DNA from: Actinomadura bangladeshensis
Lineage (GTDB): Bacteria; Actinomycetota; Actinomycetes; Streptosporangiales; Streptosporangiaceae
DNA length: 64,000 nucleotides
Assembly (NCBI RefSeq): GCF_004348335.1
Contig: NZ_SMJW01000004.1
Coordinates: forward strand, 1-64,000
Direction: 5' to 3'
The notes below the pieces were generated by a model. It was given only the letters and a program-made list of their open reading frames with translations, was not told the DNA's origin and did no database searches. This document shows, one piece after another, positions 1-64,000 of the stretch (within the stretch, counting starts at the first letter, position 1; the number at the start of each line of letters is the position of its first letter). Made by a program: the position numbers and the translations under genes.

Positions 1-62
1 GGCGCCCACCGAGATCTACACTTATGCGATCGTCGGCAGCGTCATATGTGTATAAGAGACAG
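1..62 (+). other. Illumina Nextera i5 adapter left at contig end
   Basis: This is sequencing-library DNA, not genome. Bases 1-21 match the end of the P5 primer with one mismatch. Bases 22-29 (TTATGCGA) equal the Nextera index S522. Bases 30-43 are TCGTCGGCAGCGTC, and 44-62 match the transposon mosaic end with one mismatch (ATATG for AGATG). Genomic sequence begins at 63, a few bases before the ribosome binding site of the first gene. An open frame reads through the adapter, so an automatic caller may give that gene a false N-terminus. Confidence 0.97.
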
Positions 63-77
63 CCCCAAGGAGCCCGT

Positions 78-2477
78 ATGACCCGGGCAGCACGGCATCA
101 CATCCCCCTCCTGGCCTTACTGGTGCTCCTCGCGGGCGCCCTGACCGGTTTGACCACGGCCCGGCCGGCGCACGCCGCGGTCTCCACGTCCATCACCCTC
201 GACGGCACCCGCCCCGGCCTGGTCTTCGACGGCGTCGGCGCCATCAGCGGCGGCGGCGGGAACTCCCGGCTGCTGGTCGACTATCCCGAGCCCCAGCGCA
301 GCCGGCTCCTGGACTACCTGTTCAAACCCGGGTACGGCGCCTCGTTGCAGATCCTGAAGATCGAGGTCGGCGGGGACACCAACTCCACCGACGGCGCCGA
401 GGCCAGCCACGAGCACATCCGGGGCGCCGTGGACTGCGACCAGGGGTACGAGTGGTGGCTGGCCGCGCAGGCCAAGGCCCGCAACCCTGACATCAAGCTC
501 TACGGCCTCGCCTGGGGCGCGCCCGGCTGGATCGGCGGCGGCAACTTCTGGTCCCAGGACATGGTCGGCTACCTGATGGCATGGCTCGGCTGCGCCAAGC
601 AGCACAACCTGAACATCGACTACCTCGGCGGCTGGAACGAACGCGGCTGGAACGCCGGCTGGTACCAGAACCTCAAGTCGACGCTGGCGGCCGGCGGCTA
701 CGGGTCGATCAAGGTCGTCGCGGCCGACAGCGGCTGGGACGTCGCCGACGCCATGGCCGCCGACCCGGGCTTCAAGAACGCCGTCGACATCGTCGGCACG
801 CACTATCCGTGCGGCTACATGACCGCGTTCACCTCCTGTCCGAGCACCTCGACCGCCCAGGGCCTCGGCAAACCTCTGTGGGCCAGCGAGAACGGCTCGG
901 AGGACGCCGACGGCGGCGCCCCGGCGGTCGCGCGGGCGATCAACCGCGACTACATCGACGGGCGGATGACCTCGTACATCAACTGGCCGGTCATCGCGGC
1001 GCTGTACCCGAACCTCCACTACAACACCGCCGGCATGTCGGTCGCCCCCCAGCCGTGGTCGGGCCATTACTCCCTCGGCAAGACGACGTGGGTGACCGCG
1101 CACACCACCCAGTTCACCAAGCCCGGCTGGCGCTACATCGACTCCGGGAGCGGCTTCCTGGGCGGCAACCGGGCGAACGGCAGTTACGTGACGCTGAAGT
1201 CGACGAACGGCTCCGACTACAGCACCGTCATCGAGACGATGGACGCAACGGCGGCGCAGACCGCGACCTTCACCGTCACCGGTGGGCTGTCCACGGGCCA
1301 GGTCCACGTCTGGTCCACCAACGTGAATTCCTCCAGCCCCGGTGACCACTTCGTGCACGCCGCGGACGTCACGCCTTCGGGCGGCCGGTACTCGCTGACC
1401 CTTCAGCCCGGGACCGTCTACACCGTCACGACGACGACCGGGCAGGGCAAGGGCACCGCGACCTCTCCGCCCGCCGCCCCGATGGCCCTGCCGTACTCCG
1501 ACGACTTCGAGACCGCGGCCACCACCACGTCGCCGAAGTACTTCGCCGACATGAACGGCGCGTTCCAGAGGGTGGCCTGCGGCGGAGGCAGGTCCGGCTC
1601 CTGCGTACGGCAGATGGCGCCGACCACGCCGATCCGCTGGACGAACGAGTCCTACAGCGCGCCCTATACGATCATGGGCGACGGCTCGTGGGGCAACTAC
1701 ACGGTCAGCGCCGACGCGATGCTGGAGCAGCCCGGCAGCGTCGAAGTACTCGGCCGCGTCAACCTCCAGGCGACCAACAACAACGGCCTGAACGCCTACC
1801 ACTTCCGGGTCAGCGACACCGGCGCATGGTCCATCGTGAAGAGCGACACCTCGTGGCACTTCACGACGCTGGCCGGCGGCACCACGTCGGCGCTCGGACT
1901 GAACAGGTGGCACCGGCTGTCGCTGAAGCTCCAGGACACGACGCTGACCGCCGCCGTGGACGGCGTGACCGTCGGCAGTGCCACCGACGCCTCCTACACC
2001 AGCGGTCAGGCCGGCCTGGGCGTCACCGGCTACCAGACCGACCAGTTCGACGACTTCGCCCTCACGCCGGGCAGCGCGCCGCAGCAGCACATCGGCCCGG
2101 TGAGGTCCGGTCTGGCCGGCAAGTGCCTGGACGACAACGCGGGCTCGACGGCCAACGGCACCCGCGTCCAGCTCTGGGACTGCAACGGCGGCTCCGCCCA
2201 AGTGTGGTGGTGGGGCAACGGCATGCTGCGCCTCGGCGCCTCGGACGGCAAGTGCGTGGACGTCACCGGCCAAGGCACGTCCAACGGAACGCTGGTCGAG
2301 CTGTGGGACTGCAACGGCGGAACCAACCAGCTGTGGACCCCGCAGCCGGACGGCTCGTTGAAGGGCGTGCAGTCCGGCCGCTGCCTCGACGTGCCCGGCT
2401 CCAACACGACGAACGGCACTCAGCTGGCGATCTGGGACTGCAACGGCGGAAGCAACCAGAAATGGACGCTGCCCTGA
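78..2477 (+). CDS. Secreted GH59 galactosylceramidase-like beta-galactosidase with ricin-type lectin domain
   Basis: Predicted extracellular beta-galactosidase of family GH59, acting on galactolipid or galactan-type substrates. ATG 78 is chosen because AAGGAG (67-72) precedes it and a Sec signal peptide follows (residues 1-33, AHA-A). The body aligns by eye with mammalian GALC: FDGVGAISGGGG at 50-61, GGDTNSTDG, GYEWWL, acid/base Glu188 in WNERGW and nucleophile Glu271 in WASEN. A GALC-like beta-sandwich and laminin-G-like part runs to about residue 660. A beta-trefoil lectin (about 672-799) follows, with three CLD...QxW repeats (QVW, QLW, QKW). Length is 799 aa; the lectin is extra relative to GALC. 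Any promoter lies beyond the contig edge. Substrate is inferred from the family only. Confidence 0.93.
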   Translation: MTRAARHHIPLLALLVLLAGALTGLTTARPAHAAVSTSITLDGTRPGLVFDGVGAISGGGGNSRLLVDYPEPQRSRLLDYLFKPGYGASLQILKIEVGGDTNSTDGAEASHEHIRGAVDCDQGYEWWLAAQAKARNPDIKLYGLAWGAPGWIGGGNFWSQDMVGYLMAWLGCAKQHNLNIDYLGGWNERGWNAGWYQNLKSTLAAGGYGSIKVVAADSGWDVADAMAADPGFKNAVDIVGTHYPCGYMTAFTSCPSTSTAQGLGKPLWASENGSEDADGGAPAVARAINRDYIDGRMTSYINWPVIAALYPNLHYNTAGMSVAPQPWSGHYSLGKTTWVTAHTTQFTKPGWRYIDSGSGFLGGNRANGSYVTLKSTNGSDYSTVIETMDATAAQTATFTVTGGLSTGQVHVWSTNVNSSSPGDHFVHAADVTPSGGRYSLTLQPGTVYTVTTTTGQGKGTATSPPAAPMALPYSDDFETAATTTSPKYFADMNGAFQRVACGGGRSGSCVRQMAPTTPIRWTNESYSAPYTIMGDGSWGNYTVSADAMLEQPGSVEVLGRVNLQATNNNGLNAYHFRVSDTGAWSIVKSDTSWHFTTLAGGTTSALGLNRWHRLSLKLQDTTLTAAVDGVTVGSATDASYTSGQAGLGVTGYQTDQFDDFALTPGSAPQQHIGPVRSGLAGKCLDDNAGSTANGTRVQLWDCNGGSAQVWWWGNGMLRLGASDGKCVDVTGQGTSNGTLVELWDCNGGTNQLWTPQPDGSLKGVQSGRCLDVPGSNTTNGTQLAIWDCNGGSNQKWTLP

Positions 2478-2539
2478 CGGCCCTCAGACCCAGGTGTGCG
2501 GCTTCGGGGCCGACCACCTCGAGCTGAGGTGACCGACAA

Positions 2540-2586
2540 GAGTTGAGGGCCGGGTACCGCGAACGCGGGTGCCCGGCCCTCAACTC
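2540..2586. terminator. Strong hairpin between convergent GH59 and GH54 genes
   Basis: The arms at 2540-2554 and 2572-2586 pair perfectly over 15 bp, and the stem continues inward with a bulge around a GAAC loop. There is no T-tract, which is usual for actinobacterial bidirectional terminators. It lies 63 bases after the GH59 stop and upstream of the GH54 stop, so it can serve both convergent genes. Confidence 0.75.
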
Positions 2587-2757
2587 GCGGACCTGCCGTG
2601 CGCCGCCGGCGCCCGAGCCTCCGTCCTACCGCTCCCCGTTCGACCCGCGGAACCCGAGGCCCCGGCAAAGGCCTGCCCGCTGCGCCGGACCGGCGGGCGG
2701 ACGCGCCGGAGGCCGGGCGCCCGCCCGCCGGGAGAGACGTGAGACGTCCAGGCGGGA

Positions 2758-4305
2758 TCAGCGTGGGATGAAGTCCTGGTTGGTACCTGGAGCGTTCTTG
2801 CACGGCCACTGGTCGAGCTGCTGGCCGGGGTTGTCGCCCGCACCATAAACGTCCAGGCACAAACCGCTGTTCTGATTCTGGAACTCAAAGGAACCGTCGG
2901 ATTGCCGAATCGGCCGCCACAACGTACTGGGCGCACCCGTTCGGGATTGCTGAACGATGTCAGGCACACCGGCCGACGTGGACCCACCGGCCACCCCGAG
3001 CACCTGACCGGAGTTCTGAGCCTGCAACTCACCATAGCCATTGGAACCCGGCAGGAACTGGAACTGCTGGTTGCTCTGCCCGTTGCAGCTCCACTGGACG
3101 ATCGCCGCACCCGACGCGCCGGTATTACCGTATACGTCCACGCACAGCCCATTATTGCCGATGACCAACTGATGATAACCAGTCGGGAAGGCACCGCCGT
3201 TACCCGTGCTTCCGTAACCGGCGGCCACCAGATTGGCCTGGACGGCATTCTCGGTCGCATCCGACGGGTAACCGGAGACCATGGCTCCTTCGTAGAAGGT
3301 TCCAGCGCTGAGGTTGGCGCCTCCGCCGGGCTTGCAGCAGTCGCCGCCGCTCCCCAGGACGATGGCTCCCTGCTTCTTCATGGGGCTGTACCCGCTGGGG
3401 AGCGAGCCGTCCCACAACGTGGTCAGACCGCCGGACTGGGCGTCGCCGCCTTTCAGCGCGAACCGCGATGTCCCGTTGTTCTTCAACATCGCGGTGACGA
3501 ACCTGTTGGTGAAGGCCCGCTGGTTGGGATTCCAGGTCTTACTGCCTCCGGGGAATAGACCCCATTCGAGATCCGCCTGCACCCAGGGACCGGATCCGGA
3601 GCACCCGCCGAACCAGCATGACGTGCTGAAATTGATCGAATCCATCGCACCGGGACCGTCGGCGTTCCTCGTCGTCTCGCTGTTTCCGTAGTCGAAGCAG
3701 CAACCACCGTTGACGTGCGTGCCGCTCGTCACCATGTACATGCCCTCGGGGGCACTGCCGGTCGGCACCCCCGTCAGATGGCCGTCCCGCCAATAGCTGT
3801 TGCCGGGATTGATGTACAGCGAGTAGGCCTTACTGCCCCCGACCGTCAGCGACTCGGAAGCCGCCTTGGCGGGGCTGCTCTGGCTCGAACCGGGAACCGC
3901 GTTCGAGCCCTGGTACCACAGGTCGTTGCCGTGCCCCGACTGGTCATAGACGACCGTGATCACGCACGTGGTCCCGGCGCAGAATGAGTCCTGCGCCGCC
4001 GCGTCGGCGACGCCGCCCGGACTCTGCAGGCCGATGTTCCGGGTGGCGTTATCCGATGAACGCCTCACCTGGTACAGGTTGCCGTCGTACGAGCCGTACA
4101 GCGCTCGCACCGTGCTGTGCGCGGCGACGCAGGGCGTGCCGCCCGAGGTGTAGATGTCACACGGACCCGTGACGGCCGCCGACGCCGACCACGCTGCCGC
4201 CATGGTCGCGAGCAGTGCGGCTAGCACCACCACAACCGCGGCGACGGCGGCCCGCGAGCGCCCACCGCCCGCACGGCCCGGCAAGAACACTGAGGAAGGA
4301 CGCAC
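2758..4305 (-). CDS. Secreted GH54 alpha-L-arabinofuranosidase with ricin-type lectin (CBM13-like) tail
   Basis: Predicted extracellular enzyme removing arabinose side chains from arabinoxylan or arabinan. GTG 4305 is chosen because AAGGAG lies 8 bases before it; an ATG at 4347 is in frame but has no ribosome site. The signal peptide spans residues 1-44. The GH54 domain (about 47-350) matches the Aspergillus AbfB pattern: vicinal cysteines 202-203 in GGCCFDYGN, nucleophile Glu247 in ADLEWG and acid/base Asp322 in GSGGD. The C-terminal 130 residues form a ricin-type lectin with three degenerate QxW repeats, not the CBM42 of fungal enzymes. Length is 515 aa. Paralogous to the gene at 33309-34766. 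Confidence 0.93.
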   Translation of the reverse strand: MRPSSVFLPGRAGGGRSRAAVAAVVVVLAALLATMAAAWSASAAVTGPCDIYTSGGTPCVAAHSTVRALYGSYDGNLYQVRRSSDNATRNIGLQSPGGVADAAAQDSFCAGTTCVITVVYDQSGHGNDLWYQGSNAVPGSSQSSPAKAASESLTVGGSKAYSLYINPGNSYWRDGHLTGVPTGSAPEGMYMVTSGTHVNGGCCFDYGNSETTRNADGPGAMDSINFSTSCWFGGCSGSGPWVQADLEWGLFPGGSKTWNPNQRAFTNRFVTAMLKNNGTSRFALKGGDAQSGGLTTLWDGSLPSGYSPMKKQGAIVLGSGGDCCKPGGGANLSAGTFYEGAMVSGYPSDATENAVQANLVAAGYGSTGNGGAFPTGYHQLVIGNNGLCVDVYGNTGASGAAIVQWSCNGQSNQQFQFLPGSNGYGELQAQNSGQVLGVAGGSTSAGVPDIVQQSRTGAPSTLWRPIRQSDGSFEFQNQNSGLCLDVYGAGDNPGQQLDQWPCKNAPGTNQDFIPR

Positions 4306-4427
4306 AGTTCTGACTCCTTGAGTAGGACATGGCGGAAACCACCCCATCCGGGCCGTGCCCGGGGGCCCTCCGATGGCCGGTGCCGAAGGGATCCGGCGGG
4401 GACGAAGTCCTGGTTCCGGGCGGCCTC

Positions 4428-4443
4428 GTCGAATCGATTCGAC
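4428..4443. promoter_or_regulatory. 16-bp perfect palindrome upstream of GH54 gene
   Basis: GTCGAATCGATTCGAC is a perfect palindrome about 120 bases upstream of the GH54 start at 4305, inside the only non-coding upstream region. Size and CG-containing centre suit a LacI-family or similar dimer operator. It differs from the CebR-like boxes elsewhere in the window. No regulator gene is adjacent, so its role is inferred from position alone. Confidence 0.45.
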
Positions 4444-4565
4444 TTAAGCCATGGAAGTACCTCCGCACCCCGTTCACCGGCACGCGCCGGAACCTCTCGT
4501 CCGATATGCCGAACAAGGTGCGGAATCCTGCACGGCGAAGCTAAGCCGGGCGGCAAGCCGGATCA

Positions 4566-4655
4566 ATGGCACTTTTCATCGTTTTCACGCCGATCATCGC
4601 CCGGGAGGCAGGACACGAGATCTTGGTGCTACGTCAGCAGTTCGCCGTGCACCCG
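4566..4655 (+). pseudogene. N-terminal scrap of an IS transposase
   Basis: The plus strand encodes a short hydrophobic start followed by HEILVLRQQFAV, which resembles the N-terminal DAEILVLRHQLAVL signature of IS481/IS3-type integrase-fold transposases. The match stops after about 30 residues. It shares a 14-base inverted match (4617-4630 against 4774-4787) with the opposite-strand remnant just downstream, suggesting two related element ends joined head to head. Confidence 0.4.
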
Positions 4656-4850
4656 CCGGTAGCCCCAGCCTGGGTTCTCCCGCAGCAGCGCCGCGAGCAG
4701 CGCTCGGTCCGGGCCGGCGAACCGCACCCTCGGCCCGTCCAACTGGCGCTCCAGCACCGTGATCTGATGCCGCAGCACCAAGATCTCGGCGTCCTTCTCC
4801 CAGTCGGTCATCGGAAGTGGCGCGTCCCGAGAGCGGGCATCCCGCACCAT
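4629..4850 (-). pseudogene. Internally deleted IS transposase remnant
   Basis: The 73-residue minus-strand reading begins with KDAEILVLRHQITVLERQ, the N-terminal signature of integrase-fold transposases. It then jumps from ALLAALL directly to RENPGWGYRRVHGELL, a motif normally about 80 residues further on. It ends before the DDE catalytic core, so this is a decayed insertion sequence with an internal deletion. No flanking terminal repeats were found. The surrounding 4306-5080 stretch holds only this remnant, the 4428 palindrome and the MarR box at 4911. Confidence 0.65.
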
Positions 4851-4910
4851 CTCGGGGTCATGCGCCTGCGGACAACTGGCGTCCCACAGGACGGCCCCAC
4901 TAGGAATAAG

Positions 4911-4925
4911 TGTCTGCGCAGGCAG
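4911..4925. promoter_or_regulatory. MarR operator copy upstream of enoyl-CoA hydratase-like gene
   Basis: TGTCTGCGCAGGCAG is identical to the two boxes flanking the divergent MarR promoter at 6646-6660 and 6678-6692 (the latter inverted). Each is a near-perfect 14-bp palindrome, the size bound by a MarR dimer. It lies 155 bases before the ATG at 5081, which places that gene in the MarR regulon. Confidence 0.75.
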
Positions 4926-5080
4926 GTTGTTTAGGTCACTTCAGCAACGAGGAAGGGCGATCCCCATGGTCTCCTCGCTCATCCCGGCGCAGGCGGCATG
5001 GTGGCGCCCGCCCGGGAGCCCGGTCGCCACCGCGACCGCGAGGGCCCAGCGCCCGCAACACTGTGAAAGGGACGAACGAC

Positions 5081-5962
5081 ATGACCGACAGCACCCTGCC
5101 CGAGCCGGTGAAGCTCGGTGACCGCGTGACCTACGACGTGCCCGCCGAGCGTGTCGCCCGCGCGACGCTCACCCGGTCCGAGACCGGGAATCTGCAGGAC
5201 GTCCACCTGCTCTACCAGCTCGACGCCGCCTACCGGCGCGCCGCGGCCGACGACTCGATCTCCGTGTTCGTCCTCGCCGCGGACGGCCGGGACTTCTCGA
5301 TCGGGCACGACGTCGATGGGCTCTTCAGCACCGACGGCATGGACCAGGTGACGCTGGAGGGCGGACTGGGGCTCGGCGGCGTCGAGGGCGATATGGCCTG
5401 GGAGAACGAGGTCTTCCTGCAACTGCACTGGCGCTGGCGCAACTTCCCCAAGCCGAGCATCGCCGCGGTCCAGGGGCGCGTGTTCGCCGGCGGCTTGATG
5501 ATCATGTGGCCCACCGACCTGATCGTGGCCAGTGAGGACGCGCGCTTCGCCGACCCGGTCACGGCGTTCGGGATGAGCGCTGTCGAGCTGTTCATGCATC
5601 CGTGGGAGTTCGGTGCGCGCCGCGCGAAGGAACTGCTGCTCACGGGCGACATCCTGACGGCGGCGGAGGCCAAGGAGATCGGCATGGTCAGCCGGGTCGT
5701 CCCCCGAGCCGACCTGGAGTCGGCCACGCTGGCCCTCGCCGAGCGGATCGCGACCCGCCCCACCGCCGGGCTGAAGATGGCCAAGAGGGCCGTGAATCAG
5801 ACCCTGGAGATCCAGGGCCAGTGGAACGCGCTGCAGGCGGCCTTCAGCCTCCACACCCTCGGCCACGCCAACAACAGGATCGTGAACAACGGCTCCTATA
5901 TCGACCCCGCGGGCTTTCCGCTGGTCTCTGACATCTGGGAACTGCCGCAGACGGATTCCTGA
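5081..5962 (+). CDS. Enoyl-CoA hydratase/isomerase (crotonase) family protein
   Basis: A 293-aa crotonase-fold enzyme, expected to act on an acyl-CoA thioester in the cytosol. ATG 5081 is preceded by GAAAGG. The N-terminal 30 residues extend beyond the usual family start. Oxyanion-hole segments are visible as LAADGRDFSIGHDVDGL and GRVFAGGLMIMWPTDLIVASEDARF, followed by the C-terminal helical trimerisation region. The standard hydratase glutamate pair is not obvious, so isomerase, hydrolase or lyase activity is equally possible. A MarR box at 4911-4925 links it to the monooxygenase operon on the far side of the marR gene. Substrate unknown. Confidence 0.85.
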   Translation: MTDSTLPEPVKLGDRVTYDVPAERVARATLTRSETGNLQDVHLLYQLDAAYRRAAADDSISVFVLAADGRDFSIGHDVDGLFSTDGMDQVTLEGGLGLGGVEGDMAWENEVFLQLHWRWRNFPKPSIAAVQGRVFAGGLMIMWPTDLIVASEDARFADPVTAFGMSAVELFMHPWEFGARRAKELLLTGDILTAAEAKEIGMVSRVVPRADLESATLALAERIATRPTAGLKMAKRAVNQTLEIQGQWNALQAAFSLHTLGHANNRIVNNGSYIDPAGFPLVSDIWELPQTDS

Positions 5963-6006
5963 GCACTGTCCCCACCGTCAGTGCGGTGATTGACCGCCCG
6001 ACCAGT

Positions 6007-6091
6007 CAAGGTGCCGGCGTGCCGGAACACGTAGTGGTGGCTCAGGTTCTCAACGGAGTCGTCGCCGCCACGCCGGGACGCCGGCACCTTG
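6007..6091. repeat. Spaced 14-bp inverted repeat between convergent genes
   Basis: CAAGGTGCCGGCGT at 6007-6020 is repeated as its exact complement at 6078-6091, with 57 bases between. The pair sits in the short gap between the crotonase gene and marR, which converge. It could fold as a long-loop hairpin acting as a shared terminator, or be the ends of a tiny non-coding insertion. No coding content was seen between the arms. Confidence 0.55.
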
Positions 6092-6136
6092 GGCCCCACA
6101 TCGGCGAACAACGCGGTTCGCCTGAGGCCGGTGCGG

Positions 6137-6601
6137 TCACCGCGGGCCGGCGCCCTCGTCGCTCTCCGGCCCGAGGCGTGACCAGATCCGGGTGAGGGCG
6201 TGCAGGTCGTCGTCGTCGAGGCGGTCGAGGAAGAGTCGGCGCACGTCGGCGTGCTGCTGCTTCCATGCCTTGCGCAGGAGGTTGCGCCCATCGGGTGTCA
6301 GGACGGCGACGTAGCCGCGTCCGTCCGCGGCCGCACGCTGACGCTCGATGAGCCCGCGGCGCTCCAGCCGGTCGGCGAGCCGGGTGAAACCACCGGTCGA
6401 CATCAGCCGCTCCCTGGCCAGCTCGGACATCCGCATGCCGGAGCGACCGGCTCGACCGAGCAGGGACAGGACGCTGTACTCGGCCATGCTCACGCCCAGC
6501 GGCGCGATCCCCGCCTCGATCTCACGCCAGATGCGGTCGTGGGCATAGAGGAAGCCCTGCCAGGCCTCGTTCTCAAGGTCGCTCAGACGTGGAGTCGCCA
6601 C
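6137..6601 (-). CDS. MarR-family transcriptional regulator
   Basis: A 154-aa dimeric winged-helix regulator. The HTH core reads YSVLSLLGRAGRSGMRMSELARERLMSTGGFTRLADRLERRGLIERQ, followed by the beta-wing DGRGYVAVLTPDGRNLL. It is transcribed divergently from the monooxygenase operon. The intergenic gap carries two inverted copies of its probable operator, and a third copy lies upstream of the crotonase gene. The likely mode is repression relieved by a small aromatic or electrophilic ligand, as is typical of the family; the ligand itself is not known. Confidence 0.93.
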   Translation of the reverse strand: MATPRLSDLENEAWQGFLYAHDRIWREIEAGIAPLGVSMAEYSVLSLLGRAGRSGMRMSELARERLMSTGGFTRLADRLERRGLIERQRAAADGRGYVAVLTPDGRNLLRKAWKQQHADVRRLFLDRLDDDDLHALTRIWSRLGPESDEGAGPR

Positions 6602-6645
6602 GTCCGAAGTGTACCGCGAGGGCCGTCCTCATCGCCGGGCGTACA

Positions 6646-6692
6646 TGTCTGCGCAGGCAGTACATCGGCTGGAATATCTGCCTGCGCAGACA
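6646..6692. promoter_or_regulatory. Paired MarR operators with embedded promoter
   Basis: TGTCTGCGCAGGCAG (6646-6660) and its exact complement CTGCCTGCGCAGACA (6678-6692) face each other with centres about 32 bp, or three helical turns, apart. TATGAT at 6699-6704 is a good -10 for the plus-strand operon, and the second box fills the -35/-10 spacer region. Binding there would block the operon, and the first box is placed to repress marR itself. Confidence 0.8.
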
Positions 6693-6749
6693 TCTTGTTA
6701 TGATCGGGACACCGAACGGCGTCCACACATAGACCGTGAGGAGAGCACG

Positions 6750-7838
6750 TTGCCCACCACCGTCACCGGCGAACGATCCCCCTTCGAGATCGGCTTCATG
6801 ACGTTCGCCGAGATCACCGCCGACCCGGATACCGGCACGCTCCCCTCCGCGCACCAGCGCGCCCGGGAGACCATCGAGCAGGCGCGGCTGGCCGACGAGG
6901 TCGGGCTCGACCTGTTCGCCGTCGGCGAGCACCACCGCACCGACTTCGTCGGCTCGGCCCCCGCCGTCGTCCTGGCCGCGGCCGCCCAGGCCACCACGAA
7001 CATCAGGCTGACCAGCGCGGTCACCGTGCTCAGCTCCGACGACCCGGTGCGCGTCTGGGAACAGTTCGCCACACTCGACCAGTTCTCCGGAGGCCGGGCC
7101 GAGATCATCGCCGGCCGCGGCTCCTACACCGAGTCCTTCCCCCTCTTCGGCTACGACCTGGCCGACTACGCCGACCTGTACCGCGAGAAGCTCGACCTGC
7201 TACTGCGGATCCGCGCGCAGAACCCGATCACCTGGAGCGGACGGTTCCGCCCCGCACTGGACGCCGCCGACGTCGGTCCCCGCGCGATGCAGGAGGAACT
7301 GCCGATCTGGGTCGGCGTCGGAGGAACCCCCGCCTCCGCCATCAGCACCGGCCGACTCGGCCTCCCCATGGCCATGGCGCTGCTGCTCGGGCCGATCACA
7401 TCTCACCGGCAGACCATCGACCTGTACCGAGAAGCCGCACGGCAGGCCGGGCACGACCCCGCCACGCTGCGCACCAGCATCAACCTCCACGGCTACGTCG
7501 GGCGTACGAGCCAGGGCGCCCGCGACACGATGTACCCCTACTTCGCGCAGGGCATGATGGCCAACAACCACCAGCGTGGCCGCGGGTTCGCGATGCCGCG
7601 GGCCGCCTTCGAGGCCCAGACCTCCCCCAACGCCGGACTCGTCGTCGGCAGCCCGCAGGAGGTCATCGAGAAGCTGCTGGCCTACCACGAGCTCTACGGC
7701 CTGGACCGCGCACTGATCCAGATCGGCTTCGGCGGGATGCCGCAGAAGGACGTCCTCGAGGCGATCGAACTGCTCGGCACCGAGGTCGCCCCCGTCGTAC
7801 GCCGCGAGGTCGGCTCCCGGAAGGAGCGGGCGGCGTGA
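6750..7838 (+). CDS. Luciferase-like FMNH2-dependent monooxygenase
   Basis: A 362-aa LLM-class flavin monooxygenase, using FMNH2 and O2 to oxidise an unknown small molecule. TTG 6750 is chosen because GAGGAG lies 7 bases upstream and upstream in-frame codons run through the operator region. Family landmarks: DEVGLDLFAVGEHHRTDFVGSAP, TSAVTVLSSDDPVRVWEQFATLDQFSGGRAEIIAGRGSY-type core, and the C-terminal LVVGSPQEVIEKLL. It overlaps the next gene by 4 bases, and that gene supplies the flavin reductase. The pair resembles the co-occurring CE1758/CE1759-type monooxygenase and reductase. Controlled by the MarR boxes upstream. Confidence 0.92.
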   Translation: MPTTVTGERSPFEIGFMTFAEITADPDTGTLPSAHQRARETIEQARLADEVGLDLFAVGEHHRTDFVGSAPAVVLAAAAQATTNIRLTSAVTVLSSDDPVRVWEQFATLDQFSGGRAEIIAGRGSYTESFPLFGYDLADYADLYREKLDLLLRIRAQNPITWSGRFRPALDAADVGPRAMQEELPIWVGVGGTPASAISTGRLGLPMAMALLLGPITSHRQTIDLYREAARQAGHDPATLRTSINLHGYVGRTSQGARDTMYPYFAQGMMANNHQRGRGFAMPRAAFEAQTSPNAGLVVGSPQEVIEKLLAYHELYGLDRALIQIGFGGMPQKDVLEAIELLGTEVAPVVRREVGSRKERAA

Positions 7839-8482
7839 CCACCACCGTGAGCGACCAGCGGGCTCTCACCGGCGGCCGCACCGGCCGTCCCCCCTCCCGG
7901 GAGGAGGCTCGGACACTGCGGGTGGTGGTCGTCAACGGCAGCCCGAGCGAGAAGTCCAAGACCGTCGGACTGGTCGGCGTCGTGCTGCGAACACTCACCG
8001 GCGTGCTCGCCGCCCACGACGTCGCGGTCGAGCACACCCGGATCGACGTGTACCGGCTCGGCCCCGCCTTCACCGGAGCCTTCGAGAGGGAGGGCATCGC
8101 CCCTGAGATCGAGGACGCGCTCCGCCGCGCCGAGGAAGCCGACCTGCTCATAGCCGCCACCCCGGTGTTCCGCGGTTCCTATACCGGCCTGTTCAAGCAC
8201 TTCTTCGACCTGGTCGACCAGTACGCACTCGCGAACAAGCCGGTCTTCCTCGCCGCCACCGGCGGCGGGGATCACCACGCGCTGGTCCTGGAACACGCCC
8301 TTCGCCCGTTGTTCGGGTTCTTCCAATCGATGACCCTGCCGGTCGCCGTCTTCGCATCCTCCGGCGACTTCGACGGCACCACGCTCCTCACCCCGCGCGT
8401 CTACGGCCGCATCGAGATGGCCGTCGAGGACGTGAGCGACATCCTCACGCTCGTGGCGACTCGCGGGAGGCCCGCTGACTGA
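7835..8482 (+). CDS. NAD(P)H-dependent FMN reductase partner of the monooxygenase
   Basis: A 215-aa flavodoxin-fold reductase supplying FMNH2 to the luciferase-like enzyme. GTG 7835 overlaps the upstream stop (GTGA), indicating translational coupling. A 25-residue leader precedes the core LRVVVVNGSPSEKSKT, the FMN phosphate-binding loop. ATPVFRGSYTGLFKHFFDLVD is the typical SsuE/MsuE active-site stretch, and AATGGGDHHALVLEHALRPLFGFF completes the family signature. Its dedicated pairing with an LLM enzyme is conserved in other actinobacteria from family knowledge. Confidence 0.92.
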   Translation: MTTTVSDQRALTGGRTGRPPSREEARTLRVVVVNGSPSEKSKTVGLVGVVLRTLTGVLAAHDVAVEHTRIDVYRLGPAFTGAFEREGIAPEIEDALRRAEEADLLIAATPVFRGSYTGLFKHFFDLVDQYALANKPVFLAATGGGDHHALVLEHALRPLFGFFQSMTLPVAVFASSGDFDGTTLLTPRVYGRIEMAVEDVSDILTLVATRGRPAD

Positions 8483-8531
8483 CACCAGCCGCGTCACGGT
8501 GACCACAAAGGAAACAAGCAAGGAGAAAGTC

Positions 8532-9164
8532 ATGCCGCACACACCACTTACCGCCGACAACAGCGCGGTCGTCCTCATCGATCACGAGGTCGGTTTCTCG
8601 AACCTCATCGGATCGCACACGATCGAAGAGAACCTCAACGGCACGCTCGCGCTGGCCAAGACCGCGAAGCTGTTCAACCTGCCGCTGATCGTCACCGCCG
8701 CTCCCGAGGACTTTGCCGCGGGTCCTCTCTACCCCGAACTCGCCCAGGTCCTCGGCGACACTCCCGTCATCCACCGTCCGCCGGTCTTCGACGCTTTCGA
8801 TAACGACCAGTTCGCCGCGGCCGTCGAGGCCGCAGGACGCAAAAAGCTGATCATGGCGGGCATCCAGACCGACGTCTGCCTCGCCCTGACCGCCTTGACC
8901 GCTCTCGACCGCGGCTACGAGGTCTACATCGTCGTCGACGCCTCTGCGGCGACCACCAAGGAGACACACGACACGGCGGTCATGCGCCTCGTCCAGGCCG
9001 GCGCGATCCCCGTCAACTGGCTTGCCGTCGGCTCGGAGATCCTTCGCGGTTGGGTCGACCAGCCGCTCGCACCGGCCTACGGTGAGCTTCTCTACGAGCA
9101 CCTGCCGTCCTGGCGGCACAACCACGTGGCGAGCGACGCCATCGCGAAGTACGCCACCAAGTAG
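8532..9164 (+). CDS. YcaC-like isochorismatase-family cysteine hydrolase
   Basis: A 210-aa cysteine hydrolase of the isochorismatase superfamily, closest by eye to E. coli YcaC (LLVDHQAG..., VCVAFPAL...). ATG 8532 follows AGGAG at 8521-8525; earlier in-frame codons lack a ribosome site. The family Asp lies in VLIDHEVGF and the nucleophile Cys in GIQTDVCLALTAL. The catalytic Lys seen in true isochorismatases is not evident around HRPPVFDAFDN, as in the YcaC subgroup. Third gene of the MarR-controlled operon. It may hydrolyse the product of the monooxygenase step; its substrate is unknown. Confidence 0.88.
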   Translation: MPHTPLTADNSAVVLIDHEVGFSNLIGSHTIEENLNGTLALAKTAKLFNLPLIVTAAPEDFAAGPLYPELAQVLGDTPVIHRPPVFDAFDNDQFAAAVEAAGRKKLIMAGIQTDVCLALTALTALDRGYEVYIVVDASAATTKETHDTAVMRLVQAGAIPVNWLAVGSEILRGWVDQPLAPAYGELLYEHLPSWRHNHVASDAIAKYATK

Positions 9165-9180
9165 CCCCCGAACCGCACCC

Positions 9181-9218
9181 CCGGGCCGGGCGTGCCCCGC
9201 AAAGGCCGCCCGGCCCGG
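9181..9218. terminator. Bidirectional hairpin terminator
   Basis: Arms CCGGGCCGGGCG (9181-9192) and CGCCCGGCCCGG (9207-9218) pair perfectly over 12 bp around a 14-base loop. The hairpin starts 17 bases after the YcaC-like gene stop and faces the end of the minus-strand catabolic operon. No T-tract. Confidence 0.7.
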
Positions 9219-9331
9219 CCTGCCTCTCCGCCGGTGCTCGATTTCAGCCGCGGCCACCAGTTCCCGTGCCGTCGGCCGTTCGCGCGTTTCGGACGGCGGG
9301 TCGCCCCAAGCAGTACGTGATGAGCAGCCGG

Positions 9332-10294
9332 TCAGGCCGGGGCGCGAGTACGGTCGCCTGCCCGCAGTAGTCCGCTGGGGAGGGAGATGTCCAGGATCTC
9401 CTGTGCTCGGTGCCCTGCCGCAAGCAACTCCTCGAGTTCGAAACCCGTCTCCAGGCCGAGATCGTGCGCCATGTAGACGAGTTCCTCGGTCGCGATGTTC
9501 CCGCTCGCACCCGGCGCGAAGGGGCATCCGCCGAGACCGCCGATCGACGAGTCGAGCCAGGTGACATCGGCCAGCAGGGCCGCGTAGGCCGACGCGAGGC
9601 CCGTGCCGCGGGTGTTGTGCAGGTGGACGCCGACGTCCACGCCGGGTGCGATGCGGCGCGCCGCCTCCACCAGCGCCGTCAGCCGGCCCGGTGTCACGGT
9701 GCCGATGGTGTCGGCCAGGCAGAGGCGGTCGGCGCCGCCGTCGATCGCGCGCGCGACGACGTCGCGTGTCCGGGCCGGCGGCGTCTCGCCGTCGAAAGGG
9801 CAGTCCCAGGCCGTCGCGACGATGACCTCGAGCACCCCGCCGGCCTGCCGGACCACGTCCGCCACCTGGGGGACGAGCCGCAGCGCCTGCTCGGTCGTGC
9901 GCCCGACGTTGGCCTTGCTGTGCCCGTCCGCCGCGGAGACGACGTAGTCGACCTCGACGATGCCGGCCGCGACGGCCCTCTCCGCTCCTCTCACACCGGC
10001 GACCAGGGCGGACCACCGGACGTCGGGCCACCGCGGCAGGGCCGCGGCCAGGTCCGCCGCGTCCGCGAGCGCGGGGACCGCGCGCGGCGAGACGAACGAC
10101 GTCGCCTCGATACGGCGGGCGCCCGCTCGGACGAGGTGCTCGATGATGTCGAGTTTGGCCTCGGTGGAGATGGGCCGTTCGTTCTGCAGCCCGTCGCGCG
10201 GGCCCACTTCGCGGATGTCGAGACGGGAGCGGGTCGCAGTCGTCATCGGCGGTGCCGCCGGTTCGCGCCCCGCGGCTTCAGATGACGCCTTCAT
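9332..10294 (-). CDS. Hydroxymethylglutaryl-CoA lyase family enzyme
   Basis: A 320-aa TIM-barrel lyase of the HMG-CoA lyase family, predicted to cleave a 3-hydroxy-3-alkylglutaryl-type CoA ester to acetyl-CoA and a keto acid. ATG 10294 is supported by GAGGAG 7 bases upstream and overlaps the preceding stop by 17 bases. Catalytic landmarks are GPRDGLQNE near residue 31, HLHNTRGTG carrying the two metal histidines, and GGLGGCPFAPGASGN with the active-site Cys. Last gene of the long minus-strand operon, directly after a CoA-transferase that could make its substrate. Whether the true substrate is HMG-CoA or a pathway-specific analogue is open. Confidence 0.9.
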   Translation of the reverse strand: MKASSEAAGREPAAPPMTTATRSRLDIREVGPRDGLQNERPISTEAKLDIIEHLVRAGARRIEATSFVSPRAVPALADAADLAAALPRWPDVRWSALVAGVRGAERAVAAGIVEVDYVVSAADGHSKANVGRTTEQALRLVPQVADVVRQAGGVLEVIVATAWDCPFDGETPPARTRDVVARAIDGGADRLCLADTIGTVTPGRLTALVEAARRIAPGVDVGVHLHNTRGTGLASAYAALLADVTWLDSSIGGLGGCPFAPGASGNIATEELVYMAHDLGLETGFELEELLAAGHRAQEILDISLPSGLLRAGDRTRAPA

Positions 10295-11534
10295 CGGCCA
10301 GCTCCTCAAGGTCGTTCGCTGTCAGCCCGAGTAGTTCGGGATACACGTCGGCGTTGTGCGCCCCCGGCACCGCGGGACCGGCCCACCGCACCGAACCGGG
10401 CGTGGCGGAGAACCGGGGGACCACTCCCGGCCCGAGCACCTCCTCGCCGAGCCGCTCGTCGAAATGCGGAGTGAGCATGCCCCGGGCCAGGAACTGGGGG
10501 TCGCTGACGACCTGGTCCACCTTGTACACGGGGCCGACGGCGACACCGCTGTCGGCCAGCACCTCCTGGATATGGCGGGCGTCGTGCCGTCCGGCCCATT
10601 CGGCGACGATGCCCTCGATGGCGTCCTGGTTGGCGGCACGGGCCTCGTGGTCGCGGTAGCGCGGGTCGGTGGCGAGCTCAGGCCGGCCCATCACCTCGCA
10701 CAGCCGCTTGAACAGGGTGTCCTGATTCGCGGCGATGACGACCCAGATCCCGTCCTTGGAGCGGAACAGGTTCGAGGGCGCGATCCCTTCCAGGCGCGTC
10801 CCGCCCGGTTCGCGGATCCTGCCGAGGCGATCGAATTCGGGGATGACCGACTCCAGCAGCGCGAGGCAGGATTCGGTGAGCGCGACGTCGACGACCTGGC
10901 CCTCGCCCGTGCGGTCTCGGTGCAGGAGTGCGGCGAGGACGCCCTGGACCGCGAACATGCCGGCGAGCGAGTCTCCGAGCGAGATGCCCATGCGCGGCGG
11001 CGCCTGCCCGGGGTATCCGTTCAGGGCCCGGAGACCGCTCATGGCCTCGGCCACGGAGGCGTAGCCGGCGCGGTGACTGTAGGGTCCGGTCTGCCCGAAG
11101 CCGGAGATCTGGCAGAGGACGATCCCCGGGTTGGCGCGCCGCATGCGCGGATAGCCGATGTTCCAGCGTTCGAGCGTGCCCGGACGGAAGTTCTCCACCA
11201 CCACGTCCGCGGTGGCGACCATGGCCAGCAGGAGCCGCTGCGCCCGCTCGGTGCGGAGGTCGAGCGTGACGCAGCGCTTGTTCCGGGCGTGCACGGTCCA
11301 CCACAGCTTGTGCCCCCGGTACGACTCCTGCCCCCAGTGGCGCAGGGGGTCCGGTCGTCCCGGGGCCTCGACCTTGATCACGTCGGCCCCGAGGTCCGCG
11401 AGCAGGCGGCCCGCGAACGGGCCGGCGACGACGGAACCGAGTTCGATGACGCGCACTCCGGCCAGCGGTCCGGACGTGCCTGGCCCGGCGGGCCGGTCTT
11501 CACCCCGGTCGTCGGGCGGAACTGTGCCGGTCAT
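10278..11534 (-). CDS. Class III (CaiB/BaiF) CoA-transferase
   Basis: A 418-aa family III CoA-transferase moving CoA between carboxylic acids. ATG 11534 has AGGAG just upstream. Family motifs: GPLAGVRVIELGSVVAGPFAGRLLADLGADVIKVE, NKRCVTLDL, and the nucleophilic Asp in RMGISLGDSLAGMFA. C-terminal helices contain GVAVGPVYKVDQVVSDPQ. It overlaps the HMG-CoA-lyase-like gene, so the pair probably activates and then cleaves a dicarboxylic hydroxyacid, as SUGCT-type CoA-transferases and HMG-CoA lyase would. Part of the GntR-controlled operon. Confidence 0.93.
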   Translation of the reverse strand: MTGTVPPDDRGEDRPAGPGTSGPLAGVRVIELGSVVAGPFAGRLLADLGADVIKVEAPGRPDPLRHWGQESYRGHKLWWTVHARNKRCVTLDLRTERAQRLLLAMVATADVVVENFRPGTLERWNIGYPRMRRANPGIVLCQISGFGQTGPYSHRAGYASVAEAMSGLRALNGYPGQAPPRMGISLGDSLAGMFAVQGVLAALLHRDRTGEGQVVDVALTESCLALLESVIPEFDRLGRIREPGGTRLEGIAPSNLFRSKDGIWVVIAANQDTLFKRLCEVMGRPELATDPRYRDHEARAANQDAIEGIVAEWAGRHDARHIQEVLADSGVAVGPVYKVDQVVSDPQFLARGMLTPHFDERLGEEVLGPGVVPRFSATPGSVRWAGPAVPGAHNADVYPELLGLTANDLEELADEGVI

Positions 11535-11562
11535 GACTCTCCTGAATAGTGGAAGCGGCTGG

Positions 11563-12516
11563 TCAGAACGGAGGCGGGGTCCACAGGCCCGGGTCGGGGT
11601 CACCGACCGCGACCGGGATGAACTCGTCGATGGGACCCGCCGTCCCCCACTGGTCGGCCTCCTCGCCGTCGCCCTCCCACCGGCAGGGCACCCAGGTGCT
11701 CTCGTCGACCTGCAGCAGCGCGGTCGTGTACTCGACCACGTTGCCGTCCGGCGATCGGAAGTAGGAGAAGGTGTTGTCGCCCGGCCCGTGCCGCCCGGGA
11801 CCCCAGAGCGCGGGGAACCCGGCCCTGGTCATGCGTCCGGTCCCCCGCATGTACTCCTCGACGCCGCGCATCTCGAACGAGACATGGTTGAGGGAGGCGT
11901 GGGCGGCGGCCGCGAACCCCAGCGTGTGGTGATCGCGCCCGCAGCGCATGAAGACCATCCGGTCCTCCACCCAGTCGGAGATCCGGAAGCCCAGATGGCG
12001 TTCGTAGAAGGCGATCGTCCGCGCCAGGTTCGCGGTGTTGAACACCACGTGGCTGAGCTTGCTCGGGATGTCCTCGCGCTCCTCGAGCACCCGCGCCTCG
12101 CGGGTCGCGACGCCGCAGGAGATCTCGATGAGGCGGCCGTCGGGGTCGAAGAACCGGAACCCGTAACCTCCGCCGGGAGCCGTCAGCGACGCCGGCGTGA
12201 GGTCGAGCCGCACTCCGGCCCGCGCGAGGGACTCGGCCAGCCGGTCGACCTCGGCGGGTGTCGGGACGGCGAGTGCCAGCAGGTCGAGGCGCCTCTGCTC
12301 GGCCGCGCGCACGCGGAGCACGAACTGCTCCTCGCTGCCGTCGGCGGAGAAGAAGGTCACCCCGGTGTCGTCCACGACGGGCCGCAGACCCCAGGTCGAG
12401 CCATAGAAGTCGACCGACCTGTGGTAGTCGGGGACGCCGATGGCGAGATATCGCGTGTGCGTGATCGGTGACACGCTGGGAGCGGACCGCTCTTCGAGAG
12501 GCAGGGGAGTGGGCAC
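11563..12516 (-). CDS. Type I extradiol (VOC-superfamily) ring-cleavage dioxygenase
   Basis: A 317-aa two-domain vicinal-oxygen-chelate dioxygenase expected to cleave a catechol- or hydroquinone-like ring using Fe(II) and O2. GTG 12516 follows GAGGAG and overlaps the upstream TAG by one base. The C-terminal half holds the metal triad: His in KLSHVVFNTAN, His in SLNHVSFEM and Glu in GNVVEYTTAL. The N-terminal half is the non-catalytic VOC repeat. It sits between an MDR oxidoreductase and a CoA-transferase, and a FAH-type hydrolase two genes upstream could process its product. Confidence 0.92.
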   Translation of the reverse strand: MPTPLPLEERSAPSVSPITHTRYLAIGVPDYHRSVDFYGSTWGLRPVVDDTGVTFFSADGSEEQFVLRVRAAEQRRLDLLALAVPTPAEVDRLAESLARAGVRLDLTPASLTAPGGGYGFRFFDPDGRLIEISCGVATREARVLEEREDIPSKLSHVVFNTANLARTIAFYERHLGFRISDWVEDRMVFMRCGRDHHTLGFAAAAHASLNHVSFEMRGVEEYMRGTGRMTRAGFPALWGPGRHGPGDNTFSYFRSPDGNVVEYTTALLQVDESTWVPCRWEGDGEEADQWGTAGPIDEFIPVAVGDPDPGLWTPPPF

Positions 12517-13601
12517 TATGACTCCTCGGTGTCGTGATCGTTCGGGTGGGAGGCGCCCGGCGGGCCGTCCTCACTCACCCGGATGAGTGTGCGGCCGATC
12601 GTCTTCCGGGCGGCGATCAGGCGGTGCACGTCCGGGAGATCGTCGAGTGTGAACTCCTCGACGAGCGGGGGCGCCGGCAACCGCCCCTGCTCGACGTGCC
12701 TCCAGACCGCGGTCACGACGTCCTGGCCGGGGATGTTCACGCCGATGATCGACTGGCGGTTGAGGTACAGCCGGCGGATGTCGACGCTGACGACTCCACC
12801 GCCGTGCGCCCCGCAGGTGACGAGGCGTCCGCCGGACGCCAGCAGCCGCAGCGTGTCCTCGAACAGCGCGGGGTTGGAGATGTTGTCCGCGACGAGGTCG
12901 ACTCCGCCCGGACCGGTGATCCTGCGTACGTCCTCGGTCCAGTCCGGCCGGGAGTAGTCGACGACCGAGTCGATGCCGAGGAGTTCCCGGAGCCGGTCGG
13001 CCTTCCACCGCGCGCCGACCGCCGCGACGACGTGCGCACCCAGCGAGCGGGCGACCTGGACGCAGGCCAGACCGAGACCGCCGGCCGCGGCCATGACCAG
13101 TACGCGGTCGCCGGGGCGGACCATCCCGTTGACGCTGATCAGGTTCCAGGCGACCGGGTAGGTGATGGCCATGGTGGACGCCTCGGCGAATCCGATGCCG
13201 TCCGGAATGGGCACCACGAGTTCTTCGGGCACCGTGACGAACTCGGCCTGGCCGCCGTCGCGCTGTATGCCGAGCACTTCGTGCCGGTCGCAGAACGGAC
13301 GTCCGCCGCGGCAGGGCCCGCACGAACCGCACGGCTGGAAGCCGCCGACGGTGACGCGGTCACCGACCCGGAACCGGGTCGCCCCGGCCCCGGTCCCGGC
13401 GACCACCCCGGCGGGGTCCTGCCCGAGGATCCTGGGCAGCTCCGTGATCGGCAGCGTGCGCGCCTGCACGTCGAAGGACGCCGTGGTGACGGTGCGGACC
13501 GCGACCAGCACCTCGCCGGGGCCAGGTGTCGGCCGCGGCCACGACCGGACGTACGACCCGTCCGGCTCGCCGCGCCTCTCCAGGACGGCCGCCCGCATCA
13601 T
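12516..13601 (-). CDS. Zinc-type MDR alcohol dehydrogenase/quinone reductase homologue
   Basis: A 361-aa medium-chain dehydrogenase/reductase using NAD(P)H. Tandem ATGs at 13601 and 13598; neither has a strong ribosome site, and the gene follows the FAH gene by 11 bases. The structural zinc lobe is present as CGSCGPCRGGRPFC. The catalytic zinc ligands are replaced: TTASFDVQAR where Cys is expected, and GQDPAG where alcohol dehydrogenases have GHE. The cofactor loop is AAAGGLGLACVQVARSLGA. This points to a reductase of enoyl or quinone substrates more than to a classical alcohol dehydrogenase. Operon member; substrate unknown. Confidence 0.87.
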   Translation of the reverse strand: MMRAAVLERRGEPDGSYVRSWPRPTPGPGEVLVAVRTVTTASFDVQARTLPITELPRILGQDPAGVVAGTGAGATRFRVGDRVTVGGFQPCGSCGPCRGGRPFCDRHEVLGIQRDGGQAEFVTVPEELVVPIPDGIGFAEASTMAITYPVAWNLISVNGMVRPGDRVLVMAAAGGLGLACVQVARSLGAHVVAAVGARWKADRLRELLGIDSVVDYSRPDWTEDVRRITGPGGVDLVADNISNPALFEDTLRLLASGGRLVTCGAHGGGVVSVDIRRLYLNRQSIIGVNIPGQDVVTAVWRHVEQGRLPAPPLVEEFTLDDLPDVHRLIAARKTIGRTLIRVSEDGPPGASHPNDHDTEES

Positions 13602-13612
13602 CGCCCGACCCG

Positions 13613-14590
13613 TCACGCCAGGCCACCCGGCACGGCGGACGCGGCGGACGCGGCGCCGTCCTGCCCGACCAGCGTCGTCTCCACCCGCCCCAGCGACTCG
13701 ACCTCGACGGCGACGTGGTCGCCGGCGGCGAGGTACTCGGGCGGACGGCGGCCATGACCGACGCCCGCCGGAGTGCCGGTGGCGATGACGTCGCCCGGCT
13801 CCAGGGTCATGATGCGGGACAGGTGCTCGATGATCTGCCAGAAGCCGAACACCATGTCGCTGGTGGAGCCGTCCTGCTTCAGGCGGCCGTTCACCCACGA
13901 CCGCACCCACAGCTTCTCCGGCGCGGCGACGAAGCGCGCCGGCGTGACGAACGGCGCCATCGGCTTGAACCCGTCGTGCGCCTTGGTCATGACCCAGTCG
14001 ATGCCGACCGCGGGTGCGTTCGGACCGCTCCAGTCCCGCGCGGACAGGTCGTTGAGCACCGCGAACCCCGCCACGTGACCGGGGGCGTCGGCGGCCTGCA
14101 CATTGCGGGCGGGGCGGCCGATGACGACGGCGACCTCGGCCTCCCAGTCGATCCGCTCGGCGATCGCGGGGACGGCGACCCGCTGGCCCGTCCCCACCAG
14201 CGTCGTGGTCGGCGGGGCCAGGAAGCTGTACGGGTAGGCGGACAGCGCGTCGAGGCTGAACCCCATCTCCCGGATGTGGTCCTTGTAGTTGGTGCCGATG
14301 CAGATGAGCTTCCGCGGGTGCGTCACCGGCGCCTGCCAGCGCAGGGACCCCTCGTCCAGCGGCCTCGCCGCCGGACCGCCCGCCAGGGCCTCGGCGATCC
14401 CGTCGAGGACGGCGTCCCAGCCGCTTTCGATCAGGTCCTGGACGGAACTCGCGGGCGGGGCCGCCGGCACCAGTTCCGCCAGGTCGTACAGCGAGCCCAG
14501 CGACTCCACGACCACCGTCCGCCCGTCACCGCGGATCGCCGTCCCGAGACGGAAGGCCGGCACATCTGAGGACTGAATGTCCGCACTCAC
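13613..14590 (-). CDS. Fumarylacetoacetate hydrolase family protein
   Basis: A 325-aa FAH-fold enzyme that hydrolyses or decarboxylates beta-diketo ring-cleavage products. GTG 14590 has GGGAG 6 bases upstream. Metal-binding and catalytic motifs are intact: CIGTNYKDH, IDWEAEVAVVIG (two acidic ligands), GFAVLNDLSARDW, KAHDGFKPMAPF and ATGTPAGVG. N-terminal about 85 residues form the usual FAH lid. Located between the importer genes and the MDR gene. Together with the VOC dioxygenase it looks like an aromatic meta-cleavage module. Confidence 0.92.
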   Translation of the reverse strand: MSADIQSSDVPAFRLGTAIRGDGRTVVVESLGSLYDLAELVPAAPPASSVQDLIESGWDAVLDGIAEALAGGPAARPLDEGSLRWQAPVTHPRKLICIGTNYKDHIREMGFSLDALSAYPYSFLAPPTTTLVGTGQRVAVPAIAERIDWEAEVAVVIGRPARNVQAADAPGHVAGFAVLNDLSARDWSGPNAPAVGIDWVMTKAHDGFKPMAPFVTPARFVAAPEKLWVRSWVNGRLKQDGSTSDMVFGFWQIIEHLSRIMTLEPGDVIATGTPAGVGHGRRPPEYLAAGDHVAVEVESLGRVETTLVGQDGAASAASAVPGGLA

Positions 14591-14632
14591 AGAATTCTCC
14601 CTTTGCCGTTCAGCATGAGATCGACCCGCACG

Positions 14633-15409
14633 TCAGCGAACGTCCGTCACGGTCCGGCCGCCGGCGGCTTCGTCGGAGCCGAACAGGGCGGCGATGCGCT
14701 TGCGGTGTTCGCCGAATTCGGCGGTCGCCGGGTCACGGGGATAGGGCATGTCCACGTCGATGTCCGCGAGGATCCCCGTCGGTTTCGGGGAGCAGACGAC
14801 GACGCGGCTGCCCACGACAAGGGCTTCCTCGATGTCGTGGGTGACCAGCACGATGGTGAGCGCGGTGCGTTCCCAGAGCGACACGATCTCCTGCCGGAGG
14901 CGCCGCCGCGTCTGCACGTCGAGCGCGCTGAACGGCTCGTCCATCATCAGCACGCTCGGTTCCACCGACAGCGCCCGGGCGATCGAGACCCGCTGCTGCT
15001 CCCCGCCGGAGAGCGCGTGCGCGGGGCGGTCCGCCAGGGCGCCGATGCCCACCGTCTCCAGGAAGCCGCGGGCGCGTTCCCGGATCTCGCGCCTCGAGCC
15101 CTCGACACCGCGCAGCTTCATGCCGAGGACCACGTTGTCCAGCGCGGTTCGCCACGGCGCCAGGCGGGCGGCCTGGAAGACGTACGCGAGCCGGTCCCAT
15201 GATTGCGCCGCCGGACGGCCGTCCACGGTGACGCTGCCGCCGTGGTGGTCGGCGAGTCCGCCGAGGATGCGCAGCATCGTCGACTTGCCGCAGCCGCTCG
15301 GCCCGAGCAGCGTGACCAGTTCCCCGTCGCGGATGCCGAGATCGATGCCGTCGATGACGACCTCGTCGCCGAACCGGACTTCCAGGTTCCGGATGTCCAG
15401 GGTGCTCAC
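14633..15409 (-). CDS. ABC transporter ATP-binding protein (SsuB/TauB/NrtD type)
   Basis: A 258-aa ATPase energising the importer encoded just upstream. GTG 15409 overlaps the permease stop by 4 bases. Walker A is GPSGCGKST, the Q-loop lies in YVFQAARLAPWRT, the signature is LSGGEQQRV, Walker B is LMMDEPFSALD, and the switch His is in VTHDIEEAL. This subfamily serves sulfonate, taurine, nitrate and aromatic-acid or pyridine-derivative uptake, so the solute is probably the pathway substrate. Confidence 0.95.
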   Translation of the reverse strand: MSTLDIRNLEVRFGDEVVIDGIDLGIRDGELVTLLGPSGCGKSTMLRILGGLADHHGGSVTVDGRPAAQSWDRLAYVFQAARLAPWRTALDNVVLGMKLRGVEGSRREIRERARGFLETVGIGALADRPAHALSGGEQQRVSIARALSVEPSVLMMDEPFSALDVQTRRRLRQEIVSLWERTALTIVLVTHDIEEALVVGSRVVVCSPKPTGILADIDVDMPYPRDPATAEFGEHRKRIAALFGSDEAAGGRTVTDVR

Positions 15410-16278
15410 CGCGCCACCGCCGTTCCGGTCCGCTTGGCGAACCAATGTGCCAGGGGGTCGAAGAGGAGCCGTTCCACCACGCTGACGATCACGAGGACCA
15501 CGACGATCGTGGCGAAGACCGTCGGCGAGTCGAAGGACTGCCTCGCCCGGTTCATGACGAGTCCCAGCCCGGTCTGCGAGCCGAAGAACTCGGCGATGAG
15601 CGCGACCTTCCACCCCACCGAGAAGGAGAGGCGGGCCGCGGCGAAGATGTAGGGCACCAGCAGCGGCAGCTCGATCGAGAAGAGCACACGGACCCGCGAC
15701 CGGGTGAAACTGCGGCCCATCTCCAGCAGTCCGGGGTCGAGCGCGCGTTTGCCCTCCCACAGGTTGACCAGGCAGAAGGGGATCGTGATCGCGGTCACCA
15801 CGAAGACGACCGAGAAGTCCCCGACACCGAACCAGATGACGCCGAGGATCGCCCAGCCGAGAGCCGGGACGCTGTTGAAGAACGGCAGCACCCGCTTGCC
15901 GATCAGCAGTTCGGTGACCGGTGCGACGCCGGCCAGGAAGACGAGCAGGCTGCCGATGCACGTGGCAAGCAGCACCGCCAGCACGATCCGGCCCATCGAG
16001 GTCCAGGTGTGCACCGCGCCCTCGCCGATCAGCAGGTCGATGCTCTCCCGGCCCACCTCGACGGGATTCGGCAGTTCGGCCGCGGAGACGTTCGCCGAGT
16101 ACCAGAACCACGCCGCGAGCAGCAGCAGCGGCACACCGTCGGCCAGCAGGTGGGCGAGGATCCGGCGGCGGCCGGGCCGCGCCGCTCCGCCGCCGGGGAC
16201 GGGGTCGTGGTCCCGCGCCCCGCGTCCGGTGCCGCCCTGCTCGTCCAGGACCATGGCGCCCATGCCGTGCTCACTCAC
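15406..16278 (-). CDS. ABC transporter permease (SsuC/TauC type)
   Basis: A 290-aa inner-membrane permease with about six helices. GTG 16278 overlaps the end of the binding-protein gene by 8 bases. A 45-residue charged N-terminus precedes the first helix (GVPLLLLAAWFWYSA). The EAA-type coupling loop is recognisable around LLEMGRSFTRSRVRVLFSIELPLLVPYIFAAARLS, followed by the family sequence GWKVALIAEFFGSQTGLGLVMNRA. It works with the ATPase and lipoprotein on either side. Confidence 0.94.
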   Translation of the reverse strand: MSEHGMGAMVLDEQGGTGRGARDHDPVPGGGAARPGRRRILAHLLADGVPLLLLAAWFWYSANVSAAELPNPVEVGRESIDLLIGEGAVHTWTSMGRIVLAVLLATCIGSLLVFLAGVAPVTELLIGKRVLPFFNSVPALGWAILGVIWFGVGDFSVVFVVTAITIPFCLVNLWEGKRALDPGLLEMGRSFTRSRVRVLFSIELPLLVPYIFAAARLSFSVGWKVALIAEFFGSQTGLGLVMNRARQSFDSPTVFATIVVVLVIVSVVERLLFDPLAHWFAKRTGTAVAR

Positions 16279-17284
16279 CGGTGCCGCCGTTGACCACGAT
16301 CTCGCCGAGGTCCGGGTTCTTCGGCAGGTACCCGCCCTCGTGCGCGAGCCGGTAGAACCTGCCCGCCCAGTCGATCCATTCGGCGTCGGTACCGCCCCCG
16401 AACCGGTAGGACTTCTGGTTCCACCAGTACTCGATGAACTCGGCGTCGACGCCGGTCTGCCTGCTGATCTCCGGCGCCAGTTCGCTCACGTTCTGCTCCG
16501 CGTAGGCGACCGACTCGCCGATCATGCGCTGGAACTCGGCGACGCACTTCGCCTTCTTCTTCAGCAGGTCGCCCGGCACGACATAGGCGGCACCCACCAG
16601 CCATGCCCCGCTGACCTCGCGGAAGTCGTTGTCGATGTCGGCCACGACCCGGAGGCCGGGGTCATTGCCCGCACGCCAGCCCGTCTGATGGAACATGACG
16701 GCGGCGTCGATGTCGCCCTTCTTGAGGGCGCTGTACATCGTCTGCGGATCCAGTTCGACGTACTTGATGTCACCGCCCTCGGCCTTGGCGTCCAGGCCGT
16801 ACTTCTTCGTGTAGACGATCTGTGTCGACATCATCACGCTCGACCCGAACCCGCTGACGCCGACCGTCTTCCCCTTCAGGTCGTGCCCGCTCCGAATGCC
16901 TGATCCGGCGGGGACGAAGGTCTTGGTCCCGCCGCCGGTCTGCGCCTGGATGAGGCCGACGATGCGCAGGTCGACACCACCCTTCTCGCGCGCGTTGACC
17001 ACACCCGGCAGTGAGGTGCCGACCACGTCGTACTGCCCGGAGGCGGTCGCCTGGATGAGCGCCGGGATCTGCAGATAATTGATCTTCAACTCGCCGATCA
17101 CCTCGGACTTCACGCGGCCCTTCTCGATCGCGTGGTAGGCCGCGCGGTGCGAGTCGTCGTCCAGCGCGCCGAGGGTGAAGGTGCCGCAGCGGCCGGTGCC
17201 GTCCGACGCGCCCTGCCCGGTGCCGCATGCCGAGATCGTCAGCAGGACGGCCGCCATCGTGGATGCGGTTCTCAGAGAAACCAT
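16271..17284 (-). CDS. ABC transporter substrate-binding lipoprotein (SsuA/NrtA/TauA type)
   Basis: A 337-aa extracytoplasmic solute-binding protein. ATG 17284 is preceded by GGAGGGG; an ATG 18 bases earlier is possible but lacks spacing. A lipobox (LTISAC) near residue 18 predicts lipid anchoring. The mature part shows the NMT1/SsuA fold: YLQIPALIQATASGQYDVVGTSLPGVVNAREKG, DLKGKTVGVSGFGSSVMMS and ELDPQTMYSALKKGDIDAAVMF. First of the three importer genes, downstream of the maleamate-amidase-like gene. The bound solute is unknown but is likely a pyridine or aromatic acid given the context. Confidence 0.93.
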   Translation of the reverse strand: MVSLRTASTMAAVLLTISACGTGQGASDGTGRCGTFTLGALDDDSHRAAYHAIEKGRVKSEVIGELKINYLQIPALIQATASGQYDVVGTSLPGVVNAREKGGVDLRIVGLIQAQTGGGTKTFVPAGSGIRSGHDLKGKTVGVSGFGSSVMMSTQIVYTKKYGLDAKAEGGDIKYVELDPQTMYSALKKGDIDAAVMFHQTGWRAGNDPGLRVVADIDNDFREVSGAWLVGAAYVVPGDLLKKKAKCVAEFQRMIGESVAYAEQNVSELAPEISRQTGVDAEFIEYWWNQKSYRFGGGTDAEWIDWAGRFYRLAHEGGYLPKNPDLGEIVVNGGTGE

Positions 17285-17346
17285 TGAACTGACCCCTCCC
17301 ATGGGGTGACTGCCGCTTCGGGAGCCCGTTTGCCCGGCCGCGCGGA

Positions 17347-17973
17347 TCAATCGGCGGCCGTGATGCCCGCCAGGTAGGCGAGCGCTTCGGCGAGGGTGAC
17401 GACGTCGGCGTACTTCTGGTCCATGTCGAACAGGCTCGCCTCGTGCGGCCCCCGGGCCCGGTCCGCCACGCACTCGCGCGGCACCAGAACCGGGTAGCCC
17501 AGCTGCATGGCGTCGACGACGGTCGCGCGCACGCACCCGCTGGTGGTCGCCCCGCACACGATCACCGTGTCGGCGCGATCGCGGGTGAGCCGGCCGGCCA
17601 GGTCGGTGCCGTGGAACGCCGACGGCCCCCTCTTGACCACGAGTGCCTCGCCGGCCCGCCGGCCCAGGCGTTCGTCCAGCCGGACGGCCGGCGACCCCGC
17701 CATGAACGTGCGCAGACCGGGCGCCTTGTCCCACCACGCGGTGGCGTCCTGCGGGCCGTCGTGGGCGATCGTGGTGAAGACGCGGGGCAAGCCCCGTTCC
17801 CGCGCCGAGGCCAGCAGCACGGCGCACGCCTCGACCTCGGCCGACATGTCGGCCCCGGTGGGGAACGACGGATCGGTGAATCCCTCGCTGAAGTCGACGA
17901 CGACCACGGCCGGGCGGCGGCCGCGACGCACGGGGCGTCCGAACCCGGCCTCCCGGTAGGTGGCTTCCAGCAT
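17347..17973 (-). CDS. nicF: Maleamate amidohydrolase-like (NicF-type) isochorismatase-family enzyme
   Basis: A 208-aa cysteine hydrolase predicted to deaminate maleamate to maleate. ATG 17973 has GGGGAG at good spacing. The catalytic triad is visible as Asp27 (VVVVDFSEGFTDP), Lys114 (LVVKRGPSAFHGTDL) and Cys147 (GATTSGCVRATVVDAMQLGY). The SAFxGTxL and TTSGCVRAT signatures are shared by N-carbamoylsarcosine amidase and NicF. Assignment to NicF rests on the neighbouring nicD and nicX genes. First gene of the minus-strand operon, with a GntR-box promoter 40-95 bases upstream. Carbamoylsarcosine-amidase activity is the main alternative. Confidence 0.83.
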   Translation of the reverse strand: MLEATYREAGFGRPVRRGRRPAVVVVDFSEGFTDPSFPTGADMSAEVEACAVLLASARERGLPRVFTTIAHDGPQDATAWWDKAPGLRTFMAGSPAVRLDERLGRRAGEALVVKRGPSAFHGTDLAGRLTRDRADTVIVCGATTSGCVRATVVDAMQLGYPVLVPRECVADRARGPHEASLFDMDQKYADVVTLAEALAYLAGITAAD

Positions 17974-18009
17974 GTCCCGCTCCCCTCGCTCCGACGGAAC
18001 GTAGGGGCA

Positions 18010-18039
18010 AAGTGAACACACTTCATCGTGGTAAGTCAA
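18010..18039 (-). promoter_or_regulatory. Promoter with GntR operator for the minus-strand catabolic operon
   Basis: Read on the minus strand, a TTGACT -35 box (18039-18034) is followed after 10 bases by AAGTGTGTTCACTT (18023-18010), a palindrome of the form AAGTG-N4-CACTT. It covers the expected -10 position (TTCACT at 17-bp spacing). The same arrangement occurs at 19006-19036 before nicD. Binding of the nearby GntR regulator would block RNA polymerase. Confidence 0.78.
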
Positions 18040-18053
18040 GGGTCCGCGAGGCA

Positions 18054-18067
18054 AACTGGATCCACTT
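18054..18067. promoter_or_regulatory. Second GntR operator upstream of the nicF operon
   Basis: AACTGGATCCACTT differs by one base from the perfect palindrome at 19023-19036. It lies 44 bases, about four helical turns, from the operator at 18010-18023, so the two may be bound cooperatively on one DNA face. Confidence 0.7.
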
Positions 18068-18167
18068 TGGGGTCGAGTGCGGAGCACGCAGCCGCCGCGG
18101 GCGCACCGCCCAAGGCTCGGCCGCCACCCCGCGCCGAGTCGCGAAAACGCAGGTCAGGGGGATGGGA

Positions 18168-18899
18168 TCAGCCCTGCGAGGTGCCCAGGACCATGCGCAG
18201 CGCCGTCCGGACGCCGACCGGCTCGTACTCGGGCGCGGCGTGCGCCATCGTCGTCAGGACGGTCCTCGCGAGATGCCTGGCTATCGACTCGACGGCCGTG
18301 GACTGGTCGCCGCTCTCCAGCGCCTCGAGCAGCTTCGTGTGCTCCCTGTGGGCGACGTCCAGGGTCTGCGCCTCATGCACCCGGTTCTGCGTGATGTACC
18401 GCTGGCAGTGCTCCGCCAGGCTCGACATGATCTGCCGCACCTGACCGCCGACGCGCGTGCTGTGCACCGCGTGGAAGTCGTGGTGCGCCTGCTGCCACGA
18501 CCTCCAGTCGCCGGCCTCGGCCAGCTCCGCCATCCGCTCCAGGTGCGCCCTCATCTCCGAGAGTCGCTCCGCGTCCAGCTCGGGCAGGGTGAGCGCGATG
18601 CCCAGGGACTCCAGGAGGATCCTCGCACCGTAGACCTGATCGACGTAGGCGACGTCGATGTCGCTGACGCGCGCGCGCTGGTTGGGCGCGGTCTCGAGAA
18701 GTCCCTCCTCCTGCAGCATGCGGAAGGCCTCGCGCAACGGCGTGCGGCTGACTCCGAGCGTCCTCGCCAGCTCGGCCTGGGCCACGGTCGACCCCGGCGG
18801 CAGCGTCCCGTCGAGGATCAGCTGGCGGACGTGGGCGTGGATGTCGACGACCAGCCGGCGGCCGTCGGCTCGCTGCGGCAACCCGATTTCAGCGCTCAT
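18168..18899 (-). CDS. GntR-family (FadR/FCD subgroup) regulator of the pyridine-type catabolic cluster
   Basis: A 243-aa regulator. ATG 18899 is chosen because GGGAAG lies 8 bases upstream; ATG 18905 is too close to it. The winged HTH is GTLPPGSTVAQAELARTLGVSRTPLREAFRMLQEEGLLE. The C-terminal FCD effector domain contains the metal-ligand pattern DFHAVHSTR and HREHTKLLEALESGD. It lies between the nicF operon (same strand, downstream) and divergent nicD, and AAGTG-N4-CACTT palindromes sit at both promoters. Most likely a repressor released by a pathway acid. A TACAGT -10 about 70 bases upstream may drive its own transcript. Confidence 0.93.
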   Translation of the reverse strand: MSAEIGLPQRADGRRLVVDIHAHVRQLILDGTLPPGSTVAQAELARTLGVSRTPLREAFRMLQEEGLLETAPNQRARVSDIDVAYVDQVYGARILLESLGIALTLPELDAERLSEMRAHLERMAELAEAGDWRSWQQAHHDFHAVHSTRVGGQVRQIMSSLAEHCQRYITQNRVHEAQTLDVAHREHTKLLEALESGDQSTAVESIARHLARTVLTTMAHAAPEYEPVGVRTALRMVLGTSQG

Positions 18900-19005
18900 C
18901 ACCATGTCTTCCCAGTCGGTGGACGGCACGCCCGAGCACGGCGAATCAGGGCGTGTCGTTCCGCTTCCCAACTGTATTCAACTCTCCCTCGTTTTGTAGG
19001 GGGAC

Positions 19006-19036
19006 TTGACTTTCTGCTCCCTAAGTGGATCCACTT
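19006..19036 (+). promoter_or_regulatory. Promoter with perfect GntR operator for the nicD-nicX operon
   Basis: TTGACT (19006-19011) is followed after 11 bases by the perfect 14-bp palindrome AAGTGGATCCACTT (19023-19036), which overlaps the expected -10 element. The geometry copies the minus-strand promoter at 18010-18039. An ATG at 19042 would lie almost at the transcription start, so translation probably begins further down at 19105. Confidence 0.8.
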
Positions 19037-19104
19037 CTCCCATGGCATCGGATGATGACCCCGGCCGACCGCCGGGCCCCGCAGGGACGCGGGAGGGAGC
19101 CGCC

Positions 19105-19905
19105 GTGCGGGAGCCGAGCGGGGCCGGCCTGCCGGTGGACGCCGGCGGCCTCCGGTTGCGGGTTCTCCGCTACGGCGGCGGAGGCGCCCCGCCGCTGCTG
19201 GTGCTGCCGGGGATCACCACCACCGCGCATGCGGCGGAGTTCATCGCCCTCGCCCTCGCCGACCGGTACACGGTCCACGTGCCGGACCTGCGCGGCCGCG
19301 GCAGATCGGGGCGGGCCCCCGCGGGCCACTACACGCTCGGCCACCACGTGGACGACGTCGCGGCCATCGTCGCGTCCCTGGAACTGGACGCGCCGGCGCT
19401 CCTCGGCCATTCGTTCGGCGCGCGCATCGCGGCGGCGTACGCGGTGCGGCACCCCGGCCGGCACGGCCGGATCGTCCTGGTCGACCCGCCGCTCTCGGGT
19501 CCGGGCCGGCGGCCCTACCCGACCACCCGGGAGGACTTCCTCGCACAGCTCGGCGAGGCCCGCCGGGCCGCGGGCCGCACCGAGCCGATCCGGGCGCGCT
19601 ACCCCCGCTGGCCGGAGCGTGAGATCGCCATCAGGGCACGGGAACTGCCGACCTGCGACCCCGCCGCCGTCCTGGAAACGCTCGAAGGCTTCCACCGCGA
19701 CGACTTCCACGACCTCTGGCGCCGGCTGCTCCCACCGGCCGCCCTGGTGCGCGGCGAGGCGAGCCCGGTCGTCACCGACGCCGACGCCGCCGAACTCGCA
19801 CGCGCCAACCCGGCACTCCCGGTGATCTCCGTTCCGGACGCCGGCCACATGGTGCCGTGGGACAACCCGGACGGGTTCTGGGCCGCCCTGCGGGACCACC
19901 TCTGA
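19105..19905 (+). CDS. nicD: N-formylmaleamate deformylase-like (NicD-type) alpha/beta hydrolase
   Basis: A 266-aa alpha/beta hydrolase predicted to hydrolyse N-formylmaleamate to maleamate and formate. GTG 19105 is chosen over ATG 19042 because GGAGGGA precedes it and the length then equals Pseudomonas NicD. By eye it follows NicD closely: LRYGGGGAPPLLVLPGIT, nucleophile Ser103 in LLGHSFGAR, VLVDPPLSGPGRRPYPT, and catalytic His248 in DAGHMVPWDNPDGFWAA. The acid residue is probably within SPVVTDADAAE. The nicX start is 11 bases after its stop. Confidence 0.9.
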   Translation: MREPSGAGLPVDAGGLRLRVLRYGGGGAPPLLVLPGITTTAHAAEFIALALADRYTVHVPDLRGRGRSGRAPAGHYTLGHHVDDVAAIVASLELDAPALLGHSFGARIAAAYAVRHPGRHGRIVLVDPPLSGPGRRPYPTTREDFLAQLGEARRAAGRTEPIRARYPRWPEREIAIRARELPTCDPAAVLETLEGFHRDDFHDLWRRLLPPAALVRGEASPVVTDADAAELARANPALPVISVPDAGHMVPWDNPDGFWAALRDHL

Positions 19906-19916
19906 GAGGAATGACG

Positions 19917-20957
19917 ATGTACGACCAGAGCCTGATCCACGGACTGTTCCGCGACCAGCTGACACTGTGCGGCGTCCACGAAGGCGAGCGGGTGACCGTG
20001 CTGTCGCGGGGGCGCGAACGGCTCGACTACGCCGACGCCTTCATGTACGCGGCCAGGAGCCTCGGCGCCACCACCTTTCACCTGCGCCTGCCGCACCCCC
20101 TCCCGGACGCGGGAACCTGGTCGGTGGGCTCGACCGAGCTCGCCGCGAGCCCGCAAGCGGTCGAGGCGCTGAAGCAGTCGGACATGCTCATCGACCTGGC
20201 GTTCCTGCTCTTCTCACCCGAGCAGTTCGCCGTCCAGGCGGCCGGCACCAGGATCCTCACGGTCGTCGAGCCGATCGAACTGCTCGCGCGACTCACCCCG
20301 AGCCCGGCACTGCGCGAGCGGGTCGAGGCCGCCGCCGGACTGCTGGAGAAGGCATCGACGCTGCGCTTCACCAACGAGCACGGCACCGACGTGACCTACC
20401 GGCTCGGCGCGTACCCGACCGTTCCCGAATACGGCTACACCGACACACCGGGCCGGTGGGACCACTGGCCGGCGGGCTTCGTGTTCACCGGGGCCGCGGA
20501 CGACGGCGTCGACGGCCGGATCGTCCTCGGCCCCGGTGATGTGCTCCTGCCGCAGAACTCGTACGTGACCGACCGCGTCGAATTCACGATCGAGAAGGGA
20601 TTCATCACCGACATACGCGGAGGGTTCGACGCGGACCTCATCCGCTCCTACATCACGTCGTTCGACGACCCGCGCGGCTACGGCATGTCCCACATCGGGT
20701 GGGGTCTCGACGAACGCGCGCACTGGCACGGGCTCGCGCAGCCGTCGTTCCCAGGCGGAATGGGGATGGAGCTGCGCTCCGTCTACGGCAACGTCATGTT
20801 CTCGATCGGCCCGAACAACGAACTGGGCGGCCCCAACGACACCGCCTGCCACCTCGACATTCCCATGCGCGGGTGCAGCCTGTTCCTCGACGACGAGCCG
20901 GTCGTCATCGACGGCGACATCGCGGTCCCGGACCTGCGGGCGCCGTCCCGCCGGTGA
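19917..20957 (+). CDS. nicX: 2,5-dihydroxypyridine 5,6-dioxygenase (NicX-type)
   Basis: A 346-aa Fe(II) dioxygenase predicted to open the ring of 2,5-dihydroxypyridine to N-formylmaleamate. ATG 19917 has GAGAGGA at proper spacing; ATG 19911 abuts that site. Long stretches match Pseudomonas NicX by eye: TVVEPIELLARL, EYGYTDTPGRWDHWPAGFVFT, IEKGFITDIRGGF, YGMSHIGWGL and CHLDIPMRGCSLFLDDEP. The iron ligands of NicX (His265, His318, Asp320) fall at His259, His312 and Asp314, a constant offset of six. Middle gene of the nicD-nicX-decarboxylase operon under the GntR box. Confidence 0.94.
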   Translation: MYDQSLIHGLFRDQLTLCGVHEGERVTVLSRGRERLDYADAFMYAARSLGATTFHLRLPHPLPDAGTWSVGSTELAASPQAVEALKQSDMLIDLAFLLFSPEQFAVQAAGTRILTVVEPIELLARLTPSPALRERVEAAAGLLEKASTLRFTNEHGTDVTYRLGAYPTVPEYGYTDTPGRWDHWPAGFVFTGAADDGVDGRIVLGPGDVLLPQNSYVTDRVEFTIEKGFITDIRGGFDADLIRSYITSFDDPRGYGMSHIGWGLDERAHWHGLAQPSFPGGMGMELRSVYGNVMFSIGPNNELGGPNDTACHLDIPMRGCSLFLDDEPVVIDGDIAVPDLRAPSRR

Positions 20958-21029
20958 TCCGGACGTCTTGACGCTCCCCGTCCCGCGCCCCCGCCCCGGG
21001 ACTCTCACCGACACCAACGGAGGCAAGGC

Positions 21030-22061
21030 ATGGCCGTGGTCGACAGCCAGTGGCACTGGTACCCACCCGCGTTTCTCGACGCGCACATCGGAAGAACGCA
21101 CGGCCCCCGAGCGGTACGGACCGCGGAGGGTTACGTCTATGAAGTCTCGCCCGACGAGGTCTGGAAGTACGACCGGCGGTTCACCGACCTCGACCATCAG
21201 GTCAGGGTGCTGGACGAGGCCGGGATCGACATGGCCGTCGTCAGCGTGGCGGCGGCGGGCGACGTCAACGACCGGGACCGCGCGGAGGCGCGCGACCTGT
21301 GTCTGCTCCTCAACGAGGAGCTGTCCCGCGCCCAGGCGACCCATCCCGGGCGCTTCGCAGCGCTGGCGCACCTCCCGCTCAAGCATCCCGATCTGGCACT
21401 CGACATGCTAGAGGACGCCGTCGGCCGGCTCGGCCTGCGCGGGATCTACCTGCCGGGCAGCATCGATGGGATGTCGGTCGCGGACGAGCGGGTGTGGCCG
21501 GTCTACGCGCGGGCGGAGGAACTCGGGCTCCCCCTCTTCCTGCATCCGACCCGCTCCTTCCGGGAACCGAGGGTCACGCCTTACAAGATGGAAGTGACGA
21601 TCGGATACATGTTCGACACGAGCTTCGCGTCGATGTCCCTCATCGTCGGCGGCGTCCTCGATCGCCATCCACGGCTCAAGATCGTTCATCCGCACGTCGG
21701 GGGGACGCTGCCGTATCTGCACGGCCGGATCGACGTGTACCGGGGCAAGGGATGGTGGCCCGACCTGGACCGGCCGTTCGCGGACTACCTGCGCCGGATG
21801 TGGTTCGACACGGTCTGCAACCAGCCCGAGTCCCTCAGCCTGCTGGCGGACCTGGTCGGGCCTTCACGGCTGCTGTTCTCCAGCGACTACCCGTACTGGT
21901 CGACCCGGCACGGAATCGATCTGGTGCGGAAGGTCATACCGGACGACCAGGTCGCGGGTGTCCTCGGTGGGAACGCCATCGAACTGCTGTCTCCGGCGGT
22001 TGGGGCGGTGTCCTCCCCCGCCTCACCGCCGACGCCATCCTCCGCGCCGCACTCGACCTGA
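21030..22061 (+). CDS. Amidohydrolase-2 family (ACMSD/PicC-type) decarboxylase
   Basis: A 343-aa metal-dependent TIM-barrel protein of the ACMSD-like decarboxylase family. ATG 21030 follows GGAGG. Ligands can be seen as QWHW near residue 9 (the family HxH or ExH site), LFLHPTRSF, KIVHPHVGGTLPY and LFSSDYPYWS. The C-terminal 25 residues after GGNAIELLS are low complexity. Following nicX, it may produce 2,5-dihydroxypyridine by decarboxylating a hydroxypicolinate, as PicC does with 3,6-dihydroxypicolinate in Alcaligenes. This role is inferred; other substrates of the family remain possible. Confidence 0.85.
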   Translation: MAVVDSQWHWYPPAFLDAHIGRTHGPRAVRTAEGYVYEVSPDEVWKYDRRFTDLDHQVRVLDEAGIDMAVVSVAAAGDVNDRDRAEARDLCLLLNEELSRAQATHPGRFAALAHLPLKHPDLALDMLEDAVGRLGLRGIYLPGSIDGMSVADERVWPVYARAEELGLPLFLHPTRSFREPRVTPYKMEVTIGYMFDTSFASMSLIVGGVLDRHPRLKIVHPHVGGTLPYLHGRIDVYRGKGWWPDLDRPFADYLRRMWFDTVCNQPESLSLLADLVGPSRLLFSSDYPYWSTRHGIDLVRKVIPDDQVAGVLGGNAIELLSPAVGAVSSPASPPTPSSAPHST

Positions 22062-22075
22062 CCGACCGCTGCCGC

Positions 22076-22109
22076 CGGGCCGGGCGGCCGGGCCGTCCGG
22101 CCCGGCCCG
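22076..22109. terminator. GC-rich hairpin between convergent operons
   Basis: Arms CGGGCCGGGC (22076-22085) and GCCCGGCCCG (22100-22109) form a 10-bp stem, with further self-pairing sequence in the loop. It lies 15 bases after the decarboxylase stop, facing the end of the MFS gene on the other strand. Confidence 0.65.
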
Positions 22110-22191
22110 CCGAGCAGGCTTCCCGCGGCGGACGGCGTTTCCCGGCGTCCATGACTCCCTTCCTCTTTTGGGGAGTTCCAGAAGAACGGGA

Positions 22192-23649
22192 TCAGGCGGT
22201 GACGCGTTCGGCCGCGTCCCCGGTCGTCCGAGTCGGGTGCGCCCGCGGGCGGGGGGTGAATCCGAGGGCGGCCAGGGCGGTGAGGGCGATCCCGGCGGAC
22301 GCGGCGAACACCGCGGCGCGCAGCCCGTCGGTGGTGGCCGCGCGCAGGGCGGGCCCGGTCACGCCCGCGGTGGGGGCGTTGGCGATGGCGACCAGGACGG
22401 CCAGGCCGACGGCGCCGCCGGCCTGCTGGGTGGTGGAGGCCACCGCGGAGGCGATGCCCTGCTGGTGGTCCGGGGTGGCGGCGGTGGCCGCGCCGAACAT
22501 CAGGGTGTAGCCCGCCCCCTGCCCGACGCCCAGCACGATCAGTCCCGGCAGCAGGCTCAGGTAGGAGCTGCCGGTGCCGAGGCTCGCGCCGAGGACGAGG
22601 GCGCCGGTGCCGCCGGCGGCCAGGCTCGCGAGCATCGCGGTGCGGGGACCGCGGGCCGTCGCCAGCCGCCCGGCGAGCTGGGATCCGGCGACGATCGCGG
22701 CCATCGGGACCAGGAAGGCCAGCCCGGTGCGCATCGCGTCGTACCCGCGGACGACCTGGAAGTAGACGGTCAGGAAGTACAGCAGGGTGCCGAAGGTGGC
22801 CATGTACAGGAACGTGACCAAAGCGCCGGTGGACAGGTCGCGGCCGCGCAGCAGCCGCAGCGGCAGCAGCGGGTCGGCGCTGCGGGCCTCGATCGCGGCG
22901 AACGCCGCCAGCAGCGCCGTGCCGAGCCCCGCCGCGCCCACCACCGACGGCGCGTCCCAGCCGGACTCGGGCCCCTGCACCAGCGTGAACACCACCAGCG
23001 TCGTCCCGGCCGTCGCGGTCAGCGCGCCGGCCGCGTCGAACCGGCGGCCCGCCCGCCGGACGGCGTCGTGCGGGAACAGCGGCAGGGCCAGCAGCGCCGC
23101 GGCGGCGGCCAGCGGCACATTGACATAGAAGACCGCGGCCCAGCCGAACGCCTGGGTGAGCACGCCGCCCAACAGCGAGCCCAGGATCATGCCGCTGCCT
23201 CCGGCGGTGCCCCACACCGCGAACGCCCGGTTGCGTTCGCGGGCTTCGGTGAACCCGGTGGAAACCAGCGTCAGCGTGGCGGGGAACAGCAGCGCCCCGC
23301 CCAGGCCCTGCACCGCACGGGCGGCCACCAGCGGCACCGGGGAGCCGGCCAGCCCGCCCGCCAGCGATGACACCGCGTACAGCGCCAGCCCGGCCATGAA
23401 GACGCGGCGCGGGCCGAACAGGTCCACCGCCCGGCCGCCCAGCAGCAGGAACCCTCCGAACGCCACCGCGTAGGCGCTGACCACCCATTGCAGGGTCTGC
23501 GCCGAGAAGCCCAGCTCGGAGCCGATCTCCGGCAACGCCACGTACACGATGTTGTAGTCCAGGGAAATGATCAGCTGGGCGAACGCCAGCAGCGCCAGCG
23601 CCGCGGCCGGCCGGCGGAACCGCGCCGGTCCGTTCCGTTCGTCTGCCAT
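22192..23649 (-). CDS. MFS multidrug exporter, DHA2/EmrB-QacA type (14 TM)
   Basis: A 485-aa proton-driven exporter of the 14-helix DHA2 subfamily. ATG 23649 is preceded by GAAGGTGA; an upstream ATG has no ribosome site. Motif C-like sequence LGSLLGGVL and motif A-like GGRAVDLFGPRRVF are present, with LDYNIVYVALPEI in helix 1, where the family has its membrane Asp. It is transcribed after the AhpD-like gene with a 54-base gap, under the divergent MocR regulator. Substrate unknown. Confidence 0.92.
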   Translation of the reverse strand: MADERNGPARFRRPAAALALLAFAQLIISLDYNIVYVALPEIGSELGFSAQTLQWVVSAYAVAFGGFLLLGGRAVDLFGPRRVFMAGLALYAVSSLAGGLAGSPVPLVAARAVQGLGGALLFPATLTLVSTGFTEARERNRAFAVWGTAGGSGMILGSLLGGVLTQAFGWAAVFYVNVPLAAAAALLALPLFPHDAVRRAGRRFDAAGALTATAGTTLVVFTLVQGPESGWDAPSVVGAAGLGTALLAAFAAIEARSADPLLPLRLLRGRDLSTGALVTFLYMATFGTLLYFLTVYFQVVRGYDAMRTGLAFLVPMAAIVAGSQLAGRLATARGPRTAMLASLAAGGTGALVLGASLGTGSSYLSLLPGLIVLGVGQGAGYTLMFGAATAATPDHQQGIASAVASTTQQAGGAVGLAVLVAIANAPTAGVTGPALRAATTDGLRAAVFAASAGIALTALAALGFTPRPRAHPTRTTGDAAERVTA

Positions 23650-23703
23650 CTGAGGGTCACCTTCCATTCGAGGGGAGGACAGCGGGCGTGGAGGAGGCGG
23701 CGG

Positions 23704-24201
23704 TCATGCGCGGGGCGCCCGCTCGTCGGTGCCCGGCACCTTCGCGGTGCTGATGGCGATGCGGTTCCAGGTGTTGATCGTGAAGATCAGGGCCAGCAGC
23801 CGCGCCAGCTCGTCCTCCCCGAACAGTCCGGCGGCGCGGGCGTAGACCGTGTCGGGGACGCCGCCCCGCGACACCAGGGTGACGGCCTCGGTGAGGTCGA
23901 GCGCCGCCCGCTCACGGTCGGTGAAGAAGCCCGCCGCCTCGCGCCAGACGGCCGTCATGTGGAGCCGCTCCTCGCTCTCGCCGGCCTTGCGGGCGTCGGA
24001 GGTGTGCATGTGCAGGCAGTAGGCGCACCCGTTGAGCTGCGAGGCGCGGATCTGGACCAGTTCGACCAGTGCGGGGTCCAGCCCCTCGCGCGCCGCGGCG
24101 TCGAAACCGATCAGAGCCTTGAACGCCTTGGGGGCGGCCTTGGCGAAGTCGACCCGGGCAGCGGGGGCAGGGGTGTTCTCGTGGGTGCTCTCATGCGTCA
24201 T
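23704..24201 (-). CDS. Carboxymuconolactone decarboxylase/AhpD-like peroxidase protein
   Basis: A 165-aa AhpD-fold protein with the redox motif CAYC in QIRASQLNGCAYCLHMHTSDARKAG, expected to reduce hydroperoxides or act as an antioxidant. ATG 24201 is used because the 47-base gap to the divergent mocR gene leaves no room for a leader; leaderless initiation is likely. Such genes are commonly paired with a MocR/PdxR regulator, which probably activates it. The MFS exporter follows. Confidence 0.9.
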   Translation of the reverse strand: MTHESTHENTPAPAARVDFAKAAPKAFKALIGFDAAAREGLDPALVELVQIRASQLNGCAYCLHMHTSDARKAGESEERLHMTAVWREAAGFFTDRERAALDLTEAVTLVSRGGVPDTVYARAAGLFGEDELARLLALIFTINTWNRIAISTAKVPGTDERAPRA

Positions 24202-24248
24202 GACCACCACGCTAGGGACCCGAAAGACCTTGGATAGGGTTCATTTTC
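24202..24248. promoter_or_regulatory. Compact divergent promoter region of ahpD-like and mocR-like genes
   Basis: Only 47 bases separate the two divergent starts, so the promoters overlap. The repeated CTAGGGACC / ATAGGGTTC elements (around 24212-24221 and 24233-24241) are candidate direct-repeat sites for the MocR regulator. Precise sites cannot be set by reading alone. Confidence 0.45.
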
Positions 24249-25679
24249 GTGGCGGAATCATGGGTCAATCTGGCGGAACGGCTCGGCAGCGACCTGCATC
24301 TGGACCTTGCCGGACCGGGCGGCCGCCGCGCCGTCCTCAGCAACGCGCTGCGCGAGGCCGTGCGGGACGGGCGCCTGGCCCCCGGCACCCGGCTGCCCCC
24401 GTACCGGTCACTGGCCGCCGACCTCGGACTGGCCCGCAACACCGTCGCCGACGCCTACGCCGAACTGGCCGCCGAGGGATGGCTGATCGCCCGGCAGGGC
24501 TCGGGCACCCGCGTCGCACCGCGCACCGAACCCGTCCGCCCGCCCCGGGTACCGAAGGTGGCGCCGGCCCGCCCCGCGCCGCCGGCGCACGACCTGCGGC
24601 AGGGGCGGCCGGACGCCTCCGCGTTCCCGCGCTCCGCCTGGCTGGCCGCCGCCCGCCGCGCGTTGAACGCCGCACCGAACGAAGCCTTCGGCCCGGGAGA
24701 TCCGCAGGGCCGCCCCGAACTGCGCCGCGCCCTCACCGAGTACCTGGCGCGCGCCCGCGGCATCCGGACCGCGCCCGACCGGATCGTGGTGTGCTCCGGC
24801 TTCGCCCATGCCCTGCGGCTGCTCTTCGGCGGCCGGGTCCTGCGCGGCCCGCTGGCCGTGGAGTCGTACGGGCTCGCCTTCCACCGCTCGCTCCTCGCCG
24901 CCGCCTCCGTCCGGACCGTCCCGCTCACCCTCGACGCGCACGGTGCCCGGACCGCCGAACTGGCGGACCTCAAGGGAGTGCGGGCGGCGCTGCTCACCCC
25001 GGCGCACCAGTTCCCGACCGGCGGGCCGCTGCACCCCGAGCGGCGCGTGGCCGCGCTGGACTGGGCCCGGACCTGCGGAGGCGTGATCCTGGAGGACGAC
25101 TACGACGGCGAGTTCCGCTACGACCGCGAACCGGTCGGCGCCCTCCAGGGCCTCGACCCCGAACGGGTCGTCTACATCGGCTCGGTCAGCAAGAGCCTGT
25201 CACCGGCGCTGAGGCTGGGCTGGATGGTGCTGCCCGAGCACCACGTCCCGGCCGTCCTGACGGCCAAGGGAGAGCGGGAGGCATGGGCCGGCGTGACCGA
25301 CCAGCTCACCCTCGCCGACCTCATCGAATCAGGGCACTACGACCGGCACGTCCGCCGCATGCGCCAGCGCTACCGCGCACGCCGCGACCGGCTCGTCGCC
25401 GCCCTCGCCGCCCGGGCCCCGCACATCGCGCCCACCGGCATCGCCGCCGGGCTGCACGCGGTCCTGCGCCTGCCGCCCCGGACGGAGCGCTCCACCGTCA
25501 AGGCCGCCACCTGGCACTCCGTCGCCCTGGACGGGCTCGCCGACTTCCGCCACCCCGACGCCACCATGCCCACCGAGGACGGACTGGTCGTCGGCTACGC
25601 CACCCCTCCCGACCACGGCTACGCGCAGGCCATCGAAGCGCTGTGCCGGATCCTCCCGCCCGACCCCGCCGAACGCTGA
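24249..25679 (+). CDS. MocR/PdxR-type GntR regulator with aminotransferase-fold effector domain
   Basis: A 476-aa regulator. The N-terminal winged HTH is LREAVRDGRLAPGTRLPPYRSLAADLGLARNTVADAYAELAAEGWL, ending in the QGSGTRVA wing. The C-terminal fold-type-I aminotransferase domain binds PLP through Lys in YIGSVSKSLSPALRLGWM, with LEDDYDGEFRYDREPV as the cofactor-base Asp region. GTG 24249 has no leader and may be leaderless. It faces the AhpD-like and MFS genes, which are its probable targets in a PLP-responsive circuit. Confidence 0.93.
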   Translation: MAESWVNLAERLGSDLHLDLAGPGGRRAVLSNALREAVRDGRLAPGTRLPPYRSLAADLGLARNTVADAYAELAAEGWLIARQGSGTRVAPRTEPVRPPRVPKVAPARPAPPAHDLRQGRPDASAFPRSAWLAAARRALNAAPNEAFGPGDPQGRPELRRALTEYLARARGIRTAPDRIVVCSGFAHALRLLFGGRVLRGPLAVESYGLAFHRSLLAAASVRTVPLTLDAHGARTAELADLKGVRAALLTPAHQFPTGGPLHPERRVAALDWARTCGGVILEDDYDGEFRYDREPVGALQGLDPERVVYIGSVSKSLSPALRLGWMVLPEHHVPAVLTAKGEREAWAGVTDQLTLADLIESGHYDRHVRRMRQRYRARRDRLVAALAARAPHIAPTGIAAGLHAVLRLPPRTERSTVKAATWHSVALDGLADFRHPDATMPTEDGLVVGYATPPDHGYAQAIEALCRILPPDPAER

Positions 25680-25726
25680 CCGGCGCACCCCTGCGCGACG
25701 CGGCGACCCCGCACGCTCGGGCTCGG

Positions 25727-25732
25727 TAATCT
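25727..25732 (+). promoter_or_regulatory. -10 box of a leaderless marR transcript
   Basis: TAATCT ends 7 bases before the GTG at 25740. This spacing puts the transcription start at or next to the start codon, and no ribosome site is present. Confidence 0.55.
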
Positions 25733-25739
25733 CGAGACC

Positions 25740-26237
25740 GTGGCGGAGACAGCGGGTGCGGCGGACGGGCCGGCGGAGGGCTCGGTCGCCGGCCTCGGTC
25801 CGATCAGCCATGCGATCTTCCGTGTCGCGCGGCTGCACAAGGCGTTCGCGGGCCGGCTGCTCCGCGACGTCGGCCTCTATCCCGGCCAGGAGCTGCTGAT
25901 GATCCAGCTGTGGGATCGCGGACCGCAGCGGCAGGTCGACCTCGTCCGGACCCTGGAATCCGACGCGCCTTCGGTGGCGCGTTCGGTCCGCCGGCTGGAG
26001 GCGGCCGGGTTCGTCCGGCGCACCCCCAGCCCCACCGACAAGCGGGCGACGATCATCGAGGCCACCCGTGCCAGCCTCGCGCTGAAGCAGAGCGTGGAGC
26101 GGATCTGGGCCGAGCTGGAGTCGCTCACCGTCGGCGAGATGGACGCCGCCGAGCGGGACCGGGTGCTGCACGCGCTGCACGTCCTGGAAGGCAACCTGGC
26201 CGCCGCCGAACAGCGGGAGCCGGGCCCGCCGGCCTGA
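25740..26237 (+). CDS. MarR-family transcriptional regulator
   Basis: A 165-aa winged-helix regulator. The DNA-binding core is LYPGQELLMIQLWDRGPQRQVDLVRTLESDAPSVARSVRRLEAAGFVRRTPSPTDKRATIIEATRAS. The C-terminal dimerisation helices are rich in Glu and Ala. The start at GTG 25740 fits a leaderless message with TAATCT as -10. It converges with the OYE/SDR/F420-reductase operon, whose regulation it could influence, but no shared operator was found. Ligand unknown. Confidence 0.92.
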   Translation: MAETAGAADGPAEGSVAGLGPISHAIFRVARLHKAFAGRLLRDVGLYPGQELLMIQLWDRGPQRQVDLVRTLESDAPSVARSVRRLEAAGFVRRTPSPTDKRATIIEATRASLALKQSVERIWAELESLTVGEMDAAERDRVLHALHVLEGNLAAAEQREPGPPA

Positions 26238-26250
26238 CGGCGGGCCCGGC
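26219..26250. terminator. Hairpin overlapping the marR stop codon
   Basis: A 13-bp perfect stem (26219-26231 with 26238-26250) has the loop GCCTGA, which contains the stop codon at 26235-26237. It also precedes, by 12 bases, the end of the convergent F420-type reductase gene, so it can serve both. Confidence 0.7.
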
Positions 26251-26262
26251 CCGTGACACGCT

Positions 26263-26685
26263 TCAGCTTTCGGGCCCGCGGCGGACGAAGCGGATCACCG
26301 GCAGCGGTCGCGGCGCCTTGGCCTGGTAGGACGCGAAGGCGGGCGCCATCTCGACGAAGCGCGCGAACGCGGCCTCGCGCTCCTGGCCGGCCAGTTCGAC
26401 GGCACGCACCGGAACGGTGGCGATATCGCCGTCGATCGCGACCTCGATCTCGGTGTCGGGGTGAGCGCGCAGGTTGACCGTCCAGGCCGGGTCGCGCGGC
26501 GCACCCTTCGCGGATCCCACCACCAGCCAGCCGTCGCCGTCGCGCAGGGACATCGCGGGGTTCACCCGCGCGGTCCCGGTCCGTACACCGCGGTGGTGGA
26601 TGAGGACCAGGTTGGTCCCCCAGGCGCCGACGTGGCCGCGGCGCGCCCGGAACTCCGCGATGACGCGGTCGTTGAACTCGGTCAT
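26263..26685 (-). CDS. Nitroreductase/deazaflavin (F420)-dependent oxidoreductase, DDN-like
   Basis: A 140-aa split-barrel protein of the deazaflavin-dependent nitroreductase family. ATG 26685 has GAAGGA at good spacing. Family sequence: LVLIHHRGVRTGTARVNPAMSLRDGDGWLVVGSAKGAPRDPAWTVNLRAHPDTEIEV, where the GS.KG and NP-W-NLRA segments form the cofactor pocket. F420 use is typical of actinobacteria. Last gene after an SDR and an OYE gene, all of them oxidoreductases, which suggests a shared xenobiotic or ketone reduction role. Confidence 0.92.
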   Translation of the reverse strand: MTEFNDRVIAEFRARRGHVGAWGTNLVLIHHRGVRTGTARVNPAMSLRDGDGWLVVGSAKGAPRDPAWTVNLRAHPDTEIEVAIDGDIATVPVRAVELAGQEREAAFARFVEMAPAFASYQAKAPRPLPVIRFVRRGPES

Positions 26686-26742
26686 TATCGGTTCCTTCCG
26701 TTCGCCGGGCCGCGCCCCGCGCCGGAGCGCGGCCCGCCGAGG

Positions 26743-27504
26743 TCAGTTCATGAACATGCCGCCGTCGACGTTCAACGTCTGGCCGGTCACGAAGCCGGCG
26801 TCCGGGGACGCCAGGAAGAAGATCGGCCCGACGAGGTCGCCGGCGTGCTGGTCCCGCTTGAGGGCGCGTCCCTCGCGCTGGGACGCGATGAGCTCGGCCG
26901 GGAAGTTCTCCAGCACGGGCCCGGTGAGCGTCAGGCCGGGGGTCAGCAGGTTGACGGTGATGCCGTCCGCACCGACCTCGCGTGCGAGGCTGCGGGTGAA
27001 CCCGACCAGTCCGGCCTTCGCCGTGACGTAGTGGACCTGCCCGGGGACGCCGGGGAACATCGACGCCGACCCGACGTTGACGATCCGGCCCCAGCCGCGG
27101 CCCCTCATCAGGGGCAGCAGGGCGTGAGTCACCAGGAAATAGCCGGTCAGATTGATGTCGATCACCATGCGCCAGCGGTCGGGGCTGGTGTCCTCGAACA
27201 TGTCGAACGGGAAGAATCCGGCGACGTTGAGGAGCACGTCGACGCCCCCCGACCGGCGAGCGGCGTCGGCGATCGCCTGGACGTGGTCCTCGTCGGCGAT
27301 GCTGCCCGCGACGGTCACGAGCGACTCGTCCGCGCCCAGATCCGCGCGGAGCTTGCCGAGGGCGGCGGCGGACAGGTCCGTGGCGATCACCCGATCGCCG
27401 TTGCGCAGGAATCGGCCGACGAGAGCGGACCCGACTCCGCCGGCTGCGCCGGTGATGACGACGACCCGTCCGGTGCCGTGGTCAATGCGTGCGGTGGTGG
27501 TCAT
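26743..27504 (-). CDS. Short-chain dehydrogenase/reductase
   Basis: A 253-aa classical SDR using NAD(P)H. ATG 27504 is preceded by GGAGGG. The cofactor loop is VVITGAAGGVGSALV, the structural motif LLNVAG, and the catalytic Ser-Tyr-Lys falls in VNVGSASMFPGVPGQVHYVTAKAGLVGFTRS. The C-terminal GQTLNVDGGMFMN is typical of 3-oxoacyl reductase-like members. It follows the OYE gene by 28 bases in the same operon. Substrate unknown. Confidence 0.93.
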   Translation of the reverse strand: MTTTARIDHGTGRVVVITGAAGGVGSALVGRFLRNGDRVIATDLSAAALGKLRADLGADESLVTVAGSIADEDHVQAIADAARRSGGVDVLLNVAGFFPFDMFEDTSPDRWRMVIDINLTGYFLVTHALLPLMRGRGWGRIVNVGSASMFPGVPGQVHYVTAKAGLVGFTRSLAREVGADGITVNLLTPGLTLTGPVLENFPAELIASQREGRALKRDQHAGDLVGPIFFLASPDAGFVTGQTLNVDGGMFMN

Positions 27505-27532
27505 AGCGGTGTCCCTCCACTGGTAGTGGACG

Positions 27533-28654
27533 TCAGGAGGAGGCCCCGGCCGTCGGCGCGGGCTGCAGGGCGGGGTAGTCGGTGTAGCCCGCGGCGTCGC
27601 CGCCGTAGGCCTTGCTCAGGTCCGGTTCGTGAAGCGGCGCGCCCGTCTCCAGCCGGTGCGGCAGGTCGGGGTTGGCCATGAAGAGGCGGCCGAAGGAGAC
27701 CAGGTCGGCGGCACCCTCCTCGATGAGCGAGAGGTGTTCCGGCCCGGTCCGCGACCCGGGAGTGGCCGGGTTCACCATGAACACGCCGGACCACCGCGCC
27801 CGCAGGACGGACGTCAACGCTGGATCCGTGGACTCCAGCACGTGCAGGTAGGCCAGGCCGAGGCCGTCCAGTTCGTCGACGAGCAGCCGGTACGTCTCGG
27901 CGTGGTCGCGCTCCTCGATGTCGTTCAGCGGGTTCGCCGGGGAGATCCGCAGCGCGGTGCGCCCGGCGCCGATCTCCTCGGCCACCGCGCGGACGGCTTC
28001 CAGCGTCAGGCGGATCCGGTTCTCCGCAGGTCCCCCCCACTCGTCCTCGCGCCGGTTGGCGTTGGTGGAGAGAAACTGGTGGAGGAGGTAGCCGTTGGCG
28101 CCGTGCAGTTCGACGCCGTCGAAGCCGGCCGCGATCGCGTTGCGGGCGGCCGAGGCGAAGTCCGCGACCGTCTCCCGGATCTGCCCGCTGGTGAGCGGCA
28201 CCGGCTCGACGAAGTCCTGCAGTCCGCCGGCGGTGAAGATCTGGCCTTCGGCGCGGACCGCCGACGGACCGACCGGCGTGGCGGACGAAGGATAGTTGTC
28301 CGGATGACCAATTCGGCCCGTGTGCATCAGTTGCGCGACGATCTTCCCGCCGTTGCCGTGCACGGCGCCGGTCACCCGGCGCCACGCCTCGACCTGGGCG
28401 GCGCTGTGGAGACCGGGCGTAGCGGGGTAGCCCTGGCCGATCCGGCTGGGCTGGACGCCCTCGGTGACGATCAGCCCCGCACCGGCCCGCTGCGCGTAGT
28501 ACTCGGCCATCAGCCGGGTGGGACTCGCGTCCGGCCCGTACGCGCGGCTGCGCGTCATCGGTGCCATCACGACCCGGTTCTTGAGCGTCCCGAACCCGAC
28601 CTCCACGCTCTCGAACGGGTTCACGCGGGCTCGGCCGCCGAAGGAAGCAGTCAT
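27533..28654 (-). CDS. Old yellow enzyme (NemA-type) FMN ene-reductase
   Basis: A 373-aa FMN-dependent alkene reductase for electrophilic alkenes or nitro compounds. ATG 28654 has GAGGA upstream. Motifs: KNRVVMAPMTRSRA (flavin contact Thr), GKIVAQLMHTGRIGH, the substrate-binding pair in FDGVELHGANGYLLHQFLSTNANRR, and phosphate-binding LVSFGRLFMANPDLPHRL. First gene of an oxidoreductase operon. An inverted repeat at 28690-28709 and a broken TetR gene upstream suggest former TetR control by an electrophile. Confidence 0.93.
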   Translation of the reverse strand: MTASFGGRARVNPFESVEVGFGTLKNRVVMAPMTRSRAYGPDASPTRLMAEYYAQRAGAGLIVTEGVQPSRIGQGYPATPGLHSAAQVEAWRRVTGAVHGNGGKIVAQLMHTGRIGHPDNYPSSATPVGPSAVRAEGQIFTAGGLQDFVEPVPLTSGQIRETVADFASAARNAIAAGFDGVELHGANGYLLHQFLSTNANRREDEWGGPAENRIRLTLEAVRAVAEEIGAGRTALRISPANPLNDIEERDHAETYRLLVDELDGLGLAYLHVLESTDPALTSVLRARWSGVFMVNPATPGSRTGPEHLSLIEEGAADLVSFGRLFMANPDLPHRLETGAPLHEPDLSKAYGGDAAGYTDYPALQPAPTAGASS

Positions 28655-28689
28655 GCCGCCGTCCTCATTCCTTGCTCGACTCACTGAAC

Positions 28690-28709
28690 AGTTAGCCGAA
28701 CAAGTAACT
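28690..28709. promoter_or_regulatory. Candidate TetR-type operator of the OYE operon
   Basis: AGTTA and TAACT arms separated by 10 bases form a 20-bp inverted repeat 36 bases upstream of the OYE start. Size and position fit a TetR-family operator, and the remnant of a divergent TetR gene lies just beyond. Confidence 0.5.
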
Positions 28710-28857
28710 CTCGCGAATGATTCCCGGCGGGCTCCGTCGCGGGCGATGCCGGCTCAGTCTCCGTTCGCCGTGCCGGTTGGACGGTGCCGCTCCGGTCAGA
28801 CGGTCACGACGAGTTTCTTGGCGGAGACACCGTCCCGAAGTCGCCGGAGCGCGTTCG

Positions 28858-29124
28858 TTCGCGGCCAAGGTGGACGGCCCTTCCGAGGCGGTCCGAAGCG
28901 CCGCGGAACGCCTCTTCGGGGTCCTGGCCGGCATCATGAGCGCGGGCGTAGAAGCGGGCCTCTATGACGATCGCGACGCCGGCCGACTGACTCTGGTGCT
29001 GTCCGCGACCGTCCAGGGCGCCGCGACCCTCATCGCGTCCCGCCGGATCACGACGTCCCAAGGCGAGGCGCTCATCGACGACGCGATAACACTCTTCCTC
29101 GCCGCCACATCCGCCCAACGCTGA
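28858..29124 (+). pseudogene. C-terminal remnant of a TetR-family regulator
   Basis: The reading FAAKVDGPSEAVRS... to LFLAATSAQR looks like the ligand-binding C-terminal domain of a TetR regulator (LAGIMSAGVEAGLYDDRDAGRLTLVLSATVQGAATLIAS). No DNA-binding domain exists in any frame upstream: the 28717-28857 sequence in this frame is Arg-rich noise. The gene is N-terminally deleted, leaving the divergent OYE operon without its apparent local regulator. Confidence 0.6.
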
Positions 29125-29237
29125 GCCGCCCACCTGCGCGCAAGCAGGCGAACCGCCGGGCCGCGGGGTGGCTGCGGCCCACGCACTGGATCTTGCGCCG
29201 AACTGGACCCGGCCTCTCCCCGTCACAAGGAGTGTCC

Positions 29238-29267
29238 GTGGTACTTGACAGACTGGCGACGAGGTAG
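29238..29267 (+). other. Possible 9-codon leader ORF before the kinase gene
   Basis: AAGGAG (29228-29233) precedes GTG 29238, which opens a frame of nine codons ending in TAG at 29265-29267. That stop overlaps the ribosome site (AGGGAG) of the kinase gene starting at 29276. The arrangement allows translational coupling, but nothing shows that it is translated. Confidence 0.3.
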
Positions 29268-29275
29268 GGAGCGCG

Positions 29276-32200
29276 ATGCCGGATCGGCTGGAGCCGGGGG
29301 ACCCTCAGCAGGTCGGTGAGTTCTGGCTGTCGGGCCGGCTGGGCGCCGGCGGCCAAGGCGTGGTCTACGACGCCTACGGGCCGGACGGGACGCGAGTGGC
29401 CGTCAAGGTGCTGCACGGGGCACAGGAGACACCCCGGGAACTGGCCCGGATGGCCGCCGAGGCGCGCGCGGCGCAGCGGGTCGCCTCGTTCTGCACCGCC
29501 AGGATCCTGCAGGTGCGTCTGGAGCCGCCGCGGCCCTACATCGTCAGCGAGTACATCGACGGGCTGAGCCTGCAGGACACCGTCAACGGCGCGGGCGACC
29601 GGCCGAGGCGCCGGTTCGCCGGGAACGACCTGCACCGTCTCGGGATCGGCATCGCCACCGCGCTGGCGGCGATCCACCAGGCCAAGGTGGTGCACCGCGA
29701 CCTCAAGCCGGGCAACGTGATGCTGGGCCCCGACGGGCCCCGCCTGATCGATTTCGGGATCGCCCGGGTACTGGACACGCACTCGGCGACCGAGGGCGGG
29801 TTCGCCGGGACGCTGCGGTACATGGCGCCGGAGCTGTATGCGGGGCAGCGCGCCGGGGCCGAGGCCGACGTGTTCGCCTGGGGAGCGATCATGATGTTCG
29901 CGGCCACCGGCGAGCACGCGTTCAAGGGCGGCACGCTGCCCGAGATCGCCCACCGGATCCGCACCCACGACCCGGACCTGACCGCGCTGCCCGACATGCT
30001 GCGTCCGCTGGTGGAGGCGGCGCTGGCCAAAGACCCGTTGGCGCGCCCCTCCGCGCGGGCGATCCTGGCGGCGCTGACCGACGATCCCCGCGAGGGCACC
30101 GGCGACCTGCGGGACCTGGTCGCCACCGGGGCCGCGCAGTCGGTGTTGCGGTCTCGGTGGGAGCCGGGCGATCCGGCGCTGGGAAAGGTCGCCGAGGACG
30201 CCTATGCCGCCCTGCCGCCGCGTGAGCGAGGTCTGGTCCCGGAGGTGTTCCTGCGGTGCGTGGTGCCCGGCGAGGACGGAAGCCTGACCACCCGTGCGGT
30301 ACCGGCCGCGGAACTGTCGGACCGGGGCGATCCCGCGGAGGCGCGGGCGCTGGAGCGGGTGGTGCGCGCGTTCGGGCCGTTGCTGGTCGCAGCCGGCGAC
30401 CGACCGGACGAGCAGATCGTCCTGGCGCGCCCGGCGGTGTTGCGGGCCTGGCCGCGGCTGCGGAGGTGGGTCGAGGACGAGCGCGAGGGGCTGGGGGTGC
30501 ATCATCGCATCCGCCAGGCCGCCCGCACCTGGGACGATCACGGGCGGCGCCGCGGCGACGTGCTGACCGGTGCGCACCTGGACGAGGCCGTGCACTGGGC
30601 CGCCATCGCCGACCGCCGCCAGTCCCTCAACCGGCTGGAGCGCGGCCTGCTGGACGCCAGCACCCGCGCCCAGACCGCCCGCAGCCGGCGCATCCGCGCC
30701 GTCGCCGCCGTGCTCGCGGTGACCACGGTCGTGTCGCTGACGGCCACCGGATGGGCGATCCGAGCACAACTGAGAAGCGTCGACCAACGCGACGTCGCGG
30801 CCTCGCGGCAACTGGCCGCGCAGAGCCGGCAGTTCGGCGGCACCGCCCCGGACAAGGCGGCCCTGCTGGCCGTCGCCGCGAACAGCATTCGTGATACCCC
30901 CGAAAGCCGCGCCGCGCTGCTGAACGTCGTCGCCAACCCGGGCCGCGGCGTCCTCAGCGGCTACAAGGGCGCACCCGTCTCGGCCACGGCCGACCACGAC
31001 GGAAAGCTGCTCGTCATCGGAAACGAAGACGGCACCGTCGCATTGTGGAATGTACGAAGGCATCGCCAGATCGGCGGTTTCCTGCGCTTGTTCACCCCCT
31101 CCACCACTCTGGGGGGCATGTCGGTGGCGCTGAGCCCGGACGGCCGGACGCTGGCCGCCGCCGCGAGCGCAGCGAACAAAGCCGGCGACGACGTGAAGGG
31201 AGCCGTGCGGCTCTGGGACGTGCGCACCCGCCGCCCCCTGGGTGACCTGCCCGTACGGGGCCAGCCCGTTTCGGTGGTCTTCACCTCCGACGGGACGAGC
31301 GTGGCCGTCGACAACGGCGAGAAGGTCGAGCTCTGGGACGTCCGGACCTTACAACGCCACGGTTCCGTCGTGGCCCACTCGACGAACGAGGACCCAGACC
31401 GTTACACCGTGATCGGTCCCCGTGCCGCAACCGTTGCCACCGGCGAGGAGACGGGCGACGGCCCGTCCACCATGCAGTTGTGGGACATCGCCACCGGTCG
31501 GCGCACAGCGTCCTTCCCCGTGAAGGGCAGAGTGGTCGCGCTGAGCCCCGGGGGACGGACCGCCGTCACGAAGGATTACTCACTATCGGCCGACCGCTAC
31601 AACGTGTACCTGTGGGACACCCGGACCGGCCGGCAACAAGGCGGCGCCATTCCCTTGCCCCTCACAAGCGACGTGGGACCGTTCAGTCCGGACGGGCGCG
31701 TCGTGCCCATCGGCACGCAACTGTGGGAAAGTGGCGGCACACACGTAGGTTCCATCGCCACCGACGTCGGTGGCCCAGTGAGGGTCGCCGCGTTCGCCGG
31801 CGAGGACACCGTGGTCTCCCTCGTCGGCGGGGACGGGCCGACGAAGGCGGTCCGGCTGTGGGATGTCAGCGTCCACCAGCCCGATCACCGCCCCCTCCGC
31901 GTCGGAAGCCCCGAAGAAGACATCCTTCATGGATTCGCCGCCGACGGGCGGACCCTCATCACCGACAACCGTATGTCCGACAAACCTCCCGCCTTCCTGA
32001 CCTGGGATGTCGCCACCGGGCGGAAGACACGGCCCGCCCTCCCCATGTCGGCGGACAAGGTGGGTGTACCACCGGCCGCCCCGCCCGACAAGATCGTGGT
32101 GGCCCCGGACGGGCGGACGTTCGTCACCGGCGACCTGTACGGTCAGCTCAGGCTCTGGGAACCGGCGGCGCGGCGCGGGTTCAAGCTGGACGGCGGCCCG

Positions 32201-32968
32201 GAAGCAAGTATCAGCGCGATGGCCATCAGCTCGGACGGGCGCATCCTGGCAACCGGCGGAGGCTCACAGAGCCAGATGCTCAACCCGTCCGTTGACGGCA
32301 AGGTGCAACTGTGGGACCTCCGCACCCGCACCCTGATCACCAAACGGCCGCTCCTCTCCTCGGGCACCGAGGTGTCGGCGCTGGCCTTCAGCCCCGACGG
32401 CACGACCCTGGCCGCCGGCGTCGGCCGGACGATCCGGCTCTGGAACGTCTCCGACCACAAGCAGCTCACCCCGCCGATCAGCGAGATCAACGACCGTGCC
32501 AACGTGCTCGCCTTCGGCCCCGACAACCGCACCCTTGCCGTAGGCACCACCAACACGACCGTGCTCTGGGACATCCGCGAGCGGCGCCAGATCGGCACAC
32601 CGCTCACCGGCCACTCCGGCGCGGTGACGGCCCTGGCCTTCAGCCGCGATGGGACGACGCTGGCCACGGGCGGCGACGACCAGGTCGTCAAGCTATGGGA
32701 CGTCACCGGCCAAATCCAGATCGGCGCGCCCCTTTCGGGCCACACCGGGCCGGTGCGCTCTGTGCTCTTCGGTTCGGACACGAGGACCCTGATTACCAGC
32801 GACGACAGAGCGACCGTGCGGCGGTGGAACATCGCCGTCCCCGCCGACCCCGCGGTGATCGCCTGCTCTATCGCCGGCCGCACTCTCACCCGCGCCGAAT
32901 GGGCCCGGTACGTCCCGCCCGGCATCGACTACCGCGACCTCTGCCCGTCACTGAGCCAAGGCCGCTGA
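29276..32968 (+). CDS. Membrane Ser/Thr protein kinase with C-terminal WD40 beta-propeller
   Basis: A 1230-aa signalling protein. The Hanks-type kinase (about 13-270) has its P-loop in GRLGAGGQGVVY, Lys44 in VAVK, HRD at 140-142 in VVHRDLKPGN, DFG at 159-161 and GTLRYMAPE, so it should be active. Residues about 285-470 resemble the helical/winged tail that follows nSTAND1 NTPases, but no NTPase is present. One transmembrane helix (about 474-497) places the kinase in the cytosol and the WD40 repeats (about 540-1200; LAFSPDG..LA.G....VKLWD units) outside. The start at ATG 29276 has AGGGAG. Ligand and targets unknown; no operon partners. Confidence 0.94.
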   Translation: MPDRLEPGDPQQVGEFWLSGRLGAGGQGVVYDAYGPDGTRVAVKVLHGAQETPRELARMAAEARAAQRVASFCTARILQVRLEPPRPYIVSEYIDGLSLQDTVNGAGDRPRRRFAGNDLHRLGIGIATALAAIHQAKVVHRDLKPGNVMLGPDGPRLIDFGIARVLDTHSATEGGFAGTLRYMAPELYAGQRAGAEADVFAWGAIMMFAATGEHAFKGGTLPEIAHRIRTHDPDLTALPDMLRPLVEAALAKDPLARPSARAILAALTDDPREGTGDLRDLVATGAAQSVLRSRWEPGDPALGKVAEDAYAALPPRERGLVPEVFLRCVVPGEDGSLTTRAVPAAELSDRGDPAEARALERVVRAFGPLLVAAGDRPDEQIVLARPAVLRAWPRLRRWVEDEREGLGVHHRIRQAARTWDDHGRRRGDVLTGAHLDEAVHWAAIADRRQSLNRLERGLLDASTRAQTARSRRIRAVAAVLAVTTVVSLTATGWAIRAQLRSVDQRDVAASRQLAAQSRQFGGTAPDKAALLAVAANSIRDTPESRAALLNVVANPGRGVLSGYKGAPVSATADHDGKLLVIGNEDGTVALWNVRRHRQIGGFLRLFTPSTTLGGMSVALSPDGRTLAAAASAANKAGDDVKGAVRLWDVRTRRPLGDLPVRGQPVSVVFTSDGTSVAVDNGEKVELWDVRTLQRHGSVVAHSTNEDPDRYTVIGPRAATVATGEETGDGPSTMQLWDIATGRRTASFPVKGRVVALSPGGRTAVTKDYSLSADRYNVYLWDTRTGRQQGGAIPLPLTSDVGPFSPDGRVVPIGTQLWESGGTHVGSIATDVGGPVRVAAFAGEDTVVSLVGGDGPTKAVRLWDVSVHQPDHRPLRVGSPEEDILHGFAADGRTLITDNRMSDKPPAFLTWDVATGRKTRPALPMSADKVGVPPAAPPDKIVVAPDGRTFVTGDLYGQLRLWEPAARRGFKLDGGPEASISAMAISSDGRILATGGGSQSQMLNPSVDGKVQLWDLRTRTLITKRPLLSSGTEVSALAFSPDGTTLAAGVGRTIRLWNVSDHKQLTPPISEINDRANVLAFGPDNRTLAVGTTNTTVLWDIRERRQIGTPLTGHSGAVTALAFSRDGTTLATGGDDQVVKLWDVTGQIQIGAPLSGHTGPVRSVLFGSDTRTLITSDDRATVRRWNIAVPADPAVIACSIAGRTLTRAEWARYVPPGIDYRDLCPSLSQGR

Positions 32969-33261
32969 CCGGGCCCGCTGCTCCAGATCAACATGCGGCC
33001 GAGGAACTCACGGCGGCAGGTCTGCACCCACCGTCCTGCGCATATCACCTGGACGGAAGAGATCTTTCGGCGGGCACAACCTCCTCGGGTGGTGTTGAGC
33101 GCCCCCGGACAGACGCTAACGGTCCGTCCGTATCCCGAGAAAGCCAAGATTCATCGCTTTTCATGGGCGGCCGAGCGCGAACGGGCCTTGACGGTGCACC
33201 CCTCGCGTTATTTACTCCGCCTAACCACCGGCGATCGATCCCGCCTTGGACCACGGCGAAA
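32969..33261. other. Intergenic stretch without recognisable gene
   Basis: Between the kinase stop and the LacI-type operator I see no conserved reading frame, RNA gene or repeat. It probably holds the kinase terminator and the GH54 promoter, but neither could be placed with confidence. Confidence 0.5.
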
Positions 33262-33275
33262 TGTTAGCGCTAACA
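33262..33275. promoter_or_regulatory. LacI-family operator upstream of GH54 gene
   Basis: TGTTAGCGCTAACA is a perfect 14-bp palindrome with the AGCGCT core shared by CebR/CelR-type LacI operators. It ends 33 bases before the ATG at 33309. The outer bases differ from the box before the GH6 gene (TGGGAGCGCTCCCA), which suggests a related but distinct sugar-responsive regulator encoded elsewhere. Confidence 0.8.
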
Positions 33276-33308
33276 CTTCCCGATCGACCGAGAAAGGTAC
33301 CCGCTCCC

Positions 33309-34766
33309 ATGACCCTCTGGAGAAAGGCGCTGCTCGTCGCGGTCGGCGCGCTCGTCCTCGTCGCGGGTGAACTGACCGGCTTCGCCGTCACCGGAGCCTC
33401 GGCGGCGACGACGCAGCCCTGCGACATCTACGCCGCGGGCGGCACGGCCTGCGTGGCCGCGCACAGCACGACCCGGGCACTGTACGGCGCGTACAACGGG
33501 CCGCTGTACCAGGTGCGGCGCTCCTCGGACAACGCCACGCGCGACATCGGCGTGCTGAGTGCGGGCGGCTACGCCAACGCCGCCGCCCAGGACTCGTTCT
33601 GCGCCAACACGAACTGCCTCATCACCGTCATCTACGACCAGTCCGGCCGGGGCAACCATCTCACTCAGGCGCCCCCGGGCGGATTCTCCGGCCCGGCTCC
33701 GGGCGGATACGACAACCTCGCGGACGCGAAGGCGGCGCCGATCACGATCAACGGCAACAAGGCCTACGGCGTGTACGTGGCACCCGGCACCGGATACCGG
33801 AACAACCACACCAACGGGGTCGCCACCGGCGACCAGCCGGAGGGCATGTACGCCATCTTCGACGGCACCCACTACAACGGCGGCTGCTGCTTCGACTACG
33901 GCAACGCCGAGACCAACAGCCGGGACAACGGCAACGGCACGATGGAGGCCATCTACTTCGGCAACATCAAGGTCTGGGGCTACGGCACCGGCCCCGGCCC
34001 CTGGGTCATGGCCGACCTGGAGAACGGCCTCTTCTCCGGGGTCAACGCGGGATACAACTCCAACGACCCGACCGTCAACCACCGGTTCCTCACCGCCATC
34101 ATCAAGGGCGAGCCGAACCACTGGTCCATCCGGGCTGGAAACGCCCAGTCGGGAGGTCTTTCGACCTACTACGACGGGCCGCGGCCCAACGTCCCGGGGT
34201 ACAACCCGATGCGCAAGGAGGGCGCCATCATCCTCGGCACCGGTGGCGACAACAGCATCGGCTCGGCGGGCACCTTCTATGAAGGCGTCATGACCTCGGG
34301 CTATCCATCGGCGGCCACGGAGAACGCCGTCCAGGCCAACATCGTCGCCGCGGGCTACGCCACCGGCACCGGAGGCTCGCGGACCGGGCCGATCACGTCC
34401 GGAGTCAACAGCGCCAAGTGCATGGACAACAACAACGCCGCCACGACCCCCGGCAACAAGGTGCAGATGTGGGACTGCAACGGCTACGCCGCCGCGCAGA
34501 ACTGGACGGTCAACAGTAACGGCACCATCACCATCGGCGGCGGCTGCCTCGACATCACCGACGCCGACTACAGCGACGGAACCCTCGTCGAATGGTGGCC
34601 CTGCAACTCCGGTGCCAACCAGCAATGGCAGGCGAGCAACGGCCGGCTCGTCAACCCTGCCTCCGGCAAATGCCTGGACGACCCGCAGCACAACACCGCC
34701 AACGGGACCCAGCTCGTCCTGTGGACCTGCAACGGCGGAAGCAACCAGCAGTGGCACCTGCCGTAG
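33309..34766 (+). CDS. Secreted GH54 alpha-L-arabinofuranosidase with ricin-type lectin (CBM13-like) tail
   Basis: A 485-aa extracellular arabinofuranosidase debranching arabinoxylan. ATG 33309 begins a signal peptide (1-33, SAA-T). The GH54 domain (about 36-350) holds vicinal cysteines 193-194 (GGCCFDYGNAET), nucleophile Glu238 (MADLENGLF) and acid/base Asp314 (GTGGDNS). It is closer to fungal AbfB in these segments than the paralogue at 2758-4305. The tail (about 360-485) is a ricin B-type lectin with repeats ending AQNW, NQQW and NQQW. Under a LacI-type operator, and followed by GH43 and esterase genes that would act on the same polymer. Confidence 0.94.
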   Translation: MTLWRKALLVAVGALVLVAGELTGFAVTGASAATTQPCDIYAAGGTACVAAHSTTRALYGAYNGPLYQVRRSSDNATRDIGVLSAGGYANAAAQDSFCANTNCLITVIYDQSGRGNHLTQAPPGGFSGPAPGGYDNLADAKAAPITINGNKAYGVYVAPGTGYRNNHTNGVATGDQPEGMYAIFDGTHYNGGCCFDYGNAETNSRDNGNGTMEAIYFGNIKVWGYGTGPGPWVMADLENGLFSGVNAGYNSNDPTVNHRFLTAIIKGEPNHWSIRAGNAQSGGLSTYYDGPRPNVPGYNPMRKEGAIILGTGGDNSIGSAGTFYEGVMTSGYPSAATENAVQANIVAAGYATGTGGSRTGPITSGVNSAKCMDNNNAATTPGNKVQMWDCNGYAAAQNWTVNSNGTITIGGGCLDITDADYSDGTLVEWWPCNSGANQQWQASNGRLVNPASGKCLDDPQHNTANGTQLVLWTCNGGSNQQWHLP

Positions 34767-35107
34767 CGCTCCAGCTGCGGTTGGAGATCCCGGTCTGATC
34801 AAGGCCGGGGCGTGAGACCGCCACCGCCGTGATCGCGTGGGGCCCGGTGGCCCGACGGTTCCCTGACTCGCGCACGGCGGTGGCGCCTTCTTCGGGGGCG
34901 GGCGGATACTCGCCTGCCGGCTGTCATGGGAGCACCCGAGCCGGTGCCATGTTGACGCAAACAAAGGCACACAACGTGGCGACTATTGGGCGATCTTCGG
35001 GGACGTCTCCCCTTGAGCAGACCACCGACCGCCGAACTCATGAAAGTCGTGAAACAACACTTCCGAGCCCGCTGCGAACCGTCCTATCGTCTCAGCAAAC
35101 CAAGAAT
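34767..35107. other. Intergenic stretch without recognisable gene
   Basis: No conserved frame is seen. The end probably carries the GH43 promoter: TATCGT at 35085-35090 with a weak TTCCGA about 18 bases upstream, just before the LacI-type box at 35108. Confidence 0.4.
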
Positions 35108-35121
35108 GGAAGCGCTCTCAA
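35108..35121. promoter_or_regulatory. LacI-family (CebR-like) operator upstream of GH43 gene
   Basis: TGGAAGCGCTCTCA has the AGCGCT core and near-palindromic arms of the CebR/CelR box and lies 107 bases before the GTG at 35229. It is imperfect at two positions relative to TGGGAGCGCTCCCA. Confidence 0.68.
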
Positions 35122-35228
35122 AAGGCATCAGAAGATGTTGGCGACAACCTTAGGACTTGACGGCTCAGCCTGACAAGTGCCGGATCAGTCACACTCACTT
35201 CCATTTCCGCGACCCGAGAGAGACCATC

Positions 35229-36605
35229 GTGCAATTCCCACTCCATCGCCCAGCGAGGCGCGTCATCGCCGCCTTAGTCGGCATGCTCTGCGTCACGGCG
35301 CTCTTTTCGGCCGCGGCCCGGGCGGACAACCCGATCGTCCAGCACGTCTACACCGCCGACCCGGCTCCGCTCGTGTACAACGGCCGCGTCTACCTCTACA
35401 CCGGACACGATGAAGACGGCTCGACCTGGTTCACCATGAAGGACTGGCGGGTCTGGTCGTCGGCCGACATGGTGAACTGGACCGATCACGGCTCGCCCCT
35501 GAGCCTCGCCACGTTCAGCTGGGCCAGCGCGAACGCATGGGCGGGACAGGTCGTCTTCAGAAACGGCAAGTTCTACTGGTACGTGCCCGTCACGAACCGG
35601 GCGACCGGCAGATACGCGATCGGGGTGGCGGTCTCCGACAGCCCCACCGGACCTTTCAGAGACGCCCTCGGGCATCCCCTGGTCGAGAACAACGAGATCG
35701 ACCCGACCGTCTTCATCGACGACGACGGGCAGGCCTATCTCTACTGGGGGAACCCGAACCTGTGGTACCTGAAGCTCAACGCCGACATGACGTCCTTCTC
35801 GGGCGGCCCGACGCGGATCCCGCTCACCACCGCGGGATTCGGCACCCGCACCGGTGACCCGAACCGTCCGACCCTCTTCGAGGAGGGGCCCTGGGTCTAC
35901 AAGCGCAACGGCCTCTACTACCTCGTCTTCGCGGCGAAATGCTGCTCGGAGTTCATCGCCTATTCGACGGCGCCCGGCCCCACCGGCCCATGGACCTACC
36001 GCGGAACGATCATGCCCACGCAGGGCGGGAGCTTCACCAACCACCCCGGCGTCATCGACTTCAACGGGGGCTCCTACTTCTTCTACCACAACGGAGCGTT
36101 GCCGGGCGGCGGCGGTTTCACCCGTTCGGTCGCCGTGGAGAAGTTCAACTACAACGCCGACGGCGGCTTCCCGACGATCAACATGACCGCCACGGGCGCA
36201 CCGCAGACGGGGACATTGAATCCGTATGTGCGCCAGGAGGCCGAAACGATCGCCTGGGAGTCCGGCATCGAAACCGAGCCGTCCAGCGAAGGCGGAATGA
36301 ACGTCGGGTGGATCGAGAACGGGGACTGGATCAAGGTCAAGGGCGCCGCCTTCGGCTCCGGTGCCGCCTCCTTCACCGCGCGCGTCGCCTCGGCCGGCGG
36401 CGGCGGCACCATCGAGCTGCGTCTCGACGGCTCCACCGGAAGGGTCGTGGGCGATTGCCAGGTGCCGGTCACCGGTGGATGGCAGTCGTGGACAAGTGTG
36501 TCCTGCCCGGTGAACGGCGCGACGGGAACCCATGACCTGTACTTCAGGTTCACCGGCGGCAGCGGCTACCTGTTCAACGTGAATTGGTGGCAATTCACCA
36601 GCTGA
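35229..36605 (+). CDS. Secreted GH43 arabinosidase/xylosidase with CBM6
   Basis: A 458-aa secreted five-bladed beta-propeller glycosidase. GTG 35229 follows GAGAGAG and starts a signal peptide ending near ARA-D (1-31). The three GH43 carboxylates are Asp44 (YTADPAPLVY), Asp158 (NEIDPTVFIDDDG) and Glu219 (FEEGPWVYKRNGLYYL). The C-terminal CBM6 (about 325-458; QEAETIAWESGIETE ... LYFRFTG) binds xylan-type chains. Likely an arabinoxylan arabinofuranohydrolase or beta-xylosidase. It sits 32 bases before the esterase gene, behind a CebR-like operator, and is probably co-transcribed with that gene. Confidence 0.93.
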   Translation: MQFPLHRPARRVIAALVGMLCVTALFSAAARADNPIVQHVYTADPAPLVYNGRVYLYTGHDEDGSTWFTMKDWRVWSSADMVNWTDHGSPLSLATFSWASANAWAGQVVFRNGKFYWYVPVTNRATGRYAIGVAVSDSPTGPFRDALGHPLVENNEIDPTVFIDDDGQAYLYWGNPNLWYLKLNADMTSFSGGPTRIPLTTAGFGTRTGDPNRPTLFEEGPWVYKRNGLYYLVFAAKCCSEFIAYSTAPGPTGPWTYRGTIMPTQGGSFTNHPGVIDFNGGSYFFYHNGALPGGGGFTRSVAVEKFNYNADGGFPTINMTATGAPQTGTLNPYVRQEAETIAWESGIETEPSSEGGMNVGWIENGDWIKVKGAAFGSGAASFTARVASAGGGGTIELRLDGSTGRVVGDCQVPVTGGWQSWTSVSCPVNGATGTHDLYFRFTGGSGYLFNVNWWQFTS

Positions 36606-36637
36606 CAGATGGAGTGGCATTCGGAAAGGAGTGTGCA

Positions 36638-37900
36638 TTGAGACGGATCACTCGACTGCTCGCCGGCATCGCCGCCGCGATCGTCGCCGCGGCGCTGTGC
36701 GCGGTCACGGCGCCCGGACCGCGAGCTTCGGCGGCGGCACTGACCCAGGTGTCCGCCTTCGGGCCCAACCCCGGAAACCTGCAGATGTACGTCTACGTCC
36801 CCGACAGCGTGCGGGCAAGTCCGGGCGTCCTGGTGGCGATGCACGGCTGCAACGGCCGGGCCACCGACTTCTACCGGGGCACCGAGTTCGCATCGCTGGC
36901 CGACCGGTACGGCTTCATCGTCATCTATCCGCAGGCGTTGCACAGCTACAACGGCCTCTCGAACTGCTTCGACGTGTGGTCGGACGCGGCGCTGCGCCAT
37001 GGAGGCGGCAGCGACCCGGTGTCGATCGTGTCCATGGTGACCTACGTCGAGCAGCACTACGGCGGCGACCCCCAGCGGGTGTTCGCCACCGGCTTCTCGT
37101 CCGGCGCGATGGAGACCAACAACCTGCTCGCGGTGAACCCGGACGTGTTCAAAGCCGGCGCGCCGTTCTCGGGCGTCCCCTACGGATGCTTCGGGCCCGC
37201 CGGATGCGGCGACAAGACGCCGCGGCAGTGGGGCGACCTCGTCCGCGCCGCCTACCCGGGCTACACCGGTCCCCGGCCGCGCGTGCAGGCCTGGCACGGT
37301 ACCAACGACAACGTCCTGAACTACTCGAACCTGCAGGAGGAGGTCGACCAGTGGACGGACGTGCTGGGCCTCAGCCAGACCCCCACGTCCACCGACACCC
37401 CGCAGTCCGGGTGGACCCGGCGGCAGTTCGCCGGCTCGTCCGGCACCGCGCAGGTCGAGGCGTTCACCGTCGCCGGGGCCGGCCACGACCTGCCGCACGC
37501 CGGAATGGCCGCCTACGCGATCCGCTTCTTCGGCCTGGACGGCGGCGACACCACTCCCCCGCCGGATGAGCCGGCCTCCTGCCGCGTCACCCCCAAGGTC
37601 AACGCCTGGTCCGGCGGCATGACCGAGGACATCGCCGTCACCAACACGGGCGACACGGCGATCAACGGATGGTCCCTGGTGTTCACCCTGCCGTCGGGGC
37701 AGACCATCACCTCCGGGTGGAACGCGGCTTTCAGCCCGAGCAGCGGCCGCGTCACGGCCACCAACATGAGCTACAACGGTTCGCTCGCGCCGGGGGCCTC
37801 CACCAGCATCGGGTTCCAGGCCACGCAGACCGGCGACACCGCGGCGCCCGCCGCGTTCACTCTCAACGGCAGCACCTGCACGGTGACCACCTCGAATTGA
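36638..37900 (+). CDS. Secreted CE1-type (PHB depolymerase-like) xylan esterase with CBM2
   Basis: A 420-aa secreted esterase. TTG 36638 is chosen because GGAAAGGAG lies 6 bases upstream and a signal peptide (1-33) follows at once. The alpha/beta-hydrolase domain contains Ser154 in GFSSG, Asp224 in WHGTNDNV and His283 in GAGHDLP, the pattern of acetylxylan/feruloyl esterases of the PHB-depolymerase group. A Pro-rich linker leads to a CBM2 (about 320-420; SCRVTPKVNAWSGGMTEDIAVTNTG...), which binds cellulose or xylan. In the GH43 operon; a paralogue converges at 38001-39269. Confidence 0.92.
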   Translation: MRRITRLLAGIAAAIVAAALCAVTAPGPRASAAALTQVSAFGPNPGNLQMYVYVPDSVRASPGVLVAMHGCNGRATDFYRGTEFASLADRYGFIVIYPQALHSYNGLSNCFDVWSDAALRHGGGSDPVSIVSMVTYVEQHYGGDPQRVFATGFSSGAMETNNLLAVNPDVFKAGAPFSGVPYGCFGPAGCGDKTPRQWGDLVRAAYPGYTGPRPRVQAWHGTNDNVLNYSNLQEEVDQWTDVLGLSQTPTSTDTPQSGWTRRQFAGSSGTAQVEAFTVAGAGHDLPHAGMAAYAIRFFGLDGGDTTPPPDEPASCRVTPKVNAWSGGMTEDIAVTNTGDTAINGWSLVFTLPSGQTITSGWNAAFSPSSGRVTATNMSYNGSLAPGASTSIGFQATQTGDTAAPAAFTLNGSTCTVTTSN

Positions 37901-37906
37901 ACCAGC

Positions 37907-37968
37907 ACGGCCGGGCACCGCATCTCGCGGTACCCGGCCGTCCCGGGCCCTGCCGCACGGCAGGGCCC
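37907..37968. terminator. Tandem hairpins between convergent esterase genes
   Basis: A first hairpin spans 37907-37941 (ACGGCCGGG pairing with CCCGGCCGT, stem continued by CCGC/GCGG). A second at 37945-37968 is a perfect 10-bp stem with a GCAC loop. They lie in the 100-base gap between two genes that end toward each other. Confidence 0.75.
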
Positions 37969-38000
37969 GTTCGTACGCGGCGAGGCGTCGGCCACGCTCA

Positions 38001-39269
38001 CTACTGACTTGTCGTGCACTCGGTGCCGTTGAGGCTGAACTCGGTCGGTGCGGCGTTCGTCCCGCTGTAGGTGGCCTGAAGCCCGAAGGACGTGGCGGCT
38101 CCGGCGGCGATCGTGGCGTTGTAGGGGGCGTTACGGGCGGTGGCCTGGGCACCGGACTGGGTCACGTCGGCGTTCCAGGCGCTGGTCACGTGCTGGTCTC
38201 CCGGCCACGTCCAGGTCAGGGTCCAGCCGTTGACGGTGGTCGTGCTGGTGATGCTGATCTGCGCGGTGAAGCCGTTGTTCCAGGTGTTGGCGGTATAGCC
38301 GACCTGGCAGGTGGAGTCGGACGGCGGGGGCGTCGTGGGGGTGCCGGACGCGAGGCCGAAGAACTCGACGGCGTACTGCGCCATGCCGCTCATCGGCAGG
38401 CTGTGCCCGGCACCGGCGACGGTGATCGCCTCGACCGGGGCGGTGCCGGAGGAACCCGCGAAGCGCTGCCGGGTCCAGCCGGACTGCGGGGTGTCGGTAG
38501 CGGTCGGCGTGGTGCTCAGACCGTGCACGTTGGTCCACTGCTTGATCTCCTCGGCCAGTTCGGCGTAGGAGACGACGTTGTCGGCGGTGCCGTGCCAGAG
38601 CTGCATCCGCGGCCAGGGTCCGTGGTAGCCGGGGTTCGCCTGGCGCACCAGGTCGCCCCACTGCTGCGCGGTCTTGCCGACGCACGGCGAGGCGTTGCCG
38701 CCGGGCTGGTAGGCGCCCTCGTTGGGGAAGCACGCGAAGGGGACGCCCATGAACGCCGCGCCCGCCTTGAACACCTCCGGGTACAGGGCGGCCATCGCGT
38801 TGGTCATCATGCCGCCCGAGGAACTGCCCGTCACGAACACCCGATCCGGATCGCCGCCGTAGTGCTGCTCCGCATAAGTGATCATTGACATGAGCGAGAC
38901 GGGATCGGTGCGCCCGCCGCGCACCTTCGACGCGTCGGACCAGTTGTCGAAGCAGTTGAACTTCTTGTTCGACGCCGACGGGAAGATCACGACGAATCCG
39001 TACCGGTCGGCCAGGGACGCGAACTCGCTGGAGGAATAGAAGCCGGGCCCCGAGCCGCCGCACGGGTGCAGCGCCAACACGATCGCCGGCGACTCCTGTG
39101 CCGTGTCGGGCACGTAAGCGTACATCTGCAGGTTGCCCGGATTGTCGCCGAAGTCGGCGACCTGCGTCAGACTGCCCGCCGCCGCGTGCGGTACCGGCAG
39201 CACGGCCGCCATGACCGCGCAGAGCAGCGCCGCACAGGCGCCGGCCAGCATGGTCGCGAGTCGTTTCAT
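38001..39269 (-). CDS. Secreted CE1-type (PHB depolymerase-like) xylan esterase with CBM2, second copy
   Basis: A 422-aa paralogue of the convergent neighbour. ATG 39269 follows GGAGGG. The signal peptide is 1-31. The catalytic triad is Ser150 (GSSSG), Asp230 (WHGTADNV) and His289 (GAGHSLP). The shared stretches LTQVADFGDNPGNLQMYAYVPD and TDTPQSGWTRQRFAGSSGTAPVEA show recent common ancestry. The linker TPTTPPPSDS precedes a CBM2 of more divergent sequence (about 325-422). Duplicate enzymes with different binding modules may target different wall regions. Its promoter faces the marR gene at 39511. Confidence 0.92.
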   Translation of the reverse strand: MKRLATMLAGACAALLCAVMAAVLPVPHAAAGSLTQVADFGDNPGNLQMYAYVPDTAQESPAIVLALHPCGGSGPGFYSSSEFASLADRYGFVVIFPSASNKKFNCFDNWSDASKVRGGRTDPVSLMSMITYAEQHYGGDPDRVFVTGSSSGGMMTNAMAALYPEVFKAGAAFMGVPFACFPNEGAYQPGGNASPCVGKTAQQWGDLVRQANPGYHGPWPRMQLWHGTADNVVSYAELAEEIKQWTNVHGLSTTPTATDTPQSGWTRQRFAGSSGTAPVEAITVAGAGHSLPMSGMAQYAVEFFGLASGTPTTPPPSDSTCQVGYTANTWNNGFTAQISITSTTTVNGWTLTWTWPGDQHVTSAWNADVTQSGAQATARNAPYNATIAAGAATSFGLQATYSGTNAAPTEFSLNGTECTTSQ

Positions 39270-39417
39270 CCGCCCTCCTTTATTTGGGCCTGGGACATGC
39301 CGCCGTCATTTCATCGGACCGGCATCAATTACCGGAATATAAATGGCGTGTCGATCACCGTCAACGCATTACCGCGTCCATCGGACGATCGGATCATGGG
39401 AGGCGAGTTTCCGCTGG

Positions 39418-39438
39418 TATCAAGGGTATTGATATCAA
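39418..39438. promoter_or_regulatory. Candidate MarR operator with three TATCAA arms
   Basis: TATCAA (39418-39423) pairs with TTGATA (39429-39434), which is itself the left half of the perfect palindrome TTGATATCAA (39429-39438). The overlapping inverted repeats lie 73 bases before the marR start and between it and the divergent esterase gene, so they are likely sites for autoregulation. Confidence 0.6.
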
Positions 39439-39510
39439 GATCCTTGCGACGTGTTCATGAAAACTTTCACGGCCGACAGTTCCGGGAGGCTCCGGAGGTA
39501 TGGTCTTCCG

Positions 39511-40035
39511 GTGACCGACCGCCGCACTCCCCCACCGGCCCGGCCGGCCGGTGCTCCGCAGCCGCGCGTGAGCTATCTGGTGTTCCGGTTGGAGCGACGT
39601 ATCCGGGCCCGTCTCGACGATGCGCTGGCCCGGCACGGCGTCACCACGACCGAGTACATGGCGCTCAGCGAGCTTCATCTTCGGGACGGGCCGTCGTCGG
39701 CGGAGCTGGCCCGCATCGCCTTCGTCACGCCGCAGGCGATGAATCTGGTCATCCGCGACCTGGAACGGCGCGGGCTGATCCGCCGCGATCCGCATCCGGA
39801 CGGCGGGCGCGTGCTGCGCGCCCGGGTCACCGGCAGGGGCCTGGACGTCCTGCGGCGCTGTGACCGCGCGCTGGACGACATCGAAGCGATCATGTTCGCC
39901 GAGATCGACGCCGTCGACCGCAAGTCGCTGGCCGAGAACCTCCTACGGTGCGCACACGCCCTGCGGTCCGACACGAGCACCGGCCGCCTGGACCACCATT
40001 CCCCCCTCCGCGGACCCGGCGACCCCGACAACTGA
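39511..40035 (+). CDS. MarR-family transcriptional regulator
   Basis: A 174-aa regulator. GTG 39511 is preferred, as GGAGGT lies 11 bases upstream and earlier codons cross the operator region. HTH core: VTTTEYMALSELHLRDGPSSAELARIAFVTPQAMNLVIRDLERRGLIRRDPHPDGGRVLRARVTGRG. The C-terminal extension (SDTSTGRLDHHSPLRG...) is disordered. The MarR HTH with a QAMN recognition segment resembles regulators of efflux or oxidoreductase genes. No obvious target gene is adjacent; the TATCAA palindromes upstream suggest autoregulation. Confidence 0.9.
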   Translation: MTDRRTPPPARPAGAPQPRVSYLVFRLERRIRARLDDALARHGVTTTEYMALSELHLRDGPSSAELARIAFVTPQAMNLVIRDLERRGLIRRDPHPDGGRVLRARVTGRGLDVLRRCDRALDDIEAIMFAEIDAVDRKSLAENLLRCAHALRSDTSTGRLDHHSPLRGPGDPDN

Positions 40036-40060
40036 CGCATCGAGTCGCGCGAAGGCATGT

Positions 40061-40228
40061 TCATGGTCGCTTTTCCCGGCGTGTGCCGGGGGTCGGGAGT
40101 CGCGACGCCGGCAGCCGCGTGCAAGGCAGCGCGGACGCGATCAGCAGCAGGAGGATCTCGATCCAGTTCGTCCAGGCCGTGGGGTTCTCGAAGGGATGGG
40201 CGGAGTTGGCGTTGTAGCCCCGCCGCGT
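40061..40228 (-). pseudogene. Remnant of kdpA (potassium-transporting ATPase, pore subunit)
   Basis: The minus strand encodes [27 protein letters not shown] at 40219-40139, which matches the diagnostic KdpA sequence [18 protein letters not shown] from the pore region. The frame has a stop immediately before it and degenerates after it, so only about 30 residues of the roughly 560-residue protein survive. The small kdp-type membrane peptide gene directly upstream supports a deleted kdp operon. Too short for the usual gene callers. Confidence 0.72.
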
Positions 40229-40237
40229 TCACGGCGC

Positions 40238-40321
40238 TCACAGGCGCACCACCGCCTGCACCACCAGCACGAGCGCCGCGAACACCGCGATGGTCAGCGC
40301 CACAAGCACCACGTCTGCCAT
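40238..40321 (-). CDS. 27-residue KdpF-like single-helix membrane peptide
   Basis: MADVVLVALTIAVFAALVLVVQAV is one hydrophobic helix ending VRL, the form of the tiny peptides at the head of actinobacterial kdp operons (KdpF or the small ORF before it). ATG 40321 has GGGAG 9 bases upstream. Seventeen bases later comes the kdpA remnant, so the peptide is an orphan: no KdpA, KdpB or KdpC remains here. It may be intact but functionless. Confidence 0.6.
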   Translation of the reverse strand: MADVVLVALTIAVFAALVLVVQAVVRL

Positions 40322-40466
40322 GACCGCGACTCCCTCGATCGGCTCTGGACTCACGTCCGACCCCCGCCCCGCCCAGCGCCCAGGGCCGGCGCTGCAGGGC
40401 CCGCGCGGGATCGTGCCATGTGCCCGGAGTGCGGCGATCTCGGCCACCGAGGCCACCGAAGATCAC

Positions 40467-40472
40467 TAAGAT
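40467..40472 (+). promoter_or_regulatory. -10 box of leaderless vWA transcript
   Basis: TAAGAT ends 6 bases before ATG 40479 and no ribosome site is present, consistent with leaderless transcription. Confidence 0.55.
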
Positions 40473-40478
40473 CCTTCG

Positions 40479-41783
40479 ATGATCACCAGACGATGGTTCG
40501 CGGGCGGCGGTCTGCTCGGCCTGCTGGCCGCCCTGACGTTCGTCGGCGCGCCCCCCGGCACCGCCGATGACGGCGATGCCGAAGCTCCCGCGGAGCCTCC
40601 CAAGGTCGAACTGGTGCTCGACGTCAGCGGTTCGATGCGCGCCCGCGACATCGACGGGCGCAGCCGGATGGCGGCCGCTCAGCAGGCGCTGAACGAAGTG
40701 GTGGACGCCCTGCCCGCCGAGACGCAACTGGGCATCCGGGTGCTCGGGTCGCAGTACCGGTTCCCCGGCAGTCCCAAATCCGTCGGCTGCCGGGACACCC
40801 GGCAGCTCTTCCCGGTCGGTCCGATGGACAAGGTGCAGGCGAAGACGGCGATCGCGACGCTGCGCCCCACCGGCTGGACGCCGATCGGGCTGGCGCTCCG
40901 CGCGGCGGCCCGCGACCTCGGCACCGGGGAGACGACACGGCGAATCGTCCTCATCACCGACGGCGAGGACACCTGCTCGCCGCCCGACCCCTGCGAGGTG
41001 GCCCGAAAGTTGGCCGCCCAGGGAACGCATCTGGTCGTGGACACCCTCGGGCTCACCCTGGACGAGAAGGTCCGCCGGCAGCTCACCTGCATCGCCGACG
41101 CGACCGGCGGGACCTACACGGCCGTCCAGCACCAGGAGGAGCTGACCGGCCGGCTCAACCAGCTCGTCCAGCGGGCCGGCGCGACCTACCGGCAGACCCC
41201 GCAGCAGGTGGCCGGGGGCGCGCAGTGCGCCGACGCGCCGCTGCTGACGCCCGGCGTGTACACCGACCGGGAGCGGTTCAGCGAGCACCGCTGGTACCGG
41301 GTGCGGGTGGCTCCCGGGCAGGAACTGCGCGCCTCCATCAGCCTCTCGCTCGACCGGAGGCTGAACCCCGACCACGGCGTGCTGCTGCGCGCGGTGTCGA
41401 CGGACGGCCAGGAACTCGTCCGCGGCACCGACGCGGGCAGTGGACGCACCGACGTGAGGTCCACAGGCCTGCGCTGGGCGGAACGGCAGGTCAGGGCGGA
41501 CGCGTCGCCCACGTCCGACGGCGGGTCCGGCAGTTCGCCCGACCTGCGGCCGGTCTGCCTGGTCGTCAGCAACTCCTTCTCCTCTCCCGCCTACGTGCGG
41601 ACGGCGCCCGGCATGCCGCTGGAGCTGACCGTCGACCTGGTGCCGTCCTCGGACGCACCGGGCGGGCCCGACCTGGGCCGCGGCTGGCTGCTGCTGGTGG
41701 TGCTCACCGGGACCGGCCTGGTCGCCGGTCTCGTCATGGGATGGCTCGCCCGCTGGCGGGTCGCCATCTGGAAGGAGAACTGA
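40479..41783 (+). CDS. Secreted/membrane-anchored von Willebrand factor A domain protein
   Basis: A 434-aa protein with N-terminal signal sequence (ITRRWFAGGGLLGLLAALTFVG), an extracellular vWA domain (about 42-230) and one C-terminal transmembrane helix (about 402-425, GWLLLVVLTGTGLVAGLVMGWL). The MIDAS metal site is complete: DVSGSM, the Thr of GWTPIG, and the Asp of ITDGED. A beta-rich domain (about 245-390) follows. The next gene, 3 bases on, encodes a second secreted single-pass protein, so the two probably form a surface complex. Function unknown. Confidence 0.9.
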   Translation: MITRRWFAGGGLLGLLAALTFVGAPPGTADDGDAEAPAEPPKVELVLDVSGSMRARDIDGRSRMAAAQQALNEVVDALPAETQLGIRVLGSQYRFPGSPKSVGCRDTRQLFPVGPMDKVQAKTAIATLRPTGWTPIGLALRAAARDLGTGETTRRIVLITDGEDTCSPPDPCEVARKLAAQGTHLVVDTLGLTLDEKVRRQLTCIADATGGTYTAVQHQEELTGRLNQLVQRAGATYRQTPQQVAGGAQCADAPLLTPGVYTDRERFSEHRWYRVRVAPGQELRASISLSLDRRLNPDHGVLLRAVSTDGQELVRGTDAGSGRTDVRSTGLRWAERQVRADASPTSDGGSGSSPDLRPVCLVVSNSFSSPAYVRTAPGMPLELTVDLVPSSDAPGGPDLGRGWLLLVVLTGTGLVAGLVMGWLARWRVAIWKEN

Positions 41784-41785
41784 CC

Positions 41786-42613
41786 GTGCGCGCCGCCCCC
41801 CTGCTCGTCCTGCCGGCCGCTGTGCTGGCGACCGCCGTCCTTCCGCCGTCCGCCGGACGGGCCGCCGCGGACGAGCCCTCCCCTCCGCCGCCGGTCGGCA
41901 CCGCCGGGACGTCCTTCCTCACGGCGACCACCGTGCAACCGGGCCAGCCGGTCCGGGTGTCCGCCTCGACCGGCGACCATCTGTACTGGTCGTTCGCCCT
42001 CGCCGCCGGGCAGACCGGCCAGGTCACGGTGACCGTCACCCTCCCGCCGGCGGGGAACCGCCACGGCGCCGCGACGTACACCGCCGACGTCTTCGACGGG
42101 CTGCGCCGCCGCCAGGCGTGCACGGCCGGCCCGCAGAACGCGACGGTCGGTGCCGACGCCGCACGGGCCGACCTCCGCTGCACACTGCGGCGGGTCCGCG
42201 CGTGGGCCGAACCGTGGTCCGACGACCCGCTGCCGGGCACCTACTACCTGCGGCTGTCGGCGAGCGCCCTGCCCGAGCAGGACCTCGGCCTGCCGATCCG
42301 GGCGGACGTGCGGATCACCGCGAAGGACGGCGACGCGCAACCGGCGGGCGGGAACCTGAAGGCGCCGCTGTCCCCGCCCGTCAACCCGGGGGCCACCCTG
42401 GCCCCGGACGCGGCGGCACCCGCGTCGCCGTCCGGGTCTCCGACCGCGGCCGGTTCCGCGCCGAAACCCGCCGAGCGCGTCAAGGGCTGGTTCTCCTGGC
42501 CGTCCAGCCGGTGGTGGTGGACGCTCGGCGGCGGTGTCCTCGCCGCCGCGGCGGCCGTGGCGGGATACAGCCTCACCCGCCACCCGCACCGCTGGTTCTC
42601 CGCCCCCCGCTGA
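41786..42613 (+). CDS. Secreted single-pass membrane protein, partner of the vWA protein
   Basis: A 275-aa protein. GTG 41786 has AAGGAG 8 bases upstream, located inside the vWA gene. A signal peptide (1-28) is followed by a beta-rich extracellular domain (about 36-190), resembling pre-peptidase C-terminal type domains (QPVRVSASTGDHLYWSFALAAGQTGQVTVTVTL). Next come a Pro/Ala/Ser linker and a transmembrane helix (about 248-265) with a short basic tail. It is coupled to the vWA gene. No enzyme motif seen and no assigned function. Confidence 0.82.
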   Translation: MRAAPLLVLPAAVLATAVLPPSAGRAAADEPSPPPPVGTAGTSFLTATTVQPGQPVRVSASTGDHLYWSFALAAGQTGQVTVTVTLPPAGNRHGAATYTADVFDGLRRRQACTAGPQNATVGADAARADLRCTLRRVRAWAEPWSDDPLPGTYYLRLSASALPEQDLGLPIRADVRITAKDGDAQPAGGNLKAPLSPPVNPGATLAPDAAAPASPSGSPTAAGSAPKPAERVKGWFSWPSSRWWWTLGGGVLAAAAAVAGYSLTRHPHRWFSAPR

Positions 42614-42622
42614 ACCGGCACC

Positions 42623-42673
42623 CGCGGCCGGGCGGTGCCCGCGGCCGGGCACCGCGGGCACCGCCCGGCCGCG
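42623..42673. terminator. Perfect 22-bp hairpin terminator after the vWA operon
   Basis: Bases 42623-42644 pair perfectly with 42652-42673 around the 7-base loop CCGGGCA. It starts 10 bases after the stop of the membrane-protein gene. The stem is almost entirely G and C and has no T-tract. Confidence 0.8.
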
Positions 42674-42743
42674 CGCATCACCGCCTCCGAACTCCGAGCG
42701 GAGTGGCACGTCTCGATGATCGAGAAGGCCGCAGACGTAGCCG

Positions 42744-42899
42744 GTGCAGCGAAATAGTGTCCGGCTGGTGGTGACCCGCCAGCGAACGTTCCCAGCCCTC
42801 CTCTCGCCCGGCACGGTCCACCTCGTCGGCGACGCCAACGAGGTCGACTACATCGAGGGCGCGATGCACTCGGCATGGAAGGTGGCCACCGCGATCTGA
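42744..42899 (+). pseudogene. C-terminal fragment of a flavin amine oxidase-like gene
   Basis: The 51-residue frame ends GTVHLVGDANEVDYIEGAMHSAWKVATAI, which has the form of the C-terminal FAD-binding tail of flavin amine oxidases (hfAGe....yveGAvrSG..aA). Nothing upstream in any frame continues the protein. Probably a truncation remnant. Confidence 0.42.
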
Positions 42900-42929
42900 C
42901 CACGGTTGTGTCCGCCTCGGCTGCCGGTG

Positions 42930-43034
42930 TCACCGGTCGATCATGCCGAGGCCGTGGTCGCCGTATCGGGCTCCTTGGGCCCCGGTGGTGGGGACGGCGG
43001 CGTCGATGGCGTTGAGGTCGGACGCGGTCAGGAT
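42930..43034 (-). pseudogene. C-terminal fragment of an aldo/keto reductase
   Basis: The minus strand reads ILTASDLNAIDAAVPTTGAQGARYGDHGLGMIDR then stop. This matches the usual aldo/keto reductase ending (LTxxDLxxIDxAxPxGxxxGxRYxxxxMxxLD). The upstream part of the gene is missing. With the neighbouring amine-oxidase scrap it makes 42.7-43.1 kb a site of repeated gene loss. Confidence 0.55.
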
Positions 43035-43158
43035 CGCGTTCGATGAGATCCTCGCCGCCCACCTCGCCCAGATCGAGGCCGCGATTCCCTGACGCGCCCT
43101 CTCGTCCCCTCCGGGTGACACCGCGGGTCAGGACCCTGCCGCGGCGGGGTCACGCGAG

Positions 43159-43542
43159 TCAGGCCTTGGCGCGCTGCCGCTTGAGGCGGAGTTCCTCCCT
43201 GCGGACTTCGGCTTGGACGGCCTGCTCGCGTTCCAGCCAGTCGGGCCTTTCGGCCTTCAGGTCCTCGATCTCGGCCGTGGTGAGGGGGTCGGTGATGCCG
43301 GCGCGGGCCAGACCTGAGATGGAGACGCGGAGCTTGGTGGCGACGACCTGGCGGGGATGGGGGCCTTCGCGGCGCAGGTTCGCCAGCCATGAGGGCGGGT
43401 CGGCTTGGAGCGCGTTCAACTCGTCCCGGGAGACGGGCCCTTCCTGGAACTCGGCGGGTGCTGCCGACAGCAGGATCCCCAGCTTCTTGGCCGCGGTCGC
43501 GGGCTTCATTGTCTGCGGGGTCTTTGCTTTGGACGTGCCCAT
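43159..43542 (-). CDS. DUF5997 family protein
   Basis: A 127-aa conserved actinobacterial protein of unknown function. Signature: KTPQTMKPATAAKKLGILLSAAPAEFQEGPVSRDELNALQADPPSWLANLRREGPHPRQVVATKLRVSISGLARAG. It looks like a small helical DNA- or protein-binding fold, with a repeat-like second half (ITDPLTTAEIEDLKAERPDWL). It is divergent from the LysR-effector-domain gene, an arrangement conserved in other actinobacteria from general knowledge, suggesting a functional pair. Confidence 0.85.
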   Translation of the reverse strand: MGTSKAKTPQTMKPATAAKKLGILLSAAPAEFQEGPVSRDELNALQADPPSWLANLRREGPHPRQVVATKLRVSISGLARAGITDPLTTAEIEDLKAERPDWLEREQAVQAEVRREELRLKRQRAKA

Positions 43543-43597
43543 GGCCTCAAGGGTAGCCAGCGGCAGGGAACCGTCTCGCCGTGACTAGGGTGGCGGG

Positions 43598-44281
43598 GTG
43601 ACCGATGGTGAGTTCCGGCTGGCCTACGTGCCGGGCGTGACGCCCGGGAAGTGGGCCGGGGTGTGGGCCGAGCGGGTCCGGGAGGTGCCGCTTCGCCTGC
43701 TGCATACGCCGGCGGCCGAGGTCGTCCCCCTGCTGCGGAACGGTGGCGTGGAGGCGGCGTTCGTACGCCTGCCCGTCGACCGCGAGGGCCTCCATGTGAT
43801 CCCCCTGTACGTGGAGACGACGGTGGTCGTGGTGCCCAAGGACCACGCGGTGGCCGCAGTGGAGGAGGTGGATCTCGCCGATCTCGCCGACGAGGACGTG
43901 TTCGAGCCGCTCGACGACGTCTTGACCTGGGGCGAACGCCCCGGGCAACCGGCCTTCACCCGTCCCGGGAGTACCGCCGACGCGATCGGGTTGGTGGCGT
44001 CGGGAGCCGGCGTCCTGCTGCTCCCGCAGTCTCTGGCCCGCCTCCACCACCGCAGAGACCTCACCTACCGGACCGTGACCGACGCTCCTCAGTCGCAGAT
44101 CGGCCTGGCCTGGCTCGATGCCGAGACGACCGACCTGATGGAGGAACTGATCGGCATCGTCCGCGGCCGCACCCCCAACAGCTCCCGTGGCCGCAATCCC
44201 CGGCAACAGCCCGCCCGTAAGAAGCCACCGCAACAGCGCCCCGCCTCCAAGCACCGCCACCAGAAGCGCCGCCGCAGGTGA
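43598..44281 (+). CDS. LysR-type effector-binding domain protein lacking the DNA-binding domain
   Basis: A 227-aa protein consisting of a LysR/periplasmic-binding-protein effector domain (FRLAYVPGVTPGKWAGVWAERV ... ETTVVVVPKDHAVAAVEEVDLADLADEDVFEPL ... DAIGLVASGAGVLLLPQSLARL) with no N-terminal helix-turn-helix. The last 35 residues are very basic (RKKPPQQRPASKHRHQKRRRR). GTG 43598 has a TAGGGT -10-like box 7 bases upstream, so it is probably leaderless. Paired divergently with DUF5997, which may supply the DNA-binding or partner function. Confidence 0.88.
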   Translation: MTDGEFRLAYVPGVTPGKWAGVWAERVREVPLRLLHTPAAEVVPLLRNGGVEAAFVRLPVDREGLHVIPLYVETTVVVVPKDHAVAAVEEVDLADLADEDVFEPLDDVLTWGERPGQPAFTRPGSTADAIGLVASGAGVLLLPQSLARLHHRRDLTYRTVTDAPQSQIGLAWLDAETTDLMEELIGIVRGRTPNSSRGRNPRQQPARKKPPQQRPASKHRHQKRRRR

Positions 44282-44345
44282 CGAGAACCGCGCCTCACCG
44301 ACAGCACCCCGCCATCTGACAGGCGCGGTCGTAGAGCCCGGCGTG

Positions 44346-44543
44346 TCACTTGCTCGGCTGGGGGACCTTGCAGTCGGCGGTGGGGTTGAGACCGATGTAG
44401 TTGAGCGGGCCGGAGGCCCAGGTGATCCCGATCGTGGCGATTTTGGCGCAGCTGCCGTCGAACTGGGCGTAGTAGTGGCGCTGTCCCGCGGCGAGCGCCC
44501 CAATGATCAGCCAGGCGACGAGCATCCACCGTCCGGACCTCAT
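44346..44543 (-). CDS. Small conserved single-pass membrane protein
   Basis: A 65-aa protein with one N-terminal helix (WMLVAWLIIGALAAGQ) and an extracellular tail containing two cysteines (GSCAKIATIGITWASGPLNYIGLNPTADCKVPQPSK). ATG 44543 has GGAGG. Similar short proteins are widespread in actinobacteria, with the GPLNY..NP...C.LPQPS pattern; function unknown. Stands alone. Confidence 0.75.
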   Translation of the reverse strand: MRSGRWMLVAWLIIGALAAGQRHYYAQFDGSCAKIATIGITWASGPLNYIGLNPTADCKVPQPSK

Positions 44544-44693
44544 CGCTACCTCCGGTGATCGCTTCGCCGACCTTGGGGTACGACAGTAACGACAAGATCG
44601 TCCATAGTTAAGCAAGTCGGGCCGGGTGTGTCCTGTCACGGGCGTCTCGCGCGGCCGCCGCCCCCGGTTCCACCGTGGTCTACCCCGGTTGCG

Positions 44694-46391
44694 TCATGTC
44701 CCGGTCCTGGCCGCGTCGACCGCCGCCTGCACGGTGGGATGAACGTGCCTCAACTCCGGCCTGGCCTCGGCGGTGCGCAACACGTCCCGGACCTGACCCA
44801 CGTCGCCGGCCAGCAGGAGCCGGACTCCGCGGGTCTCCAGTTCCTCGGCCATCTCGTCGAGCATGCGTACCGCGCTGACGTCGACGAAGGGCACCGTCTC
44901 GGCGTCGATCACGACCGCCGTCGCCCCTTCCCGGCCGACGGCGCTTCGTACCGTGGACCGGATCCGCTCGGCGTTGGCGAAGTAGATGCCCGCCTCGACG
45001 CGCAGCACGATCACCCCCGGGATCCTGCGGCCGTCGGTGTGCCTGTCCAGCGCGGCGAAGTGGCCGTTCCCCGGCAGTTGCCCCAGTTCGCTGATGACCG
45101 GGCGCGAGGAGCGGTAGAGGAGCAGGAGCAACGAGGCGCCGATGCCGATGAAGAGGCCGGGCAGCGTGTCGAAGACCATGACCCCGAGCATCGCGGCGAC
45201 CGCGGTGACGAAGTCGGGCCGCGCGGCGATGCCGTAAGCCCGGCCGGGCCTGCGGGTGGAGACGCGGTAGAGGGCCGCCAGCGAGGGGACGTCGACCAGC
45301 CCGGCCACCGCCGCGATCACCACACCCGCGAGCACCGCCTCGGGGAGCTTCTCGAAGAGGCCGGTGAAGAAGAGCAGCGTGATCACGGTGAGGAGGGCGG
45401 TGAAGACCCCGGACAGCTGGGTGCGCGCGCCCGCCGACCAGTTGACGGCGGTCTTCGACAGGCTGCCGTTGACGACCATGCCGCTGGACAGGCCGGCCCC
45501 CAGGCCGGCGGCCCCGAGCCCGATCAGCTCGCGGTCGGCGTCCACCTCGTAGTGGTCGCGGGCGGCGTAGCTCTTCGCCGCACCGAGTCCCTCGGCGAAG
45601 GCGACGAGCAGCACGCCGACACTCCCGGCGGCGAGGCCGCCGAGGTCGTCCACCGAGACGTCGGGGAAGCCGAACGAGGGCAGCCCGGTCGCGATTCCGC
45701 CGACGACGGCGACACCGTGGTCCTCCAGATCGAAGGCCGCCGCCGCCGCGATCCCCAGCGCCACCGCGAGCAGCGAACCGGGCAGGAACGGGGCGACCCG
45801 CTTGAGGACGAGGATCAGCAGGAGGCTGCCGGCGCCGACCACGAGGGTGAGCCCGCTCGTTCCGCCGAGGGCGCCGAGCAGCGCCCAGACCTTCTCGAAG
45901 AAGTCCCCCGGCGCAGCCTCGACGCCGAACAGCTTCGGCAACTGGCCCGCGATGATGGTCAGTGCCAGGCCGACGATGAAGCCCTTCAGGACCGGCTCGG
46001 AGATGAAGCCGGCGAGGAAGCCGAGGCGCAGCAGTCCGGCGAGGAGCGCCGCGATGCCCACCGTGACGGCCAATGCCGCCGTCATCGCGGTGCGGACATC
46101 CGCGCTCGAACCGCGTGCGGCCTCACCGACGATCGCCGCCGACAGCGCCGCCGTCGCCGCCATCGGCCCGACCACCAGGTGCCTGGAGCTGCCGAAGGCG
46201 GCGTAGAGGATCAGGGCCACGGGCGCGGCGTAGAGGCCGACCACGGGCGAGACGCCGGCGATCGTCGCGTAGGCGAGCGCCTCGGGCACGAGGACCGCCC
46301 ACACCGTCACCCCGGCCAGGGCGTCCCGCCCCAGCCATTGCCGCCGGTACCCCCGCAGTGAAGGGAACAGCCCGGGCATGCTCGGCCTCAT
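44694..46391 (-). CDS. SulP-family anion transporter with STAS domain
   Basis: A 565-aa transporter of the SLC26/SulP family, moving sulfate, bicarbonate or related anions. About 12-14 helices: DALAGVTVWAVLVPEALAYATIAGVSPVVGLYAA is the family signature start and SRHLVVGPMAATAAL follows. The C-terminal STAS domain (about 430-550) contains VVIDAETVPFVDVSAVRMLDEMAEEL. ATG 46391 overlaps the upstream stop as TGATG, so the gene is coupled to the GAP-family gene. Both lie downstream of two DUF1254 genes in the same direction. Confidence 0.94.
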   Translation of the reverse strand: MRPSMPGLFPSLRGYRRQWLGRDALAGVTVWAVLVPEALAYATIAGVSPVVGLYAAPVALILYAAFGSSRHLVVGPMAATAALSAAIVGEAARGSSADVRTAMTAALAVTVGIAALLAGLLRLGFLAGFISEPVLKGFIVGLALTIIAGQLPKLFGVEAAPGDFFEKVWALLGALGGTSGLTLVVGAGSLLLILVLKRVAPFLPGSLLAVALGIAAAAAFDLEDHGVAVVGGIATGLPSFGFPDVSVDDLGGLAAGSVGVLLVAFAEGLGAAKSYAARDHYEVDADRELIGLGAAGLGAGLSSGMVVNGSLSKTAVNWSAGARTQLSGVFTALLTVITLLFFTGLFEKLPEAVLAGVVIAAVAGLVDVPSLAALYRVSTRRPGRAYGIAARPDFVTAVAAMLGVMVFDTLPGLFIGIGASLLLLLYRSSRPVISELGQLPGNGHFAALDRHTDGRRIPGVIVLRVEAGIYFANAERIRSTVRSAVGREGATAVVIDAETVPFVDVSAVRMLDEMAEELETRGVRLLLAGDVGQVRDVLRTAEARPELRHVHPTVQAAVDAARTGT

Positions 46392-47068
46392 CAGGAGGAG
46401 AGATCACTGATCGCGTTGCCCACCAGCTTCGCGGCGAGGATCAGGCAGACCACGGTCATGATCGCCGAGTTGTTGCGCTCCATCCAGAGCTTGAGGCCGT
46501 CGAGGATGCGCCGGGAGCGCTCCTTGAGGACGAAGTAGAGCACGACCGGCACTCCGGTCCCGAGCGCCCCGATCACGACGAAGACCGCGAGTGCCGCGGC
46601 CTGTGCGCCGGCCGAGGTGTCCGTGCGCGCGATCGCCGCCGCCGCGGCGATCACGAGCAGCAGGTTCTTCGGGTTGACGGCGGACAGCGCGATTCCGAGT
46701 CCTCCCGCCTTGACGGGTGTGAACGAGTCGACCGTGCGCATCCACTTCGGCAGCGGCACCTCCTCGTCGCCGCGCGGCCGGCCGCGCCACTCCCGCACCG
46801 CCACCCACAGCAGCAGCACGCCGAGTGCCAGGTCGAGCGCGCTGACCCAGCCGGCAGGCTGCCCCTGGTCGCTCGGGCCCGCACCGCCCGAGACCAGCAG
46901 CACGATCGTGCCGACCAGGGACAGACCCAGGACCCAGCCCAGGAGCAGCGCCGGCCCGTTGGACCGCGCTCTGGGGGTCGCGAGCATCAGCACCACACCG
47001 ATGATCGGGAACGGGCTCAGCGCCACTCCGACCCCGTACGACAGAATCTGACCGATCGCCTCGCCCAC
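46391..47068 (-). CDS. GAP family (Sap-type) membrane protein
   Basis: A 225-aa six-helix protein related to mycobacterial Sap/GAP proteins that help move peptidolipids or sulfolipids, and more distantly to LysE-type exporters. GTG 47068 has GAGG. Motifs: GVALSPFPIIGVVLMLATPRARSNGPALLLGWVLGL and SAVNPKNLLLVIAAAAAIA. Coupled to the SulP gene by a TGATG overlap and 11 bases after the DUF1254 gene. Transport of a sulfated or other anionic compound with SulP is an inference. Confidence 0.88.
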   Translation of the reverse strand: MGEAIGQILSYGVGVALSPFPIIGVVLMLATPRARSNGPALLLGWVLGLSLVGTIVLLVSGGAGPSDQGQPAGWVSALDLALGVLLLWVAVREWRGRPRGDEEVPLPKWMRTVDSFTPVKAGGLGIALSAVNPKNLLLVIAAAAAIARTDTSAGAQAAALAVFVVIGALGTGVPVVLYFVLKERSRRILDGLKLWMERNNSAIMTVVCLILAAKLVGNAISDLSS

Positions 47069-47079
47069 GGCCGTCTACC

Positions 47080-48513
47080 TCATGCCGGTTCGACTTCGCC
47101 CGGCCGCCAGCTCTGGTCGAACCAGCCTTCCAGCGGACCGTAGAGCCGCAGGACGACGAACCATCCCTTACCGGGGACCGTCTGGATCCAGTTCGCCTCC
47201 CGGCCCGGCGGCGCGGTCGGGCCGAAGTGGATGACCGTGTCGCCGTCGTCCTCGGCCCGCACGGCGTCCGAGAGGCTGTTCACGCTCGGGTAGGGGTCGT
47301 CGGTGCGCAGCAGCGACCGGGTCTGCGGGTCGTAGACGTCGACGGCCCAGAAGTTCTTCGCCGGGATGCCCTTGGGAAGGGTGAGCGTGTAGCTCTTCTC
47401 GCCGTCGAGCCAGGCGCCGGTGGAGTCCTCGGCCGTGTAGGCGTACTGCGATCCGGCCCCGACCGCCGCCTTCGCCATCGCCGGCGTGACCACGACGGCC
47501 GCGTGATGGTAGATGGCGCGAGCGTCCAGCAGCCGCGCACCCTGCGGCGATAGGAACTCGTGGCTCCCCGAGGGGAACATGTTCTTCCACGAGCTGCCCG
47601 CGTAGTAGTAGAAATCCGGGTCGCGCGGTTTGAAGGTCAGCGTCCGTACGAGGCCCGCCCCGACCCGCGCGGCGGTGTCGAGGATGGAGCGCATGCGGTC
47701 GTCCGGCCGAAAGGGTTCGCCGGGCACGATGCCGATCGAGGCGAGCTGTCCCGCGCGCTCGGGGTCGAGCGCCTCGGGCGGTTCCTCCTGGACGATCTCG
47801 TCGACCTCCCCGAAGAACGAGAAGTCGTTGGCGGGGACCGAATTGAAGACGGAGTCGGCGAAGTTGACGAAACGCTGCTCAGGCGGGTCGGCCGCGGCCG
47901 AAAGCGGGTACATCCGCGTCTTGAGCAGGCTCTCGACGCCCCCCAGCACGCGGAACGTCGCCCAGCAGGCGAAGGTCGGCGACCGCGAGACGAAGTAGCC
48001 GTCCGGGACGTCGCCGTCGTGGCCCGGGGGCAGGAAGAGGTACTTGCCTCCTCTGCCCTCGTCGGGTCCGGCGATCCCCATGTCGGCGACGTAGCGCTGC
48101 CAGAAGTCGTCGACGACGCTCAGCGAGCCCTCCGGCACCTCGATCACCGTCGGGCCGTCCTGATCGAGCGCCAGGAAGGCCAACCCGTACGTGGTCTCGG
48201 TGTTCACCGTGAGTATCAGGGGTGCCGAACTGCACCGCGGGGCCGTGTAGCCGATCGCGTGGGAGTCGATCCCGAGGCTCCGCAGCCCGCGCCGCATCGC
48301 CACCATCGCGGCGCCGGGCAGGCAGTTGAGGAAGACCTCGATCCCGCGCAGAAGGTCGAGCGCGTCGTAGCTCCGGGTGACGGTGTCGGGCAGGGGCAGG
48401 CCGTCGAAGAAGCCCATCGCGCCGAAGACCGCCTCCAGCCGGTCCGGGACGCCGATCGACGCGAGGGTCTCAGCTGATACGCCCGGGCTGGGCGCGTCGC
48501 TCACGTGGGGCAC
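47080..48513 (-). CDS. DUF1254/DUF1214 domain protein, copy 1
   Basis: A 477-aa protein with an N-terminal DUF1254 (RSYDALDLLRGIEVFLNCLPGAAMVAMRRGL ... TTYGLAFLALDQDGPTVIEVP) and a C-terminal DUF1214 (SYTLTLPKGIPAKNFWAVDVYDPQTRSLLRTD ... ANWIQTVPGKGWFVVLRLYGPLEGWFDQSWRPGEVE). GTG 48513 follows AGGAGG. No signal peptide or membrane segment is obvious. The family is common in soil bacteria and has no firm function. Tandem paralogue of the next gene. Confidence 0.9.
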   Translation of the reverse strand: MPHVSDAPSPGVSAETLASIGVPDRLEAVFGAMGFFDGLPLPDTVTRSYDALDLLRGIEVFLNCLPGAAMVAMRRGLRSLGIDSHAIGYTAPRCSSAPLILTVNTETTYGLAFLALDQDGPTVIEVPEGSLSVVDDFWQRYVADMGIAGPDEGRGGKYLFLPPGHDGDVPDGYFVSRSPTFACWATFRVLGGVESLLKTRMYPLSAAADPPEQRFVNFADSVFNSVPANDFSFFGEVDEIVQEEPPEALDPERAGQLASIGIVPGEPFRPDDRMRSILDTAARVGAGLVRTLTFKPRDPDFYYYAGSSWKNMFPSGSHEFLSPQGARLLDARAIYHHAAVVVTPAMAKAAVGAGSQYAYTAEDSTGAWLDGEKSYTLTLPKGIPAKNFWAVDVYDPQTRSLLRTDDPYPSVNSLSDAVRAEDDGDTVIHFGPTAPPGREANWIQTVPGKGWFVVLRLYGPLEGWFDQSWRPGEVEPA

Positions 48514-48593
48514 TGCGTTCCTCCTAGAAGCATGGCCGGCTCGCCGTCCGGACCGTCACACCTACCGATCGCCCCGATCACCGCCGCGCCGGG

Positions 48594-50186
48594 TCAGCCC
48601 ACCGCCTCGACCTCGCCCGGACGCCAGGTCCTGTCGAAGAACGGCGGCAGAGGGCTGTAGAACCGCAGGACCACGAACCATCCCTTGCCCGGCACGGTCT
48701 GGATCCAGTTGCCCTCCGGCACGCCGTCGGGCCGGTCGGGCCCGAAGTGCACCGTGGTCGTGCCGTCCGCATCGGCGACCGCCGCCGGGGTCGGATAGTC
48801 CTGGCTGCCGGCCCGGGGGAAGCGCTGCGGCGTGGAGAGCATCGAGCGGGTCTGGTTGTCGTAGACGGTGCACGACCAGAAGCGGGCGGCGGGAATGTCC
48901 GGCGGAAGCACCAGACGGTAGTGCCCGCCCCCGTCGAGGGCCCGGTCCTGCCGGTCCGCGAACGCGAACAGGTACTGCGAGCCGATGCCGGGCAACGGTG
49001 CGGTGAACGCCGGGCTGATGCCCACGCCCAGGTACCACCACCAGTTCCGGAGGTTGAGCCTGCGGGCGCCGTCGCTCCTGCGGAGCTCGACGCCCCGGTC
49101 GGTGATCTCCGGGGGCGGGGTCATGAAGTCGTAGCCGGACACGAGCAGGCCGTTGACCCATTGGGAGGACGCACCGTAGAAGTGCGCCCCCTCGTCCGGG
49201 CGCGGGCGGAAGGCGAGGGTACGGGCCGTGGCGTTCCCCACCGCGGCCGCCTCGGCGAGGATGCCGCGCATCCGCGGATCCGGCTGGAAGGGCCGGCCCT
49301 TGGCGATCCCGACCGCGGCCAGCGCGCCGGCGATCTCCGGATCGAGCGCCTCGGCCGGCTGGTCGTGCACGAGTTCACTCGCGAAGTCGAAGTACGTCGC
49401 GTCCGCGGGCGGGACCGTGTTCACGGCGAGCCCGGTGCCCTCGATGAAGCGCGGCGGGTCGGCCCTGCGGAGCGCGGCGGTCCACGTCTCAGCGGTCCAC
49501 GGCGACGGCGGGGCCGTGCCCCCCGTGACGATCTCCCCGATGCTGGTTCCGAGGAACCCGGGGACGTAGCGGTGGATGCGCAGCCCCTCCTTGATGCGCT
49601 CGACCGCCGGCTTCGGGTCGTCGCGCTCCAGGAACGCCCGCCCGCCGAGGAGAAGGCGCGTGGTGCGAGTCGGCTGTGTGAAGTAGCCGCCCTCCGGGAG
49701 AGGACCCTCATAACCGGGCGGCACGAAGAGGTATTTGCCGCCGGCCCCGCGATCCGGCCCGGCCATACCGGGATCCGCGACCCAGCGGAACCACATGTCA
49801 TTGACGAAACAGAGGGAGAGGGGCGGTATTTCCACTACCAGCGGGCCCTCGGTCAGGTCGAGAAAGCTTATGAAATAGACGGTGTCGGCGTTCCCGGTGA
49901 GCACGAGCGTCTCGGAATCCATGAACTCCGAGAAGAGCAGGACGTCGTGGTCCCTGATACCGGCCTCGAGGAAGCCCCTGCGCGCCGCCCACATATTGAC
50001 CCCGGAATACGCGTCGAGGAAGCCCCGGACGGCCTGCACATGGTCCAGATGGTCGTAGACGCGGTCGGCGGTCTCGTCCGTGGGCCTGCCCAGCGGGAAT
50101 TCCAGAGTGCCCAGATGCGTCTCCACCCGCTCGGGCGTCGAGAGCGACTCCATGACCTGGGGCGAGATCCGTCCGGCTTGCTGCAA
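48594..50186 (-). CDS. DUF1254/DUF1214 domain protein, copy 2
   Basis: A 530-aa paralogue with a longer middle region. TTG 50186 is chosen because GGAG lies 7 bases upstream and the N-terminus then aligns with copy 1 (RISPQVMESLSTPERVETHLG against GVSAETLASIGVPDRLEAVFG); ATG 50153 is an alternative. Shared ends include DTVYFISFLDLTEGPLVVEIPP and GNWIQTVPGKGWFVVLRFYSPLPPFFDRTWRPGEVE. A short inverted repeat (TCGAGAG...CTCTCGA, 50202-50222) lies in its leader. Probably derived by tandem duplication and co-transcribed with copy 1. Confidence 0.87.
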   Translation of the reverse strand: MQQAGRISPQVMESLSTPERVETHLGTLEFPLGRPTDETADRVYDHLDHVQAVRGFLDAYSGVNMWAARRGFLEAGIRDHDVLLFSEFMDSETLVLTGNADTVYFISFLDLTEGPLVVEIPPLSLCFVNDMWFRWVADPGMAGPDRGAGGKYLFVPPGYEGPLPEGGYFTQPTRTTRLLLGGRAFLERDDPKPAVERIKEGLRIHRYVPGFLGTSIGEIVTGGTAPPSPWTAETWTAALRRADPPRFIEGTGLAVNTVPPADATYFDFASELVHDQPAEALDPEIAGALAAVGIAKGRPFQPDPRMRGILAEAAAVGNATARTLAFRPRPDEGAHFYGASSQWVNGLLVSGYDFMTPPPEITDRGVELRRSDGARRLNLRNWWWYLGVGISPAFTAPLPGIGSQYLFAFADRQDRALDGGGHYRLVLPPDIPAARFWSCTVYDNQTRSMLSTPQRFPRAGSQDYPTPAAVADADGTTTVHFGPDRPDGVPEGNWIQTVPGKGWFVVLRFYSPLPPFFDRTWRPGEVEAVG

Positions 50187-50312
50187 GGCATCGCTCCGTT
50201 CTCGAGAGAGGTCCCCTCTCGACCACGAGCCGTACCTGCCGCGGACCACCACTAAACGCATTTTCCCAAGTCATGGATTGCTCATTACACGACAAGCCGC
50301 GGGGCCGATACG

Positions 50313-51362
50313 TCATCGGCGCGTGCTTTCTCTGCGGACGATGGACCATGGCGCGGTCCGGGAATCGGGCTTCCGTCCGAGCGCTGCGCGCGCGCATGCC
50401 GCGCCTTGTTCGCGCAGGGATTGCGCGACCGTCGTCAGTCCGAGTCGCGCCGCCACCGCCGCGTCGTCCCATCCGGTCACCGCCAGATCGCCGGGAATGG
50501 CCCGTCGTGCGGCGCGGGCCGCGTGGACGACCCCGGCCGCCTGCTGGTCGCTCATCGCCGCGATCGCGTCGGGCGGGTCGGCGGAGGCGAGCAAGGTCGC
50601 CGCGATCCGCTCGGCCTCTGCCGCGTCGTTGCGTGCGCATACCGCGATGGTCACGTCCCGCCAGGCGATTCCGGCGTCCTCGGCTGCCCGCCGGTAGCCT
50701 TCCAGCCGCTCCCGCGTCACCGGGAACAGCACGTCGGTGACGTCCGCGCCGCTGACGACCGCGCTGGTCCGCTCCCGGGAAAGCGGAAAGCTCACTACCG
50801 CCGGACGTTCGGCGCCCGCGAACGCGATCGCGCCCACCGCGCGTGCCGCCGCGCGATTGTCAATGCCGACCAGACCCATTCCGCGAACCTTCGGCCCGCC
50901 ATGGACGACCGCGGGACGCTTCATCGCCTGGACGGCCGCCAATACCGGGTCATCGTCGGACGTGGTCCAGACGATGAACCCGTCGACGGCGGCGTCGGTG
51001 ATCCGGGGGACGTCATCGGCGGCACCGGTGATCGGCAGGATCGTCATGCCGTAACCGCGGTCGGCGCAGACATCGGCGATCCCGGCGAGGAAGGAGACCG
51101 CCTCCGGGTCGTCGAACGCGTAGCTCAGATGCTCCCCCATCACGACGCCGAGCGTTCGGGTCGTGCCGCGGCGCAGTGATCGGGCGCTCGGGTCGGGCCC
51201 GGCGTACCCGAGCCGGGCCGCCGCCGCGTGCACCTTCGCCCGCGCCCGATCCGATACGCGGTCGGGCCGGTTGTAGGTGTACGAGGCGGTCATGACCGAT
51301 ACGCCGGCCAGCTCGGCGACCTGTGCGAGGGTCACCCGCTTCGGGCCCACGGACGATTCCAC
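50313..51362 (-). CDS. LacI-family transcriptional regulator
   Basis: A 349-aa repressor. The N-terminal HTH reads VTLAQVAELAGVSVMTASYTYNRPDRVSDRARAKVHAAAARLGY, followed by a periplasmic-binding-type sugar/ligand domain ending GWDDAAVAARLGLTTVAQSLREQGAACARAAL. GTG 51362 has a TAGGCT -10-like box 6 bases upstream and no ribosome site, so it is probably leaderless. Divergent from an MFS gene, with a LacI-type palindrome between them at 51384-51399. The DUF1254 genes follow downstream and may belong to the same regulon. Confidence 0.93.
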   Translation of the reverse strand: MESSVGPKRVTLAQVAELAGVSVMTASYTYNRPDRVSDRARAKVHAAAARLGYAGPDPSARSLRRGTTRTLGVVMGEHLSYAFDDPEAVSFLAGIADVCADRGYGMTILPITGAADDVPRITDAAVDGFIVWTTSDDDPVLAAVQAMKRPAVVHGGPKVRGMGLVGIDNRAAARAVGAIAFAGAERPAVVSFPLSRERTSAVVSGADVTDVLFPVTRERLEGYRRAAEDAGIAWRDVTIAVCARNDAAEAERIAATLLASADPPDAIAAMSDQQAAGVVHAARAARRAIPGDLAVTGWDDAAVAARLGLTTVAQSLREQGAACARAALGRKPDSRTAPWSIVRRESTRR

Positions 51363-51383
51363 GAGAGCCAGCCTAGCGTGGCT

Positions 51384-51399
51384 TGTGTATCGTTACACA
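51384..51399. promoter_or_regulatory. LacI-type operator between lacI-like and MFS genes
   Basis: TGTGTA (51384-51389) and TACACA (51394-51399) flank TCGT, a 16-bp near-perfect palindrome with the central CG typical of LacI-family sites. It ends one base before the MFS ATG at 51401, so binding would cover the MFS promoter and approach the divergent lacI-like start. Confidence 0.75.
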
Positions 51400-51400
51400 C

Positions 51401-52600
51401 ATGGCGAGAGCTCCCGATCCGTCGCCGCGCCACGTGATCGTCCGGGCGTACGTGCCCTTTGCCGCGTTCGGCTCGTTCTGGGGTGTGTGGGGCACCTCCG
51501 TGCCGCGGATCCAGCAGCAGGCCGGCGTCGGGGACGGCCGGCTCGGCCTCGCGCTGCTCTTCGTGGGCGCGGGCGCTCTTCCCGCGATGCTGCCGGCCGG
51601 CAGGGCGCTCGACCGGTGGGGGCCGCCGGTCGCGGCCGCGGCCATCGCCGCCCTCGGCCTCGCCGGTGCCGTGCTGTCGCTGGCCGCGGTGAACACGGCG
51701 ACCCTGTGCGCCGGGCTCGCCCTGGTCGGCGCCGCCAGCGGAGCCGCGGACGTGACCATGAACGCGCTCGCCGGACGAGCCGAGAGGATCATCGGCCGCC
51801 CCGTCCTCACCCGTGCGCACGGCGTCTTCTCCGGCCTGGTCGTCCTTGCCAGTCTTGGCACCGGGCTGGCTTCGGCCGCGTCCCTGCCGCTCGCGGTCCC
51901 GTTCACGGCCGTGGCCGTTCTCTGCCTGGCGGCCGGCGCCTCCCTGCGCAAGGCACCGGCTTCCGGCGCCGCCGCTTATGGGCACGGCCGCGTCCCCGCT
52001 GCGTCTCCGGCACGGCTCGGCCGACGCGGGGCCGTCGCGTTGCCGCTGGTCGGAGCCCTGGGCGCGCTCGCGTTCGCCAGTGAGAACGCGCACCAGAGCT
52101 GGAGCGCGGTCTTCGCCCACGTGGAGCTTCACTCCGGTGCGGGGCTGAGCGCCGTCGCACCCGCCGTATTCGCCGGCACGGTCGCGGTCACGCGGTTCTC
52201 CACAGGCGGTCTCAAGGCCGCCCATGCCCGCACCGTTCTCCTCGCCGGCGCGTCGGCCGCCGCGTCCGGTGCGCTCGTCATCGCCGCCGCGCCCACGTTG
52301 TTCATCGCCGCGCTGGGTCTTGCGGCGGCCGCCGCCGGAACCGCGGTGCTGTTCCCGACCCTGCTCGGCGTCGTCTCGGCGAACGTCGACGAGTCCCGCC
52401 GGGGCCGCGCGACATCGGTCGTCACGGCCGTGTCCTACCTCGGCTTCCTCGTCGGCCCCGTCTACGTCGGGCTGTGGGCCGAGGCCGTGGGACTCCGCGG
52501 AGCGATGGTCGCGGTCGCCGCCCTCGCCGTCCTCCTGTTCGCCTTCACCCCGGCACTGCTCAGCAGAGTTCCCGCGCCCGCCGGCGCTCCCGAATGTTAA
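51401..52600 (+). CDS. MFS transporter, YbjJ-like 12-helix type
   Basis: A 399-aa major facilitator. ATG 51401 is directly behind the LacI palindrome and lacks a ribosome site, implying a leaderless message. Twelve helices; motifs include PRIQQQAGVGDGRLGLALLFVGAGALPAML, AASGAADVTMNALAGRAERI and FPTLLGVVSANVDESRRGRATSVVTAVSYLGFLVGPVYVG, which resemble YbjJ/FucP-type permeases. The divergent LacI-like protein is the likely regulator; the transported compound is unknown. Confidence 0.9.
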   Translation: MARAPDPSPRHVIVRAYVPFAAFGSFWGVWGTSVPRIQQQAGVGDGRLGLALLFVGAGALPAMLPAGRALDRWGPPVAAAAIAALGLAGAVLSLAAVNTATLCAGLALVGAASGAADVTMNALAGRAERIIGRPVLTRAHGVFSGLVVLASLGTGLASAASLPLAVPFTAVAVLCLAAGASLRKAPASGAAAYGHGRVPAASPARLGRRGAVALPLVGALGALAFASENAHQSWSAVFAHVELHSGAGLSAVAPAVFAGTVAVTRFSTGGLKAAHARTVLLAGASAAASGALVIAAAPTLFIAALGLAAAAAGTAVLFPTLLGVVSANVDESRRGRATSVVTAVSYLGFLVGPVYVGLWAEAVGLRGAMVAVAALAVLLFAFTPALLSRVPAPAGAPEC

Positions 52601-52625
52601 CTAGGGGGAGACATATATCAACTTT

Positions 52626-52642
52626 GACGTTATTTTAACGTC
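52626..52642. repeat. AT-rich inverted repeat before phoD-like gene
   Basis: GACGTTA and TAACGTC arms surround TTT, giving a 17-bp inverted repeat 71 bases upstream of the PhoD start. It could be a regulator site or a weak terminator of the MFS gene. It is not a PHO-box direct repeat. Confidence 0.5.
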
Positions 52643-52712
52643 GAGATCGCAGGTGATCCTGATATCGACTCAGTCCTGTGTGAGGGCTGCGGACGGGAAG
52701 GGAAGCGTGCAG

Positions 52713-54392
52713 GTGAGCGAAGATGTAGACCCCGGGCCTGCTCTGAGGGATCCGGGCAGGCGGCGTTTCCTGGCTTACTCCGGGATCGGGGCGCTGGCGC
52801 TGGCGTTCGGGCCGTTGCGGGCGGAGCCGTCGACCCTGACGCGGGAGGTGTCCCGGTTCAAGGGCGATCCGTTCAGCCTCGGCATCGCGTCCGGCGACCC
52901 GCTGCCCGACTCGGTCGTCCTGTGGACGCGGCTGGCGCCGGATCCGCTGGCCTCGCTCGGCGGCATGGAGCCGTACCGCGTCCCCGTCCGCTGGCAGGTC
53001 GCCGAGGACGCGGGGTTCCGGCGGGTGGTCCGGGACGGGACGGCGACCGCCAGGCCGGAGTACGCGCACTCGGTGCACGTCGACGTGCGCGGCCTGCGTC
53101 CCGGCCGGGAGTACTTCTACCGGTTCAAGGCGGGCAACGAGATCTCACCGACCGGACGGACCAAGACCGCCCCCGCGCCCGGGACGACGGCGAGCGCGTT
53201 CGCCTTCGGGATGGTGTCGTGCCAGGCGTGGTTCGACGGCTACTACACCGCGTACGGCCACCTGGCCGGGGAAGACCTCGACCTGGTCGTCCATCTGGGC
53301 GACTACCTGTACGAGTTCGGCGTCCAGACCAATGGCGGCAGGCCCGACACGCCGGTGCCGGACAAGTTCCACACCCCCACCGTCCACCTGTCGGAGTACC
53401 GCGACCGGTACGCGCTCTACAAGCTCGACCCGGAACTGCAGGCCGCGCACGCCATGGCACCGTGGATCGTCACCTGGGACGACCACGAGGTCGTCGACAA
53501 CTACGCCGACCTCGCCCACCCGTCGGCGCCGCCGGAGGACTTCCTCGTCCGCCGCGCCAACGCCTACCGGGCGTACTGGGAGCACATGCCGCTGCGGGTC
53601 CTGGAGCCGGCCGGTCAGAACATGCCGCTGTACCGCCGGTTCACCTTCGGCCGGCTGCTGGAGTTCAACGTCCTGGACACCCGCCAGTACCGCAGTGACC
53701 AGGCGTGCGGCGACGGCCTGAAGACCGACTGCGACGAGCGGCTCGACCCGTCCCGGACGCTGCTCGGCGACGCCCAGGAGGCGTGGCTGCTGGACGGCCT
53801 CGGACGCTCGCAGGCGAAGTGGAACGTCCTGGCGCAGCAGATGATGCTGTCGCAGGTCGACTTCAACACCGATCCCGGGCAGGCGTTCGGGATGGACCTG
53901 TGGGACGGCTACAAGCCGTCCCGCGACCGGCTGCTGAACGGGATCGTCGAGCGGAAGGTCCGCAACCCGGTCGTGCTGTCGGGCGACTTCCACCGCAGCA
54001 TGGCCGCGGACGTCAAGCGGGACTTCGACGACCCCGCCTCCCCCACGATCGCGACGGAGTTCCTCGGCTCGTCCATCTCGTCCGGCATGGACGGGGCCGA
54101 CATGGACGAGTACGGCTCGCAGTTCCTCGCGGCGAACGACCACATCCGCTTCTACAACGGGCAGCGCGGATACATGACGTTCAACGTCACGCCCGACACG
54201 CTGAACGCGTCCTACCGCGTCGTGCCGTACGTCCGGGAACGCGGCGCGCCCGTGTTCACCCGCGCCGGCTTCGCCGTCGAGGACGGCAAGCCCGGCCTGC
54301 AGGCCGACTCCACCAGTACCGCACGCGGCAAGAGCTTCCTGGCCGCCTCCGAAGTCGACCCTCCCGAGCCGCTGAAGGGGAAGCGCACGTGA
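52713..54392 (+). CDS. phoD: PhoD-type alkaline phosphatase/phosphodiesterase, Tat-exported
   Basis: A 559-aa secreted metallophosphatase releasing phosphate from mono- or diesters outside the cell. GTG 52713 is preferred to GTG 52707 on spacing to AAGGGA. The Tat signal is RDPGRRRFLAYSGIGALALAFG. An N-terminal fibronectin-like PhoD_N domain precedes the catalytic core: GMVSCQAWFDG, HLGDYLYEFG, WDDHEVVDNYAD, DTRQYRSDQ and VVLSGDFHRSMAADV hold the Fe/Ca ligands. The stop overlaps the next start by four bases. Confidence 0.95.
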   Translation: MSEDVDPGPALRDPGRRRFLAYSGIGALALAFGPLRAEPSTLTREVSRFKGDPFSLGIASGDPLPDSVVLWTRLAPDPLASLGGMEPYRVPVRWQVAEDAGFRRVVRDGTATARPEYAHSVHVDVRGLRPGREYFYRFKAGNEISPTGRTKTAPAPGTTASAFAFGMVSCQAWFDGYYTAYGHLAGEDLDLVVHLGDYLYEFGVQTNGGRPDTPVPDKFHTPTVHLSEYRDRYALYKLDPELQAAHAMAPWIVTWDDHEVVDNYADLAHPSAPPEDFLVRRANAYRAYWEHMPLRVLEPAGQNMPLYRRFTFGRLLEFNVLDTRQYRSDQACGDGLKTDCDERLDPSRTLLGDAQEAWLLDGLGRSQAKWNVLAQQMMLSQVDFNTDPGQAFGMDLWDGYKPSRDRLLNGIVERKVRNPVVLSGDFHRSMAADVKRDFDDPASPTIATEFLGSSISSGMDGADMDEYGSQFLAANDHIRFYNGQRGYMTFNVTPDTLNASYRVVPYVRERGAPVFTRAGFAVEDGKPGLQADSTSTARGKSFLAASEVDPPEPLKGKRT

Positions 54393-55258
54393 GCGTTCGC
54401 AAGATCATCGCGTTGCTGGCCGCGTCGCTCACGGCGGTCGCGGGTGTGGCCGCGTACGGCGGCACGGCCTCCGCCGCCAAGCAGGGGCGCGGGTCGGTCA
54501 CCATGACGGTGCAGTCCGGGGCGCTGGACGTGCTCGCCGCCCCGTGCGGAGGCAGGCCGCTGCTGATCGACCTCGCCAACTCCGGTTCCGAGGGCGAGTA
54601 CGTCGACGTGTTCATCACGCCGGAGCGTCCGCTCCTCACCTCGCACGACGTCATCTCGACCTACGTGCCGCCGAGCCGCAGCATCGTCGTCCGGGCGCAG
54701 GTCTCCGCGCCGCTCGGTTCCGCCGGAGGGACGCACGAGGTGTCCCTGCGGCTCGGGCCGCGTGGACCCGCGCAGGAGACGGCCGTCACGGTCACGCCGA
54801 AGCCGTCCGGGCCGGGCGCCAACCTCGCCCTCGGCGGACCCGTCAGCGCCTCGTCCACGCACGGCAACTTCAACGTCTGCGGCGCGGTCGACGCCAACAC
54901 CGACTCCGAGGACTGGTCCGCACGGACCGGCTGGAACGACGGCACGCGCGCGGTGTTCCCGGACACCTACACGGTCGAGTTCGGCGGTCCGCAGCCGATC
55001 GACCGGGTCGTCCTGCACACGCTGAACTCCGCGCGCTACCCCGCCGCCCGCTACGGCCTGAAGGACTTCGACGTCCAGACGCTCGGCAGCGGCGGCGAGT
55101 GGACGACGGTGTCCAGCATTCGCGGCAACACCGCCGGCCGGGTGGAGATCCCGCTCGACCCGGTGGTCTCCACCGCGTCCGTGCGCGTCGTCGCGCTGGC
55201 GTCCAACAGCGGCGACTACTCCCGCATCGTCGAACTGGAGGTCTACCAGGACTCGTAA
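54389..55258 (+). CDS. Secreted discoidin (F5/8 type C)-domain protein coupled to PhoD
   Basis: A 289-aa secreted protein. GTG 54389 overlaps the phoD stop (GTGA). The signal peptide (about 1-29) is followed by a beta-rich domain (about 35-140, with one Cys) and a discoidin/F5/8 type C module (about 150-288): NLALGGPVSASSTHGNFNVCGAVDANTDSEDWSA, PDTYTVEFGGPQPIDRVVLHTLN and TASVRVVALASNSGDYSRIVELEVY. Such modules bind sugars or phospholipid head groups, so it may hold PhoD at its substrate. Confidence 0.88.
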   Translation: MSVRKIIALLAASLTAVAGVAAYGGTASAAKQGRGSVTMTVQSGALDVLAAPCGGRPLLIDLANSGSEGEYVDVFITPERPLLTSHDVISTYVPPSRSIVVRAQVSAPLGSAGGTHEVSLRLGPRGPAQETAVTVTPKPSGPGANLALGGPVSASSTHGNFNVCGAVDANTDSEDWSARTGWNDGTRAVFPDTYTVEFGGPQPIDRVVLHTLNSARYPAARYGLKDFDVQTLGSGGEWTTVSSIRGNTAGRVEIPLDPVVSTASVRVVALASNSGDYSRIVELEVYQDS

Positions 55259-55302
55259 TCGCCCGCGACTTCCCACCGGACTGCGCGCGACTCCGCGCCA
55301 CG

Positions 55303-55333
55303 TTGCCGGGCCGGCCCCAGGCCGGCCCGGCAA
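55303..55333. terminator. 14-bp stem hairpin after the phoD operon
   Basis: TTGCCGGGCCGGCC (55303-55316) pairs exactly with GGCCGGCCCGGCAA (55320-55333) around a 3-base loop, 44 bases after the discoidin gene stop. Confidence 0.75.
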
Positions 55334-55411
55334 TCTCCGTTGTAGCGGGGGCGATGCCGGACCTGTGCCGACCGGGCGACATCGTGATGCACATCCCAGA
55401 CTGTACTTCGG

Positions 55412-55440
55412 TTGACAAAGTCTGCTTGCAAAAGACAAGC
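55412..55440 (+). promoter_or_regulatory. Candidate promoter/operator of the DUF998 gene
   Basis: TTGACA at 55412-55417 is a consensus -35. Downstream, GCTTG (55423-55427) and CAAGC (55436-55440) form an inverted repeat over the spacer and -10 position, followed by another GCTTGCTT. The region is AT-rich compared with its surroundings. The binding protein is unknown. Confidence 0.45.
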
Positions 55441-55478
55441 TTGCTTCGGACCAGCCCCCACCGATCAAGGGACTCTTC

Positions 55479-56171
55479 ATGACGCAGACGATTCACACCC
55501 CGGCCGCCACCCGTCCGGTGCACGCCGCCCGCCCCGCGCACGCCGCCCGTCCGGCGGTCCGGCCGCTGCTGGGCTGCGCGATGGCCGCGGGTCCGCTGTT
55601 CCTGGTGACAGGCGTGGTCCAGGGGCTGCTCCGGGACGGCTACGACTTCACCCGCAACGCCATCAGCCAGCTCAGCCTGGGCGACCTCGGCTGGATCCAG
55701 AAGACCGGCTTCGCGCTCACCGGCGTGCTGATCATCGCCGGCGCGGTCGGGATCCGGCGGGTACTGGACGGCGGTCCCGGCGGCGTCTGGGCACCCAGAC
55801 TCGTCGCCGTGTTCGGCGCCTCGTTCCTGGTCAGCGCAGTGTTCACCGCCGACCCCGGCGCCGGCTTCCCCGCCGGCACCCCCGATGGCCCGGCCGCGTC
55901 GCTGAGCACGAGCGGCGCCGTCCACATGCTCGGCGGCATGGTCGGTTACCTGGCGCTGTGCGCGGCGTTCTTCGTGCTGGCCCGGCGCTTCTCAGCACAA
56001 GGGCAGCGCGTCTGGGCGGTGGCGTCCCGGATCGTTCCGGTGGCCGTCCTGGCCGGTTTCGCCGGCTCCGCCGCGAGCGTGCTGGTCTTCACCGCGGGGG
56101 CGGCGCTGGGCCTGGTCTGGCTCACCGCGACGACCGCGCGGCTCGCCGCCGCGCCCGGTTCCTCGTCCTGA
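55479..56171 (+). CDS. DUF998 family six-helix membrane protein
   Basis: A 230-aa integral membrane protein of unknown function. ATG 55479 follows AAGGGA. The N-terminal 28 residues repeat AARPAHAARPA-type sequence. Family features: GVVQGLLRDGYDFTRNAISQLSLGDLGWIQKTGFALTGVLIIAGAVGIRRVL and FTADPGAGFPAGTPDG...GAVHMLGGM. About six helices. Ends 8 bases before the convergent neighbour's stop. Confidence 0.9.
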   Translation: MTQTIHTPAATRPVHAARPAHAARPAVRPLLGCAMAAGPLFLVTGVVQGLLRDGYDFTRNAISQLSLGDLGWIQKTGFALTGVLIIAGAVGIRRVLDGGPGGVWAPRLVAVFGASFLVSAVFTADPGAGFPAGTPDGPAASLSTSGAVHMLGGMVGYLALCAAFFVLARRFSAQGQRVWAVASRIVPVAVLAGFAGSAASVLVFTAGAALGLVWLTATTARLAAAPGSSS

Positions 56172-56179
56172 GCGGACGA

Positions 56180-57433
56180 TCAGCGGGGCGGCCTTGGGGC
56201 GGGGACGAGGAGGCGGTGCAGGCGGAGTGTCCGCTTGCCGCGCTCGCGGTCGTCCGGGCCGAGGGGCGGGAGCCTGAACCGGTTGCCGCGGATGTGCCGG
56301 AGCAGACCGGGCTCGGGCGGGATGCCGTGGTGGTCGAGGTGGTGGACGGTGCCGCCGCGCCAGACCCAGGTGCCGTCGGTGTGGTAGCTGTCCGGAACCC
56401 GTTGGGGGCGCGCGGGGTCGAAGCCGTCCGCGAAGAACCGGCCGCTGTCGTGGACGGTGAGGCCCCGGCGCAGGTAGTCCAGCACGGCGTCGCGTTCCTG
56501 CGGGTCCAGGGCGGGGCGGCGGGCGACGTCCGGGGCGCCGGGGACGGGGTTCTCGGAGAAGCGGAGCGACTGGCCGTAGACGGACGCGTGCCGCCGCAGG
56601 TCGTCCAGGCTCGCCGATTCCTGCGCGGGCGCGTCCGGGCGGACGTGCCCGGCGGTCGGGTCGGCGGGGAACGTGCGGCAGCGCTGTAGCGCCTCGATCG
56701 CGGGGACGCCTTCGGCGTGCAGTTCGCGGAGGCGCAGGATCCAGGGGCTCATCGCGGCGCTGCCGATGGCGGCGGCGTCGTCGCGCGGGAGGAACTGGGC
56801 GGCGTTGCCGTGGAGGCCGGCCCACAGGTAGCCGAGAACGAGGCCGTCGTCACCGACGACCGGCAGATGACGGACGGGTCCGGTGGTGGTCAGGTCGTAG
56901 GAGGGAGGCAACGTGAAGGACAGCGGCCCCCAACCCTTCGAGCGGTCCATGGGCGAGCCGTCGGGGAGTTCGCCGTAGAGGATCGAGTCCGTGGGGGACG
57001 GCTGGTAGCCGGGGTCGTCGAGCCGGCGGAGCGCGGTGTAGTCGGCGGCGGTGCGCTCGGTCGCGTCCGCGGGGACGCCGCCGCCGATCGGGTCCTCGGG
57101 ACGTCCGATCCACTGCCTGACCGCGTCGCGGGAGGGGAGTTCCCGCCGGCTCGCCTCCTGGAGGCGCCGTGACCAGAGGATCGGGGTCTTGTAGGCCACA
57201 TCGAGGAAGCCCGGTCGGCGCAGGAAGCCCGCGGAACGGTCGTCCGTCCCCGCCCACAGGTAGCCGACATGGTCGCCGTTCAGCATCACCGGGAAGTAGA
57301 TGAGCGGATCACGGGTCACCGGCCGGTACGCGCCGCTCGCGTGGGGAGCGCGGAACGGAGCCGGCGCCGCGCCGCCGGGAACGCCGCCCGGGAAAGGGCC
57401 GCTCTGGCCGTCTGGTGGAGGAACGCTGTTCAT
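56180..57433 (-). CDS. Uncharacterised protein with an internal duplicated domain
   Basis: A 417-aa soluble protein I do not recognise. Two modules of about 90 residues repeat: residues about 46-135 (YFPVMLNGDHVGYLWAGTDDRSAGFLRR...PILWSRRLQEA) and about 195-285 (HLPVVGDDGLVLGYLWAGLHGNAAQFLPR...PWILRLRELHA). Both share the core GYLWAG-x5-A-x-FL-x-R and a trailing LR/RL helix. The C-terminal part (about 320-417) has a His-rich segment, HTDGTWVWRGGTVHHLDHHGIPPEPGLLRHIRGNRFRLPPL, resembling tails of proteins linked to polymorphic toxin or immunity systems. A Pro/Gly-rich N-terminus (1-35) is disordered. No neighbours in the operon. Confidence 0.82.
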   Translation of the reverse strand: MNSVPPPDGQSGPFPGGVPGGAAPAPFRAPHASGAYRPVTRDPLIYFPVMLNGDHVGYLWAGTDDRSAGFLRRPGFLDVAYKTPILWSRRLQEASRRELPSRDAVRQWIGRPEDPIGGGVPADATERTAADYTALRRLDDPGYQPSPTDSILYGELPDGSPMDRSKGWGPLSFTLPPSYDLTTTGPVRHLPVVGDDGLVLGYLWAGLHGNAAQFLPRDDAAAIGSAAMSPWILRLRELHAEGVPAIEALQRCRTFPADPTAGHVRPDAPAQESASLDDLRRHASVYGQSLRFSENPVPGAPDVARRPALDPQERDAVLDYLRRGLTVHDSGRFFADGFDPARPQRVPDSYHTDGTWVWRGGTVHHLDHHGIPPEPGLLRHIRGNRFRLPPLGPDDRERGKRTLRLHRLLVPAPRPPR

Positions 57434-57470
57434 TCGACTCCATTCTGCATCCGATGGCCCTCCGAGGCGG

Positions 57471-58151
57471 CTAGGGCAGGGGGTCGGTGGGGGCGGCCTG
57501 GGCCAGGCCGGTTCGGTAGGCGATGACGACCAGTTGCGCTCGGTCGCGGGCGTCCAACTTCGTCATGGCGCGCTGGACGTGGGCGCGGACGGTGAAGGGG
57601 CTGAGGAACATCCGCTCGGCGATCTCCTGATTGGACAGGCCGGTCGCGACCAAGGCCACCATCTCGCGTTCGCGCGGGGTGAGCCTGGCGAGTCGTTCGG
57701 GGTTCTCCGGCGGGACGCCGTCCGGGGTGGCCAGGAAGCGGGCGACCAGCGAGCGGGTCGCTGCCGGGGACAGCAGGGTGTCGCCGCCGGCGATCGTGCG
57801 CACGGCGTCGAGGAGGTCCTCGGCCCCGATGCCCTTGCCGATGAAGCCGCTCGCCCCCGCGCGCAGTGCCCGGGCGACGTACTCGTCGGTCTCGTAGGTG
57901 GTGAGGATCAGGATGCGGCTGGCGCGCAGGTCCGGGTCCGCGCAGATCTGCGCGGTGGCGGTGAGGCCGTCCACGTCCGGCATGCGGATGTCCATGACCA
58001 CCACGTCCGGACGGAGTTCCCGGGTGAGCCGCACCGCCTCCCGGCCGTCGGCGGCCTCGCCGACCACGGTGATGTCGTCGGCGCTGTCGAGGAGCATCCG
58101 GAAGGCGCCGCGCAGCAGTGCCTGGTCGTCGGCGAGCAGTACCCGGAGCAT
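57471..58151 (-). CDS. NarL/FixJ-family response regulator
   Basis: A 226-aa response regulator. The receiver domain has Asp9 and phospho-acceptor Asp54 (VVVMDIRMPDVDGL), and TTYETDEY carries the switch Thr. The C-terminal LuxR-type HTH is LTPREREMVALVATGLSNQEIAERMFLSPFTVRAHVQRAMTKLDARDRAQLV. ATG 58151 overlaps the kinase stop (TGATG), so it is coupled to the histidine kinase and is its cognate partner. The MMPL transporter at the head of the operon is a likely target or sensor partner. Confidence 0.95.
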   Translation of the reverse strand: MLRVLLADDQALLRGAFRMLLDSADDITVVGEAADGREAVRLTRELRPDVVVMDIRMPDVDGLTATAQICADPDLRASRILILTTYETDEYVARALRAGASGFIGKGIGAEDLLDAVRTIAGGDTLLSPAATRSLVARFLATPDGVPPENPERLARLTPREREMVALVATGLSNQEIAERMFLSPFTVRAHVQRAMTKLDARDRAQLVVIAYRTGLAQAAPTDPLP

Positions 58152-59398
58152 CACGGTGTCTCCCCGGTTCCGCTGGTCCTGCGCGTCATGTCCCTGGCGG
58201 GCGGGAGCGGCAGTTCGGTGGAGACGAGGAAGCCGCCCTCGGGGCGGCTGCCCGCGGAGAGGTGCCCACCGACGGCGGTGGCGCGTTCGCGCATCCCGAT
58301 CAGGCCGTAGCCGGGCTGGTGGTCCGGCGCCGTGGACGCGGACGGTGCCGTCCGGGCGCCCGTTCCGTCGTCGGCGACGATGATGGTCACGCGATCGCGG
58401 CTCCAGGCGAGGCGCACCCGGGCGCTGCCGGTACCGGCGTGCTTGGTCACGTTGGTCAGTGCCTCCTGGATGATGCGGTAGGCGGTGAGGTCCACCCCGG
58501 GCGGCAGCGGCCGGGCGGTGCCCTCCTCGTGCACCGCCACCTCCAGACCCGCGCGGCGGAACGACTCCAGGAGCGTGGGCAGCCGGGACAGCCCGGGCGC
58601 CGGTTCCGCGGGCGCGGCCGCGTCCCCGGACTGGCGCAGCAGGCCGACCGTGGCCCGCAGGTCGTCGAGCGCGGCGCCGGTGGTGTCGACGAGGTCGGCC
58701 AGGCTCCGGCGGGTCTGCTCCGGACGGGTGTCGAAGAGGTGGGCGGCGACCGTGGCCTGCGCGTTGGCCAGGGTGATCTGGTGGGCCACGAGGTCGTGCA
58801 ACTCCCGGGCGATGCGCACCCGCTCCTCGGCGACCCTGCGGCGCGCCTCGCTCTCCCGGCTCTTCTCGGCCCGCCGGGCCCGCTCCTCCACCGCCGCCAG
58901 GTAGGCCCGCCGGTTCTGCGTCGAGTGGCCGAGGATGCCGGCCACCAGCGGGAACACCGCCACCGCTCCGATCCTGCTCGCGTCCTGCCAGGAGAGGGTC
59001 CCGAACTCGAACACGAGGATGGAGGCGACCAGCAGCGCCGCGGAGGCGACCAGCACCGCGCCCGCCGTGCGCCGGTCGGCGCGCACGGCGAGCGTGTAGG
59101 CGGTGATCACGGCGGGCGCCAGGATGAGCGGCGTCAGCAGGAGGTTCAGCGGCGGCACCAGCGCGCCGATCGCGGTCGTGGCCGCCATGGCGGCCACCGG
59201 TGACCGGTGCCGGGCCGGCAGCACGGCGCAGGACGCCGCGGCGATGAGGTAGGCGGCGGGCGGCGGCGAGGAGAGGATCTCGTCGTCGACCCGCAGCGCA
59301 CCGCCCAGCAGGCAGAGCGCGAGCGCGATCGCCGTGATCACTCCCTCCCGCCACCGCAGCCCGCGCGGACGCAGGACACCGCCGCCCGTGTTCGTCAT
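58151..59398 (-). CDS. Sensor histidine kinase (HisKA_3/DesK type)
   Basis: A 415-aa membrane kinase. ATG 59398 is 8 bases after the MMPL stop; no strong ribosome site, so it is probably coupled. Four or five helices (about 20-160) with no large extracytoplasmic domain suggest sensing of membrane state or a lipophilic compound. The dimerisation/phosphorylation helix is EERVRIARELHDLVAHQITLANAQ, with the phospho-His in ELHD. The ATPase domain has the N-box IIQEALTNVTKHAG, ADDGTGA and GLIGMRERATAVGG. Confidence 0.94.
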   Translation of the reverse strand: MTNTGGGVLRPRGLRWREGVITAIALALCLLGGALRVDDEILSSPPPAAYLIAAASCAVLPARHRSPVAAMAATTAIGALVPPLNLLLTPLILAPAVITAYTLAVRADRRTAGAVLVASAALLVASILVFEFGTLSWQDASRIGAVAVFPLVAGILGHSTQNRRAYLAAVEERARRAEKSRESEARRRVAEERVRIARELHDLVAHQITLANAQATVAAHLFDTRPEQTRRSLADLVDTTGAALDDLRATVGLLRQSGDAAAPAEPAPGLSRLPTLLESFRRAGLEVAVHEEGTARPLPPGVDLTAYRIIQEALTNVTKHAGTGSARVRLAWSRDRVTIIVADDGTGARTAPSASTAPDHQPGYGLIGMRERATAVGGHLSAGSRPEGGFLVSTELPLPPARDMTRRTSGTGETP

Positions 59399-59405
59399 GG
59401 CCGGC

Positions 59406-61646
59406 TCAGCGTCGGCCGACGGGACGGCGCGGGGACGTCGCGTCGGGCCGGGTCGCGGCGGACGGGGCATGCCCGCCCAGCGCCTCGCCCTCGACGTCCA
59501 CGTTCGGCAGCACACGATCAAGCGTACGCGGCAGCCACCATGCCCGGCGGCCGAGCAGCGCCAGGACCGCGGGCGCGATCGCCATCCTGACCGCGAACGC
59601 GTCGAAGGCGACGGCGGAGGCCAGGCCGACGCCCATCGTCTGGATGGTCGGGTTGGCCATCCCGATGAACCCGGCGAACACGCTGATCATGATGATCGCC
59701 GCCGCGGCCACCACGCGTCCGCTGTACTGGAAACCGCGGACGACCGCCTCGCCGGGGGACGCGCCGCGGACGTACGCCTCCCGCATCCGGGTGAAGAGGA
59801 AGACCTCGTAGTCCATGGCGAGGCCGAACACGATCCCGATGATGAAGACCGGCATCAGCGACATCACCGGCCCGGTCTGCTCGATGCCGATGAGGTCCGC
59901 CGCCCAGCCCCACTGGAAGACGGCGACGAGGACTCCGAAGGCGGCGCCGACCGACAGCAGGAAGCCGAGGGCGGCCTTGACCGGGACCAGGATCGAGCGG
60001 AACACCACCGTCAGCAGGAGCACCGCGAGCCCGATGACCACGCTCAGGTAGGGGACGAGGGCGTCCGACATGGCTTCGGAGATGTCGATGTTCAGCGCGG
60101 TCGTGCCGGTCACCACCATGACGGCGCCCGTGCCGGCCTCGACGCCGGAGGCCGCGTCCCGGATGTCGTGCACGAGGTCCTTGGTCGCGGCGCTGCTCGG
60201 CGCGGTCCGCGGGACGGCGGTGAGGACGGCCGTGTCCTCGGCCTGGTTGAGAACCGGATCGTCGACCGACGCGATTCCGTCCAGCCCGCGTACCGTCCTG
60301 GTGACCAGGCCCGTGGCGGCCTGTCGGTTCGCGGCGTCCGACAGGTCCACGACCACGGTCAGCGGGCCGTTGAAGCCGGGGCCGAAACCCTCCGACAGCA
60401 GGTCGTAGGCACGCCGCTGGGTGGTCTCCACCGACGCGGACTCGTCTCCGGGAAGCCCGAGTTCGAGGCTCAGCGCCGGCACGGCGACGGCGCCGAGACC
60501 GAGCCCGGCGACCAGCAGCACGGTCAGCGGCCGGCGCAGCACGAACCGCGCCCAGCGGGTGCCGAGCCCGGGACGGCGGCCGGCGGGCACGGCCTGCGGT
60601 CCGGCGCCTCCCGGCCGGGCGGCCTTGCGGACGGCGCGCGACAGCACCCGGCGGCCGGAGAAGCCGATCAGCGCCGGGACGAGGGTCAGTGCGATGAGCA
60701 CGGCGAGCGCCACGGCGCCCGCGCCGCCCATGCCCATCCTGGTGAGTTCGGGGATACCGACGACCCCGAGCCCGACCAGGGCGATGACGACGGTCGCGCC
60801 GGCGAAGACGACGGCGGACCCCGCCGTGCCCACCGCCCGCCCGGCGGCCTCCTCCGGCGCGAACCCCCGGGCGTGCTCGTCACGGAAGCGGGAGGTGATG
60901 AAGAGCGCGTAGTCGATGCCGACCGCCAGCCCCAGCATCAGCGTCAGGATGGCGACGGTGGACGTGAGGTCGAGCACCTCGGCCAGCGCGGTGACCAGGC
61001 TGAAGGCGATGACCACGCCCCAGAAGGCGGTCAGCAGCGACAGTCCGGCCGCGACCAGCGACCCGAGGGCGAGGAGCAGCACCACCGCCGCCACCCCGAC
61101 GCCGATGAGTTCCGTCGTGCCGCCCGGCGCCTCGTCCGAGTCCAGGGCGGAGCCGCCGATCTCCGCGGTCAGCCCAGCGTCCCGGGCCCGGCCCGCGGCG
61201 CCCTCCAGGGCGCTCTTCGTCGACGCGGTCAGGTCGACGGCGTCCGCGGTGTAGGTGATCACGGAGTAGGCGATGGTGCCGTCCGCGCTGACCGCGCCGG
61301 TCTTGTAGGGGTCGGTGGTGGAGGCGACCTGGTCGCCCCCGTCCAGCGAGGCGAGCGCGTTTTCGACGGCCGCCCTGTTCTCCCGGGCCGTCACCCGCTG
61401 CCCGTCCGGAGCCCGGAACACCAGGCGGGCCTCGGCGCCCTGCGCGTTGCCCTGCGGGAAGCGCTGGTCCAGCAGGTCGAACGCCTTCTGCGACTCGGTG
61501 CCGGGCATGGACAGGCCCTCGTCCTGCGCCGCCGGCGCCATGGCGGCGGCGACCGCGGCCAGCACCAGGGCGCCCAGCCACAGGCTGCCCACGAGCCGGC
61601 GCCGCCGGAAGGCCCACCGTCCGATCCGGTAAAGAAACTTCGCCAC
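59406..61646 (-). CDS. MMPL/RND-type membrane transporter
   Basis: A 746-aa transporter of the MMPL family, exporting lipids or lipophilic compounds. GTG 61646 with GGAG upstream is chosen because residues following it (AKFLYRIGRWAFRRRRLVG) are the standard start; an ATG at 61709 lacks a ribosome site. Two SSD-like halves are visible: LTLMLGLAVGIDYALFITSRFRDEHARG and FIIGIVFGLAMDYEVFLFTRMREAYVRG, both with the proton-relay Asp-Tyr pair. Heads an operon with a two-component system that probably controls it. Confidence 0.93.
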   Translation of the reverse strand: MAKFLYRIGRWAFRRRRLVGSLWLGALVLAAVAAAMAPAAQDEGLSMPGTESQKAFDLLDQRFPQGNAQGAEARLVFRAPDGQRVTARENRAAVENALASLDGGDQVASTTDPYKTGAVSADGTIAYSVITYTADAVDLTASTKSALEGAAGRARDAGLTAEIGGSALDSDEAPGGTTELIGVGVAAVVLLLALGSLVAAGLSLLTAFWGVVIAFSLVTALAEVLDLTSTVAILTLMLGLAVGIDYALFITSRFRDEHARGFAPEEAAGRAVGTAGSAVVFAGATVVIALVGLGVVGIPELTRMGMGGAGAVALAVLIALTLVPALIGFSGRRVLSRAVRKAARPGGAGPQAVPAGRRPGLGTRWARFVLRRPLTVLLVAGLGLGAVAVPALSLELGLPGDESASVETTQRRAYDLLSEGFGPGFNGPLTVVVDLSDAANRQAATGLVTRTVRGLDGIASVDDPVLNQAEDTAVLTAVPRTAPSSAATKDLVHDIRDAASGVEAGTGAVMVVTGTTALNIDISEAMSDALVPYLSVVIGLAVLLLTVVFRSILVPVKAALGFLLSVGAAFGVLVAVFQWGWAADLIGIEQTGPVMSLMPVFIIGIVFGLAMDYEVFLFTRMREAYVRGASPGEAVVRGFQYSGRVVAAAAIIMISVFAGFIGMANPTIQTMGVGLASAVAFDAFAVRMAIAPAVLALLGRRAWWLPRTLDRVLPNVDVEGEALGGHAPSAATRPDATSPRRPVGRR

Positions 61647-61931
61647 TTGCAGATCACTCCAGATACCGCTGGGAAAGGGGAACGCGCGGGATTCGCGCGC
61701 CTCCAACACTCCCCGCCGGCGCCCCGCCCGGAATCGTCTCCCGCCACCGTCTTCCCGCCATGCGTCCGGACCAGCCGCTTCTCACCTCCTGGTGCGCACG
61801 CACTAGACGGAGGCACTCCCGCAGAGGAGACGCCTCGGGTCGACGGCCTCCGCCGGCCGCGACCGCGAACCGGTCGCGGGCACCGGGGGCCGTGAAAGGC
61901 GGCAGGGCCGGATCAGGCCGTGATTTGGGCC

Positions 61932-61981
61932 TTGACGGACGTTCGGGGGGTGATCACACTCCCTGGATGGGAGCGCTCCCA
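61932..61981 (+). promoter_or_regulatory. Promoter with perfect CebR/CelR operator before GH6 cellulase
   Basis: TTGACG (61932-61937) and CACACT (61955-61960) are spaced 17 bp. The perfect palindrome TGGGAGCGCTCCCA at 61968-61981 covers the expected transcription start. This is the exact operator of CelR in Thermobifida and CebR in Streptomyces, which release cellulase genes when cellobiose or cello-oligosaccharides bind. The regulator is encoded outside this window. Confidence 0.9.
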
Positions 61982-62021
61982 CGCCTCCCGCCGGAGCCTC
62001 GAAGAGAGTCTGGAGTACCGG

Positions 62022-63269
62022 ATGAGACGACGCATCGGGATCCTCGCCGCCGCCACGGCGAGCATCGTCGCGGTTCTCGCGCCGCCCGCGCCGGCGCAGG
62101 CACAGGTGCAGGCGCATGCACCGGGACATGCGCCGGGACACGCTCGGCCGCACGGTGACCCGCTGGCCGGGAAGGCGAGGTTCTACGTCGAGCCCTCGAC
62201 CAACGCCGGGAAGCAGGCCGACCTCTGGGCGGCCGAAGGGCGCGGCGCCGACGCGGCGCAGATGCGGGCCCTGTCCAAGGTGTCGCAGGCGATCTGGTTC
62301 ACCGGCGGCACCCCCGCCGAGGTGCGGGCGGCGGTGCGGCGGACGATGGCCGGCGCGGCCCGGCAGCGCGCCGTCCCGGTGCTGGTGGCGTACAACGTGC
62401 CGGGACGGGACTGCTCGCAGTACTCGGCGGGCGGCGCCGCGGACGAGGCCGCCTACCGGGCCTGGATCGACGCCTTCGCCAAGGGGGTCGGCGGCGGACG
62501 GGCCGTGGTGATCGTCGAGCCCGACGGGCTGGCACTGCTGTCCAGCGAGCCGTGGTGCAACGAGGGCGGCGGCGGGACCACCGGAACGCCGGAGGACACC
62601 GGCCGCATCGACGAGCGCTTCCGCGAGATCAACTACGCGATCACCACCCTGCAGCGGCTGCCGCGCACCGGCGTCTACGTGGACTCCGGGCACTCCGACT
62701 GGCAGCCGCTCAACGACTACGACGCCGGATACGGCGAACCGCGCGCGCAGCTCGGCATGGCCGGGCGCCTGCTGAAGGGCGGCATCGCCAAGGCCGACGG
62801 CTTCGCGCTGAACGTCTCGAACTACCGCGGTACCGACGAGCTGGTCTCCTACGGCACCAGGCTGTCCAAGTGCCTGCGCTTCCGCCAGGAGACGGGCGCG
62901 GCCAGTTGCTCCGACACCGACCTGGCCGGCGTCCCGGACGACCCGCGCGGGCTCACGCACTTCGTCCTGGACACCAGCCGCAACGGCCAGGGACCGTGGA
63001 CGCCTCCGGCGGACCAGTACACCGACGCCCAGGTGTGGTGCAACCCGCCCGGCCGCGGCCTCGGCGCCCGTCCCTCGACCCGCACGGGTGACCCCCTGGT
63101 GGACGCGTTCCTCTGGGTCAAGCGTCCCGGCGAATCCGACGGCCAGTGCACCCGCGGCACCGCCGGTCCGGAGGACCCCGAGTACGGCGTGGTCGATCCG
63201 GCGGCCGGCGCCTGGTGGGGCGAGTACGCCCTGGGCCTCGCCCAGCGAGCCGTGCCCCCGCTCCGCTGA
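62022..63269 (+). CDS. Secreted GH6 cellulase (endoglucanase/cellobiohydrolase)
   Basis: A 415-aa extracellular inverting cellulase. ATG 62022 has GGAG 6 bases upstream and begins a signal peptide ending AQA-Q (1-27). A short His/Pro repeat (HAPGHAPGHARPHG) links it to the GH6 domain (about 50-410). Landmarks match Thermobifida Cel6A: YNVPGRDCSQYSAGGA with Asp130, IVEPDGLALL with acid Asp168, VYVDSGHSDW, NVSNYRGTDELVSYG, DTSRNGQGPW, and DAFLWVKRPGESDG. No cellulose-binding module is attached. Controlled by the CebR/CelR box at 61968-61981. Confidence 0.95.
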   Translation: MRRRIGILAAATASIVAVLAPPAPAQAQVQAHAPGHAPGHARPHGDPLAGKARFYVEPSTNAGKQADLWAAEGRGADAAQMRALSKVSQAIWFTGGTPAEVRAAVRRTMAGAARQRAVPVLVAYNVPGRDCSQYSAGGAADEAAYRAWIDAFAKGVGGGRAVVIVEPDGLALLSSEPWCNEGGGGTTGTPEDTGRIDERFREINYAITTLQRLPRTGVYVDSGHSDWQPLNDYDAGYGEPRAQLGMAGRLLKGGIAKADGFALNVSNYRGTDELVSYGTRLSKCLRFRQETGAASCSDTDLAGVPDDPRGLTHFVLDTSRNGQGPWTPPADQYTDAQVWCNPPGRGLGARPSTRTGDPLVDAFLWVKRPGESDGQCTRGTAGPEDPEYGVVDPAAGAWWGEYALGLAQRAVPPLR

Positions 63270-63309
63270 CCGGTCAGGACGCATCTTCCCGGCGGTAGGT
63301 CGCGAGTAC

Positions 63310-63358
63310 GGGCAGGGTGGGCTTCACCTTCGTGCAGCAGGTGAAGCCCACCCTGCCC
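63310..63358. terminator. Perfect 20-bp hairpin terminator after GH6 gene
   Basis: Bases 63310-63329 pair perfectly with 63339-63358 around a 9-base loop, 40 bases after the cellulase stop. There is no T-tract. Confidence 0.82.
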
Positions 63359-63614
63359 TGCGACGACAGCCGGGCCACGTTACTCCCATGAGAAACCGCA
63401 ACGGATCCCGGCCATAAAGGCCCGCTTCCGGGAACTACTTTGCGGAAGAGTCCGGCTTCTCGCCTGCATGAGCGCATAAAGCGAAGACGCCCAGAACTGC
63501 CGTCATTCAATCTCGACTTGCCGAGATGCCGGGTTTATGATATATGACCCGCGACCGACCGGAACGGTCGTCAATTCCTCAGTCAGGTGCCGCCGTGATT
63601 TGCACGTCAGCACC
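63359..63614. other. AT-richer intergenic stretch, no gene recognised
   Basis: This stretch is less GC-rich than its surroundings. It contains the inverted repeat CGACCG-GAA-CGGTCG at 63556-63570 and a TATGAT-like box near 63536. No conserved frame, tRNA or RNA element was recognised. It may be the promoter region of the tiny ORF at 63615 or a trace of horizontally acquired DNA. Confidence 0.45.
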
Positions 63615-63710
63615 ATGACTGAATCACAGGATAGAACCTCCGATTCAGAACCGATTCACCGTATCGCTTTCCACATCGATGACCAGGCGAAATGCACTCT
63701 CGCCACCTGA
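63615..63710 (+). CDS. Possible 31-residue ORF or truncated gene start
   Basis: ATG 63615 opens a 31-codon frame, MTESQDRTSDSEPIHRIAF followed by HIDDQAKCTLAT. The HIDD segment looks like the first strand of a longer protein (a DsrE-like start is conceivable), and the frame stops abruptly. No ribosome site is clear. It may be a truncated gene or chance; low confidence. Confidence 0.25.
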   Translation: MTESQDRTSDSEPIHRIAFHIDDQAKCTLAT

Positions 63711-63877
63711 TTCGGCGTCGACGATCACCGGCGCCCGCACAGCGGCGCCGCAGACGGCGCACGCGGCGAACACGGGAGCAATTGCCGCCGCCCTATCAAC
63801 ACACCGGTGTCAGGTAGGCCGGAGTTCTCCGAATCCGGCGGGTGCTCTTCCGCCCCTCCTCCCCGATCCCCCCATTC

Positions 63878-64000
63878 CTAGGAGCCGGTGCGGTTCCGGG
63901 GGCGGGACGCGAGGTGCTCTCCGACTCGTCCGACCAGCAGGGTCATCTCGTAGCTGATCTGCGCCGGGTCGGCGGTCGCGTCGGTGAGGACGGTCAGCGA
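63878..64000 (-). CDS. C-terminal end of an unidentified gene running off the window
   Basis: The minus strand is open from the window edge to TAG at 63880-63878 and encodes LTVLTDATADPAQISYEMT followed by LLVGRVGEHLASRPRNRTGS. The amphipathic helix and basic tail look like a genuine protein end, but the family cannot be named from 40 residues. The rest lies beyond 64000. Confidence 0.5.
   Translation of the reverse strand, partial: SLTVLTDATADPAQISYEMTLLVGRVGEHLASRPRNRTGS

Follow-up and report, generated by a model that had tools for sequence, protein, structure and literature searches.

A predicted MarR regulon joining a luciferase-like monooxygenase operon and a crotonase gene in Actinomadura bangladeshensis

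Autoregulated MarR proteins with a local regulon are a well-known kind of system. In Corynebacterium glutamicum, the MarR regulator RosR, a peroxide-sensitive cysteine switch, is linked to flavin monooxygenase/reductase genes; the MarR protein described here shares this link and differs in having no cysteine. In the Streptomyces AbsC/SCO3205 group (PDB 3zmd, 3zpl), Trp18 and His120 of AbsC are reported to hold salicylate, and SCO3205 is reported to have a pair of operators upstream of its gene, one serving a divergent enzyme gene, together with a few further candidate sites and the operator consensus TTnAAnnnTCAA (PMC3737563). MhqR of S. aureus is described as a MarR repressor with an inverted-repeat operator, TATCTCGAA-aTCGAaATA (a 9-9 bp repeat), that is inactivated by a quinone compound without a thiol mechanism (PMC6798810), and quinone sensing without thiols is thus possible for a MarR protein (PMC6798810; PMC12893000). 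In B. subtilis, an MhqR operator lies before azoR2, and MhqR, YodB and CatR jointly control quinone/azo reductases (PMC6798810).

The window analysed here is a stretch of 64,000 nucleotides, positions 1 to 64,000 of contig NZ_SMJW01000004.1 of A. bangladeshensis (GCF_004348335.1). An earlier note on it had proposed that three identical 15-bp boxes define a small MarR regulon spanning the regulator's own gene. In a scan of the window, all three copies of the 15-mer TGTCTGCGCAGGCAG were re-found by exact match on the strands it had assigned, at 4911-4925 (+), 6646-6660 (+) and 6678-6692 (-). The features of the locus are as follows.

4903..4931, + strand: promoter-operator frame GGAATA-N2-box-N2-TTGTT directed toward the crotonase gene, the same frame as at the monooxygenase promoter
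4911..4924, + strand: crotonase box, 14-bp core, exact match (15-mer 4911-4925)
5081..5962, + strand: crotonase / enoyl-CoA hydratase superfamily protein, 293 aa, PRK08290 subfamily (NCBIfam NF006140; Pfam ECH_1)
6137..6601, - strand: MarR family regulator, 154 aa, GTG start, no cysteine in the translation (Pfam MarR_2)
6646..6659, + strand: marR-proximal box, exact match
6671..6704, + strand: promoter-like frame of the monooxygenase operon, with GGAATA, the box in the spacer, and TTGTT running into TATGAT (6699-6704); from the sequence and from base counts over 49 sites
6679..6692, - strand: monooxygenase-proximal box, exact match, kept in the marR-monooxygenase gaps of relatives
6750..7838, + strand: LLM-class (luciferase-like) flavin monooxygenase, TTG start (Pfam Bac_luciferase, 211 bits)
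7835..8482, + strand: NAD(P)H-dependent FMN reductase, overlapping the monooxygenase stop (Pfam FMN_red)
8499..9164, + strand: YcaC-like isochorismatase-fold hydrolase, start perhaps at ATG 8532 (Pfam Isochorismatase)

The marR and monooxygenase genes are divergent, with starts at 6601 (-) and 6750 (+), and the gap of 148 bp between them contains two boxes, 33 bp apart from start to start, as the note had placed them. The first box precedes the crotonase gene beyond marR, also in agreement with it, and begins 170 bp upstream of the ATG at 5081; the crotonase (+) and marR (-) genes are convergent. No box was found within 250 bp upstream of the YcaC gene of the window. Just upstream of the crotonase frame, on the minus strand at 4626-4823, lies a decayed stretch that resembles fragments of an integrase or transposase.

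A genome scan for the 15-mer had been set beforehand as a check, and many unrelated copies were not found. The assembly (8,695,781 bases, 609 contigs, 96% complete) holds three exact copies of TGTCTGCGCAGGCAG, all at the window coordinates, indicating that the 15-mer is no dispersed repeat. Within the window, 11 matches with up to three mismatches to the 15-mer were counted against 3.2 expected, three of which are the sites matching themselves on the opposite strand with three mismatches because the box is a dyad. With one mismatch allowed, the looser core form TGYCTGYRCAGRCA matched 13 sites per strand in the genome (10 beyond the three) against 23 for the reversed-pattern control, and thus showed no excess. 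A dispersed repeat or mobile-element end lying near marR by chance, for which the transposase-like remnant at 4626-4823 could speak, can practically be dismissed, since the three copies in 8.7 Mb have no companions elsewhere, one-mismatch copies are not in excess and the box stands at the same place in other genera.

In the marR-monooxygenase gaps of relatives, the conserved element proves to be a dyad of 14 bp, TGYCTGCGCAGRCA, in which some positions are degenerate; the 15th base varies. Identity over 15 bases had been read as a sign of strong selection; the dyad is indeed kept in relatives, but with the 15th base unconserved and some positions degenerate, the 15-base identity overstates the constraint. 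The bare core TGYCTGCGCAGRCA is not specific by itself, being present in 20 of 99 related genomes against 25 of 99 for the reversed control, so that mere presence is no evidence and position and surroundings count. In 14 of the 20 genomes the match adjoins marR or a target gene, and in the other six (G035, G048, G052, G061, G082 and G085) there is a single match without frame or adjacent homologue. The bare core was therefore dropped as a genome marker, and a framed pattern was built.

Position was assessed in 47 distinct MarR sequences with at least 60% identity, own included, taken from the loci examined; some are from records of close species and so count as distinct sequences, not as independent events. 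The box (up to two mismatches) was present within 200 bp upstream of marR in 42 of the 47, against 0 of 47 for the reversed control, and for 31 of these 42 the closest box starts at a distance of 44-49 bases from the start codon. In the remaining five, the best match within 200 bp has 4-5 mismatches and so does not count as a box, and in all five the framed site or the operon is on the same strand as marR. The MarR clade is present in Actinomadura, Streptomyces, Promicromonospora, Myceligenerans, Ruania and Phytoactinopolyspora, its four best named relatives being Actinomadura records with 92-97% identity. Paired boxes 33 bp apart (exact pattern) were found in 8 of 65 genus genomes, own included, with a spacing of 32 bp in G046; pairs at the 33-bp spacing also occur in Myceligenerans, Streptomyces aidingensis and G009, and many distant clade members have a single box.

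In the marR-monooxygenase gaps, two bases separate GGAATA from the box, and another two separate the box from a following TTGTT or TTATT. Of 49 framed sites, 45 carry G immediately in front of the fixed pattern and 45 carry T immediately behind it; the pattern itself specifies neither base. The own genome contains two matches to the frame pattern, at 4904-4927 and 6672-6695, and no others. The pattern was found in 21 of 65 genomes of the genus, 32 of 341 of the family (genus included), 8 of 394 of the class (own included) and 3 of 22 of the family of G277, where no site was added to the class scan; the reversed control gave 0 in each scan, and these samples are nested or overlapping. Within the genus, the frame was present in 21 of 25 MarR-positive genomes (match at E below 1e-50) against 0 of the 40 others, one of which has a 42% relative (Fisher P 2e-13). 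In each of the four MarR-positive genomes that lack a framed site (G007, G009, G013 and G026), marR is preceded by a box with 1-2 mismatches. SigR/SigH-type promoters have the form GGAAT-N18/19-GTT; such a reading of GGAATA..TTGTT is not claimed, as the spacing to GTT here is 21.

The 49 distinct framed sites from the genus, class and family scans were classed by the gene 20-300 bp downstream, which was an LLM monooxygenase in 34, a crotonase in four, YcaC in three, an F420-type LLM protein in one, a WrbA-type quinone reductase in one and none of these in six (G172, G439, G616, G582, G274 and G027). The counts for the sites that prompted the pattern are partly circular, because it was written after viewing the monooxygenase promoters, the crotonase boxes of the window and two relatives, and the YcaC boxes of G012 and G054; the G277 crotonase, G232 WrbA and G656 YcaC sites were found solely through the pattern. 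The YcaC framed sites of G012 and G054 are on contigs other than that of marR, which points to regulation in trans. The YcaC gene of G277 has no box of its own (best 3 mismatches), nor has the monooxygenase gene of G044. In G009, G044 and Phytoactinopolyspora, a box with 0-1 mismatches precedes azoreductase-like genes, and in a Ruania genome a box with two mismatches does so; the G044, Phytoactinopolyspora and Ruania genes were identified by eye. For the G009 protein, scoring gave PRK13556 (FMN-dependent NADH-azoreductase) as the best match, at 53.5 bits where the cut-off is 188, which makes the azoreductase name a loose one. The G232 WrbA protein scores above its cut-off.

Among the six sites without an expected target, that of G582 lies just after a marR gene. 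In G172 and G439 (L184, L185), the framed sites have the core TGCTTGTRCAAGCA and adjoin distant MarR relatives of 36-39% identity, which suggests a sister clade with a related operator. In G616 (contig C55, 25357-25508; L173), two framed sites stand back to back between a monooxygenase gene and a VOC-like gene (by eye), with marR beyond; the VOC-like gene is a possible further target. The framed box of G027 (contig C1, 214424-214447; L183) is one base off the G046 crotonase box and precedes a predicted secreted protein without an NCBIfam match; an unrelated crotonase-family gene (28% identity) and another LLM-like gene (by eye) are found downstream.

The boxes could also be bound by another transcription factor encoded elsewhere, with the neighbouring MarR as a bystander. 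In its favour, the G172 and G439 framed sites, both outside the genus, have no closer MarR than these distant relatives in the 9.5-11 kb around them. Such a factor is nevertheless very unlikely, since the framed box tracks the MarR across the genus, the box recurs upstream of 42 of 47 orthologues, and the two genomes whose YcaC boxes are on other contigs (G012 and G054) contain the MarR gene as well.

Around the crotonase box, the frame reads GGAATA-AG-box-GG-TTGTT, starting at 4903. A crotonase with 97% identity was found in two other genus genomes of the 65 (G046 and G050), the next best having 54%. Both retain the box, with changes only at degenerate positions of TGYCTGYRCAGRCA, and in G050 the similarity to the window starts at the frame itself (4903); G000, G046 and G050 are close relatives at this region. 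In G277, which belongs to another family, a framed box stands before a crotonase of 78% identity that is divergent from a MarR of 76% identity, followed on the crotonase strand by the monooxygenase (84%) and then the FMN reductase, with the YcaC gene beyond marR. The FMN reductase of G277 appears as pieces of 83% and 61% in different frames and is perhaps broken. No box was found within 250 bp upstream of the G277 monooxygenase gene, which therefore probably depends on the box before the crotonase.

If the marR and monooxygenase boxes were real operators and the crotonase box a passive leftover, the crotonase would work in something else. The distance of 170 bp to the crotonase ATG, the degraded transposase-like remnant alongside on the other strand and the presence of the crotonase at 97% identity or more in only three of 65 genus genomes, own included, with the next best at 54%, fit such a history. 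This is unlikely, however, as GGAATA..TTGTT is kept in all three crotonase genomes (own, G046 and G050), and the G277 crotonase gene, which is transcribed divergently from marR, has the framed box on one side and the monooxygenase gene on the other.

The three boxes are thus very probably operators of the MarR protein encoded at 6137-6601, which would control its own gene, the monooxygenase operon and the crotonase gene. The operator reading, crotonase box included, agrees with the uniqueness of the box in the genome, its conservation upstream of 42 of 47 orthologues, the frame and its co-occurrence with the MarR (21/25 against 0/40), the recurring targets and the G277 arrangement, all of which come from comparison of sequences.

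Under the operator reading, the crotonase transcript would have a long leader of roughly 140 nt, which counts against it. Some further readings of the crotonase upstream region were dropped. A structured leader or attenuator was rejected, as folding of the 146-nt leader did not surpass that of shuffled sequence (z 0.05 in the window, -0.49 in G050 and -0.50 in G046). A short leader frame from 4966, seen by eye, was discarded because the differences among the three relatives mostly change the amino acid. Assignment of the crotonase box to a minus-strand gene was also rejected, as it is the crotonase that the outer frame faces.

In the most likely mechanism, a MarR dimer would bind each 14-bp dyad and repress the three promoters that drive marR, the monooxygenase-FMN reductase-YcaC operon and, past the marR stop, the crotonase gene. 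In the monooxygenase and crotonase promoters, the box would fill the spacer between GGAATA at the -35 position and TTGTT or TTATT at the -10 position, and binding there would be predicted to repress by directly excluding RNA polymerase. A small molecule, probably aromatic or quinone-like, would release the MarR from DNA by occupying the pocket of the dimer. This MarR as the binder, its action as repression and the class of the inducer are inferred.

The MarR domain scored above the cut-offs (PF12802, 52.5 bits against 27; PF01047, 39.7 against 24.6), and a palindromic box stands before marR and before its divergent neighbour. No cysteine is present in the window protein or in 43 of the 47 orthologues, the other four having one, which makes a thiol switch unlikely; an electrophile inducer, which had been suggested earlier together with aromatic acids, would have to act without a cysteine. 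A cysteine-free, ligand-sensing MarR repressor of a flavin-enzyme set for detoxification or catabolism is the most likely description. Since quinone reductases are among the targets in relatives, a quinone-like or aromatic inducer is the best guess, a tentative one.

The best solved relative by sequence is 3zmd, AbsC (E 1e-17). Trp14 is present in 47 of 47 orthologues and aligns with AbsC Trp18, whereas AbsC His120 aligns with Gln116, the neighbour of which is His117; at the aligned position Gln was found in 34 of 47 and His in 13. The AbsC/SCO3205 group (PMC3737563) resembles this MarR in the aligned ligand Trp and in having self and divergent-gene operators, and differs in that the His paired with the Trp aligns with Gln here, in its other targets and in its operator, the box here, TGYCTGCGCAGRCA, not conforming to TTnAAnnnTCAA. 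The likeness to MhqR of S. aureus and B. subtilis (PMC6798810) is that in relatives, although not in the window, the box stands before azoreductase-like and WrbA genes. The box does not conform to the MhqR operator, which in S. aureus is longer and has another centre than TGYCTGYRCAGRCA. MhqR targets ring-cleavage dioxygenases, none of which was identified here, apart from the one VOC-like gene (by eye) behind a G616 framed site, and the LLM monooxygenase-crotonase set is not named among the MhqR targets in the passages of PMC6798810 covered here.

Family scores were compared with the NCBIfam cut-offs. The crotonase scored above its cut-off (NF006140, the PRK08290 enoyl-CoA hydratase subfamily, 337 bits against 280), with 3t3w and 3ome, both deposited as enoyl-CoA hydratases, as its best solved relatives; the two catalytic glutamates of the classical enoyl-CoA hydratase presumably fall on Met and Val in it. 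Scores below the cut-offs were obtained for the monooxygenase (TIGR03858, LLM_2I7G, 413 bits against 462.25; closest solved structure 2i7g), the FMN reductase (TIGR03566, MsuE, 193 against 212.5) and the hydrolase (NF041461, YcaC, 176 against 310), so by these scores the three are relatives of LLM_2I7G, MsuE and YcaC and not members by the curators' rule. A pyrimidine (Rut-like) pathway, considered for the combination of LLM protein, isochorismatase-fold hydrolase and reductase, was rejected, because RutA does not appear in the list of 24 NCBIfam matches to the monooxygenase.

No description of this regulator, box and target set was found in the literature covered, most subscription papers lying outside it, and the matches listed for the box sequence look unrelated. 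What is gained is an operator sequence, a promoter frame and a short target list for one MarR clade. The shared regulator also shortens the search for substrates of the monooxygenase pair and the crotonase, as a single inducer screen with one reporter would indicate the substrate class. It is possible, though doubtful on present evidence, that Actinomycetes have an undescribed regulon, governed by a cysteine-free MarR with a distinct operator and a quinone or aryl-acid ligand, in which the FMNH2-dependent LLM monooxygenase pair, a non-standard crotonase, the YcaC-like hydrolase and azoreductase- or WrbA-type quinone reductases make up a single, so far unrecognised route of detoxification or ring degradation.

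Some observations on relatives and on the surroundings of the locus were also made. The monooxygenase gene looks broken in G029 (Actinomadura spongiicola; L020 / L026), where it appears as two short pieces on opposite strands, and in G050 (L008 / L048), where it appears as three pieces with a gap; in both genomes marR, both boxes and the neighbouring genes are still present. In the window, another CoA-linked cluster lies beside the regulon at 9332-13910 (-), convergent with the YcaC gene and without a box match of up to three mismatches inside, comprising an HMGL-like lyase, a family III CoA-transferase, a Pfam-less frame and a zinc alcohol dehydrogenase. On the other side, at 24-4347, genes encoding a glycosyl hydrolase of family 59 (galactocerebrosidase-like) and an arabinofuranosidase B were observed, each with ricin-type lectin domains.
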